The notes beneath the pieces are model-generated. The model had not been told where the DNA came from. It made no database searches and saw nothing but the letters and a program-made list of their open reading frames with translations. A DNA stretch of 44,173 nucleotides from Lachnospiraceae bacterium (GTDB taxonomy: Bacteria; Bacillota; Clostridia; Lachnospirales; Lachnospiraceae). Below are positions 1 to 44,173 of this stretch, in pieces (the first letter of the stretch is position 1; each line of letters opens with the position of its first letter). Both the position numbers and the translations under genes were made by a program. The stretch lies in NCBI GenBank assembly GCA_029067805.1, contig JAIEDW010000321.1, forward strand, positions 1 through 44,173, written 5' to 3'.

Positions 1-1100
1 CGTTTCACTTTAACATGCTCTTTTGCCTCAATCGCCTGATGCAGTCCGTCGGAATAACGGCGTCCGGGCATGATACGACCCGTAAACTCATCGACAATCA
101 ATACCTGATCATCCTTCACTACATAGTCCTGATCGCGGAACATCAGATTGTGCGCTCTGAGCGCAAGAATAATATTGTGCTGTATTTCAAGGTTTTCGGG
201 GTCTGCAAGATTCTCAATCTGGAAGAATTTCTCAACTCGCTCCACACCCGCTGCTGTGAGGTTTACAACCTTATCCTTCTCATTTACGATAAAGTCCCCT
301 GTTTCCTCCTGTTCAATACCCATGACAAAGTCCATTTTTGTCATCTCGGGAATATCCTCACCGCGCTTTAACTGTCTTGCCAGAATATCGCAGACTTCAT
401 AAAGCTTTGTCGATTTGCTGCTTTGACCTGATATGATGAGCGGCGTTCTCGCCTCATCGATCAAAACGGAGTCCACCTCGTCGATGATCGCATAATGCAA
501 ATCACGCAAAACAAGCTGCTCCTTATAAATGACCATATTATCACGCAGATAATCAAAGCCCAGCTCATTGTTGGTAACATATGTGATATCGCACGCATAA
601 GCTTCCCGTCTTTCCTCGGGCTTCATATCATTTAAAACAACGCCGACTTTCAAGCCTAGAAATTCATGCACCTGTCCCATCCACTCGGCATCTCGCTTTG
701 CAAGATAATCGTTTACCGTGACAACATGCACGCCCTTTCCTTCCAGTGCATTCAGGTATGCGGGCAAAAGCGCTGTCTGTGTTTTACCTTCACCGGTTCT
801 CATCTCCGCGATACGTCCCTGATGCAGGATAATGCCACCAATCAGCTGTACTCTGTAGTGCTCCTGACTAAGCACACGTTTTGCGCCCTCGCGGACAACC
901 GCATACGCCTCGGGGAGAATATCATCAAGACTTGTCCCCTCGGACACTCTCTTTTTAAATTCAGCAGTTTTCGCCCGAAGCTCCTCGTCGGTAAGTCTTC
1001 CCATCTCCTCGCGATAACTCTCTATCTTTTTTACAATGGGTTCTATCCTTCTAAGCTCACGGTCACTGTGTGTACCAAATACTTTTTCTACAATACTCAT
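1..1100 (-). CDS. secA: Preprotein translocase subunit SecA, N-terminal part (runs off left edge)
   Basis: Minus-strand translation from ATG at 1100 gives [51 protein letters not shown]...[43 protein letters not shown]...[19 protein letters not shown]...[26 protein letters not shown], typical SecA motifs; absent from the ORF track because no stop lies in the window. Confidence 0.97.
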
Positions 1101-1240
1101 CTTCGGCTCCAATCATTATAATTATCATTCTCTTAGAGTGCATAATTACACACACTATTATGTATTGTAACAGATTCAATATGTAAATTCAATGAATTTT
1201 CAATTAACAAAGCATGAACAGCATGAATATACATGAAAAG

Positions 1241-1262
1241 AGCATCGCCAAACGGCGACGCT
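1241..1262 (-). terminator. Rho-independent terminator downstream of pyrF
   Basis: Minus-strand hairpin AGCGTCGCC-GTTT-GGCGATGCT (one G-U pair) followed by CTTTTC. Confidence 0.65.
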
Positions 1263-1267
1263 GCTTT

Positions 1268-2203
1268 CTATTTTCCCGCATTTTCAAATGCACTGTTGAT
1301 ATCTTCAATCATGTCGATAACTGCCTGTCTGGAAGCATCTGCAAAATTCTCCGCTCCAAAACTGCTGTATTTCTCATTTTGGTAAGCCGCAATGATTCCT
1401 CTCGACGAATTTACAATTGCGCCTAATCTGTTGTCGTCAAAAAAGTGTACCAAATCCTTTCCCGATGCGCCCTGTGCGCCATACCCCGGCACAAGGATAA
1501 ACGATTGGGGCATTATCTTTCTTAAAACTTTGCCCTGTTCGGGATATGTCGCTCCGACAACCGCTCCCACATAACTGTAACCGTTTGTACCCATAAGCTG
1601 TTCGCCCCATGCGGCTACCTTTTCGCCGACATGTTCATAGAGCGGCCGGTTATCAATCAGTCTGTCCTGAAACTCTCCGCTGCTTGGATTTGATGTTTTC
1701 ACAAGGATAAATAACCCTTTCTTTTCCTCCTTGCAGACATCGATAAAGGGTTGTACGCCGTCTGTACCAAGATAGGGATTGACCGTCACAAAATCCTCGT
1801 TAAACGCCACACACACACTGCTTCCCACTTGAACCTTTCCAAGATGCGCCGTGGCATACGCAGATGACGTGGAACCAATATCGCCACGCTTGATATCACC
1901 GATTACCACAAGTCCCTTTCCCTTACAATAATCGACCGTCTTTTGAAATGCTACCAGCCCCGGAATGCCAAACTGTTCATACATCGCAATCTGCGGCTTC
2001 ACCGCCGGAATTAAATCACATATGTTATCAATAATTTCCTTATTATAAAGCCATATCGCCTCTGCTGCGCCTTCAAGCGTTTCCCCCTTAGACGCAAATG
2101 CTGTTTTTTTGATATGTTCCGGCACAAATTTCATCATCGGGTCAAGCCCGACAACAATTGGTGCTCCCGTCTTTTTTATTTTTTCAATCAGTTTATCTAT
2201 CAT
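1268..2203 (-). CDS. pyrF: Orotidine 5'-phosphate decarboxylase (type 2)
   Basis: 311 aa; MIDKLIEKIKKTGAPIVVGLDPMMKFVP..., VIGDIKRGDIGSTSSAYA, FILVPGYGAQGA. Confidence 0.93.
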   Translation of the reverse strand: MIDKLIEKIKKTGAPIVVGLDPMMKFVPEHIKKTAFASKGETLEGAAEAIWLYNKEIIDNICDLIPAVKPQIAMYEQFGIPGLVAFQKTVDYCKGKGLVVIGDIKRGDIGSTSSAYATAHLGKVQVGSSVCVAFNEDFVTVNPYLGTDGVQPFIDVCKEEKKGLFILVKTSNPSSGEFQDRLIDNRPLYEHVGEKVAAWGEQLMGTNGYSYVGAVVGATYPEQGKVLRKIMPQSFILVPGYGAQGASGKDLVHFFDDNRLGAIVNSSRGIIAAYQNEKYSSFGAENFADASRQAVIDMIEDINSAFENAGK

Positions 2204-2215
2204 TATTTATCCCTC

Positions 2216-4627
2216 TTACAGACCCGTATTCACAAACTCCGCATAACGCCTGATGTTGGATGCGTTTACATATTTCTGCTGTGACTGCCCCGACACGATT
2301 ACAAGAGTCGGCGCCTGCATCACACCATACGCAACCGCAAGATCCGAATTCTCCTCGGCATCCACCACAACGTAATCCATGTCCTTTAAATATTGCTTTG
2401 CAAGCGTACAGTTCGGACAGGTCTTCGTTGTAAAAAGCATTTTCTTACTTCGGTCTTTCCTCTCATTTACACGCTCCGTTGCTGCACGTTCGCGCACTGC
2501 TGCTTTCTTTGATACGGTCTTACATTCCGCATTCTTTTCCGTTGGTGCGGTTACCGTACTGCCCATCTTGTATTCCGTACGGTTTGCATATTCCTGAAGC
2601 TTTCCGTCGTTCCAATTCTGTACCGGTCGATAATAACCCGTAATACGACTGTATACTTCCGTCACTCTGCCGCACTTCGGACAACGCTTTTGTTCCCCAC
2701 TGAGATAACCGTGCTCCTGACATACTGAGTATGTCGGCGACATCGTATAATACGGAAGCTTATAATTTTCGGCAATCGTCTTTACAAGCTGTGCCGCCGC
2801 TTTCCAATCCGGTAGCTTTTCTCCCAGGAATGCATGGAAGACTGTTCCCGATGTATAGAGCGTTTGCAGTTCGTCCTGTATGTCAAGCGCATCAAAAATA
2901 TCTGTCGTGTAATCAACCGGAAGATGTGAAGAATTGGTATAGTAAGGCGTATCTCCCTCATGTCCCGCTGTAACAATATCCGCATATTTTTCTTTGTCAT
3001 GCTTTGCAAGCCGATATGTCGTGCTTTCTGCAGGTGTCGCCTCCAGATTATATAAATCCCCATATTGCTCCTGATAATCAGACAGGCGCTCACGCATGTG
3101 GTTGAGCACTTCTTTTGCGAAGTCCTGCGCTTCCTTATGCGACAAGTCCTTCTTCAGCCAGTTTGCATTCAATCCCGCCTCGTTCATGCCGATCACGCCG
3201 ATTGTTGAGAAGTGATTCTCAAAACTGCCAAGATATCGTTTTGTATATGGATACAAGCCTTCTTCCAAAAGCTTTGAAATGACATTTCGCTTAATTTTCA
3301 AAGAACGCGCAGACAAATCCATCATGCGGTCAAGACGCTTGTAAAAATCATTCTTATCTGCCGCGAGATACGCAATTCGTGGAAGATTGATCGTGACAAC
3401 ACCCACGCTTCCCGTGCTCTCACCCGAGCCAAAAAAACCACCTGTTTTTTTACGCAGTTCCCTCAAATCAAGGCGCAGACGGCAACACATGCTGCGCACA
3501 TCGGAAGGCTCCATATCAGAATTGATATAGTTTGAAAAATAAGGGGTTCCATACTTCGCGGTCATTTCAAATAACAGGCGGTTGTTTTCCGTGTCTGACC
3601 AATCGAAATCACTTGTTATTGAATATGTCGGAATCGGATACTGGAACCCTCTGCCGTTTGCATCGCCCTCAATCATGGTTTCGATAAACGCCTTGTTTAT
3701 CATATCCATCTCGCGCTTGCAATCCCTATAGCAGAAATCCATCTCCTCGCCGCCGACAATCGCAGGAAGCTCCGCAAGATCATTCGGCACGGTCCAATCG
3801 AGCGTAATGTTGCTGAAAGGCGCCTGTGTTCCCCAGCGGCTCGGTGTGTTCACGCCATAGATAAATGCCTCGATGCATTTTTTTACTTCTTTATAGGAGA
3901 GGTTATCCACCTTTACAAACGGTGCAAGATAGGTATCAAAGGAAGAAAATGCCTGCGCTCCTGCCCATTCGTTCTGCATGATGCCAAGGAAATTGACCAT
4001 CTGATTGCAGAGCACTGACAGATGCTTTGCGGGCGCTGATGTAATTTTTCCGGGAATACCGCCAAGACCTTCTCTGATCAGCTGTTTTAGGGACCAGCCG
4101 GCGCAGTAACCCGTGAGCATGGATAAATCATGGATATGGATATCGGCATTTCTGTGTGCCTGTGCGATTTCTTCGTCATAGATTTCAGAAAGCCAGTAGT
4201 TTGCTGTTACGGCTCCGGAGTTTGATAAGATCAAGCCCCCCACCGAGTAGGTAACGGTCGAATTTTCCTTCACACGCCAGTCTTCTACTTTGACGTAGCT
4301 GTTTACAACCTCTTTATAATCAAGAATTGTTGACTTCATGTTGCGCATTTTTTCCCGTTGTTTGCGATACAGGATAAATGCCTTTGCGGTTTCGGTATAG
4401 CCAGACTGCTCCAAAACCTTTTCCACGCTGTCCTGAATGTCCTCCACGCAGATTTTTTCCGCGTTGATCTTCTCTTGCATATCCGCAGTGACTCTGAGTG
4501 TCAACAAGTCCACAATGTCCTTATCGTACTGCATTTGTGTCGCGTCAAATGCCTTGACCATCGCCCCGCCAATCTTTCCCAGCACAAAATTCGTTTCACT
4601 GCCGTCTCTTTTGATTACCCTAAACAT
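2216..4627 (-). CDS. nrdD: Anaerobic (class III) ribonucleoside-triphosphate reductase with C-terminal redoxin-like domain
   Basis: ATP-cone-like N-terminus MFRVIKRDGSETNFVLGKI; glycyl-radical motif RITGYYRPVQNWNDGK; C-terminal MLFTTKTCPNCTLAKQYLKDMDYVVVDAEEN...MQAPTLVIV (CPNC redoxin). Confidence 0.95.
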   Translation of the reverse strand: MFRVIKRDGSETNFVLGKIGGAMVKAFDATQMQYDKDIVDLLTLRVTADMQEKINAEKICVEDIQDSVEKVLEQSGYTETAKAFILYRKQREKMRNMKSTILDYKEVVNSYVKVEDWRVKENSTVTYSVGGLILSNSGAVTANYWLSEIYDEEIAQAHRNADIHIHDLSMLTGYCAGWSLKQLIREGLGGIPGKITSAPAKHLSVLCNQMVNFLGIMQNEWAGAQAFSSFDTYLAPFVKVDNLSYKEVKKCIEAFIYGVNTPSRWGTQAPFSNITLDWTVPNDLAELPAIVGGEEMDFCYRDCKREMDMINKAFIETMIEGDANGRGFQYPIPTYSITSDFDWSDTENNRLLFEMTAKYGTPYFSNYINSDMEPSDVRSMCCRLRLDLRELRKKTGGFFGSGESTGSVGVVTINLPRIAYLAADKNDFYKRLDRMMDLSARSLKIKRNVISKLLEEGLYPYTKRYLGSFENHFSTIGVIGMNEAGLNANWLKKDLSHKEAQDFAKEVLNHMRERLSDYQEQYGDLYNLEATPAESTTYRLAKHDKEKYADIVTAGHEGDTPYYTNSSHLPVDYTTDIFDALDIQDELQTLYTSGTVFHAFLGEKLPDWKAAAQLVKTIAENYKLPYYTMSPTYSVCQEHGYLSGEQKRCPKCGRVTEVYSRITGYYRPVQNWNDGKLQEYANRTEYKMGSTVTAPTEKNAECKTVSKKAAVRERAATERVNERKDRSKKMLFTTKTCPNCTLAKQYLKDMDYVVVDAEENSDLAVAYGVMQAPTLVIVSGQSQQKYVNASNIRRYAEFVNTGL

Positions 4628-4650
4628 GTATACTCTCCTTCCCTCGGCTC

Positions 4651-4760
4651 GCCCGTATAGGCATAAAAAACCTAATCGCTATGCGATTATAAGATAATGT
4701 CGATAGACATTATCTCCGCCCGTATGGGCATAAAAAACCATAATTGCAATGCAATTATGG
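4651..4760 (-). repeat. Tandem palindrome/hairpin element in nrdD leader (two modules sharing GGTTTTTTATGCCYATACGGGC)
   Basis: Copies of gcccgtatRggcataaaaaacc at 4651-4672 and 4718-4739; palindromes taatcgc/gcgatta (4673-4689), agataatgtc/gacattatct (4692-4715), ccataattgca/tgcaattatgg (4738-4760). Confidence 0.8.
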
Positions 4761-4764
4761 TTAC

Positions 4765-4793
4765 ATAATATCAGACAAAAGAGCACATGTCAA
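4765..4793 (-). promoter_or_regulatory. Sigma-A-type promoter of nrdD
   Basis: Minus-strand TTGACA (4793-4788), 17-nt spacer, TATTAT (4770-4765). Confidence 0.75.
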
Positions 4794-4802
4794 TCGAACA
4801 CT

Positions 4803-4848
4803 ACTAAATAGCTTGTGTTCTTTTATATAATAATACAATATCTTGTGT
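4803..4848. promoter_or_regulatory. Pair of NrdR boxes
   Basis: ACTAAATAGCTTGTGT (4803-4818) and ATACAATATCTTGTGT (4833-4848), matching the NrdR consensus of about ACACWATATATWGTGT; starts are 30 bp apart, just upstream of the nrdD -35. Confidence 0.8.
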
Positions 4849-4890
4849 TTTTATGACAATACTGTCATATTTTTAATGCCTTATTTTACG

Positions 4891-5958
4891 TCAACGCGTC
4901 TGTAAGAACTCATATTCGCGGCTTGCTTTCGCATCGTCCGGGTATATCTGAAGATACTCCTGCATCATTTTCTTTGCATCGGAAAAGTTGCCAAGATACT
5001 CGTTTGCCACGATTCTGTTATATTTTAATTCTTGAATATAGGGTGTTTCGCCAATCTCAATCCCCGCCTCAAAAGCAGAAAGCGCCTCCTCATACTTCTC
5101 CTGCTTCATTAGGCACATACCAAGGCTGTTATAGATTGCAGCATCCGGCATGTTGGAATTCAGATACGTCTGATATACCCCCGTAGCATAATTCATGTCG
5201 CCAAGCTTTTCATAGGTCTGTCCGAGCAACAGCGACTTTCCCGCATCATTCCCGTTTATGGAACCATCAAGATAGATGCGCGCATTCTGATAATCCTCAA
5301 GATAATAATAAATCGTGCCTTTTTCCGCGTCGGAAAGGTTCTTGTCTTTTTTCTCCAAAAACGCAGAAAGGTATGTCTTTCCCTCCTCACCAAAGCCCGC
5401 AGCCTCCATCTCCACATAGGCGTCTGTCACAAGCGTAAGATTGTCCGAGTCAAGCGAAAACGCTTTCTCAAAATCGGCAAGCGCATCCTCATAGTTATTT
5501 TGCTTCAAAAGTGTACATGCCCTAAGATAATATGCGTCAAGTTCCTTGCTTTTCAGTGCAATAATTGCCGAATATATGGTTTTAGCATCCTCATATTTTC
5601 CCTGTTTCATATATGCCGACGCCAGATAATAGTTCGTATCGTATTCCAATGCCGTAAGCTTATTTCCAGCATTTTCAATCGACTCCAAAAACGAACTTTC
5701 CGCCTTTGCATAATCGCCAAGCCCCATATAGGCGATGCCCTCTCCCCTGCTCGTAAGCTGCAAGTCTTCGTTATTTAGTCTTGCAAGATCGAAACAGGAA
5801 AGCGCACCTTGAAAATCATATTGCGCAACCAGCTCCATTCCCTGATCCAAATTCGTATTTTCTGTTTTCTCTCCACAGCCAAAAAGGCATACTGCCGCTG
5901 CGGCGGCAAGTATGCTCATTTTTATAGTTCGTATCTTATATGTTACTCTTCTGTTCAA
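4891..5958 (-). CDS. TPR-repeat lipoprotein (probable TTG start)
   Basis: Lipobox AAAAVCLFGCGEK; repeated TPR helices (YDFQGALSCFDLARL, GKYEDAKTIYSAI, NNYEDALADFEKAF, EKYEEALSAFEAGI). Track start at 6096 overlaps malQ; TTG at 5958 has AGGGGGA upstream. Confidence 0.75.
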   Translation of the reverse strand: MNRRVTYKIRTIKMSILAAAAAVCLFGCGEKTENTNLDQGMELVAQYDFQGALSCFDLARLNNEDLQLTSRGEGIAYMGLGDYAKAESSFLESIENAGNKLTALEYDTNYYLASAYMKQGKYEDAKTIYSAIIALKSKELDAYYLRACTLLKQNNYEDALADFEKAFSLDSDNLTLVTDAYVEMEAAGFGEEGKTYLSAFLEKKDKNLSDAEKGTIYYYLEDYQNARIYLDGSINGNDAGKSLLLGQTYEKLGDMNYATGVYQTYLNSNMPDAAIYNSLGMCLMKQEKYEEALSAFEAGIEIGETPYIQELKYNRIVANEYLGNFSDAKKMMQEYLQIYPDDAKASREYEFLQTR

Positions 5959-6022
5959 TTCGTAATTCCCCCTGTTGACTCTCTCTCCATAAGCTTTGCT
6001 TGTCCTGATATAATTGCATTCC

Positions 6023-7507
6023 TCAATGTCTTTTTGTTCTGCCGTAAAGCCGCGCAAGCTCCAACATATGTTTTGAAAGTTCTTCTGTACACGCACCTTT
6101 TGCCATTCTCCACTCCCAGTTTCCGCCTAGTGTCGACGGCGTGTTGATGCGCGCCTCGCCGCCAAGCTCCAGATAATCCTGTATGGGAATGATCGCCGTA
6201 TCCGCCACACACCCAAGCGCAGCACGGATTAAACTGTCACAGACCGCGGCATTTCTTTTGACGCCCAGATACTTCTTTGCAAACGCCAAGTCTTTCCTAT
6301 TCATACTCGTAATCCAGCCGTTTACGGTGTCATTGTCATGCGTTCCCGTATATACCACACAGTTATTTGGATAATTATAAGGAAGATAGTCGCTTTCCTC
6401 TCTTGAGTCAAATGCAAACTGCAACACCTTCATGCCGGGATATTTTGTTTTTTTCACAAGCTTTAATACGCTCGGGGTCAAAAATCCCAAATCTTCCGCA
6501 ATGACAGGACGGTTTCCGAGTGTCTTTTTTACAGCCTCAAACAGCTTGTACCCCGGTCCTTTCTTCCACACACCGTTTTGTGCGGTCTTATCGCCGTAAG
6601 GCACAGACCAGTATTCATCAAAACCCCTGAAATGGTCAATGCGCACCACATCATAAATTTGAAAGCAATATTCCAAGCGTCTAAGCCACCATACAAATTT
6701 CGTCTTTTCATGGTAATCCCACCGGTATAATGGGTTTCCCCACAGCTGCCCCGTTTCCGAAAACGCATCAGGCGGACAGCCCGCCACCGCAATTGGAATA
6801 TTTTTCTCATCCAGCTGGAAAAGCTCCGGATTTGCCCATGTATCGGCACTGTCAAATGCTACATAGATCGGGATATCACCAACGATTTGGATTCCTTTTT
6901 TGTTTGCGTATGTTTTCAGATCCAGCCATTGCATAGCGAAAAGATACTGCTGATAGCAGTAAAACGCAATCTCGTTTGCAAGTTTCTTTTCGTATTCCGC
7001 CATAACCTTTGGCTTTCTGAGCCGAAGTCCCTCGTCCCATTCAATCCACGAAATACCGCCAAGCGAGTCCTTGATTGCCATATACATGGCATAATCTTTC
7101 AGCCACAGCTTGTTTTCTTCCACAAACTTCCGGTACTCCGCATTCTCACTGATATTGGATCGTTCAAATGCCTTCTTTAACAGCGTGAATCTTGTATTAT
7201 AAATCTTTTCGTAGTTAACCTTCTTTGCGTCATCCCCAAAGTCAACTGCCATACATTCTTTTTCGGTCAGCAGTCCCTCGTCAATAAGCCTGTCAAGACA
7301 GATATAGTACGGGCTGCCCGCAAAGGTTGAAAAGGATTGATACGGCGAATCCCCATAACCGGTAGGACCAAGCGGCAAAATCTGCCAAAGCGACTGTCCA
7401 GACTGCGCCAAAAAGTCTACAAAATCATATGCCTCCTTCGAAAATCCTCCGATGCCGAATCGCGACGGAATACTGGATATCGGCATCAATACGCCACATC
7501 TTCTCAT
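6023..7507 (-). CDS. malQ: 4-alpha-glucanotransferase (amylomaltase)
   Basis: 494 aa; RRCGVLMPISSIPSRFGIGGFSKEAYDFVDFLAQSGQSLWQILPLGPTGYGDSPYQSFSTFAGNP-like, VRIDHFRGF, VIAEDLGFLTP, YTGTHDNDT. Confidence 0.97.
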   Translation of the reverse strand: MRRCGVLMPISSIPSRFGIGGFSKEAYDFVDFLAQSGQSLWQILPLGPTGYGDSPYQSFSTFAGSPYYICLDRLIDEGLLTEKECMAVDFGDDAKKVNYEKIYNTRFTLLKKAFERSNISENAEYRKFVEENKLWLKDYAMYMAIKDSLGGISWIEWDEGLRLRKPKVMAEYEKKLANEIAFYCYQQYLFAMQWLDLKTYANKKGIQIVGDIPIYVAFDSADTWANPELFQLDEKNIPIAVAGCPPDAFSETGQLWGNPLYRWDYHEKTKFVWWLRRLEYCFQIYDVVRIDHFRGFDEYWSVPYGDKTAQNGVWKKGPGYKLFEAVKKTLGNRPVIAEDLGFLTPSVLKLVKKTKYPGMKVLQFAFDSREESDYLPYNYPNNCVVYTGTHDNDTVNGWITSMNRKDLAFAKKYLGVKRNAAVCDSLIRAALGCVADTAIIPIQDYLELGGEARINTPSTLGGNWEWRMAKGACTEELSKHMLELARLYGRTKRH

Positions 7508-7532
7508 TTTGATATCCCTTTCTTGTTGTTTT

Positions 7533-8375
7533 TTAGCCTTTTACCGCTCCCGCTACCACGCCTTCAATAATGTATTTCTGGCATACAATATAGAAAACAA
7601 TAATCGGAATGATTGCAAGTACGATCATCGCCATCATAGCGCCCATGTCAATTGCACCGTATCCGCCTTTGAGATACTGTATTGCGATCGGAATCGTCTT
7701 ATATTTGCGAATGTCGAGCACAAGGTAAGGCAGAAGGTAGTCATTCCATACCCACATTGCCTCCAAAATTGACACAGATATTGCAGTCGGTTTCATGACA
7801 GGAAATACGATTTGGAAATAAGTCTGAATCGGCGTACAGCCGTCAATCATCGCCGCCTCCTCGATTTCAAGCGGGATTGACTTTACGAAGCCGCAGAACA
7901 TAAACACAGCAAGTCCTGCCCCAAAGCCAAGGTATATTATTATTATACCAATTGGATTTCCTAAATGCAACATATCTGCAATTTTCGACAATGTAAACAT
8001 GACCATCTGGAACGGTACGATCATGGAAAACGCAAAGAGCATATACATTCCCGAGGTAAACATATTTTTTACTCTTGTGATGTACCAAGCGCACATTGAA
8101 GTACAAAGGATGATCACAAACACGGAACAGACCGTGATAAAAAGCGAATAGCCAAACGCCTGCGGAAGCTGTATCTTTTCGATACCGCCGATGTAGTTCT
8201 CAAAACCGACAAACGATTTTTCGTCAGGCAATGCAAACGGTCTGTTGCTGATAAAAATTTTCTTTTTAAAGGAATTGTACAATACAATGATGATCGGCAT
8301 GACATATACAAGTGATATCACTGCAAAAATTGCTGTCAAAAGTCCGCCGTGCTTTGCTTTTCTTACATTTGACAT
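7533..8375 (-). CDS. Carbohydrate ABC transporter permease (MalG family)
   Basis: 280 aa, multi-TM; EAAMIDGCTPIQTYFQIVFPVMKP EAA motif. Confidence 0.93.
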   Translation of the reverse strand: MSNVRKAKHGGLLTAIFAVISLVYVMPIIIVLYNSFKKKIFISNRPFALPDEKSFVGFENYIGGIEKIQLPQAFGYSLFITVCSVFVIILCTSMCAWYITRVKNMFTSGMYMLFAFSMIVPFQMVMFTLSKIADMLHLGNPIGIIIIYLGFGAGLAVFMFCGFVKSIPLEIEEAAMIDGCTPIQTYFQIVFPVMKPTAISVSILEAMWVWNDYLLPYLVLDIRKYKTIPIAIQYLKGGYGAIDMGAMMAMIVLAIIPIIVFYIVCQKYIIEGVVAGAVKG

Positions 8376-9217
8376 TATGCCTGCACCTCCTTATCTCTGG
8401 TCGCTCTAAGCTGTACGATCGCAATCACAGCCACAAGAATAAAGAAGACAACTGCCTTTGCCTGACCAACGCCCTCCCAGCCGTTTCTGCCATAAAATGT
8501 GTTGTAGATATTGAGCGCAAGCATCTCCGATTTGTTGGAAGGCTCACCTGCGGTCAATGCAAGGTTCTGATCAAAGAGTTTAAACGAGTTGGTAAGTGTC
8601 AGGAAAGAACAGATTGTGATGGACGGCATCACCATCGGCAGCGTCACATGGCGCAGCAATTGTCTGTTGTTTGCGCCGTCAATCCTGGCTGCCTCAATCA
8701 AATCGCCAGGGATATTCTGAATGCCCGCAATGTAGATGATCATCATATACCCCACCTGCTGCCAGCACATCAAGATCACGAGTCCCCAAAAGCCGTAAGC
8801 CGAACTGTAGGTAAGCGTACGCTCAAGGTTCGCCAAAAGTCCGTTTAAAATCAGCTGCCAGATATAACCCAGGATAATACCGCCAATTAAGTTTGGCATG
8901 AAAAATACGGTTCTGAAAATATTGGTTCCCTTGATTCCCTTTGTCAAAAGCATCGCAACCGCAAAGGCAAAGATATTGATCGCCAGTACGGATACGATGG
9001 TAAACAATGCCGTATACCAAAGCGAATGGGTAAATGTCGAATCCCCCCAAATCCTGATATAGTTTTTAATTCCTACAAATTTTGCGTCTGTTACTGTAGT
9101 AAATTCACAAAATGATAAATACACGCCCAATACAAACGGAAGGATAAAACCGATCGTAAACGCCGCAAGCGTCGGTAGTGCAAATATCGGGAAATATCTT
9201 TTAATTGCTTTGTCCAT
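8375..9217 (-). CDS. Carbohydrate ABC transporter permease (MalF family)
   Basis: 280 aa, multi-TM; EAARIDGANNRQLLRHVTLPMVMP EAA motif. Confidence 0.93.
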   Translation of the reverse strand: MDKAIKRYFPIFALPTLAAFTIGFILPFVLGVYLSFCEFTTVTDAKFVGIKNYIRIWGDSTFTHSLWYTALFTIVSVLAINIFAFAVAMLLTKGIKGTNIFRTVFFMPNLIGGIILGYIWQLILNGLLANLERTLTYSSAYGFWGLVILMCWQQVGYMMIIYIAGIQNIPGDLIEAARIDGANNRQLLRHVTLPMVMPSITICSFLTLTNSFKLFDQNLALTAGEPSNKSEMLALNIYNTFYGRNGWEGVGQAKAVVFFILVAVIAIVQLRATRDKEVQA

Positions 9218-9268
9218 AACCCTTGACCTCTCTTAAATTTTCAATAAGATTTATTTTTTTGCAAAAAG

Positions 9269-9299
9269 CAGGTGCAGTCGTTGCCGCACGATGCACCTG
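9269..9299 (-). terminator. Intercistronic stem-loop with short T tract between SBP and permease genes
   Basis: CAGGTGCA-N15-TGCACCTG, then CTTTTTGC on the minus strand. Confidence 0.6.
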
Positions 9300-9340
9300 T
9301 CTTTGTAGTCCTTTTTATATCCTGTTATTCCTATAGTGAT

Positions 9341-10738
9341 TTAGTTATTAGCTGCGTTATACTCCTCAACCCAGCCGTCGACAAATGCCGTTTCCACTGC
9401 CGACCATTCGCCTGTACCCTGTGCATACTCCAAAAGTGCGCTTCCTACATTGTTCTTCCATGTTTCAGAAGGCATTGTCGTAAAGGTCCATGCAACGGAA
9501 GTCTTTCCGGAAGAAACATAGTCGTTTGCAATATTTACAAGCGGATTGCTTGCCGGATAGTTGTCAAATGCCTTGAACGGGCAGACAAATCCCATTTCCG
9601 ATGTCAGAGAGGTACAGCCTGCGTCTGATGTTACAACCCAGTTCATAAAGTCAAGCGTTGCCTGAATATCCTCCTCAGGAGCATTCTTGTTTACACACCA
9701 GTAGTTCTCACTGCCTGTGCAAAGTCCCTGATTTTCCTCGTCCGGACCTCCAATGTAGATCGGGAGCATTCCAAGGGAGTCATCGTCCATACCGTTGTCG
9801 CTCAAATCCGTGTAAGCCCATGTACCGTTCTGATAAAATACCGCCTCACCGAGCGCGAACTCTGCCGTTGCGTCCTCACCGGTCTTGCTTGAGAGAAGTG
9901 TCGATGCGCATACGGAGTCTGTGATGTATAAATCCCATATATTCTTGTACTTGTCTAAATACGTTCCCTTAATTGCATCTGTGGAACCGATGCCGTCTGC
10001 CTGATACTCATAGTAGATCGGAAGGTTTGCAAGATGTGTCTTAAATCTCCAGTCAGAACTCGAGTCCATGCCTGCCGATGTGAAAGCGCCCTTAACGCCA
10101 AGATCGGAAGCGTTTGCCTGAATGCTATCCGCAACTGCTTTTAAGTTGTCAAACGAGTTAATCTCGTCGACGCTCTTAACAACCGCATAATCCTTTGTGA
10201 AATAGTCGTTTAAGATATCCGCATTATAAATGATACCGTATGTCTCCACAACATATGCGATACCCTTTACCTCATTCCCTTCCTTTAGTGCAAAATCGTC
10301 ACTCTTTAACTGTTCGTATACATCTGATCCGGAAAGGTCATAGCAGTAATCCTTCCATGTGGCAAGACCGACCGGTCCGTTTACCTGGAAAAGTGTCGGT
10401 GCTTCTGTTTTGGCAATCTCAGACTTTAATGTCGACTCGTATGTACCCGAAGCCGCTGTCTGAACGGAAACTGATACACCTGTTTCTTCTGTGTACTTCG
10501 CTGCAAGTGCTTCCCACTGCTGCGCTGCCTCGGGCTTGAAGTTCAGATAATAAACCTTTCCACTGCCCGATGCCGATGCATTTGGTGTCTGGGTATCTGC
10601 CGCCGGTGTCTGGTTGTCCGCTGCCGGCGTTTGTGTATCTTGTGAAGGTATCTGTGTGTCATTGCTGCTGCCGCATCCTGTAAGCATTGCTGCTACTATT
10701 GCCGCACTCAAAATTGCGCTGATTAATTTCTTTTTCAT
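9341..10738 (-). CDS. Carbohydrate ABC transporter substrate-binding lipoprotein
   Basis: MKKKLISAILSAAIVAAMLTGCGSSNDTQ lipobox; extracellular solute-binding protein pattern; followed by two MalFG-type permeases. Start moved from 10819 to 10738. Confidence 0.9.
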   Translation of the reverse strand: MKKKLISAILSAAIVAAMLTGCGSSNDTQIPSQDTQTPAADNQTPAADTQTPNASASGSGKVYYLNFKPEAAQQWEALAAKYTEETGVSVSVQTAASGTYESTLKSEIAKTEAPTLFQVNGPVGLATWKDYCYDLSGSDVYEQLKSDDFALKEGNEVKGIAYVVETYGIIYNADILNDYFTKDYAVVKSVDEINSFDNLKAVADSIQANASDLGVKGAFTSAGMDSSSDWRFKTHLANLPIYYEYQADGIGSTDAIKGTYLDKYKNIWDLYITDSVCASTLLSSKTGEDATAEFALGEAVFYQNGTWAYTDLSDNGMDDDSLGMLPIYIGGPDEENQGLCTGSENYWCVNKNAPEEDIQATLDFMNWVVTSDAGCTSLTSEMGFVCPFKAFDNYPASNPLVNIANDYVSSGKTSVAWTFTTMPSETWKNNVGSALLEYAQGTGEWSAVETAFVDGWVEEYNAANN

Positions 10739-10860
10739 AATGGAATACCTCTTTCCTTCCTTTTTAGTCTTATTATTTGTGTTCTGTGGAAAATTATACG
10801 AAAACTTTTCCGGTATCAATTTCGGTATCGTTTCTAATCGGCGCTTGTATTGTTTCCATA

Positions 10861-10898
10861 AAAAAATGCAACCTCTGTTTTAAAGAAGTTGCATTTTT
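10861..10898 (-). terminator. Terminator downstream of the LysM gene (possibly bidirectional)
   Basis: AAAAATGCAAC...GTTGCATTTTT hairpin with a T run. Confidence 0.6.
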
Positions 10899-10954
10899 GG
10901 TACTTTTAACAAATTGCAATGAATCGACAATATAAAAAGGTGAGAACAGTCGGT

Positions 10955-11356
10955 TTATTTCTCATCCATCATGAAATTAGGCGCCGGTGCCGGCGTTTCT
11001 ACCGGTACGGGTGTTTCCGGAGCAGGTACTGCTATTTCCGGTGCAGGTACTGCTGTTTCCGGTGCAGGTACTGCTGTTTCCGCCTGATTTACATTAACTC
11101 CGGGAATAGTAAGTATTTGTCCTGTATAAATAACATAATTGCTCTTTATGACTGCTGAATTTGCATCATAGATGACTTTCCACAAATCCCCATCACCATA
11201 TACTTTTTTGGCAATCTTCCAGAGGCAGTCATTTTTCTCAACCGCATAAGTAGTCTGCGCTTCTTCCGCTTTAACAGACGCCATCGGCATTGATACAATT
11301 GTAACTGCTAATGCAGCCGTTACCAGGAACCCTTTTGCGAAACTTTTCAATTTCAT
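10955..11356 (-). CDS. Secreted LysM-domain protein with proline-rich repeat tail
   Basis: Signal peptide; TYAVEKNDCLWKIAKKVYGDGDLWKVIYDANSAVIKSNYVIYTGQILTIPG (LysM); tail AVPAPETAVPAPEIAVPAPETPVPVETPAPAP. Confidence 0.88.
   Translation of the reverse strand: MKLKSFAKGFLVTAALAVTIVSMPMASVKAEEAQTTYAVEKNDCLWKIAKKVYGDGDLWKVIYDANSAVIKSNYVIYTGQILTIPGVNVNQAETAVPAPETAVPAPEIAVPAPETPVPVETPAPAPNFMMDEK
11019..11081. repeat. Three tandem 21-bp coding repeats (GGTGCAGGTACTGCTGTTTCC)
   Basis: Units at 11019-11039, 11040-11060 and 11061-11081, two identical and one with 2 mismatches. Confidence 0.9.
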
Positions 11357-11431
11357 GTTAAAATCCTCCTAAATTCTAAAAATTTTTTATGCTTGTTTAT
11401 TATAATACAATAATTGCCAAAAACGCTTTCC

Positions 11432-11473
11432 TTGACATGAATCGACCGAAGACTGCACTGAAACGACATTTTT
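11432..11473 (-). promoter_or_regulatory. Candidate LytTR-type operator upstream of the LysM gene (copy A)
   Basis: 34/42 identity to 13488-13529; on the minus strand half-sites TGTCGTTT and GGTCGATT are 21 bp apart. Confidence 0.55.
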
Positions 11474-12246
11474 TAGGCAATGTTTGAATCAGAATCTTTC
11501 TTTTTTTCTCGGTATTCCACATGCCGATACAAAAACAAGTCATTCTTTTTGGTCAGCTGCATACTGTTACTCTTCACGTAATTGTCTGCCTCTGACCGGC
11601 TTCGCACCGATTTCAACTGCCTTTTCATAATTCCCGTCACAATCAGTGCGATCACAAACGCGATTGCAAAGCAAATCACAAAAAAAAGAAAAAATGGAAA
11701 CGGCTCCTTAGGAAGATTGCCGATATTATACGGTACCCCCGTTGACGCCTGTATTATATAATCGTCACACCAGTCGGCAAAAGTCATAAATGCCGCCGCA
11801 TAATCCTCGTTTTTCAAATCTCTGGCAATCCGTTCGGACATATAGTCCAGTCCTGCATCCGTAAAAACGGTTATTGCGTAACCTCTTGTGGATATATTCC
11901 AATCCCTTTCTTCCATACTGAGAAGAAAAAGGATTCCGTCACGCATCTCTCTAAAACCATATCCGTAATAATCATAAAAATCATCTGCGTAGTCCTCTAT
12001 ATTCACACCCTCAAGCGAATCGACCGTGACCACGACAACGTCCACTTGCTGCCTTTCACTGATTTCATCCAGTTTACCACGCAGCTTTGCTTCCTCACTA
12101 TCCGAAAGTACATCCGCGTCATCCACAAGCCTTGGAAACTCTCCCGCTGCAAACACGGGAAATACGGAAGTCACGGATAAAAACAACGCTAAAAATAAAG
12201 AAAATATTTTGTAAAAAGATAATTTCTTACTGATCGTATTCATCAT
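11473..12246 (-). CDS. TPM-domain membrane protein (YgcG-like)
   Basis: 257 aa; signal peptide, FPRLVDDADVLSDSEEAKLRGKLDEISERQQVDVVVVTVDSLEG, C-terminal TM. Confidence 0.88.
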   Translation of the reverse strand: MMNTISKKLSFYKIFSLFLALFLSVTSVFPVFAAGEFPRLVDDADVLSDSEEAKLRGKLDEISERQQVDVVVVTVDSLEGVNIEDYADDFYDYYGYGFREMRDGILFLLSMEERDWNISTRGYAITVFTDAGLDYMSERIARDLKNEDYAAAFMTFADWCDDYIIQASTGVPYNIGNLPKEPFPFFLFFVICFAIAFVIALIVTGIMKRQLKSVRSRSEADNYVKSNSMQLTKKNDLFLYRHVEYREKKKDSDSNIA

Positions 12247-12256
12247 CCGCCCCCCC

Positions 12257-13339
12257 TTACAATAGCCAAATCAAGTAAGAAGCGGCAAACAGCGCAAAAC
12301 CGATCACACCTGTCAGACCAAACAAATGTTTTTTATACGCGGCTTTATCAAGTGGCAGATTTCCCACCATCTTTCCCGTCTGACCGTTCATAGCAAATAG
12401 ATAGTTCTCACCGTTCCATTTTGTATGTAAAAGCCAGACAGGCAACAATGTATATCTTACTTTGCTGTCGCTCAGCTGAATACTGCCCGTTTCCTTTGTA
12501 ACCGTTGCATAGCCTTTTGCAGTTGCGTCAAAAGCAGTCTCCGTACTTTTCCTGATTTGCTCGTTCGCGCATTTCACACTTTGGTCTGTATCTACATCAT
12601 ATTGATCTGCCAGGTAACCGGCAAGATACGCCGTTTGAAAATCCACCGCCTTTGAAAAGTCAAAAGGCTCAATTAATTCCATCAAATGATCCGGAATTTT
12701 CGTTGAGCCGTCAACAGGAACATCCTCAAACCTGATATTTCCGTCTCTGCTTACTAAAAAGTGACTAGTTTCCGTATATTCATATCTGCTGTCGCTCCAT
12801 GTTCGTACTTTGGTTGCCCTATAACGCATATTTGCATTTGCGACGGCGTCAAACACCCAAAAAGGAACATACACGCCTTTTACTTCATTCATGTGATTTT
12901 CATCTTTAAACACCTTGGGAAGCAGACATTTTCCTGCATAGTACTTTTTCAGGGCAGCAACTGCTGCCTTTTTGTCCTTTTGAAATGGAATAATGTAATC
13001 CGGTTTTAATGCACCCGAAAACTGCCTCGTCACGACTACAGCGTTTCCACAGTACGGACAGGATGTAGCCGTGTTTTTGTCACTCACAATCTCACTGCCA
13101 CAGGAATTACAGACATAAACAGATAGTCCGCTCGCTTCGCCACGCTCCCACGCTCCTCCGGCAGCCGTTTCCCATGTCATATCATCTGCCTGTTCATTCT
13201 GCAGTTCACTGTCATAACTTGCCAGTGTTTCCATCTCATATTCTGTGTCGCAGAAAGGACATTTCACTTTTTGTATTGTACTGTCAAAGGCAATGGTGCC
13301 ACCACAGCATGGACATTTATATTCCTGTATTCCCGCCAT
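12257..13339 (-). CDS. TFIIB-type/rubredoxin-like zinc-ribbon membrane protein
   Basis: 360 aa; YKCPCCGGTIAFDSTIQKVKCPFCDTEYEM and VCNSCGSEIVSDKNTATSCPYCG zinc ribbons; C-terminal TM. Confidence 0.85.
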   Translation of the reverse strand: MAGIQEYKCPCCGGTIAFDSTIQKVKCPFCDTEYEMETLASYDSELQNEQADDMTWETAAGGAWERGEASGLSVYVCNSCGSEIVSDKNTATSCPYCGNAVVVTRQFSGALKPDYIIPFQKDKKAAVAALKKYYAGKCLLPKVFKDENHMNEVKGVYVPFWVFDAVANANMRYRATKVRTWSDSRYEYTETSHFLVSRDGNIRFEDVPVDGSTKIPDHLMELIEPFDFSKAVDFQTAYLAGYLADQYDVDTDQSVKCANEQIRKSTETAFDATAKGYATVTKETGSIQLSDSKVRYTLLPVWLLHTKWNGENYLFAMNGQTGKMVGNLPLDKAAYKKHLFGLTGVIGFALFAASYLIWLL

Positions 13340-13364
13340 CTCGTCCCTCCTCTGATTTTTTACG

Positions 13365-13439
13365 TTTCCCCTGTCCTACGATCATCATGTACTGACCATC
13401 CGCAACGGCAATGGCACTTCCATTGGAAATTTTCTCACA
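13365..13439 (-). pseudogene. Possible remnant of an SPFH-domain protein gene
   Basis: Start-less minus-strand reading frame CEKISNGSAIAVADGQYMMIVGQGK, bounded by stops, immediately upstream of the zinc-ribbon gene; resembles the N-terminal region of SPFH proteins found next to TPM/zinc-ribbon genes. Confidence 0.45.
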
Positions 13440-13487
13440 TTACTGCCTAATCAGAGTTTACAATAAGCGTCTAAGAAAATGGCGTGA

Positions 13488-13529
13488 TTGATATGAATCG
13501 ACCAAAAACTGCATTCAAATGACAATTTG
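13488..13529 (-). promoter_or_regulatory. Candidate LytTR-type operator upstream of the zinc-ribbon/TPM operon (copy B)
   Basis: TTGATATGAATCGACCAAAAACTGCATTCAAATGACAATTTG; half-sites TGTCATTT and GGTCGATT 21 bp apart on the minus strand. Confidence 0.55.
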
Positions 13530-14798
13530 TTAAAGAGAAACCCGCAAAATAAACTGACCGTCCTCGACCGAAAAGTCGTACATACCGTCGTAGCGCTCCA
13601 CAATAGCGCAAATACTGCGGATTCCCATCCCGTGCCCCGGATTATTTGTGACAGGAATTCCGTGTACAAACGTAATATCCGTATCACACGAATTGATAAT
13701 CTGCAAAAAGAATTTCCAGTTTTCTTCGTAAGCAGATACTTCAATCGCGGCAGACAATCCCTTTTGTTTGCATTTCTGACAGGCATGCAGCGCGTTTTCT
13801 AACGCATTGGACAGCAACACGCACAGATCACTTTCGGATACCGGAATCACATGTGGAATCACTGCCTTAATTGTCATTGGGATACCTTGATTGTCCGCAC
13901 GTCCGACAAATGCGGAAAAAATCAGATTTGCCGCCTCATTTTCACAAAAAACCGTCACCTTATCTGCCTCAATTTCCGAACAGATTTCTCGAATATAATC
14001 TTGCGCCTGCTGTGTCTTTCCATTTTCAATACAGGAAGAAAGATACTGCATATGATGACGCAGATCGTGACGGTACACTTTGACTTTCTGCTGCGATTCC
14101 CGCAAGGTTTCAATTTCCCGGACCGCCTGGGCAATCTGAATATTTAGGGTATCCTGGGCCTGCTCTAACTGACTTCGCGCCCGCTCCGCCGCCGAAATGC
14201 GAAGCACAAAGACTAAATACGCCACACAGCATACAAATGGCATGAACTCCACAGTAACTAAAGCGCCCTCCACCAGCAGATTGGTATAAACACTTGTCAG
14301 ATAATCAAACCCGTAATATAACACTGGAATCAAACCAAACTGACACTGCACCGATGTTGTATAGTGTGAAACGGAGCGCACAGATGGCGCAACAAAACGT
14401 ACCAAAAGAAATAATAACGGCAGTGTCACAACCAGCTCCGTTATCCGCTGCATTGCCACATCACCGGAAAATACAGCAATCACCAATAAAGCAATCCACC
14501 GTCTGATCTGACAGCAAAGATATGCCGTCAAAACCGAAATAATGGACCAAAAACTCTTTTTACTGAGAATATAAAGCATAATTGCCAAAGGAATATGCGT
14601 CGTAATCGGATAAAGGCATGTTGCTAAGTGCGGACTTGCAAAAAAATAGACCATTCCTTGAAACAGCAAAAGCACAGCCATGCCGCTGATCAGCATTCTG
14701 CGTTTCTGCCGTGTCCAGACAATATCACAGAAGGCGGCAGATAAAATCATGCCAAAAATGCCCACAAACGTATGATTCAGCAGATAAACTGTGTTCAT
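13530..14798 (-). CDS. GHKL-domain sensor histidine kinase (AgrC-like)
   Basis: 422 aa; N-terminal multi-TM, VYRHDLRHHMQYLSSCIENG, LSNALENALHACQ, NNPGHGMGIRSI. Confidence 0.92.
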   Translation of the reverse strand: MNTVYLLNHTFVGIFGMILSAAFCDIVWTRQKRRMLISGMAVLLLFQGMVYFFASPHLATCLYPITTHIPLAIMLYILSKKSFWSIISVLTAYLCCQIRRWIALLVIAVFSGDVAMQRITELVVTLPLLFLLVRFVAPSVRSVSHYTTSVQCQFGLIPVLYYGFDYLTSVYTNLLVEGALVTVEFMPFVCCVAYLVFVLRISAAERARSQLEQAQDTLNIQIAQAVREIETLRESQQKVKVYRHDLRHHMQYLSSCIENGKTQQAQDYIREICSEIEADKVTVFCENEAANLIFSAFVGRADNQGIPMTIKAVIPHVIPVSESDLCVLLSNALENALHACQKCKQKGLSAAIEVSAYEENWKFFLQIINSCDTDITFVHGIPVTNNPGHGMGIRSICAIVERYDGMYDFSVEDGQFILRVSL

Positions 14799-15532
14799 GA
14801 TATAAAAACCTGCTTTCTATGAAATGCGTATTTTAGATATGTATTTTTGATTTCAGAACATTTTCCGTGCGGTATCGGAATTTGCGCAAGATTATCCATT
14901 GTAATTGCTTTGTAGGAAATATTCTGGATATACTCCATATTAATCAAAAACGACCGGTGTGGACGCAAAAAGTTTTCATATTGTGCAAGCTGATCGCACA
15001 GTTCATCTAACTTTCCGGTACTTTCCAGCACCGTTTCGTTATCCATGTGAAACAATAATGTACGGCCAATCACTTCACAATATTCCAGTCTGTCCAGGTC
15101 AATTCGTGTGATCCCGCTTTTGCAGCGCAATACCAGGCTGTACTGCTGCTCCTTTTTACATTCAGAAATAACCGAATCCATCAGCGGGAAAAAACTCTCC
15201 TCGCAAACCGGCTTCATTTGATAAAAATATGCGCCAACCGTATAGGATTGCACCGCATATTCCGAAGACGATGTCAAAAAGATAATCTTTACTGTAGTAT
15301 CATACTGCCGGATTTCTTTTGCGATACTGATCCCGTTTTCCCCCGGCATGATCACATCCAGAAGCAGAATGTCAAAGCATACCCCTTTTTCAATTTCAGT
15401 CAACAATTCCAAGGAACTTTGAAAAGCGACATATGTAATCTCCTGATTGCGCTTTACACGATATTGTTCAAGCAACGCCTTCATTTCAGCTAATACAGAC
15501 AGATCATCATCGCAAAACGCTACTTTTATCAT
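14795..15532 (-). CDS. LytTR-family response regulator (REC-LytTR)
   Basis: 245 aa; MIKVAFCDDDLSVLAEM...DILLLDVIMPGENGISIAKEIR...FLTSS; C-terminal LytTR FLRPHRSFLINMEYIQNI; overlaps kinase start by 4 bp. Confidence 0.94.
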   Translation of the reverse strand: MIKVAFCDDDLSVLAEMKALLEQYRVKRNQEITYVAFQSSLELLTEIEKGVCFDILLLDVIMPGENGISIAKEIRQYDTTVKIIFLTSSSEYAVQSYTVGAYFYQMKPVCEESFFPLMDSVISECKKEQQYSLVLRCKSGITRIDLDRLEYCEVIGRTLLFHMDNETVLESTGKLDELCDQLAQYENFLRPHRSFLINMEYIQNISYKAITMDNLAQIPIPHGKCSEIKNTYLKYAFHRKQVFIS

Positions 15533-15571
15533 TAAGATCCTCCATTCTTACATAACCTGCGGATTTGAAAA

Positions 15572-15603
15572 GGTTCAACACTGACACGGTTTAACAACTG
15601 ACA
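15572..15603. repeat. Imperfect direct repeat GGTTYAACA(A)CTGACA in the divergent intergenic region
   Basis: ggttcaacactgaca (15572-15586) and ggtttaacaactgaca (15588-15603). Confidence 0.7.
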
Positions 15604-15636
15604 AATTTCGACAGCTGGTAAATTGTGATACAACGC

Positions 15637-15666
15637 TTGACATCTCTGCGGATTCCTAGGTAAAAT
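15637..15666 (+). promoter_or_regulatory. Candidate promoter of the surface-protein gene
   Basis: TTGACA (15637-15642), 18-nt spacer, TAAAAT (15661-15666). Confidence 0.5.
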
Positions 15667-15815
15667 AATTAGATAGCGATTATCCGACTTGGATTATATT
15701 TTGATACTTTATCATATCATTAAGTAAGATTCAAAAAACGAAATCGGCGTGAAATGTAGTCGAAACTGCGCGAATTGTTTCTGATTCAATTTCTAAAGAT
15801 GAGGTGTATATACCT

Positions 15816-17819
15816 ATGAAAATACAACAAAAAAAGATTGTTATATTTGCTTCTTTGCTGTTTTTTCTGATATCCGGCTTTTCAGCAATTACCGCAAAAG
15901 CAGACAGTTTGTCCGAAGAAACAGAAGAATTGATGATACAAGAAACGATAACAGAGGAAGAAGCATCCTCACCATCTGATGAAGAGTCTTTAACGGAGAA
16001 CACAACTGTAACTGTGACAGAAGAAGAAGCTTCCACATCGTTTGATGCAGAAGCGCTACAGAAAACAGAAAACATAACAGACGAAGATAGTTCCATACAA
16101 TCCAATGAAACAGCAATTCAAGAAATGGCAGAAGTAACGGAAGAGATAGGTGAACTGGCGTTCAGTGCCAACGTTGAATATTCTTTCGAAGGATATCATG
16201 TACTGGGAACCTTTACAGAATTTCCGACCGACATCATCCATATTCAGCTGTTATACTCACAGGATAATAAAACCTACCATAAATGTAGCATAGAACGCGA
16301 TTTAAAGGATATTATCAGCGAGAGCATTGTGGAAAAAAAACGGCTAATCTGTCTCTATTCCAACATGGAGCCGCTAAAAAGTTATCTGGAAGGCTCTCTG
16401 GACCGTTTTTATTTAAAACTGCGCCTCACCAAAGAAAACGGTGTTATTTGCGAAACACAGACAGCGCTTATCGACCGTGGAGCATTACAGCCACTTCCCG
16501 AGGAACTAACCCTTGGCGCTGCCTTTCCTTCCAACATGCTAGTGCGTGAAATGAATCCACTTCGCTACTATGGAAAATACCAAATCACCGTAAAGGAAAC
16601 GGCTGCATCCCAAGATATATCCGCAGTTTTACCGGATACGCTTCCAATTGAAGTACAGCTTCTGAAAAAAGGAAAACCCTTTGCAGAAGCGATTGTAGAT
16701 TGCCCCGTTACATGGAAATCCCTATCACTCCCTTCACTCACTGCCGGAGAAAGCGTGACAATTGAGGACGCGGCGGAAGAAATCATCATCCCCGGCGGCA
16801 CTTTGCTGCGCACACCAATGGGTGTCTTCCGGATTAACGAACCGTTTGGCATTGCACAAGATGTGCTTACAGATGAAATCCGGTTGATTCTAAATGTTGT
16901 ATCAAAAGACGAAAAACCAACCGGAGTATTGATAGCAAACAACGACGGATTGGAAATGGCATTCTATCAAAAGCCCACTGGTGCCACCTCCATTCTGGCA
17001 TATACCATTTCCGCGAATGAAACAAAATGGACAGAGCTTCCCGAGCTTGCACTGTTAGAAGCAATTAATTCCCAACCCTCCACTGCAAGCAGCGGATATG
17101 CCCTTGTATTGCGCAATGATCAGGAACCATATCGCTCTTATTTGGCGGCGGAAGCTGCAGGAGGCGCCCACACACCATTCTTTGTTGGTCTGAAAATACA
17201 AGGCGGCGTTTACGACGGACAGCAACTGATCCTCGCATGGCCGGACAATTATGAGCTCCCCCCCAGTCTGCCAAAGCTCGATGGAGCAGGCGGAAATGAA
17301 AGTAATGCTGGTGCAGGCAATAAAGGCAACAGTACGACGGAAGGGCAAAGACCAAATCTTCCTCAAAATACGGACACGAAAAAAGAAAAACAGAATCCCA
17401 ATCTGTCCCAAAGCCAAAATACAGAAAACAAAAATACGAAAAACAAAAATACGGAAAGCACGATGGAACTACCGATGGAATCCGATGTAAAAAATCAGCA
17501 GACACAGAAAGACAGACCCTCACTGGGCAGCCTTGGTTCCTCTGCTTTCACGCAGCCTTCCGCTAAAGCACAGACCGCACTTTTTGTCAATGCAGAAGAA
17601 AATATTTCAGAAACAGTTATTGCAACAGATGTACAGACCGACACTCAAACAGAGAAGGTGATCCCGAAAACACCCGCTACTGAAAACAAACTGTCTGCTG
17701 CTTTGGTTCCCGCCAATCACAACAAAAAAAACGATTACCAACTATTTCTTTGGCTCATGGCAGCAGCAATCGCTGGAATCGGGATTACCTTATATATCCG
17801 CAAGACGGCACATACATAA
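15816..17819 (+). CDS. Uncharacterised secreted, C-terminally membrane-anchored surface protein
   Basis: Signal peptide MKIQQKKIVIFASLLFFLISGFSAITAKAD; acidic E/T/S-rich N-terminal segment; Lys/Asn/Gln-rich low-complexity linker; C-terminal TM LFLWLMAAAIAGIGITLYIRK; GAGGTG RBS 9 nt before ATG 15816 (track start 15804 is a GTG inside the RBS). Confidence 0.85.
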   Translation: MKIQQKKIVIFASLLFFLISGFSAITAKADSLSEETEELMIQETITEEEASSPSDEESLTENTTVTVTEEEASTSFDAEALQKTENITDEDSSIQSNETAIQEMAEVTEEIGELAFSANVEYSFEGYHVLGTFTEFPTDIIHIQLLYSQDNKTYHKCSIERDLKDIISESIVEKKRLICLYSNMEPLKSYLEGSLDRFYLKLRLTKENGVICETQTALIDRGALQPLPEELTLGAAFPSNMLVREMNPLRYYGKYQITVKETAASQDISAVLPDTLPIEVQLLKKGKPFAEAIVDCPVTWKSLSLPSLTAGESVTIEDAAEEIIIPGGTLLRTPMGVFRINEPFGIAQDVLTDEIRLILNVVSKDEKPTGVLIANNDGLEMAFYQKPTGATSILAYTISANETKWTELPELALLEAINSQPSTASSGYALVLRNDQEPYRSYLAAEAAGGAHTPFFVGLKIQGGVYDGQQLILAWPDNYELPPSLPKLDGAGGNESNAGAGNKGNSTTEGQRPNLPQNTDTKKEKQNPNLSQSQNTENKNTKNKNTESTMELPMESDVKNQQTQKDRPSLGSLGSSAFTQPSAKAQTALFVNAEENISETVIATDVQTDTQTEKVIPKTPATENKLSAALVPANHNKKNDYQLFLWLMAAAIAGIGITLYIRKTAHT

Positions 17820-19710
17820 TAAATTTCGTTCCTTTCCCTACGGTCGAAGAAACGTCAATCGTGCCGCCCAGCTCGGTCACAATACCATGTACGATATACA
17901 AACCTAACCCTGTTCCGTTTTCTTTATTATTTGCACCTACATAAAACCGTTTAAAAACAAGTGACAGTTCCTCTTCGGGGATACCGCATCCAGTATCCTC
18001 AACAATCATACAGATTTTATCGCCCTCCATCCGGGCAGATATTGTAATATGTCCGTCACGGGGCGTTGCTCTGAGCGCATTATAAATCAGGTTTTCAAAC
18101 AGGATATCCAGCTTCTGAGGCTGCGCCATCAAAAACACATCCTGCCCGGGTGGTTCTACAATCAGATGCACAGACTGCACCTCTGCCTCTCCATGATATG
18201 TGGAATAAATTTCTGAAAGTATTTCTTTGACAGATATCCGAACCCGTTCCCCTTCAATTCGATCCAATGTGTTAATCGCAGAAAGCCCTTGGAGGCGTCT
18301 TGCCATTTCCCACTGCTTCGCTTGTGCCTGATCAAGATATCCTTGTAATTCCGTATCTACTCCTACTCCGCTCTTGCGAATCGCCTCAATAAACGACTGT
18401 GTGGCAAATACCGGTGCCTTTAAATCGTGCGCCATATCAGAGAAAAATGCTTTGCGCTCATTTAAAAGCTGCGTCACTTCTTCTGTGCGCTTTTTCACCT
18501 GTTCTTCCAAATGATTGGTAAGCATATCGTTTTCCCGCAAAATACGGCGGCTGCGTGATACCATCATGGCGCCAAATAATATTACCAGCAAAAGTCCGCA
18601 CCACTCAAACTGCCAGAAAAAGCGAATCGGCTCAAAACGATTGGAGAAAAAAAGATTGACAAATAATCCGCTTCCAAACACCAAACATCCAGTCAGTGTA
18701 TAACGGCTCTCCCAGCTTTCCTTCTTTATCCCCCGTACTGTGAAAAAAGCGGTTGTGAAAAAAGTAACAATATAATAAAAATCCATCAGTCTGCCATGTA
18801 CGAAGACAGCCCATGGCAGTACCGGAATAAGAAGACACAACAAAAACAGAAGCGCCGACAATAATAATAAAGCCGCCCTCAACCATCTCCAGACTTTACT
18901 GCTGTCTGCGCCGCACGCTAATATCGTAAGCTGCACAACACTAAAACACAAGCAATACAGCGACAGGCTTTGTGCCAAAAACCAATATTTTGTGACAGGC
19001 ATATCAAAAGCAAATACAAAATATCGAAACATATAGATCGTATAACAGCAGCACAACAATGCAAACCAACGACTAAGTTTTCCTCCTGACTGCCACAAAA
19101 AAAGCGTAAACACAGAAAGCGCGAGCGGAAGCATAAAGGCCAAAGCATAGGCAAAGCCTTGAACATGGCTCACCCGCAAGAGCGTTTCTTCCGTACTTAT
19201 GGCAGGCGGAAAATACATTCCACTGTAATACCCCGCTTTTGAGGAAGTTTCCACCATTAAAGTATGATCCCCCTCTGTAAGCAGAAAAGTGATTCGTCCG
19301 CTGCCGATCCCCTCTGTAAGCTGTGTCCCGTTCAAAGAAAGAACATATGCGGAAGAAAGTTCCGGAAAATCAACGGATACAATCTGAGGCGTGCCCTCAT
19401 AGCGTAATGTCATCCGATAACATGCCTTCCCATGCGGCGAAACGGACAAATCTCCCCGCTGCAGATTGGAGAATTCACCAATATAGGTTGGCTGGTCCGT
19501 TACGCGATCATCCGAAAGCAGCCAGCCATCAATTAAAAAGACAGGGGGATTTCGCTTTAAATCCTGTTCGTTCAAAGTAATGATACCGGATTTTCCATAA
19601 GGAGGCGACGTTTGATATTTATTGTCTACATAAAAAAGCAACACAAAAAAGACCGCCAACAGAATCATTACAATCAGCGGCTGCCACCATACGACCTTTT
19701 GCTGTTTCAT
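17785..19710 (-). CDS. Sensor histidine kinase with extracellular domain and 7TMR-DISM-like transmembrane region
   Basis: 641 aa; N-terminal TM + extracellular domain + about 7 TM; HisKA FFSDMAHDLKAPVFATQSFIEAI; HATPase LIYNALRATP, DTGCGIPEEEL, NGTGLGLYIV. Confidence 0.9.
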   Translation of the reverse strand: MKQQKVVWWQPLIVMILLAVFFVLLFYVDNKYQTSPPYGKSGIITLNEQDLKRNPPVFLIDGWLLSDDRVTDQPTYIGEFSNLQRGDLSVSPHGKACYRMTLRYEGTPQIVSVDFPELSSAYVLSLNGTQLTEGIGSGRITFLLTEGDHTLMVETSSKAGYYSGMYFPPAISTEETLLRVSHVQGFAYALAFMLPLALSVFTLFLWQSGGKLSRWFALLCCCYTIYMFRYFVFAFDMPVTKYWFLAQSLSLYCLCFSVVQLTILACGADSSKVWRWLRAALLLLSALLFLLCLLIPVLPWAVFVHGRLMDFYYIVTFFTTAFFTVRGIKKESWESRYTLTGCLVFGSGLFVNLFFSNRFEPIRFFWQFEWCGLLLVILFGAMMVSRSRRILRENDMLTNHLEEQVKKRTEEVTQLLNERKAFFSDMAHDLKAPVFATQSFIEAIRKSGVGVDTELQGYLDQAQAKQWEMARRLQGLSAINTLDRIEGERVRISVKEILSEIYSTYHGEAEVQSVHLIVEPPGQDVFLMAQPQKLDILFENLIYNALRATPRDGHITISARMEGDKICMIVEDTGCGIPEEELSLVFKRFYVGANNKENGTGLGLYIVHGIVTELGGTIDVSSTVGKGTKFIMYVPSCGYIR

Positions 19711-19747
19711 GCGTACCTCCTCCCTTCTATGGGGATTATGTGTTTAT

Positions 19748-20848
19748 TCAATCATTTACTGGCACAAAGCGATATCCCTGTCCCCAAACCGTTTCAATAA
19801 AACGATGCTCCTCCCACGCTTTCTCCAGTTTCCGCCGCAGTCGGGACATGTGCATCTGTACCATCTGACCACCATCCCAAGGCTGGCCGCTCCAAATGAT
19901 ATGAAAGATCTCCTCCAGTGTAAAAATATGCTCCGGATGCTCCGAAAGACGCCATAAAATGTCAAATTCGACAGGCGTAAGAAGCAGTTCCTTTCCGTCA
20001 ATCGACACCCTGCGCTGTGCCAAATCCAGACAAAGCGGACCATAAGAAAATGCCGTGCGCTCGGACATTGCCAGTCTAATACGGGTTTCCACTTTTGTCC
20101 AAAACAGATCAGCAGAAGTATCCTTCGTAATATAATCTATACCACCTGCCGCAAATCCTTCCACCTGCTTGTCCGCTTCGGTAACGCAGCTCAAAAAGAT
20201 AATCGGCGCGGACGTTATCTTGTGAAGTTTTTCACAAACTAAGAACCCCTCCTCATCGGGAAGCATCACGTCCAGCAGAATACAGTCGCACGACTCATCC
20301 GCCGCCAGTTTCAGTGCGTCCTCACCGTTCCCTGCAAGCCGCACAATACAGCCATGCGCCCGTAAAACATCCGCCCAAAAAGTACGCTGGGCCGGTTCAT
20401 CATCCACCAGCAGGATCCGCCACAATCCATCGAAACGTTTCAGCTTTTCAACAGCTGCTGTCATTTGTGTATCAGACGCAGAAGCATCTGTTCTTGTCTG
20501 ATGCAGAAAGCGCATATAAGCATCCTGAAGCTGGCTGCGGCGCAGTCTTGATACCGGAATATTATGTTTGTTTTTCGTCACGATACAGTTCGTATCAATC
20601 GCCTCGACATAGTTTAAATTAACAAGATAAGAGCGATGTATTTTAAAAAACTCCGGTCTTTCCAACAGTTTCTCCTCAAAATCCGTCAAGGCTGCCGTCA
20701 CCTCGCGAATCACACCATCTGCCAAATGAAAGGACACTGTCTTATTGATAACCTCCACATATTCAAGCATTGCAAAAGATACCCTAACGACACCCTCCCT
20801 GTTCTTTAACACAAATCCCTGATCCGCATCACATATTTCGATCTGCAT
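19748..20848 (-). CDS. Response regulator with apparent LytTR-REC-winged-helix (OmpR type) architecture
   Basis: N-terminal LytTR (LEYVEVINKTVSFHL...EFFKIHRSYLVNLNYVEAI...IPVSRLRRSQLQDAYMRFL), REC (RILLVDDEPAQRTFWADVLRAHGCIVRLAGNGEDALKL...DCILLDVMLPDEEG), OmpR wHTH (LTPVEFDILWRLSEHPEHIFTLEEIFHIIW...VQMHMSRLRRKLE...IETVWGQGYRFVP). Start set to ATG 20848 with GAGGAGG RBS. Confidence 0.92.
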   Translation of the reverse strand: MQIEICDADQGFVLKNREGVVRVSFAMLEYVEVINKTVSFHLADGVIREVTAALTDFEEKLLERPEFFKIHRSYLVNLNYVEAIDTNCIVTKNKHNIPVSRLRRSQLQDAYMRFLHQTRTDASASDTQMTAAVEKLKRFDGLWRILLVDDEPAQRTFWADVLRAHGCIVRLAGNGEDALKLAADESCDCILLDVMLPDEEGFLVCEKLHKITSAPIIFLSCVTEADKQVEGFAAGGIDYITKDTSADLFWTKVETRIRLAMSERTAFSYGPLCLDLAQRRVSIDGKELLLTPVEFDILWRLSEHPEHIFTLEEIFHIIWSGQPWDGGQMVQMHMSRLRRKLEKAWEEHRFIETVWGQGYRFVPVND

Positions 20849-20879
20849 CTTTCCGGCCTCCTCGCCTTTCAAAAAATAC

Positions 20880-20896
20880 GGGGGCAAGAAGCCCCC
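20880..20896 (-). terminator. Terminator downstream of ugd
   Basis: GGGGGC-TTCTT-GCCCCC followed by GTATTTTTT on the minus strand. Confidence 0.7.
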
Positions 20897-20922
20897 TTTT
20901 CCTGTTTTATACGGTTGCGAAT

Positions 20923-22089
20923 TTAATCTCTTCCATAAATATCTCTTGTATAGATTTTGTCCTCCACATCACGCAGTTCGTCCGTCATACGGTTCACGAT
21001 AATGACATCCGACATCTTTTTAAATTCATCCAGATCACGTATCACTCTTGAATAGAAGAAGTGCTCGTCCTTTAAAGTAGGTTCGTAAACAACAACCTCA
21101 ATTCCTTTTGCCTTGATACGCTTCATAATGCCCTGAATAGAAGACTGCCTGAAATTATCCGAATTCATCTTCATGGTCAGCCTGTATACACCAACTTTCC
21201 TTGGCTTTTTGGCAAGAATCATATCTGCAATATGGTCTTTCCTTGTCCTGTTCGCATCGACAATCGCTGAAATAATGTTGTTCGGCACATTCTCAAAATT
21301 TGCCCGAAGCTGCTTTGTATCCTTGGGCAGACAATATCCACCATAGCCAAATGAGGGATTGTTGTAATGTGCACCGATTCTGGGGTCAAGACCTACGCCC
21401 TCGATAATCTGTTTCGTGTCAAGTCCCCGCATCTCCGCATAAGTGTCAAGCTCGTTAAAATACGCAACACGAAGTGCAAGATACGTGTTCGAGAACAATT
21501 TGATCGACTCTGCTTCTGTCGGGTCTGTAAACAAGGTCGGTATTTCCTCCTTGATTGCACCTTCTTTTAACAGATTCGCAAAGACTTCCGCCCGTTCTGA
21601 GCGTTCTCCAACGATAATTCGTGACGGATAAAGATTATCATACAGCGCTCTTCCCTCACGCAGAAACTCTGGTGAAAAAATAACGTTGTCAATCCCGTAC
21701 CGTTTCTTGATTCCTTCTGTGTAGCCTACGGGAACGGTGGATTTGATGATCATGACAGCCTCTTTATTCACTTTCAGCACAAGCTCGATCACATTCTCAA
21801 TCGAACTTGTATCAAAAAAGTTTTTGTCGGGGTCATAGTTTGTAGGGGTCGCTATGATGATGTATTCTGCGTCCCGATACGCCTCCTCACCGTTTGTCGT
21901 CGCTTTTAAGTTCAGTTCCTTCGTCGAAAGATATTCCTCAATTTCCTTGTCAATGATTGGTGATTTTTTGTTGTTGATCATATCAGCCTTTTCCTGAAAT
22001 ACGTCCACAGCCGTCACTTCATTGTGCTGCGCAAGAAGTATTGCATTGGAAAGACCTACATATCCAATTCCCGCTACTGCAATTTTCAT
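20923..22089 (-). CDS. ugd: UDP-glucose 6-dehydrogenase (nucleotide sugar dehydrogenase)
   Basis: 388 aa; [89 protein letters not shown]. Confidence 0.94.
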
Positions 22090-22146
22090 CTTTAATAGGG
22101 TGTCCTTTCTATGTTTTTATATCTATTCTGTCTAATGAAAAGCTTC

Positions 22147-24414
22147 TTATAGTTTCCAGATATCACGGTTGTACTCTGCAATTGTTCTGTCTGATGAGAA
22201 GAAGCCAGCTTTCGCAATGTTTACAAGCATCATGCGCTTCCACTTTTCCTCATCCTTATAATCCGCAAGCATTCTGTCTTTCGTCGCAATATAATCCTCA
22301 AGGTCAAGCAGCGTCATAAACCAGTCCTTGTTGAGCAGCTCTTTTTGCAATCTTACAAGACGCGTTTTATTTCCTACCTTCAAAACTGCCTTACTTGTGA
22401 TAAAGTCCACAGCCTCTCTGATAACACTGCTCTTCTTATAAAAGTTCTTTGACACGTAATCCGCCTTGTCGTAGTGCGCGATTACCGTCTCCGACTTCTC
22501 ACCAAACACATAGATGTTCTCATCGCCAACCAGCTCATGGATTTCCACGTTTGCGCCGTCGCTCGTTCCAAGCGTAACCGCGCCGTTTAACATAAACTTC
22601 ATGTTTCCAGTACCGCTTGCCTCCTTTGACGCAAGGGAAATCTGTTCCGAGATGTTACATGCGGGAATAAGTCTTTCCGCATAGCTTACATTGTAGTTTT
22701 CCACCATGACCACCTTCATGTAATCCTTTACATCGGGGTCGTTATTGACAATTTCCTGTAAACACAGGAGCAAATGAATAATATCCTGTGCGATAATATA
22801 TGCCGGAGCCGCCTTGGCGCCGAAAATAAAAGTAACAGGCGTGGAAGGCTTTTTGCCGCCTTTAATCTCAAGATATTTATGAATAATATACAGCGCGTTC
22901 ATCTGCTGACGCTTGTACTCATGAAGCCGCTTAATCTGGATATCAAAGATGGAGTTCGGATTGATTTCCACGCCCTCATGCTCTTTGATATATTCCGCAA
23001 GCTCTGCTTTTTTGTTATTTTTAATTGACTTGATTTCCGCCAAAAGCGCCTCGTCATCAATATGCTTTAACAACCTTTCAAGCTCTGCGGCATCTTTCTT
23101 AAAACCATCGCCAATCGTTTTTTCAATGCACGCCGCAAGCTCCTTGTTGCAAGAAAGCAGCCATCTTCTAAAGGTAATGCCGTTCGTCTTATTGTTAAAC
23201 TTCTCAGGATACAGCTTGTAGAAATGATTCAGCTCCGTATCTTTCAAAATTTCCGTGTGAATCGCCGCAACGCCGTTTACCGAAAATCCGTAGTGGATAT
23301 CGATATGCGCCATATGCACTCTGTTGTTCTTATCAATAATCTGTACCTTTTCCTCTTTATATTTTTTCGCAACTCTCTTGTCAAGCTCTTTGATGATCGG
23401 CATCAACTGCGGCACGACCTTTTCAAGGTATTTCACAGGCCACTTCTCAAGCGCCTCCGCAAGGATCGTGTGGTTAGTGTATGCACAAGTCTTGCTGACC
23501 ACGTCAATCGCCTCGTCCATGGTAAAACCTTCGTCTTCTGTAAGGATACGAATGAGTTCCGGAATCACCATTGTCGGGTGCGTATCGTTAATCTGAATGA
23601 CTGCGTGCTCATATAACTCATGAAGGTCATAGCCGTTGTCCTTCATCTCCTTTATAATAAGCTGCGCGCCGTTACATACCATGAAATACTGCTGATAAAT
23701 ACGAAGCTGCTGTCCCGCCTCGTCGGAATCATCGGGGTAGAGGAAGAGTGTTAAATTCTTGTCAATATCTTCCTTATCAAAATCAATGCCATCCTTTACA
23801 ATGCTCTCGTCAATCGTTTCGATATCAAACAAATGCAGCTTGTTCATGCCCTGGCCGTATCCGATGACATCAATGTCATATAATCTTGACATCACTTTCT
23901 TTTTTCCGAAAGAAACAGGGAAAGAAATATCTGTTTTTGTAAGCCATGACTGCTTTTCAATCCAATCGTTTTTCTCCGCCGTCTGCTGTCTGTTTAAAAA
24001 TACCTGTTTAAACAGACCGAAATGATAATTTAATCCGATACCGTCACCCGGAAGTCCCAGGCTTGCAATCGAATCCAGAAAACATGCGGCAAGACGTCCA
24101 AGGCCGCCGTTTCCGAGGGAAGGTTCCGGCTCGACCTCCTCAATGCGGCTAAGGTCCTTTCCTTCCTCCTTTAAAACTGCCGCAAGCTCATCATAAATGC
24201 CAAGGTTGATGAGATTGTTTGACAACAGCTTTCCGATGAGAAATTCCGCCGAAATATAGTAAACCTTTTTCGTGCCCTTTATAACGCCTTTTTCCTCGAT
24301 CAATCCTTTTGTCATATTTAAAATCGCATAATAGAGTTCCTTGTCGTCCAGATCGCTTATCGCTTTTCCATACATTTTTTGTGTCATTGTTTCCAGATTT
24401 GTTCTTACACTCAT
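22147..24414 (-). CDS. glgP: Glycogen/starch/alpha-glucan phosphorylase
   Basis: 755 aa; [64 protein letters not shown]. Confidence 0.97.
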
Positions 24415-24477
24415 TTTTTCGCTCCTTTTCGTGATCCTCTTTCCTTATTATTGTTTAATTTTTCCACATATTTTATT

Positions 24478-26589
24478 CTATGCTTTTTCTACAATTGCCA
24501 CGATGACAGACCGCGGACACATCTTAACCGTGTCCTTCCCTGTCCAGTTCGTCAACGCATGATAGTCAATGTCCCTCTTGTGTTCAAATTCTGTATTTAC
24601 CAGAACACGCCATTTTCTTCCGAGAGGAAGATTGGGAAGCTGCACATCCACACTCTCCCAAAAAGCATTGACGCCGATGTAAATGATGTCATCCTCAATA
24701 TTTCCCTCGGTACGTCCCGCAAACATAATGCCAATGGTGCGCGTATCGGGGTCGCACTGACTGTTCCATGCCGTCTTGTTGTGAATCGATACTTCGGGGA
24801 AACCGCAGCCGCTCGGACCCGAACGCCCTCTTAGTATCGGATGCTCACGGCGAAGACGGATCATAAATTTACAAAATTCAAACATCTCACTGTATTGATC
24901 TTTTCTGTTCCAGTCAAGCCATGAAGTAATATTGTCCTGACAATAAGCATTGTTATTGCCAAACTGCGTGTTGCAGAATTCGTCACCCGCCAAAAACATT
25001 GCCGAACCACGGCTGCACATCAAAATCGCAAACGCGTTTTTGCGCAGACGGTTTCTGAGCGAAAGCACTTCGGGATCCAGCGTTTCTCCCTCCACACCAC
25101 AGTTCCAGCTGTTGTTGTCGTTTGCACCGTCCGTATTGTTCCAGCCGTTCTTCTCGTTATGTTTTTCATTATATGCGTACATATCGTAAAGCGTAAATCC
25201 GTCATGACAGTTTAAGAAATTCACCGTCGCATTTTCTCCGCGGTTTTCTTTTCCGTATAAATCAAGCGAACCGGTGATACGGTTAATCGCCGCCTGTGCC
25301 ATTCCGTAATCGCCCTTCAAGAAGCAGCGCATGTCATCGCGGTATCTGCCGTTCCACTCTGCCCAGCGATTCCATGACGGAAAACTTCCGACTTGATACA
25401 GTCCGCCCGCGTCCCATGCCTCCGCAATCAATTTAACTTTACCGAGTACAGGATCAAACGCAAGGCTCTGCAAAAGCGGCGGCTTACTCATCGGGGAACC
25501 ATCCTCGTTTCGTCCGAGAATCGATGCAAGGTCAAACCGAAAACCGTCAACTCTGTAGGAAACCACCCAGTAACGCAGACATTCCAGAATAAACTGCTGC
25601 ACGATTGGATGATTGCAGTTTAAAACATTGCCGCAGCCGCTGAAATTATAATATTTTCCGTCGGGCGTCAGCATATAATAGATATTGTTGTCGATTCCCT
25701 TAAACGAAAAGCAGGGTCCCATCTCGTTCCCTTCCGCCGTATGGTTAAACACAACGTCAAGAATGACTTCGATACCGTTTCTGTTCAATTCATGAATCAG
25801 TTCCCTGAGTTCGTTTCCTTCCCGATTATACTCGTGCTTAGAGGAATACGCCGTATTCGGCGCAAAAAAGCAGACGGTACTGTATCCCCAGTAATTCATA
25901 AGTTTCTCACCGTCAAACTCGCGGACATCCTCCATCTCGTCAAACTCAAAAATCGGCATCAACTCCACGGCATTTACGCCAAGCTCAAGCAGATACGGAA
26001 TTTTTTCGCGAATTCCCTCATAGGTTCCTCTGTGCTTTACGCCGGACGATTCGTCATTCGTAAATCCCCTTACATGCATCTCATAGATGATCATGTCTTT
26101 CGGCTCAAGGCTCGTATTTTTAAAATTCCCCCAGTCGTAACCGCTGTCAACAACGCGCGCCCTGTAAATCCGCTTTTTCGGATCTTTTTCCTCTCCCCAT
26201 ATGCCTTGCCCTGCTACTGCCTTTGCGTACGGGTCGAGGATATAATTGTTCTTATCAAACAAAAGTCCTCTATTCACATCATATTCGCCGTCAAATTGAT
26301 ACGCATATTCAAAATCTTTCGGATCAATATCAAAAACCACCATCGAATATGTGTTTCCGAGACAGCATGACTCCGGAAACGGTATCACAGCATACGGTTC
26401 CTCCTCATTTCTGTGGAAAAGGCACAGCGTACAAGATTTTGCTCCGTTTGAATAAATCGTAAAATTCACGCCTCCCGGAACAAATGTCGCCCCGTTCCTT
26501 AGAAATTTTCCCGGTCTAATCCTATATCCGTTTACCACATCAGTGTGGCCGTAATATGTCCGTCCCTCTGTATGGTCATTGTTTATCAT
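24478..26589 (-). CDS. glgX: Glycogen debranching enzyme (isoamylase/GlgX family)
   Basis: 703 aa; N-terminal CBM48-like, VILDVVFNHTAEGNE, VDGFRFDLASILGR, LIAEAWDAGGLYQVG, NCHDGFTLYDM. Confidence 0.9.
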   Translation of the reverse strand: MINNDHTEGRTYYGHTDVVNGYRIRPGKFLRNGATFVPGGVNFTIYSNGAKSCTLCLFHRNEEEPYAVIPFPESCCLGNTYSMVVFDIDPKDFEYAYQFDGEYDVNRGLLFDKNNYILDPYAKAVAGQGIWGEEKDPKKRIYRARVVDSGYDWGNFKNTSLEPKDMIIYEMHVRGFTNDESSGVKHRGTYEGIREKIPYLLELGVNAVELMPIFEFDEMEDVREFDGEKLMNYWGYSTVCFFAPNTAYSSKHEYNREGNELRELIHELNRNGIEVILDVVFNHTAEGNEMGPCFSFKGIDNNIYYMLTPDGKYYNFSGCGNVLNCNHPIVQQFILECLRYWVVSYRVDGFRFDLASILGRNEDGSPMSKPPLLQSLAFDPVLGKVKLIAEAWDAGGLYQVGSFPSWNRWAEWNGRYRDDMRCFLKGDYGMAQAAINRITGSLDLYGKENRGENATVNFLNCHDGFTLYDMYAYNEKHNEKNGWNNTDGANDNNSWNCGVEGETLDPEVLSLRNRLRKNAFAILMCSRGSAMFLAGDEFCNTQFGNNNAYCQDNITSWLDWNRKDQYSEMFEFCKFMIRLRREHPILRGRSGPSGCGFPEVSIHNKTAWNSQCDPDTRTIGIMFAGRTEGNIEDDIIYIGVNAFWESVDVQLPNLPLGRKWRVLVNTEFEHKRDIDYHALTNWTGKDTVKMCPRSVIVAIVEKA

Positions 26590-26740
26590 GTTTTTACTCC
26601 TCCTCTTGTGACGATACGAATCAATATAATCCCTATATTATACACTCTGATGTGATTTTACATTATTTGTCAAATATTTTCAACATTTACTCTGATTTTA
26701 ATTCATATTTTCAATAAACAAATGCAATTTCTTACATAAC

Positions 26741-26771
26741 AAAAAAGAGCGTTCAACCCAGAACGCTCTTT
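26741..26771 (-). terminator. Terminator downstream of kduI
   Basis: AAAGAGCGTTC...GAACGCTCTTT hairpin followed by TTTTTTG on the minus strand. Confidence 0.8.
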
Positions 26772-26789
26772 GTCTTTCAAATAATATGT

Positions 26790-27650
26790 TTACATCAAAT
26801 CCTGCATTGCAACGCCGTCCATGTCGTCGAAATCCTGATTCTCACCTACCATACCCCAGATAAAGGTATACGCGCGGCTTCCGCTGCCGGAATGAATCGA
26901 CCAGCTTGGAGAAATGACAGCCTGCTCGTTTCTCATAACGATGTGTCTTGTTTCTGTCGGTTCGCCCATGTAGTGCATTACAAATGCGTCTTCGGGCATA
27001 TCAAAGTAGAGATAAACCTCCATACGTCTGTCATGTGTATGACACGGCATGGTATTCCATACACTGCCGGGCTTTAATGCCGTCATGCCCATCACAAGCT
27101 GGCAGCTTTCCACCTGTCCTGGAAGGATATACTTGTTGATCACTCTGTGGTTTGCGTCCTCAAGACAGCCAAGCTCCACCTTGTTCTCGTCCTTGATGAT
27201 GACCACGTCATCAGACGCCTCGCCCTGCGGCTTAATCAGCTTTGTCGGATACTCTTTATGTGCCGGAGCGCTATTTAAGTAAAATCTTGCCGGATTCTTT
27301 GTATCCACTGACTCAAAAATAATCTCCTTTGAGCCCATTCCGATATACATACCCTCTTTATGACCAACCTCATATTTCTTGCCGTCAATTGTGATAATAC
27401 CGGCAGGACCGATATTGATCACACCAAGTTCACGCCTCTGGCAGAAATATTCCGCTCTGAGCTCATCGCCTGCCGTAAGCTTTAAGGGCTTTACAGGCAC
27501 TGCCGAACCTGTGATGATACGGTCAATATGGCTGTAAACAAGCTTAATCTCATCTGCTTTGAACAGATCATCAATCAAAAATTCCTCTCTTAATCTCTGT
27601 GTTGTGTAATTTTTCACATCTTTTGGAGATGCCGCGGTACGAAGTTCCAT
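26790..27650 (-). CDS. kduI: 5-dehydro-4-deoxy-D-glucuronate isomerase
   Basis: 286 aa; MELRTAASPKDVKNYTTQRLREEFLI, YVGMGSKEI-like, WNTMPCHTHDRRMEVYLYFDM. Confidence 0.96.
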   Translation of the reverse strand: MELRTAASPKDVKNYTTQRLREEFLIDDLFKADEIKLVYSHIDRIITGSAVPVKPLKLTAGDELRAEYFCQRRELGVINIGPAGIITIDGKKYEVGHKEGMYIGMGSKEIIFESVDTKNPARFYLNSAPAHKEYPTKLIKPQGEASDDVVIIKDENKVELGCLEDANHRVINKYILPGQVESCQLVMGMTALKPGSVWNTMPCHTHDRRMEVYLYFDMPEDAFVMHYMGEPTETRHIVMRNEQAVISPSWSIHSGSGSRAYTFIWGMVGENQDFDDMDGVAMQDLM

Positions 27651-27725
27651 AATTTTTTACCTTCCTTTTCTTTATTTACGCTCTATTAAGAATCGCAAAG
27701 AACGCTGTCCAAAACAAACTTGTTT

Positions 27726-27739
27726 TGTAAGCGCTTACA
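27726..27739. promoter_or_regulatory. Perfect LacI/CcpA-type operator palindrome TGTAAGCGCTTACA in kduI promoter
   Basis: 14-bp perfect palindrome with central CG; just downstream of minus promoter TTGACT-17-TAAAAT (27778-27750). Confidence 0.8.
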
Positions 27740-27874
27740 TGCTTTTTTCATTTTACTTCATTCGTTATAAATAGTCAATATTCCTACTTGATTTTCATAT
27801 ATTTTCATAGTACAATTGTTACAATTGAGGGTGCGCAAAAATAAGGAAAACGAGCACTCAGTCAAGGTGTTTTA

Positions 27875-27888
27875 TGGTAGTGCTTACA
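27875..27888. promoter_or_regulatory. Imperfect second operator TGGTAGTGCTTACA upstream of the LacI-family gene
   Basis: 11/14 match to the perfect palindrome; both are followed closely by CTTTTTTCAT; downstream of plus promoter TTGATT-17-TACAAT (27788-27816). Confidence 0.55.
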
Positions 27889-27920
27889 CAACTTTTTTCA
27901 TATAGGAAAGGAACAGACTC

Positions 27921-28925
27921 ATGACCATATATGATGTTTCCGAGAAAGCCGGCGTATCAATCGCTACTGTATCACGTGTATTGAACGGCTCGGACAATGT
28001 CAGCACACAGACACGGCAAAAAGTGCTTGCCGTCATTGAGGCATGTGATTACACCCCAAACGCATTTGCGAGAGGACTTGGCTTAAATTCGATGAATACT
28101 ATCGGTATCCTGTGTGCCGATTCCTCCGATCTGTATATCGCAAATGCGATTTATCATATAGAACAGGAGCTTCGTGCAAACAACTACAACTGTATTCTTT
28201 GCTGTACGGGCTATGAGCTTTCCGACAAGCAAAAATACCTGAACCTTCTGGTAAACAAAAAAGTTGACAGCGTAATCCTTGTCGGTTCCAACTATGTTTC
28301 CGAGAAAGACAGTGACAACGATTATATCCGTGAGGCGGCAAAGGAAATCCCAATTCTTTTACTGAACGCCGACTTTGACTGTGAAAATGTATATTGCAGT
28401 CTGTGTGATGATTTCAAGGCAATCATGCAGGCAACCACATACCTTTTGGACACCGGCGTCAAGGATATTCTTTATCTTTATAACTCCAAGTCATACTCTG
28501 CGCTCAGGAAGCTTTCGGGCTATCAGAGTGCACTGACGCAGAGGGGCATTGCGCTGCGCATGGAATACATTCAGTTTTTCCCCGGAAGAAATTCGAATCT
28601 TCCCGCGATTGCAGATTTTCTTGCGGAGCTTGACGGCAGCATACAATACAGCGGCATTATCGCCGCCAATGATAATCTTGCCATCGGCGCGGCAAAGTTT
28701 GCACACAAAAAGGGGCTTCGAATCCCCGCGGATTTATCTATCATCGGATATAACAATTCCATTTTGAGTACGTGCTGCGACCCGGAACTTACAAGCGTGG
28801 ATAATCGTCTTGAAACACTCTGCCACCACATTGTCACCACTCTGATTGGCATTTTAGATAACCGTGAAATGCCGCAGAAAGTTATCTTTTCAGGAGAATT
28901 GATTAAAAGAGGTACAACTCTTTAA
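27921..28925 (+). CDS. LacI-family transcriptional regulator (probable hexuronate regulator)
   Basis: 334 aa; MTIYDVSEKAGVSIATVSRVLNGSDNVSTQTRQKVLAVIEACDYTPN HTH; periplasmic-binding-like domain. Confidence 0.95.
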   Translation: MTIYDVSEKAGVSIATVSRVLNGSDNVSTQTRQKVLAVIEACDYTPNAFARGLGLNSMNTIGILCADSSDLYIANAIYHIEQELRANNYNCILCCTGYELSDKQKYLNLLVNKKVDSVILVGSNYVSEKDSDNDYIREAAKEIPILLLNADFDCENVYCSLCDDFKAIMQATTYLLDTGVKDILYLYNSKSYSALRKLSGYQSALTQRGIALRMEYIQFFPGRNSNLPAIADFLAELDGSIQYSGIIAANDNLAIGAAKFAHKKGLRIPADLSIIGYNNSILSTCCDPELTSVDNRLETLCHHIVTTLIGILDNREMPQKVIFSGELIKRGTTL

Positions 28926-28970
28926 ATAAAAATTATATAATAAAAATTTAAACAAACAGGAGGAAACAAC

Positions 28971-30386
28971 ATGAAAGCTTTTATGGACAAGGATTTTATC
29001 CTTCAGACCAAAACAGCATCAGACCTTTACCACAATTTTGCGGAGAAGACACCTATTCTCGACTATCACTGCCACATCAATCCGGCAGAAATCGCAAACG
29101 ACCGCAAATTTGAGAACATTACACAGGTATGGCTCGGCGGCGACCATTACAAATGGCGTTTCATGCGCTCATGCGGTGTTGAGGAGAAGTATATGACCGG
29201 TGACGCATCAGATAAGGAAAAATTCTTCAAGTGGGCTGAATGTGTCGGAAAGGCAATCGGCAATCCGCTTTATCACTGGACACATCTTGAGTTGCAGCGT
29301 TACTTTGGCTACACAGGCGCTTTGAACAAGAATACCGCGGAGGAAGTTTGGAATCTCTGCAATGCGAAGCTTCAGGAAAGCTCTATGAGCGTGCGCGGAT
29401 TGATCAAGGCTTCAAACGTTACATTAATCTGTACAACGGACGATCCGATTGATTCTCTGGAATACCACAAGCAGATTGCGGCTGACGATACTTTTGACGT
29501 TCAGGTACTCCCTGCTTGGCGTCCTGACAAGGCAATGAATATCGAAAAGCCCGACTATTTTGATTATCTTGCAAAGCTTGCCGATGTGAGCGGCATTGCA
29601 ATCAATACATTTGCTGATTTGAAGAACGCTCTGAACAACAGACTCGACTTCTTTGCATCCATGGGCTGCTCTGTTTCCGACCACGCCCTTGAGTATGTAA
29701 TGTACAATCCCGCTTCCGACGACGAGATTGAAGCAATTTTTGCAAAGAGAAAAGGCGGCGCTGCCGTAACACGCGACGAGGAATTAAAATTTAAGACAGC
29801 ATTTATGCTCTTTGTGGGCAAGCAGTATCACAGACTCAACTGGGTAATGCAGCTTCATTACGGCTGCAAGCGCGATAACAACACACTGCGCTATGACCAG
29901 CTTGGTCCCGATACGGGCTATGACTGCATTAACAACTACGCTCCTTCTGCAGAGCTTGCTGATTTCCTCAACGCTTTGATCAAGACGGACGAACTGCCTA
30001 AGACAATCATCTACAGCTTGAACCCGAACGACAATCAGGCAATCGGCACAATCCTCGGCTGTTTCCAGGATTCTACGGCATGTGCTAAGATTCAGCAGGG
30101 CAGCGCTTGGTGGTTCAATGATCACAAGACAGGCATGCAGGATCAGATGATTTCTCTTGCAAACCTCGGAAATCTTTCCGGATTTGTCGGAATGCTTACC
30201 GACTCAAGAAGCTTCCTCTCTTACACAAGACATGAGTATTTCAGAAGAATCATGTGTAATCTGATCGGCGGCTGGGTAGAGGACGGCGAGTTCCCTGCTG
30301 ATATGGAAATCCTTGAGGAGATCGTAAAGGGTATTTCTTACAACAATGCTGTAAATTACTTCGGATTTGATTTGAAGACGGTGTAA
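28971..30386 (+). CDS. uxaC: Glucuronate isomerase
   Basis: 471 aa; MKAFMDKDFILQTKTASDLYHNFAEKTPILDYHCHINPAEIANDRKF, TTDDPIDSLEYH, LGNLSGFVGMLTDSRSFLSYTRHEYFRRI. Confidence 0.97.
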   Translation: MKAFMDKDFILQTKTASDLYHNFAEKTPILDYHCHINPAEIANDRKFENITQVWLGGDHYKWRFMRSCGVEEKYMTGDASDKEKFFKWAECVGKAIGNPLYHWTHLELQRYFGYTGALNKNTAEEVWNLCNAKLQESSMSVRGLIKASNVTLICTTDDPIDSLEYHKQIAADDTFDVQVLPAWRPDKAMNIEKPDYFDYLAKLADVSGIAINTFADLKNALNNRLDFFASMGCSVSDHALEYVMYNPASDDEIEAIFAKRKGGAAVTRDEELKFKTAFMLFVGKQYHRLNWVMQLHYGCKRDNNTLRYDQLGPDTGYDCINNYAPSAELADFLNALIKTDELPKTIIYSLNPNDNQAIGTILGCFQDSTACAKIQQGSAWWFNDHKTGMQDQMISLANLGNLSGFVGMLTDSRSFLSYTRHEYFRRIMCNLIGGWVEDGEFPADMEILEEIVKGISYNNAVNYFGFDLKTV

Positions 30387-30407
30387 TTGATTAAGAATTA
30401 AATTTTA

Positions 30408-30445
30408 AAGAAGCTGAGTGCTTAAATCTGCACGCAGCTTCTTTT
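30408..30445 (+). terminator. Terminator downstream of uxaC
   Basis: AGAAGCTGAGTGC...GCACGCAGCTTCT followed by TTTTATTG. Confidence 0.7.
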
Positions 30446-31173
30446 TATTGTATATTTTCCAGTCCTTTCTTTCGCTCTTTCCAATCGGGCATCATCATTG
30501 TTACGAAATTCCAAAACTGTCTGGAATGGTTAGGATGAATAAAATGTGCAAACTCGTGCACCACCACATATTCAACAGAGGCACGGGGTGCCTCTGTCAG
30601 ACGGCTGTTTAATGTGATGATCCCTTTCTGCGGCTGACAGGAACCCCATCTTGATTTCATTGTTTTAATCTTTAGCGTCGGAAACGGAACATCATATTTT
30701 TGAAACTTCGCATATGTTTGCGAGATTAATTCTTGAAATACCGCCAACTGATATTTTTTTATCCATTCTGTCATCAAGATTTCCTTGTGGCGGAAATTTT
30801 CTTTATCTTTTACTTTTAGATTTATGTAAACCTCATCTGCATACACCATTTCCTTTTCCGCTTCTTCCACCTTTAATAAAAAACTTTTTCCGAACAATGT
30901 ATAGTTTTCACCGCTGATATACTGTTTCGGCACATCCTGATGTGATTCTCTTTTTTCCTCATATTTTGCAAGGGCGGAGAAAATAAGCTCTTGTTTTTGT
31001 TTTATAAAGTCATCAATAAAAGAAACGGGCACGCGACTGTTTGCCGATACCAGCACACTTCCGTCCGGCTTAATCCTTAGATTAACATTTTTTACCTTTT
31101 TTCTTGTAAGCTGGTATGAAATCACACTGTTCTCGCAAGCAACCTGTCGTTGCTGTATAGTCGCATTCGCCAA
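30445..31173 (-). CDS. M48/YgjP-type zinc metallopeptidase (DUF45)
   Basis: 242 aa; SRWGSCQPQKGIITLNSRL and VVHEFAHFIHPNHSRQFWNFV. Confidence 0.92.
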   Translation of the reverse strand: MANATIQQRQVACENSVISYQLTRKKVKNVNLRIKPDGSVLVSANSRVPVSFIDDFIKQKQELIFSALAKYEEKRESHQDVPKQYISGENYTLFGKSFLLKVEEAEKEMVYADEVYINLKVKDKENFRHKEILMTEWIKKYQLAVFQELISQTYAKFQKYDVPFPTLKIKTMKSRWGSCQPQKGIITLNSRLTEAPRASVEYVVVHEFAHFIHPNHSRQFWNFVTMMMPDWKERKKGLENIQ

Positions 31174-31217
31174 TTTTTCAATCTCCTTATACGAATCATT
31201 TAAAATTCTGACCTATC

Positions 31218-32324
31218 TCACTTCTTCAAAATACTTCCATTATTCCATATGAGCGTATTATACGCAAACAAAATGTCCGCATCCTGAAAATCGACATACT
31301 CCCCAATTTGCCCCGCACTGACATAGCGCAAATCCACAAGCACAATCTGGGCATACTGCTCTATAAAAAGCGGTGCAAGACTGCTGCCAAACGAATCGCG
31401 AAACAAAATCAGACGCTTCTGCTCACCATCATAAAGCGGATTTCGAATCGTCAACACTGCCCTCGCACCGCCAAGATAGATATCATAAGTATCAAGACTT
31501 TTTTCATCTGACAGTAATTCCGTCTGATATACCGTTTTTATACTGTCACTCTCCGCATCATAAACTTCCGCGTTCTCTATTGTTTCGTTTGTAAGATATA
31601 TTATATCCTCCGCTGGAAACGGAAGCGCCGCTTGACCGCGATAAATTCCATAAAAATCTTCTATCTTGTTCTGCTCATACACATCAATATCAAAGTCCGC
31701 GATGTCACAGCCCATTTCATCACACAAAAGCTTTGCAACATCGCCAATACATTCCTGCCGCCAGTGCACGTCAGTTTTATAATACTCATCAACTGTAAGT
31801 GACGACATTATATCAATATATTGCATTTCACTTCCAAACGCTGTATCCAGAAGCCCAAGCATTTTATCATAATCTATGTGCGGATAACCGTTCTGCTCCG
31901 CCAGAAAATAATTTTTATCCGGTATCACTGTGTAAAATACCCGATTGTCGGGAAAATAAGTATCCTTAACGGTCTTCACCATTTCCACGGTCTTCTCCAC
32001 ACCCACTTCATTTAATGGATACTCCAGCTTTGACACATGTTCGTCCACAATATAAATACCATTGTTTTCTTTCTGACCCAACACATTTACGGCATAGTTT
32101 GCCTTTACGCTTCTTAATGTTTCTCGAAACGGAAAATGATCCAAAAGATACGTTTCCAGTCCTCCCGCAAACTTTCCGTTTAATACAGTTTCAGTTGAAA
32201 GTTCGGGCATCACGGCTAAGCGTCTTCGCTCCGACGCAGAATATGCCTGTTTCGGGAAACACAGCAAAAATACGGTCATTGCCAACACAAAAACGGACAA
32301 TAAAATCAATGTAATTCTTTTCAT
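31218..32324 (-). CDS. DHHW-family protein (AlgX/AlgJ-like, SGNH-related)
   Basis: 368 aa; single N-terminal TM, LLDHFPFRETLRSVKA, YYKTDVHWRQECI; adjacent to MBOAT. Confidence 0.85.
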   Translation of the reverse strand: MKRITLILLSVFVLAMTVFLLCFPKQAYSASERRRLAVMPELSTETVLNGKFAGGLETYLLDHFPFRETLRSVKANYAVNVLGQKENNGIYIVDEHVSKLEYPLNEVGVEKTVEMVKTVKDTYFPDNRVFYTVIPDKNYFLAEQNGYPHIDYDKMLGLLDTAFGSEMQYIDIMSSLTVDEYYKTDVHWRQECIGDVAKLLCDEMGCDIADFDIDVYEQNKIEDFYGIYRGQAALPFPAEDIIYLTNETIENAEVYDAESDSIKTVYQTELLSDEKSLDTYDIYLGGARAVLTIRNPLYDGEQKRLILFRDSFGSSLAPLFIEQYAQIVLVDLRYVSAGQIGEYVDFQDADILFAYNTLIWNNGSILKK

Positions 32325-32342
32325 ACCGCGCCTCCTTCCACC

Positions 32343-33716
32343 TTAAAACCGAAAATATAAAAACGGATTAAACGAACCATCTATCAAATACGCCGTACAC
32401 AGAACAAGAAGCGCAATCGAAAAGACGCATTCCAAAATATCTGCCGCCTTATATCGACTGCAAAAACGCTCCCAGAGTTTCCGCGGCGCGGGCGTTGCGC
32501 CAATCAGCGCAATCACAAGGATGCCAATCCTGTTTCTAAGAAGATATCCGTTCAGTTCGGATACCGCCCCTGTTTCAGAAGAAAGACCAAAAAGCCCCGC
32601 GATGTCGGCTGCCGTCACGCTAAGCTTTGTGTTGTGAAACAATAAAAACGTTGCCAAGATCACAAACACCATGTAGACATGCCCTGCCGCGTCTGTCAAA
32701 AAACTTCTTTTCTTCACCAAACTCCTAACAGCCTTCTCCATTACCAATAACACCGCAAAGCTCAGTCCCCACAATACAAAATTCCACTCCGCACCGTGCC
32801 AGAGCCCTGTAAAAAGCCATACCACCAAAATATTGACCAGCCACCGTATCGTGCCCTTCCTGTTTCCGCCAAGCGGAATATACACATAATCCCGAAACCA
32901 TGCCCCAAGCGTCATATGCCACCGCCGCCAAAATTCACTGACGCTCTTTGCGATAAACGGATAATTGAAATTCTCCGGAAACGAAAATCCAAGCATTCCG
33001 CCAAGACCGATTGCCATATCCGAATAGCCCGAGAAATCAAAATAGAGCTGCAAACAAGCTGCCATCGCATAAGCCCATGACAGTCCTATGCCTCTCTGCG
33101 CATGTGGTAAAAATGACACCTCTGTCACAAATTCACCAAGCACGTTTGCAATCAACACTTTCTTGGAAAGTCCGACAATAAAACGTACGGCTCCCCGTTC
33201 TATTCTGACACATGTGTCATTTTTATCAACGCTGTGATTTTCCCGTCCGTCGATAACAGCTTCCACATCTTCGTAGCGCACGATCGGTCCCGCAACAAGC
33301 TGTGGGAAAAGCGTTACATACGTTGCAAGCTTTAATAAATTTCGTTGCAGTTTCACGCGTCCCTTGCGCACGTCGATGCAATAGCTTACAATCTGAAACG
33401 TATAGAACGATATTCCGATTGGAAGCGACGGGCTAAATTTAAAATAAAAAAGTAGCACAAAAGGAAAAATGACAGACAGAAGATAAAAAACTCTGCCTGT
33501 CAAACGATTTTCAAATCGCTGCATCAATATCGTAAATGCATATGTCGCTGCGATTTCCGCGAGCATAAGAAAAACATATATCGGTTCTCCCCACGCATAA
33601 AAGAGCACCGACATCACCAAAAGCACGCTGTTTTTTGCCTTTTGCGGTACTGCGTAATACAAGAAAACGGTAAACGGTAGAAAGAAATATAAAAATGTAA
33701 TGCTTGAAAAAAGCAT
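32343..33716 (-). CDS. MBOAT-family O-acyltransferase (AlgI/DltB-like)
   Basis: 457 aa multi-TM; MLFSSITFLYFFLPFTVFLYY, FPQLVAGPIVRYEDV, WRRWHMTLGAWFRDYVYIPLGGNRKG, TGLWHGAEWNFVLWG. Confidence 0.95.
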   Translation of the reverse strand: MLFSSITFLYFFLPFTVFLYYAVPQKAKNSVLLVMSVLFYAWGEPIYVFLMLAEIAATYAFTILMQRFENRLTGRVFYLLSVIFPFVLLFYFKFSPSLPIGISFYTFQIVSYCIDVRKGRVKLQRNLLKLATYVTLFPQLVAGPIVRYEDVEAVIDGRENHSVDKNDTCVRIERGAVRFIVGLSKKVLIANVLGEFVTEVSFLPHAQRGIGLSWAYAMAACLQLYFDFSGYSDMAIGLGGMLGFSFPENFNYPFIAKSVSEFWRRWHMTLGAWFRDYVYIPLGGNRKGTIRWLVNILVVWLFTGLWHGAEWNFVLWGLSFAVLLVMEKAVRSLVKKRSFLTDAAGHVYMVFVILATFLLFHNTKLSVTAADIAGLFGLSSETGAVSELNGYLLRNRIGILVIALIGATPAPRKLWERFCSRYKAADILECVFSIALLVLCTAYLIDGSFNPFLYFRF

Positions 33717-33727
33717 ATTGCCTACTC

Positions 33728-34318
33728 CTACATCGGGTTATTTTTTTCAATCGTATCGGACACGCTCATATCGTGCGCCGCTGCTGCAGATTCCGCGTTT
33801 TTATAAACCTCGTCCACCGTATCTGCAGCGCCCATCACGAAAAAGACATCTTTTCCAAAAAGAACGCCAACCTCTTTCTCAGCCGACACGCAGACCCATT
33901 TTGCAGGATTGATATTGTCCATAAGCTGCTGCCGGATTGCTTCGGCATCGCCTTCATCATTTGTTCTGATGTACACAGCACTGTACGCTGTAGAGCTCAT
34001 CATTGACTCCGAAAGATACACACCTTCTATTCCCGTAAGGTCTGTCAGTCCGGTATGATATTCCAGCATATCCGCGTCGTTTAAGTCGAGCTCGTTTGTC
34101 TGAACTTGATAAGGGAGCAGATCCTCTGCTACTCCCTTATATACCTCGTCCATAAATGAGGATACCGCATCAAAGTCATCAAGATGCACCATTCCCGAAG
34201 GTTCCATAGCGTCATCGCCCGTCACCTCATCGGAATTTCTGTTATCCCTTGAACCGCAGCCTGTCAACATACCAAAAGACAGCACCGCTACCATTAACAA
34301 AACTGCAACCTTTTTCAT
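33728..34318 (-). CDS. DUF4358-type lipoprotein
   Basis: 196 aa; MKKVAVLLMVAVLSFGMLTGCGS lipobox; position next to MBOAT/DHHW genes. Confidence 0.7.
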   Translation of the reverse strand: MKKVAVLLMVAVLSFGMLTGCGSRDNRNSDEVTGDDAMEPSGMVHLDDFDAVSSFMDEVYKGVAEDLLPYQVQTNELDLNDADMLEYHTGLTDLTGIEGVYLSESMMSSTAYSAVYIRTNDEGDAEAIRQQLMDNINPAKWVCVSAEKEVGVLFGKDVFFVMGAADTVDEVYKNAESAAAAHDMSVSDTIEKNNPM

Positions 34319-34464
34319 ATAAAAGCTACACCTTCCTTCCTACTGCTCATCCAGTATCTTCTAACAAACCTATACGTCAACCGCAAAGTCTGTTATACGA
34401 TAAGCTTAACCAATCTGAATAAATTTATGCATTTTCCTAATCGTTCTTTCCTCAGTTTTTCAAT

Positions 34465-35127
34465 CTATCTCTTTCTTCTATCAAGCTTATTTGAAATAAA
34501 CATTCCAATTGTTTGAAAAATTTGCACAAGCACAATCAGCAAAATGACCGTCACAATCATAATATCCGCCTGATAGCGGTGATATCCGTAGCGAATCGCA
34601 ATATCGCCAAGACCGCCGCCGCCAACAGTTCCCGCCATCGCGGAATACCCTAAAATCGTACCTGTAGCAATCGTCGCACCGACTAAAATCGAAGTGCGCG
34701 CCTCAACCAAAAGCACCCGAAAAATAATCGTAAATGTTCCCGCGCCCATAGACTGCGCCGCCTCTATGACTCCACCGTCAACTTCCTTTAAGGAAGACTC
34801 AACCATGCGCCCGATAAACGGCGTTGCCGCCACCACGAGCGGAACAATCGTCGCCGTCGAACCGTAACTTTTCCCGACAATCATTCTCGTAAACGGAATG
34901 AGCACGATTAATAAAATCAAAAACGGAACGCTTCTGACAATATTGGAAATGAAATCCAGAATCTTATAAATGATTACGTTTGGTTTGATACCGCCCTTAT
35001 CCGTTACTGTAAGCGCCACGCCCAACGGAAGTCCGAACACATATCCGAAAAAAGTTGACACGAGTGTCATATATAAAGTTTCCCCAATTCCCGCAATAAT
35101 CATGTCTACGACTGCCTTATCCCACAT
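34465..35127 (-). CDS. metI: Methionine-type ABC transporter permease
   Basis: 220 aa; TLYMTLVSTFFGYVFGLPLGVALTVT, EAAQSMGAGTFTIIFRVLLVEA, GTVGGGGLGDIAIRYGYHRYQADIM. Confidence 0.93.
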   Translation of the reverse strand: MWDKAVVDMIIAGIGETLYMTLVSTFFGYVFGLPLGVALTVTDKGGIKPNVIIYKILDFISNIVRSVPFLILLIVLIPFTRMIVGKSYGSTATIVPLVVAATPFIGRMVESSLKEVDGGVIEAAQSMGAGTFTIIFRVLLVEARTSILVGATIATGTILGYSAMAGTVGGGGLGDIAIRYGYHRYQADIMIVTVILLIVLVQIFQTIGMFISNKLDRRKR

Positions 35128-36130
35128 AGCCTGTTACCTCCTCAACCGCAAGATTCCGTTCTCTTAAGTAATCCAGCATTTCCTCTGCCACCACTCTGTC
35201 CTCGGGAAGTCCGAGAATCATCTCGCCGTGCGCAATGCCGCTTACGTTTTTGGTATCTGCCTTTAATATGTTCACAGGCATACCGAACTTGAGCACCATA
35301 TTCGCAATCACAGGCTCATAAGAAGAGTTTTCGGAGAATACAATTCTGACACAATTTTTCGTTTCAAGGCTCTCCACCAATTCATAATTTTCACCATGAT
35401 TGCGAAGCACCATCTCCTTTGCCTCTTCAGACTTCGGGTGACTGAACACATCGATTACACTTCCATGCTCCACGAGCCGTCCGTTTCCGATAATCCCCAC
35501 ACGCGTACAGATCTCACGCACCACAGCCATCTCATGTGTGATGATGACGATGGTAATTCCGTATCTTTGATTGATTTCTTTTAAAAGCGCAAGAATGGAT
35601 TTCGTCGTCTGCGGATCGAGCGCGCTCGTCGCCTCATCGCAGAGCAGAATCTTCGGGTTTGTGGCAAGCGCTCTTGCAATCGCCACTCTCTGCTTTTGTC
35701 CTCCCGAAAGCTGTATCGGATAAGCTTTTGCCTTATCGGTAAGGCCGACGATCTCAAGAAGCTCCCGTGCGCGTTCCCGCGCCTTATCCTTGGGCACTCC
35801 CGCAATCTTTAGCGGAAAGCAGATGTTGTCCGTCACATTCTTCTGCATCAAAAGATTAAAATGCTGGAAAATCATACCGATGCCGCGCCGTTCTGCTTTC
35901 AGTTCCTTTCCGGAAAGACTTGCCAGATCTTTTCCGTCTATCGTAACAGTTCCTGAGGTCGGTTTTTCCAAAAAATTCAGCATTCGCACCAATGTACTCT
36001 TTCCCGCACCGCTCATACCGATGATGCCGAATATATCTCCTCTTTCAATCGTCAGGCACACATCCTTTAATGCCTGTACGGTACCGTCCTTTGTCTTGTA
36101 TATCTTTGATACGTTATTTAAAGTAATCAT
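35117..36130 (-). CDS. metN: Methionine-type ABC transporter ATP-binding protein
   Basis: 337 aa; Walker A GMSGAGKST, signature LSGGQKQRVAIARAL, C-terminal NIL-type domain. Confidence 0.95.
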   Translation of the reverse strand: MITLNNVSKIYKTKDGTVQALKDVCLTIERGDIFGIIGMSGAGKSTLVRMLNFLEKPTSGTVTIDGKDLASLSGKELKAERRGIGMIFQHFNLLMQKNVTDNICFPLKIAGVPKDKARERARELLEIVGLTDKAKAYPIQLSGGQKQRVAIARALATNPKILLCDEATSALDPQTTKSILALLKEINQRYGITIVIITHEMAVVREICTRVGIIGNGRLVEHGSVIDVFSHPKSEEAKEMVLRNHGENYELVESLETKNCVRIVFSENSSYEPVIANMVLKFGMPVNILKADTKNVSGIAHGEMILGLPEDRVVAEEMLDYLRERNLAVEEVTGYVG

Positions 36131-38361
36131 TTCTTTTCCCCCAAATATTTTATCAGAATCCGTTGCAGTTCCTCTATCTCGATCGGTTTTGACAGGAAAT
36201 CATCAAAGCCCTCATCAATCATCTCTTCTTTTACGCCCACCACGGCATTTGCTGTTAGGAGAACAATCGGAACCTTTGCAAGACTGCCCCCAAGCGCTCT
36301 GATGTTCTTCATGGTTTCCAATCCGTCCATTTCGGGCATCATATAATCCAGGAAAATAATGTCAGGCGTTTCACCGCTTGCCAAAATATCAAGACATTCC
36401 TCACCCGATTCTGCGGTTCGTGTGGTCATTCCCATAAGCTCCATAATACCTGACGCAACCTCTAAGTTCAACAAATTATCGTCCACAATCAAAACACGTC
36501 CGCTATTGATCTCCACCTCTTTTGATGACGCGCTCTCTGCATTTTCAACTTTCTCGCTTTCACTGCTGTCCTTTGGTTCACTTACCTGCTGCGACTCGGG
36601 TTCCAGAGCAAACTTCGTTTCCGGATTTGCATCAAGTCCCTTCTTGTCAAGTTCCTGCCAGATATCGACCATAAAGCGCGTACCCTTACCAGGTTCACTC
36701 TCGTAAGAAATCGTACCATCCATCATATCTACAAAGCTTTTTACAATTGGAAGTCCCAAGCCCGAACCTTGCACATTGTAATTTTTCTTTCTGTCAACGC
36801 GCTCAAACATTGCAAACATTTGCGCTTCCTTCGCTTCGTCCATTCCGATACCGGTATCTTCAACCTCAATATTGATCAGCGCTCTCTTATCAACGATTTC
36901 CTTTAAGCGCACTCTTAAAATGACATGTCCCTTTTGTGTATACTTGATACTGTTTGTAACAAGGTTCATGATAATCTCCTGTACCTTCACCTTGTCATCA
37001 TAAAAGTATTCCGGAAGTTCACTGTCCACCTGAACCATAAACGCAAGTCCCGCACGCCCCGCCGGAATCTCCATCATATGTCTGATTTCATCGATCAGAT
37101 CGGTAAACCGATAATTTGCCTTGACAATCTTCATTCGTCCGCTTTCGATCTTCGTAACATCTATCAGTTCATTGATGATATGCAGCAGTATATGCGAGGA
37201 TTGTTTGATTCTCTTAAGATAACTATGTATGGTTTCCTCATCATGATTTTGACTCGCAAGCTCGGCATACCCGACAATCGAATTCATAGGCGTCCTGATC
37301 TCATGCGAGATATTTGCCAGGAAGTCCGTCTTTACCTGATTGGCACGCTCCGCCTCTTCTTTTAAACGTATCATCTCGCTTGTGTATTCATCAATAAAAG
37401 TCATGTCAAAAATCCATGCCACATACCCTTGTATTTCACTGCTGCCATTCTTCTGCATAATATTAGACACGCGAAATTCATAGTGCCTGTCGTCAAGCTC
37501 ATACACGCTTTCGTTCGCGTTGATCAGCATCTCAACATCAAAACTGCCGTTTACTTCCGTCATTCTTTTGATAAAATTTTCCGCAACCCGGTTTTGATAT
37601 AAAATGACACTTCCTGTATTGTCAACAACAATAACGCCGTCACGCGTTTCCTCCACAATCCGCTCGTGCGCAAGCTCAAGCGTGTCCAAAAGCCCGTATC
37701 GTTTTACAGCGATCAGAAAACACAACTCCGATACAGTTATTGCCAACGTAGCCGGATCAAAATAAGTCGGTCTGAGAACAAGAAAACTGAGCGCCGCCAC
37801 CACAGGCATCGCCACTGCCATAAAGATTGCTGTCATTCTCAATTTGGCAATACGAGAGTCTCGTTTCATTTCACGCCTTGCAATAAACATATACATTCCC
37901 GCGCCGACATAAAGAAGCGCTACCCATATATAATAAAACAGTCCGTGTCCTAAAAACATCGCCGCTCTGCCACTTGGACGTATCTCACAATTGATTGTCG
38001 TATAAAACAGCTGGTGATGCTCGCAAGTCATCACAGCAGCAAGCACCGCCGTATTGGCAGTTGCTAAAAATGCAACTAGACCTTTTGGCAGCTTCACACT
38101 GCTGTAACTGCTGACAAACATCAGCGCACATGTTACAATATAACATTTTCCTATGTATGCCATCTTGATTGCCACCATCGCGGCATCCGCGGAAGTCGAG
38201 AATACTTCCATGACATTCCCGACAGTCGCTACAAGTCCCAATATACACGTTATCAGCAATTTTTGCTGAATCCCGGAGGGTCTTCCCTTTATGACGATAA
38301 AACAGCATACAAAGCATACCAGCATACCGACTATCTCAAATATTTTGTAAAATAGTTCCAT
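36127..38361 (-). CDS. Hybrid sensor histidine kinase/response regulator with 7TM N-terminus
   Basis: 744 aa; about 7 TM helices, PAS-like, FLANISHEIRTPMNSIVGYAEL, HATPase, C-terminal REC VLIVDDNLLNLEVASGIME...DIIFLDYMMPEMDG; ATGA overlap with metN. Confidence 0.94.
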   Translation of the reverse strand: MELFYKIFEIVGMLVCFVCCFIVIKGRPSGIQQKLLITCILGLVATVGNVMEVFSTSADAAMVAIKMAYIGKCYIVTCALMFVSSYSSVKLPKGLVAFLATANTAVLAAVMTCEHHQLFYTTINCEIRPSGRAAMFLGHGLFYYIWVALLYVGAGMYMFIARREMKRDSRIAKLRMTAIFMAVAMPVVAALSFLVLRPTYFDPATLAITVSELCFLIAVKRYGLLDTLELAHERIVEETRDGVIVVDNTGSVILYQNRVAENFIKRMTEVNGSFDVEMLINANESVYELDDRHYEFRVSNIMQKNGSSEIQGYVAWIFDMTFIDEYTSEMIRLKEEAERANQVKTDFLANISHEIRTPMNSIVGYAELASQNHDEETIHSYLKRIKQSSHILLHIINELIDVTKIESGRMKIVKANYRFTDLIDEIRHMMEIPAGRAGLAFMVQVDSELPEYFYDDKVKVQEIIMNLVTNSIKYTQKGHVILRVRLKEIVDKRALINIEVEDTGIGMDEAKEAQMFAMFERVDRKKNYNVQGSGLGLPIVKSFVDMMDGTISYESEPGKGTRFMVDIWQELDKKGLDANPETKFALEPESQQVSEPKDSSESEKVENAESASSKEVEINSGRVLIVDDNLLNLEVASGIMELMGMTTRTAESGEECLDILASGETPDIIFLDYMMPEMDGLETMKNIRALGGSLAKVPIVLLTANAVVGVKEEMIDEGFDDFLSKPIEIEELQRILIKYLGEKK

Positions 38362-38385
38362 ATGGATTTATCCTCCTGCCACCGT

Positions 38386-39561
38386 TCACTCACGCATCTG
38401 TTTTTTCTGATAAGCCTTTATCTGTTCGAACGCTGTCTGTGCCGTTTCATGATCCGGTGCATACAGCTTAATCGCCGCCCGAAGTGCTATGTCAGATGAG
38501 TCGCTTATCGTACTTTGGTCATAGTCATCTGCCTCTATCGTCTGTACATATTCTGCCTTCGGGACATTTGTCAGGGCGCGTCCCCCCACAGCCTCTTTTA
38601 CAAACTGCGCCGCTGCCTTATTTAACTGCCTAAAATATTTTATAATTGTATCATAATCATTGATTCTGTCAAGAAAACTGCTGCCATACTCCGCCTGCTC
38701 CAGATTTGCGGTAGAAACCGCCTGCAGACAAAGCTTGCACTCTCCTGTGACATCAGACGCCTCCATGATCACATCGGGACGCTTTTTCAAATATTGCAAA
38801 AAGTATTCCTTCGCCCCCACCATATCTCTTTTCTCAAAAAAGAGCTGCATCTGTTCTTTTATTTCACCTGTTTCCTTTTTTTCACCTATGATCGCAACTT
38901 TGCACTCATAAGCAGACAACTTTTTTGCCGTTACCCAGACATATAACAAAAACTCGGAAATAAATCCAAACACACGCTTGTGATAATCGTCCTCAAAGGT
39001 CAGATCAATGCGCCTTTGCAACTCAAAAAAGATACCAAAAAGCCATTCGCAGTATTCGTCGTACAACGCCTTTTTCGCCACCATGATATTCCCAAAATAG
39101 GTCCTGTTTTCATTTACCAAAGTGACATACGTGTCATAAAATTGTGGGTAATGCTCCTTTATGATCTTTCCCGTTTCATCAAGCGTATTTACGTTATGAT
39201 GTGCTCCGAAACCGAAACGATAGGAATTTGGCAGCTCTAACTGTTTCGTCGTAATGATGTCATATTTCTTTAGTATATCTTCATATTCCCGTTCTGTAAA
39301 GGCATAACCGTTCTCATCCGTCAAAAAGCGTCTGTAATGGCAGATACCCACATAGTCCGCTTGGTGATAATTCTTCCATACCCAGTAAACACCGGAAAGC
39401 TCCGCATAATAACAATTTAAATCGGATATGTTATCCCCTGTGTCGTCCCCCATATAACCAAAATCCTTTTTTGCACCCGCATGTCCTACATGAAGCGGTA
39501 CATACATCGGATCATTTGGTACATCAAATTCTTTATGGGTCATTGTAAAAATTTTTACCAT
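38386..39561 (-). CDS. DUF4422-family protein (putative glycosyltransferase)
   Basis: MVKIFTMTHKEFDVPNDPMYVPLHVGHAG...DDTGDNISDLNCYYAELSGVYWVWKNYHQADYVGICHYRRFL; start moved from 39687 to ATG 39561 with GGGGG RBS. Confidence 0.87.
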   Translation of the reverse strand: MVKIFTMTHKEFDVPNDPMYVPLHVGHAGAKKDFGYMGDDTGDNISDLNCYYAELSGVYWVWKNYHQADYVGICHYRRFLTDENGYAFTEREYEDILKKYDIITTKQLELPNSYRFGFGAHHNVNTLDETGKIIKEHYPQFYDTYVTLVNENRTYFGNIMVAKKALYDEYCEWLFGIFFELQRRIDLTFEDDYHKRVFGFISEFLLYVWVTAKKLSAYECKVAIIGEKKETGEIKEQMQLFFEKRDMVGAKEYFLQYLKKRPDVIMEASDVTGECKLCLQAVSTANLEQAEYGSSFLDRINDYDTIIKYFRQLNKAAAQFVKEAVGGRALTNVPKAEYVQTIEADDYDQSTISDSSDIALRAAIKLYAPDHETAQTAFEQIKAYQKKQMRE

Positions 39562-39616
39562 AAAAATCCCCCTTACATATAGAATACAACTTTTTGCTCT
39601 ATACATAAAGGGGATA

Positions 39617-39672
39617 TATTGAAAAATCAGAGATTTTTCAATAGGCAAATTTGTGCAAAGGCACAAATTCGC
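39617..39672 (-). repeat. Tandem pair of near-perfect hairpins in the DUF4422 gene leader
   Basis: tattgaaaaatc/gatttttcaata (39617-39643) and gcaaatttgtgc/gcacaaattcgc (39645-39672). Confidence 0.8.
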
Positions 39673-39686
39673 AGATATTGGATACA

Positions 39687-42374
39687 TTATAATTTTTCAA
39701 TATTTATTGCACAAACCTTATATTCCGGTATTCTCGCATATTTGTCAAGCGCTGCATTGGTCAGCACATTCGCATTTCCATCGGGGAAGTGGAACGGCAT
39801 CCACGTTTCTCTCGGGGAAACCTTATCGCCAACTCTCGCAACCGAAACGATTGCGCCACGCCTTGAGCTGACTCTTACCTTCTCGCCATTCACAATGCCT
39901 AACCGTATCGCATCTTCCGTATTCATCTCAATAAATGAATGTCCCTCACGCTCCATCAGACCAGGCGTCTTTCCCGTCATGGCTCTTGTGTTATAGTGAT
40001 AAAGCACACGACCTGTCATTAGGATAAACGGATATTCTTCATCCGGCAATTCCGCACTCGGCGTATACTGAGCAGGATAGAACCAGCCCAGACCTCTTGA
40101 GAACTGTCCGACATGAAGGATCGGTGTGCCCGGATGCTTCTTATCGGGACATGGCCATTGGATACTCTCGCCGTGGTCAAGTCTTCTGTGACTGATACCG
40201 CCAAAGATTGGCGTTACCGACGCGATCTCGTCCATAATCTCTTCCGAAGTCAGCTGCGGCTGCGGATAGCCCATACGGTTCATTAAATCGATAAAGATAT
40301 CCGTATCAAGACGCATCTCGCCATCAAGCTGCACTGCCTTTCTTACTCTCTGCACGCGGCGTTCGGTGTTGCTGAATGTTCCTTCCTTCTCCGCATAGCT
40401 TGTTCCCGGAAGAATAACGTCCGCATACTGCGCCGTTTCTGTCATGAACAAATCTGAGAGTACAAAGAAGTCAAGACTTTTCAGTGCCTTCTTAATATGG
40501 TTCTGGTCTGCGTCTGTTACAATCGGATCTTCTCCGAAAATAAACAATCCGCGAATTTCCTTTTTGATTGCTGCCGGGAATACATCCGTTGCATGCATAC
40601 CGGGCTTTGTATTGAGCTTCACGCCCCATGCCTTCTCGAACTTCTCGATTACCTCAGGATTTGTAACCTTCTGATAACCGGGGAAATCGCCGGGCATTGC
40701 ACCCATATCGCAAGCACCCTGCACGTTATTCTGTCCTCGTAACGGATTAACGCCGCAGCCTGATTTTCCAAGCTTTCCTACCAGCATCGCCATATTCGAC
40801 ATCGACATAACGCCTTCTGTACCTGTCGAATGCTCCGTAACGCCAAGACAATAGATAATCGGCGCTTTTTTCGCTTTGGCATACATCAGCGCTGCCTCTC
40901 TCAAATGATCCGGATCAATATGGCAGATTTCGGCTACCTTTTCCGGTGTGTATTCTTTAACAATCTCTTTGAGCTCCTCAAAGCCCTCTGTCCTTGTCTC
41001 GATAAATTCCTCGTCTGCAAGTCCCTCATTGATAATTACATTCATCATACCGTTTGCAAACGCAACGTTTGTGCCGGGCTTTAATTTCAAGTGGACATCC
41101 GCAACCTTGGAAAGTCCAATATCTCTCGGATCTACCACGATCAGTCTTGTTCCACGATCCACTGCCTGGCGGATTTGCATACCGATTACCGGATGCGCTT
41201 CCTCGGGGTTAGAACCAACTAACAAAATTGCGTCTACATCATTTGTGATATCAGAAATCGGATTGGTCATCGCACCCGAACCGAGTGTCATTGCAAGTCC
41301 TGCAACAGTAGCCGAATGGCATACACGCGCACAGTTATCAACGTTGTTTGTGCCGAATGCGCAGCGCACCATTTTCTGCAGCATATAGCAGTCCTCATTC
41401 GGAGAACGGGAACATGCAAAGCCTGCCAATGCATCGGGACCATACTGCTTTTTAATCTCGTTGAATTTAGAGGCAATTAAGTCAAGCGCCTCGTCCCATG
41501 TTGCGCGCTCGAACTCGCCTGTTTCTTTATTTTTGATCAAAGGATATTTCAATCGCTCGGGTGAATGCACAAAGTTAAACGAACCGAAGCGTCCCTTTAC
41601 ACAAAGGAGATTCTTGTTTGATGGTCCGTTAGCCGGCTTTACGTCAACAATCTTGTTGTCTTTCACAATCAGATAATACTGGCAGCCTGTCGCACAGTGC
41701 GGGCATGTCGTGAGCACCTGTTTTACCGTACCTGCCTGATAATTCTTTCTGTTCTTTGCAACAAGCGCACCTGTAGGACACGCATTTGCGCAGTTTCCAC
41801 AGGATTCACAGGTCGATTCTTTCCAATCTGCTCCAAATGGCGCATCAATCAATGTTCTTGTGCCGATCTTCTCGTTGTGAAGCGTACCGTTTCCAGTCAC
41901 CTTGTTGCATGTGCTGACACAACGCTGGCAATTGATACAAAGCTCCGGATAATATGTAAGGAACGGATTTTCTTTCTTCACCTCATACCTTGCAAAACTT
42001 CCCTTGTAGCATGATTCTTCAATGTCATATTCGTTAGAAAGCTCTCTGAGCTTACACTCTCCCGACTTGCTGCAAGAAAAGCATCGTACATCATGGTTTG
42101 CAAGGATCATGTTCAAGACCTGTTTTCTGCTCTTGATAACACGCTCGGAATTTGTTGTGACAACCATGCCGTCTTTCACTTTTGTGTTGCAGGAAGTCAC
42201 AAGATTATCCCTGCCTTCTACCTCAACAACGCACATTTTACATGCGCCGATTTCATTCACATCTTTTAAATAGCAAAGTGTGGGAATTTCAATACCGGCT
42301 TCCTTTGCCGCCTCCAAAATCGTCTTATTCTCTTCCACCGAAAACGCGACACCGTCAACTGTAATCTTAACCAT
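39687..42374 (-). CDS. Molybdopterin formate dehydrogenase, alpha subunit, with N-terminal FeS domains (Cys form)
   Basis: Start at MVKITVDGVAFSVEENKTILEAAKEAGIEIPTLC; 2Fe-2S, 4Fe-4S CINCQRCVSTCN and CESCGNCANACPTGAL, CPHCATGCQYYL, NVDNCARVCHSATVAGL. Confidence 0.93.
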   Translation of the reverse strand: MVKITVDGVAFSVEENKTILEAAKEAGIEIPTLCYLKDVNEIGACKMCVVEVEGRDNLVTSCNTKVKDGMVVTTNSERVIKSRKQVLNMILANHDVRCFSCSKSGECKLRELSNEYDIEESCYKGSFARYEVKKENPFLTYYPELCINCQRCVSTCNKVTGNGTLHNEKIGTRTLIDAPFGADWKESTCESCGNCANACPTGALVAKNRKNYQAGTVKQVLTTCPHCATGCQYYLIVKDNKIVDVKPANGPSNKNLLCVKGRFGSFNFVHSPERLKYPLIKNKETGEFERATWDEALDLIASKFNEIKKQYGPDALAGFACSRSPNEDCYMLQKMVRCAFGTNNVDNCARVCHSATVAGLAMTLGSGAMTNPISDITNDVDAILLVGSNPEEAHPVIGMQIRQAVDRGTRLIVVDPRDIGLSKVADVHLKLKPGTNVAFANGMMNVIINEGLADEEFIETRTEGFEELKEIVKEYTPEKVAEICHIDPDHLREAALMYAKAKKAPIIYCLGVTEHSTGTEGVMSMSNMAMLVGKLGKSGCGVNPLRGQNNVQGACDMGAMPGDFPGYQKVTNPEVIEKFEKAWGVKLNTKPGMHATDVFPAAIKKEIRGLFIFGEDPIVTDADQNHIKKALKSLDFFVLSDLFMTETAQYADVILPGTSYAEKEGTFSNTERRVQRVRKAVQLDGEMRLDTDIFIDLMNRMGYPQPQLTSEEIMDEIASVTPIFGGISHRRLDHGESIQWPCPDKKHPGTPILHVGQFSRGLGWFYPAQYTPSAELPDEEYPFILMTGRVLYHYNTRAMTGKTPGLMEREGHSFIEMNTEDAIRLGIVNGEKVRVSSRRGAIVSVARVGDKVSPRETWMPFHFPDGNANVLTNAALDKYARIPEYKVCAINIEKL

Positions 42375-44173
42375 TATACTCTGCCTCCTTCCACTACGCC
42401 GCAACCAAAGTGGTCACATCTCAAACACTTATGACACTCCTGCATTGCCTCATCATAAGACATTCCGTTCTCAACAGGCTCAAAGTTGTGCTTTCTCTCC
42501 CTTGCGGAACGATCTGTCAGATGGACACGTCCATAATGGGTGCGGTCATTTTCACGCGGCTCGGGTACCCTGATATCCTCAAGATACTTGTGATGGTATC
42601 CAAGATACTCATCAATGTTGATCGCGGCAATCTTTCCTGCTCCGATCGCTTTAATTACCGTTGCAGGACCAAATACACAGTCACCGCCTGCAAATACTCT
42701 GTCGTATCCCTTTATTCTTGTATCCGGCATCGTCTCAAAAGTCTTTCTCTTTGGATTGACACCGTATTTCTCAAACGGCTCGGAAACAATATCCTGTCCG
42801 ATTGCCATCAAAACAATCTCACACGGCACTTCGATTTCCTCTTTGTTTGCCACTGTAACGCCCGGTTTGCCCTGTCTGTCATACTTGCTGATAATCTGCG
42901 GCTGGCATACAAAGCCTTTTACGTTTCCGTTTTCGTCCGGTGTAATTCTGACAGGCGCATTCAATGTCAGAAGCTCTACGCCTTCCTCAATCGCTCCCTG
43001 GATTTCTGAGGGAAGCGCTGTCATATCAATCTGTCTTCTACGATAAATAACCGTAACTTCCTTTGCGTTACAGCGGATTGCAGAACGCGCACAGTCCATC
43101 GCCACATTTCCGCCACCGACTACGACAACGCGTTTTCCTGTATAATCGGGAATATTTCCGCGCCCAATTTCACCAAGCATGTCAACCGCCGAGAACACGC
43201 CGTTGCTGTTCACGCCGTCAACCCTTACGGTTTTTCCTACTTGCGCACCGATTGCTATGTAAACTGCATTATATTCTTCTAAAAGCTGCTCCATGGAAAC
43301 GTCTTTTCCAACAGATACATTATATTTTACTTCAATATTTCCGGTTGCTAAAATTCCGTTGATATCCTCGTCAAGCCTGTCCTTGGGCAGACGGTAGTTT
43401 GGAATACCATAGCGTAACATTCCGCCCAGTTCCGCACGCTCCTCAAATACGACAACTTTATGTCCCATCAGAGAGAGGAAGTAAGCTGCGGTCATTCCTG
43501 ACGGACCGCCACCGACGATTGCCACTTTCTTACCTGTTGTAACGTTGCACTCGGGAACTTTTACCTTGTCAACTGCAATCTGGTCTACGGCGAACTTTTT
43601 CAATCCGCGGATATTAACCGGGCTGTCCAAAAGATCACGTCTGCACTTCTCCTCACATGGATGCTCGCAGATAAACGCGCATGCAGTCGGGAACGGGTTA
43701 TCCCTTCTGATCAAATTAATCGCGTCGGCATAACGCTCCTCACCCATTAGTGCGATATAGCCCGGAATGTCCACATTTGCGGGGCAATATGAGATACAAG
43801 GCACTTTCTGACCGATGTCTTCTTTACAACGATGATCCTGGATATGGCTCATGTACTCGTCATGGAATAACTCCACGCTCTGGAGCACGATGTTTGCCGC
43901 TTCATATCCGATTGCACAGTCTGCAGTATCCTGTATCATCTTTGCAAGTTCTACCATGTTGTTAAACGTATCCATGTCCGCCTTTCCGTCAAGAATGGCA
44001 CGCATCATGTTTTCCACCTGCTCCAAACCGTCCCGGCAGGGTACGCACTTACCGCAGGTCTGGCTTCTGGAACTCTGCAAAAAGGAAAGCTGCACAGAAA
44101 TCGGACACACTCCCGGCGGATACGCTTTCACGCGCTTGACAAATTTATCCAAGAACTTTGTCGTCTTTTCGTT
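42374..44173 (-). CDS. NuoF-like 4Fe-4S segment fused to GltD-like FAD/NAD(P) oxidoreductase (5' end probably beyond window)
   Basis: SSRSQTCGKCVPCRDGLEQ (NuoF 4Fe-4S motif); VAIVGGGPSGMTAAYFLSLMGHKVVVFEERAELGGMLRYGIPNYRLP; VVVVGGGNVAMDCARSA; frame stays open to 44173 (NEKTTKF before the TTG start). Confidence 0.88.
   Translation of the reverse strand, partial: NEKTTKFLDKFVKRVKAYPPGVCPISVQLSFLQSSRSQTCGKCVPCRDGLEQVENMMRAILDGKADMDTFNNMVELAKMIQDTADCAIGYEAANIVLQSVELFHDEYMSHIQDHRCKEDIGQKVPCISYCPANVDIPGYIALMGEERYADAINLIRRDNPFPTACAFICEHPCEEKCRRDLLDSPVNIRGLKKFAVDQIAVDKVKVPECNVTTGKKVAIVGGGPSGMTAAYFLSLMGHKVVVFEERAELGGMLRYGIPNYRLPKDRLDEDINGILATGNIEVKYNVSVGKDVSMEQLLEEYNAVYIAIGAQVGKTVRVDGVNSNGVFSAVDMLGEIGRGNIPDYTGKRVVVVGGGNVAMDCARSAIRCNAKEVTVIYRRRQIDMTALPSEIQGAIEEGVELLTLNAPVRITPDENGNVKGFVCQPQIISKYDRQGKPGVTVANKEEIEVPCEIVLMAIGQDIVSEPFEKYGVNPKRKTFETMPDTRIKGYDRVFAGGDCVFGPATVIKAIGAGKIAAINIDEYLGYHHKYLEDIRVPEPRENDRTHYGRVHLTDRSARERKHNFEPVENGMSYDEAMQECHKCLRCDHFGCGVVEGGRV

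Follow-up and report, generated by a model that had tools for sequence, protein, structure and literature searches.

Paired direct-repeat elements as predicted operators of a LytTR two-component system and a two-promoter cell-surface regulon in a Lachnospiraceae bacterium

Introduction

Two near-identical 42-bp sequences lie close together in a 44,173-nucleotide stretch of DNA from an uncultured gut bacterium of the Lachnospiraceae (contig JAIEDW010000321.1; hereafter the window), and they raise the question of whether they are operators, and if so, of which regulator and for which genes. The initial annotation took them for LytTR operators, read by the adjacent LytTR response regulator, by a nearby LytTR-REC-wHTH protein, or by both, and controlling a local envelope regulon. 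Our analysis indicates that they are very probably activator operators of the adjacent kinase/LytTR regulator two-component system and serve a two-promoter cell-surface regulon, and from the sequence we infer binding, dependence on phosphorylation, and activation rather than repression.

Two related intergenic elements

The elements occupy positions 11432-11473 and 13488-13529, are identical at 34 of 42 positions, and are both intergenic and in the same orientation, just as first described. The first is upstream of the LysM gene and reaches into the TPM gene by a single base, the last of its stop codon; the second begins immediately 3′ of the GHKL kinase stop and is upstream of the SPFH-remnant/zinc-ribbon/TPM genes. 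Because the flanking genes of both elements are on the minus strand, the elements are read as operators on that strand, on which both contain a 9-bp direct repeat, GTCRWTTSA-N12-GTCGATTCA. The half-sites originally reported, TGTCRTTT and GGTCGATT, are spaced by exactly 21 bp in both elements. The LysM operator is GTCGTTTCA-N12-GTCGATTCA (11438-11467) and the second operator is GTCATTTGA-N12-GTCGATTCA (13494-13523); in each, the two half-sites start 21 bp from one another.

11459..11467 (-): LysM operator, upstream half-site GTCGTTTCA (sequence; alignment columns 0-8)
11438..11446 (-): LysM operator, promoter-proximal half-site GTCGATTCA (sequence; alignment columns 21-29)
13515..13523 (-): second operator, upstream half-site GTCATTTGA (sequence; 25-site alignment)
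13494..13502 (-): second operator, promoter-proximal half-site GTCGATTCA (sequence; 25-site alignment)

There are no comparable sequences elsewhere. First, a 41-base IUPAC pattern, allowing up to three mismatches, has two matches in the window and none in 100 dinucleotide shuffles. Second, a pattern search of the whole source genome (3,193,488 bases in 460 contigs, 85.5% complete) with two patterns and up to three mismatches returns these two intergenic places only, so that the random matches within coding sequences that would have counted against the operator reading were not found; since the genome is incomplete, the assembly may lack a third site. Third, with a matrix built without the window the elements score 53 and 50 bits, the next best same-strand window score being 2.6 and the best among 60 Markov-shuffled windows 17. 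The shuffles and the whole-genome search exclude chance as the origin of the pair.

A lone GTCGATTCA half-site followed by TTGCAA is present at 10920-10928 (-), between the LysM and solute-binding-protein genes. It was considered as a third operator and rejected, as it has neither a partner half-site nor a promoter and scores 1.3; it is perhaps a relic.

Genes downstream of the elements

The predicted targets in the window are as follows.

10955..11356 (-): target gene 1, secreted LysM-domain protein, 133 aa (Pfam LysM, 6e-7)
13365..13430 (-): remnant of an SPFH (Band 7) gene, ISNGSAIAVADGQYMMIVGQGK (translation compared with the SPFH gene at L036:2279-3622)
12257..13339 (-): target gene 2, zinc-ribbon membrane protein, 360 aa (weak zinc-ribbon matches)
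11473..12246 (-): target gene 3, TPM-domain protein (Pfam TPM, 4e-33; translation)

The order from the second promoter is thus SPFH remnant, zinc-ribbon gene and TPM gene, and the TPM protein apparently has a signal peptide and a C-terminal transmembrane segment. The SPFH gene is intact in L036 (Pfam Band_7_1, 7e-17), L038 and other relatives; in the window a deletion has cut it to a 66-base remnant, with the promoter and downstream genes kept, and as most of the gene is gone the second promoter may be decaying there. Orthologues of the zinc-ribbon protein (67-74% identical) follow the same site in relatives, and LysM orthologues with the same site upstream occur in G003, G004, G005, G030 and L140. 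The G003 orthologue is in a different place and on the opposite strand, yet has the site upstream.

A pattern search of the 38 genomes of the genus yields about 25 good sites. The genes that they precede are consistent with the envelope regulon first proposed:

SPFH/zinc-ribbon/TPM operons: L036, L038, L080, L081
LysM genes: L037, L076, L078, L082
clostripain-family gene: L076
S-layer-homology (SLH) protein gene: L077
SHOCT protein gene: L075 (second in line in L084)
genes for short secreted or lipoprotein-like proteins: L040, L041, L078, L079

The common theme of these predicted targets, with LysM, SLH and lipoprotein genes in relatives, is the cell surface.

Promoter layout

Alignment of 25 genus sites without gaps places a TATACT-like -10 box at one fixed distance from the repeat. 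The consensus is AnnnAnT-GTCGATTCA-rTGCAnTTTTnG-GTCGATTCATG, followed by a T-rich stretch and by TATACT at columns 63-68, in which the A and T are each 88% conserved. The full layout is 9-12-9-10-(-35)-17-(-10), the -35 position falling at columns 40-45, where the hexamer is weakly conserved. The search pattern took in neither the -10 columns nor column 12 with its C nor the spacer TT, and the conservation of these positions is therefore independent evidence. The corresponding positions in the window are:

11422-11427 (-): -35 position of the LysM promoter, AGCGTT, poor
11399..11404 (-): -10 box of the LysM promoter, TATAAT (fixed spacing in 25 aligned sites)
13478-13483 (-): -35 position of the second promoter, GCCATT, poor
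13455..13460 (-): -10 box of the second promoter, TAAACT (fixed spacing in 25 aligned sites)

A sigma-70 scan of the window picked up neither promoter, and this, together with the poor -35 hexamers, is expected of promoters that depend on an activator.

This arrangement is that of LytTR operators. The broad LytTR half-site consensus is [TA][AC][CA]GTTN[AG][TG], which TCGATTCAT matches in part, at 7 of 9 positions. Genuine LytTR repeats can diverge from the consensus, and in LytTR systems the 9-bp repeats are separated by 12 bp and strongly favour a position 10 bp upstream of the -35 (PMC6193735). Both elements and the 25 aligned sites have two 9-bp repeats separated by 12 bp (11-13 being allowed), and in the gap-free alignment these are about 10 bp upstream of the -35 with the -10 about 17 bp beyond. 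The AgrA repeat pair is placed near -60 (PMC4227749), and the centre of the pair here is also near -60 if transcription starts about 7 bp after the -10. Geometry and fixed -10 spacing, along with the findings described below that the sites are conserved in several genera and co-occur with the regulator, support the reading of these sites as LytTR operators serving a small envelope regulon.

It is unlikely that the regulator represses from these positions, or both represses and activates, by blocking or tuning polymerase just upstream of the -35. There is precedent in LytTR pairs such as PlnC/PlnD, which are reported to have common sites and opposite outcomes (PMC2714321), but the poor -35, the fixed 10-bp gap to it and a pair centred near -60 form the activator layout of AgrA and HdrR/BrsR.

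The adjacent two-component system

Two overlapping genes adjoin the second element.

13530..14798 (-): cognate GHKL (AgrC/ComD-like) membrane histidine kinase, whose gene overlaps that of the regulator (Pfam HATPase_c_5, 8e-18)
14795..15532 (-): REC-LytTR response regulator with FhRhHRS signature, FLRPHRS (Pfam; co-occurrence with the site)

The regulator has both parts of a LytTR response regulator, a receiver with a phospho-acceptor Asp (Response_reg, 7.5e-15) and a LytTR domain with the FhRhHRS signature (LytTR, 4e-13), and D8, D54, K107, H192 and R193 are invariant among 25 orthologues. A search of solved structures matched ComE (4cbv) across both domains; the AgrA-DNA complex was absent from the matches. 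We propose that the kinase senses a signal and phosphorylates the regulator, which would then bind as a dimer, with one LytTR domain on each GTCGATTCA half-site and both on the same face of the helix, and recruit sigma-A RNA polymerase to promoters whose -10 is good and whose -35 is poor. The SPFH-remnant/zinc-ribbon/TPM operon would be driven by one of these promoters and the LysM gene by the other. There is no site upstream of the regulator gene in the window (best matrix score -12), so autoregulation is unsupported there; a site does precede the regulator gene in L135, L136 and L123.

On the other strand, 15804-17819 (+) encodes a 671-aa protein with an apparent signal peptide and C-terminal transmembrane segment and no Pfam match. 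Its relatives (about 31-56% identity) adjoin both two-component systems in many genomes, and it is possibly a sensory partner.

Co-occurrence of site and regulator

The pairing of GHKL kinase and response regulator is conserved in relatives. Six further genomes of the genus have a clear orthologue of the kinase (58-78%), in each case paired with a regulator orthologue, and in all six the direct repeat is within about 5-60 bases 3′ of the kinase stop. Of the 38 genus genomes, eight have a regulator orthologue, and the site (at most one mismatch) is present in 8/8 of these and in 2/30 of those without it (Fisher 9e-7, shared ancestry ignored). Among 397 genomes of the family, from 334 genera, a composite pattern of repeat and -10 matches four genomes and the reversed pattern none; all four are among the seven of 397 with the regulator (hypergeometric p 3e-8, or about 2e-6 by hand minus the genome of the window, shared ancestry ignored in both). 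In the three other genera represented by these matches the site is just 3′ of the regulator-kinase pair.

A scan of genome contigs extends this to 34 regulator loci (57-81% identity). The records that hold them are nearly all named Lachnospiraceae and include one labelled Acetatifactor sp. and the complete genome of isolate GAM79. At 35 of 42 unique regulator loci the site adjoins the regulator operon, nearly always directly after the kinase gene; of the 35 loci that contributed no adjacent site to the matrix, 28 have one. The adjoining sites are all on the strand of the regulator, and a reversed control of 1.13 Mb gave one sequence above the matrix cut-off. At L141, L150 and L157, the last being the GAM79 locus, with no recognisable kinase beside the regulator, the site is directly 3′ of the regulator gene itself. 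The remaining seven loci have no adjacent site, and four of them have one further off.

The converse also occurs, in that G020, G024 and G031 have the site and no regulator orthologue; the reader in these genomes may be a different LytTR protein, or the assemblies may be incomplete. In G031 two good sites are near the ends of contigs C40 and C46 (L085 and L086), and its regulator may be hidden by an assembly gap.

Which LytTR protein reads the sites

Two LytTR proteins had been put forward as readers, singly or together, and the evidence favours one of them: the response regulator at 14795-15532 is most likely the reader, and the LytTR-REC-wHTH protein at 19748-20887 fits worse. The two sites of the window, the only ones in the genome, are both close to the regulator operon. 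That the LytTR-REC-wHTH protein binds them, alone or in competition with the response regulator, we consider quite improbable. It does have a LytTR domain with an FhRhHRS-like motif and is encoded 4 kb away, and in G003, G004, G005, G017 and G030 several sites immediately precede genes that lead into its operon. Against this, G013 and G014 both have the regulator and the site and lack this protein; G009 has it with neither the regulator nor a good site; and in G376 only the REC-wHTH half is matched, yet the site is present. Only 7 of the 38 genus genomes have it, and its link to presence or absence of the site is weaker (Fisher 5e-4).

This protein has longer relatives. A four-domain REC-LytTR-REC-wHTH regulator of 484-487 aa is whole in G003 and G017 (Pfam; L074:5891-7345 and L079:10297-11760) and probable in G004 and G030, and the protein in the window is a shortened version with the first receiver domain missing. 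On contig C38 of G004 the match (L076:4589-6301) has one internal stop (TAA) and is possibly a pseudogene or an assembly error. In L074, L078, L079 and L082 the site is followed by a LysM or lipoprotein gene and then directly by the REC-LytTR-REC-wHTH gene, which in L074, L078 and L079 is also accompanied by its kinase. This position of the site suggests that one two-component system may feed another.

Co-variation bears on the response regulator itself. In L122, L123, L154 and L160 the regulators have H156 and R222 in place of the usual G156 and H222, and the sites share a core CGATTC with the 21-bp step unchanged, the first half being mostly CGATTCAGTACATTTT and the second TACGATTC or TACGCTTC in three of the four. 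L124 has R222 with G156 and retains the usual site. The pattern would fit direct readout by orthologues of the 14795-15532 regulator, in which positions 156 and 222 presumably touch DNA; it is only suggestive, and the altered pairs may represent a single evolutionary event.

Finally, the presence of two near-identical intergenic copies might point away from an operator and to a small element that is mobile or repetitive, to an RNA element, or to an ECF-sigma promoter, and this is most improbable: the unlike flanks mean that no longer element was duplicated, there are two copies only in the genome, the paired half-sites and their distance to the -10 are retained in the cross-genus alignment despite strong divergence of the sequences, there is no Rfam match, and an ECF-sigma promoter would not consist of two half-sites and, after a 31-bp gap, a sigma-A -10.

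Discussion

The predicted regulon is new and the type of control, by LytTR activator operators, is already known. The half-site here is TCGATTCAT-like, as against ACAGTTAAG for AgrA. The operon consists of regulator and kinase only, with neither agrB nor agrD seen in it and no AgrB match among the ten neighbouring proteins scanned, and in this it differs from agr-type quorum-sensing systems. The system nonetheless resembles AgrA at agr P2/P3 of Staphylococcus aureus in its LytTR response regulator and GHKL kinase, its direct-repeat pair centred near -60 and its non-ideal core promoters (PMC4227749), the difference being that the targets here are envelope genes adjoining the regulator. With HdrRM/BrsRM of Streptococcus mutans it has in common 9-bp direct repeats that are separated by 12 bp and lie about 10 bp before the -35 (PMC6193735). 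Those systems have a membrane inhibitor protein, as is characteristic of LytTR Regulatory Systems, where this one has a receiver domain and a GHKL histidine kinase, and in the window, unlike in those systems, no site precedes the regulator's own operon.

Band-7 (SPFH), TPM and zinc-ribbon proteins occur in PspA-type envelope-stress neighbourhoods, and the Bacillus ydjFGHL-type PspA/Band-7/TPM operons likewise bring SPFH (Band 7), zinc ribbon and TPM together (PMC11237479). In contrast to those operons, no PspA was recognised in the operon here and control would be by an adjacent LytTR two-component system. In the literature searched we found no earlier description of these operators or this regulon, no LytTR regulon described for this gut lineage, and no paper mentioning LytTR and SPFH together.

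A two-component system of a gut lineage thereby gains a proposed DNA motif, promoter layout and set of targets, and SPFH/TPM envelope proteins are connected with a LytTR system. The analysis also provides a search matrix ready for regulon prediction in dozens of Lachnospiraceae genomes. Tentatively, the system may be a dedicated envelope-maintenance pathway of the Lachnospiraceae, in which a LytTR system, without PspA, would switch on an SPFH/zinc-ribbon/TPM membrane complex together with LysM, S-layer-homology and lipoprotein genes, and in some relatives would feed the REC-LytTR-REC-wHTH system.

Follow-up and report, generated by a model that had tools for sequence, protein, structure and literature searches.

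Insulation from one another is regarded as the norm for two-component systems, and cross-regulation between them usually proceeds through separate proteins. Some regulators carry two receivers, such as PleD (REC-REC-GGDEF), whose receivers share one output. Regulators of the AgrA type carry the receiver N-terminal to a LytTR DNA-binding domain, while OmpR/PhoB-type regulators couple their receiver to a single winged-helix output. The LytTR domain is defined by the motif FhRhHRS (PMC4227749), and in the HdrRM and BrsRM systems of Streptococcus mutans the LytTR regulator is accompanied by a membrane inhibitor protein and there is no receiver (PMC6193735).

The locus described here belongs to a Lachnospiraceae bacterium, and the whole stretch of 44,173 nucleotides that was analysed is called the window throughout. 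The gene under study and its immediate surroundings comprise the following features.

19748..20848, minus strand: fusion response regulator LytTR-REC-wHTH of 366 aa, its N-terminal receiver apparently lost
20519..20791, minus strand: LytTR DNA-binding domain (Pfam), residues 20-110, motifs FFKIHRS and IPVSR
20102..20416, minus strand: receiver REC2 (Pfam), residues 145-249, with D149/D150, phospho-acceptor D193, S220 and K242
19766..19996, minus strand: OmpR-type winged helix PF00486 (Pfam), residues 285-361
20880..20896, minus strand: hairpin with T-run (terminator-like), between the UDP-sugar dehydrogenase gene (upstream) and the fusion gene

The reading frame has the coordinates given in the earlier note; it lies on the minus strand, from an ATG at 20848 to a stop at 19748-19750, and a GGAGG ribosome-binding site lies 8 nt 5' of its start. 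That note had read the protein as LytTR-REC-wHTH, an architecture borne out by Pfam, since all three domains scored far over their curated cut-offs (LytTR, E 2e-16 and 60 bits against a cut-off of 22.6; receiver, E 1e-21; winged helix, E 2e-20). A LytTR profile match at about residues 1-115, the check named beforehand, was thus detected at residues 20-110, and a six-frame genome search recovered the domain at the same positions. The match is to PF04397, and the FhRhHRS motif appears as FFKIHRS, with K for R at the third motif position. AlphaFold2, a structure prediction having been proposed as well, modelled the three domains as folded and residues 120-137 as a disordered linker, with a mean pLDDT of 80.5; the pTM of 0.52 makes the relative placement of the domains unreliable, and nothing is concluded about their packing. 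The acidic pocket, phospho-Asp, Ser/Thr and Lys of OmpR/PhoB regulators are present together with the C-terminal PF00486, and the additional LytTR domain at residues 20-110 departs from the single output of that class. The AgrA-type order, with a receiver N-terminal to LytTR, is likewise absent from the window protein and is found in 35 longer homologues. The same protein occurs at the same place in an independent genome (G004, 92% identity), and all three Pfam domains were present in 45/45 aligned relatives.

Because the fusion gene sits directly behind the UDP-sugar dehydrogenase gene and a strong terminator-like hairpin, and no promoter match was found upstream of it, expression of the window copy is uncertain and may differ from that of its relatives. 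The G004 copy shares this arrangement; most relatives have promoter-like sequence at that position. A search for a conserved repeat in front of the fusion gene showed none.

Full-length homologues were found in 7 of 36 genomes of the same genus, and four of these seven proteins are about 110 residues longer, starting with an extra receiver (MRIAVCDDDE...). When 85,462 species genomes were scanned, about 50 relatives came up, every one from a Lachnospiraceae-type genome; the 47 relatives, window included, whose alignment covered most of the protein form the family set. REC-LytTR-REC-wHTH is the arrangement in 35 of the 47, the first receiver being absent in the other 12 (the window and 11 more); Pfam scans of sample long members gave two receiver stretches in each, and AlphaFold2 modelled four domains in the long form L039. 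From these three observations the ancestral protein is reconstructed as two whole response regulators in one chain, and it is well supported by sequence that the long form represents a complete AgrA-type REC-LytTR regulator fused to a complete OmpR-type REC-wHTH regulator. The N-terminal position of LytTR, to which the earlier note had drawn attention as unusual, therefore holds for the window protein but not for its ancestry, in which the domain would have stood C-terminal to its own receiver, as usual. In one further homologue (L087:1354-2046), REC-LytTR is all that is left, and unrelated sequence stands where the fusion's second half would follow.

Downstream of the fusion gene lie two histidine kinases, a second regulator and several repeats.

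17785..19710, minus strand: likely cognate histidine kinase with 7TM sensor, HisKA and HATPase_c
15804..17819, plus strand: predicted surface protein with signal peptide and C-terminal TM, conserved between the two systems
15749..15778, minus strand: operator A, ACAATTCGC-N12-ACATTTCAC, a LytTR-type 9-12-9 direct repeat upstream of the RR1-GHKL operon
14795..15532, minus strand: RR1, a stand-alone REC-LytTR regulator homologous to the N-terminal half of the long fusion
13530..14798, minus strand: GHKL histidine kinase, partner of RR1
13495..13524, minus strand: operator B, TGTCATTTG-N12-GGTCGATTC, upstream of the gene at 12257-13339
11439..11468, minus strand: operator B, TGTCGTTTC-N12-GGTCGATTC, upstream of a LysM-domain gene (10955-11356)

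The order fusion regulator, 7TM kinase, surface protein (on the opposite strand), RR1 and GHKL kinase is kept across the family in dozens of species, some loci being without certain members, and where a relative's sequence reaches far enough, the 7TM kinase gene almost always lies directly 3' of the regulator. No Pfam family matched the surface protein over its cut-off. RR1 forms its own clade, close to yet separate from the fused N-terminal halves.

Across loci, operator A has the consensus ACCGTTCGC-N12-ACATTTCGC, and a -10-like element oriented towards RR1, in many cases TGTTATATT, comes after it at a spacing that hardly varies; proven LytTR operators have this same repeat length and spacing just upstream of a promoter (PMC6193735). 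The window holds a single copy of the exact pattern, shuffled versions of the window hold none, and the draft genome holds two. Among 32 loci with both the fusion and RR1, 30 have operator A within 450 bp; of the remaining two, one carries it further upstream (L051) and the other is cut by the contig start (L171), and every evaluable locus with both systems has it. None of six genomes with RR1-GHKL and no fusion (0/6), including one with an unfused OmpR regulator (G398), showed operator A; in these six, the only RR1-only genomes available, the RR1 proteins are 50-74% identical, and the operator may have diverged there instead of being absent. Two loci (L079 and L082) keep the fusion and operator A, with no RR1 found in the stretch available. 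Since operator A tracks the fusion and is missing without it, the fused LytTR domain probably controls the neighbouring RR1-GHKL system through this candidate operator. The integration with the neighbouring LytTR system that had been suggested at the outset is accordingly favoured by the synteny over dozens of species and by the distribution of operator A, with binding itself a prediction. The conserved middle of the operator (GCAGTTTC) could be a contact of the winged helix.

A near-consensus promoter (TTGACA-18-TAAAAT) for the surface-protein gene lies at 15637-15666 of the window on the plus strand and is conserved in relatives; operator A is downstream of it, so that a bound regulator might block the surface-protein transcript. 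Four loci (L061, L075, L076 and L077) have another, distantly related LytTR regulator as the neighbour, oriented the other way round, and operator A was not found in the three of them with sequence upstream of the surface-protein gene (L061, L076 and L077).

A second LytTR-type direct repeat, operator B, with the consensus GGTCGATTC-N12-GGTCGATTC, stands upstream of other genes of the cluster. The site at 13495-13524 precedes a gene for a zinc-ribbon-like protein and then a TPM-domain gene, and in relatives operator B precedes small lipoprotein genes. All eight genus genomes with RR1 have it, including two without the fusion (G014 and G024), and it was not found in G004, which has the fusion without RR1. 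These same genomes led us to reject the fused LytTR domain as the protein acting at operator B, as G014 and G024 combine RR1 with the operator in the absence of the fusion and G004 is the converse. Matches also occurred in a few genomes without a detected RR1; B-like repeats were seen in G012 (L168 and L169) and G018 (L170), where no RR1 was detected at E 1e-50, and the G012 sites border contig ends, so that the assembly may lack the regulator. Operator B therefore fits RR1 best, and operator A the fused LytTR domain; this assignment is a correlation over few genomes, which are linked by shared ancestry. The recognition loops agree with it, as the fusion keeps the usual SR and RR1 has PH. The genes behind operator B are probably the regulon of RR1.

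The most serious alternative is that operator A serves the autoregulation of RR1, with the fused LytTR domain binding elsewhere or merely assisting, so that the two systems adjoin without direct regulation. Operator A was indeed first given to RR1, as it is often missing where RR1 is missing, and this was overturned by the six RR1-only genomes and by L079 and L082. The promoter region of RR1 contains the repeat, autoregulation is typical of LytTR regulators (PMC6193735), and six fusion loci without RR1, other than L079 and L082, have no operator A, from which RR1, or both proteins together, could be the binder. Against this, RR1-only genomes with RR1 50-74% identical are devoid of operator A, L079 and L082 keep it with no RR1 found, and RR1 already tracks operator B in 8/8 genus genomes with RR1, two of them without the fusion. 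A B-like repeat also stands in front of RR1 in one genome (G081), and the PH loop of RR1 differs from the usual SR of the fusion. Autoregulation by RR1 is thus a possible explanation, but we consider it unlikely.

The five active-site positions of REC2 and the four LytTR motif positions (H/R/N/R) are invariant in 47/47 family members, all 12 short forms included. Between the window protein and L082, its closest relative, dN/dS was 0.05 for LytTR, 0.13 for REC2 and 0.31 for the winged helix, making LytTR the most constrained of the three domains. The low ratio and the invariant motif indicate that LytTR of the truncated protein is not decaying, and selection on it in the window lineage is well supported by these comparisons. 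The claim of two DNA-binding domains stands to the extent that both look functional. It could be argued that LytTR in short forms is a vestige on its way to being lost and that the protein acts as an ordinary OmpR-type regulator, given that the first receiver appears to have been lost at least twice, that REC1 active-site residues are altered in 6/35 long forms (in three of them the phospho-Asp itself) and that one short homologue (L080) has a frameshift and a stop in LytTR. We find this improbable, as the invariant motif in 12/12 short forms, the lowest dN/dS among the domains and the retention of operator A in short-form loci all speak for a working domain.

The start of the window protein preserves what appears to be the trace of the missing receiver.

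20822..20848, minus strand: scar of the deletion, MQIEICDAD at residues 1-9, the counterpart of MRIAxCDDD with which the first receiver of long homologues starts

In MQIEICDA/DQGFVLKNREG (the slash marks the junction), the first strand of the lost receiver (MRIAVCDDD) is joined to the start of LytTR (AEQGFVLKSRDG), and the same junction is found in L011/L071, which begin MRIVTCDA/EQGLVFRNREG; against the reference MRIAVCDDDE...AEQG, both MRIVTCDA/EQG and MQIEICDA/DQG align to both ends. Removal of the first receiver from the window lineage by an in-frame deletion is well supported by this alignment. The nearest relatives of the fused N-terminal half are complete REC-LytTR regulators (G266, G732, G1127 and L090), and an unfused REC-wHTH regulator of 229 residues occurs in G398 beside a 51% identical kinase; together they set the direction as fusion followed by loss. 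G398 also has a related surface protein and an RR1-GHKL pair. With G398 as the root, a tree built from regulator and kinase together places the clade of the window, L082 and L071 within a starred clade of 18 rows, 15 of them long forms, and its starred branches require at least two losses of the first receiver. The regulator-only tree did not reject a single origin for all the short forms (AU p 0.18). Judged by eye, loss of the first receiver showed no clear association with loss of the GHKL kinase. In the opposite history, an OmpR regulator would have gained LytTR directly, and the long forms would have acquired their first receiver afterwards. This reading draws on the fact that trees alone leave the direction unfixed, the single origin with AU p 0.18 included; it appears very improbable, because the fused half has complete REC-LytTR regulators as its closest LytTR relatives, the short forms begin with the truncated start of a receiver, and the window clade sits in the midst of long forms in the larger tree. 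An assembly or annotation artefact joining two genes can practically be dismissed, for although the source genomes are metagenome-assembled or draft, dozens of independent assemblies carry one continuous frame, including the 92% identical copy in G004, and dN/dS is low in every domain.

Taken together, the account that we favour, and hold to be reasonably probable, is that a REC-LytTR and a REC-wHTH regulator were fused, that the first receiver was then deleted, and that a signal from the 7TM kinase, through Asp193, would reach both the targets of the winged helix and the RR1-GHKL system. Of this account, the sequences support well how the fusion arose and that the deletion took place, that LytTR is under selection, that the cluster is conserved and that operator A co-occurs with the fusion. 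The 7TM kinase encoded downstream most likely phosphorylates the remaining receiver at Asp193, upon which the protein would dimerise through REC2 and the winged helix would become active on its targets. The tethered LytTR pair would provide a second DNA-binding part, most likely at operator A, and one kinase signal could thereby act on the winged-helix targets and on the neighbouring two-component system, which in turn would drive its own operator-B genes; here we infer the kinase pairing, the DNA binding and the direction of regulation. Phosphorylation may also switch between, or bridge, two operator classes, as the earlier note suggested. In long forms, the first receiver would be a second input, perhaps fed by the GHKL kinase or another. 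The broader view, in which we place about as much belief as doubt, is that the double response regulator joins the two two-component systems of one locus in a single circuit and that repeated loss of REC1 would turn a two-input gate into a one-input regulator of two operator classes. It seems that evolution connected two systems through the fusion of two whole regulators, after which one input was deleted repeatedly and both outputs were kept. The dozens of long, pseudo-receiver-like and short homologues, along with their unfused relatives, make signal integration testable step by step.

The architecture is rare, being detected in 4/397 sampled genomes of the same family, and in the class and phylum samples the only full match was in the window's own genome. 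Literature searches in openly licensed papers found no published description of LytTR-REC-wHTH or REC-LytTR-REC-wHTH, and the possibility raised earlier that the arrangement is common and characterised did not materialise: the component parts are known and the combination, as far as searched, is not described.

Compared with AgrA/LytR-type regulators (REC-LytTR), the window protein shares the FhRhHRS LytTR domain and has a candidate 9-12-9 direct-repeat operator, and the lost receiver plus LytTR would make up a complete regulator of this type; it differs in that LytTR is N-terminal, has no receiver of its own and is followed by a second regulator. Its C-terminal 220 residues are a standard OmpR/PhoB-type REC-wHTH regulator with an intact phosphorylation site and an adjoining HisKA kinase gene, whereas the extra N-terminal LytTR DNA-binding domain is foreign to that class. 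The locus resembles the LytTR Regulatory Systems HdrRM/BrsRM of S. mutans (PMC6193735) in that candidate direct-repeat operators, with 12 bp between the repeats, precede the operon promoter closely, and differs from them in having receivers and two histidine kinases. Finally, like PleD, the ancestral long form would have two receivers per chain, but unlike in PleD each receiver has its own DNA-binding output.
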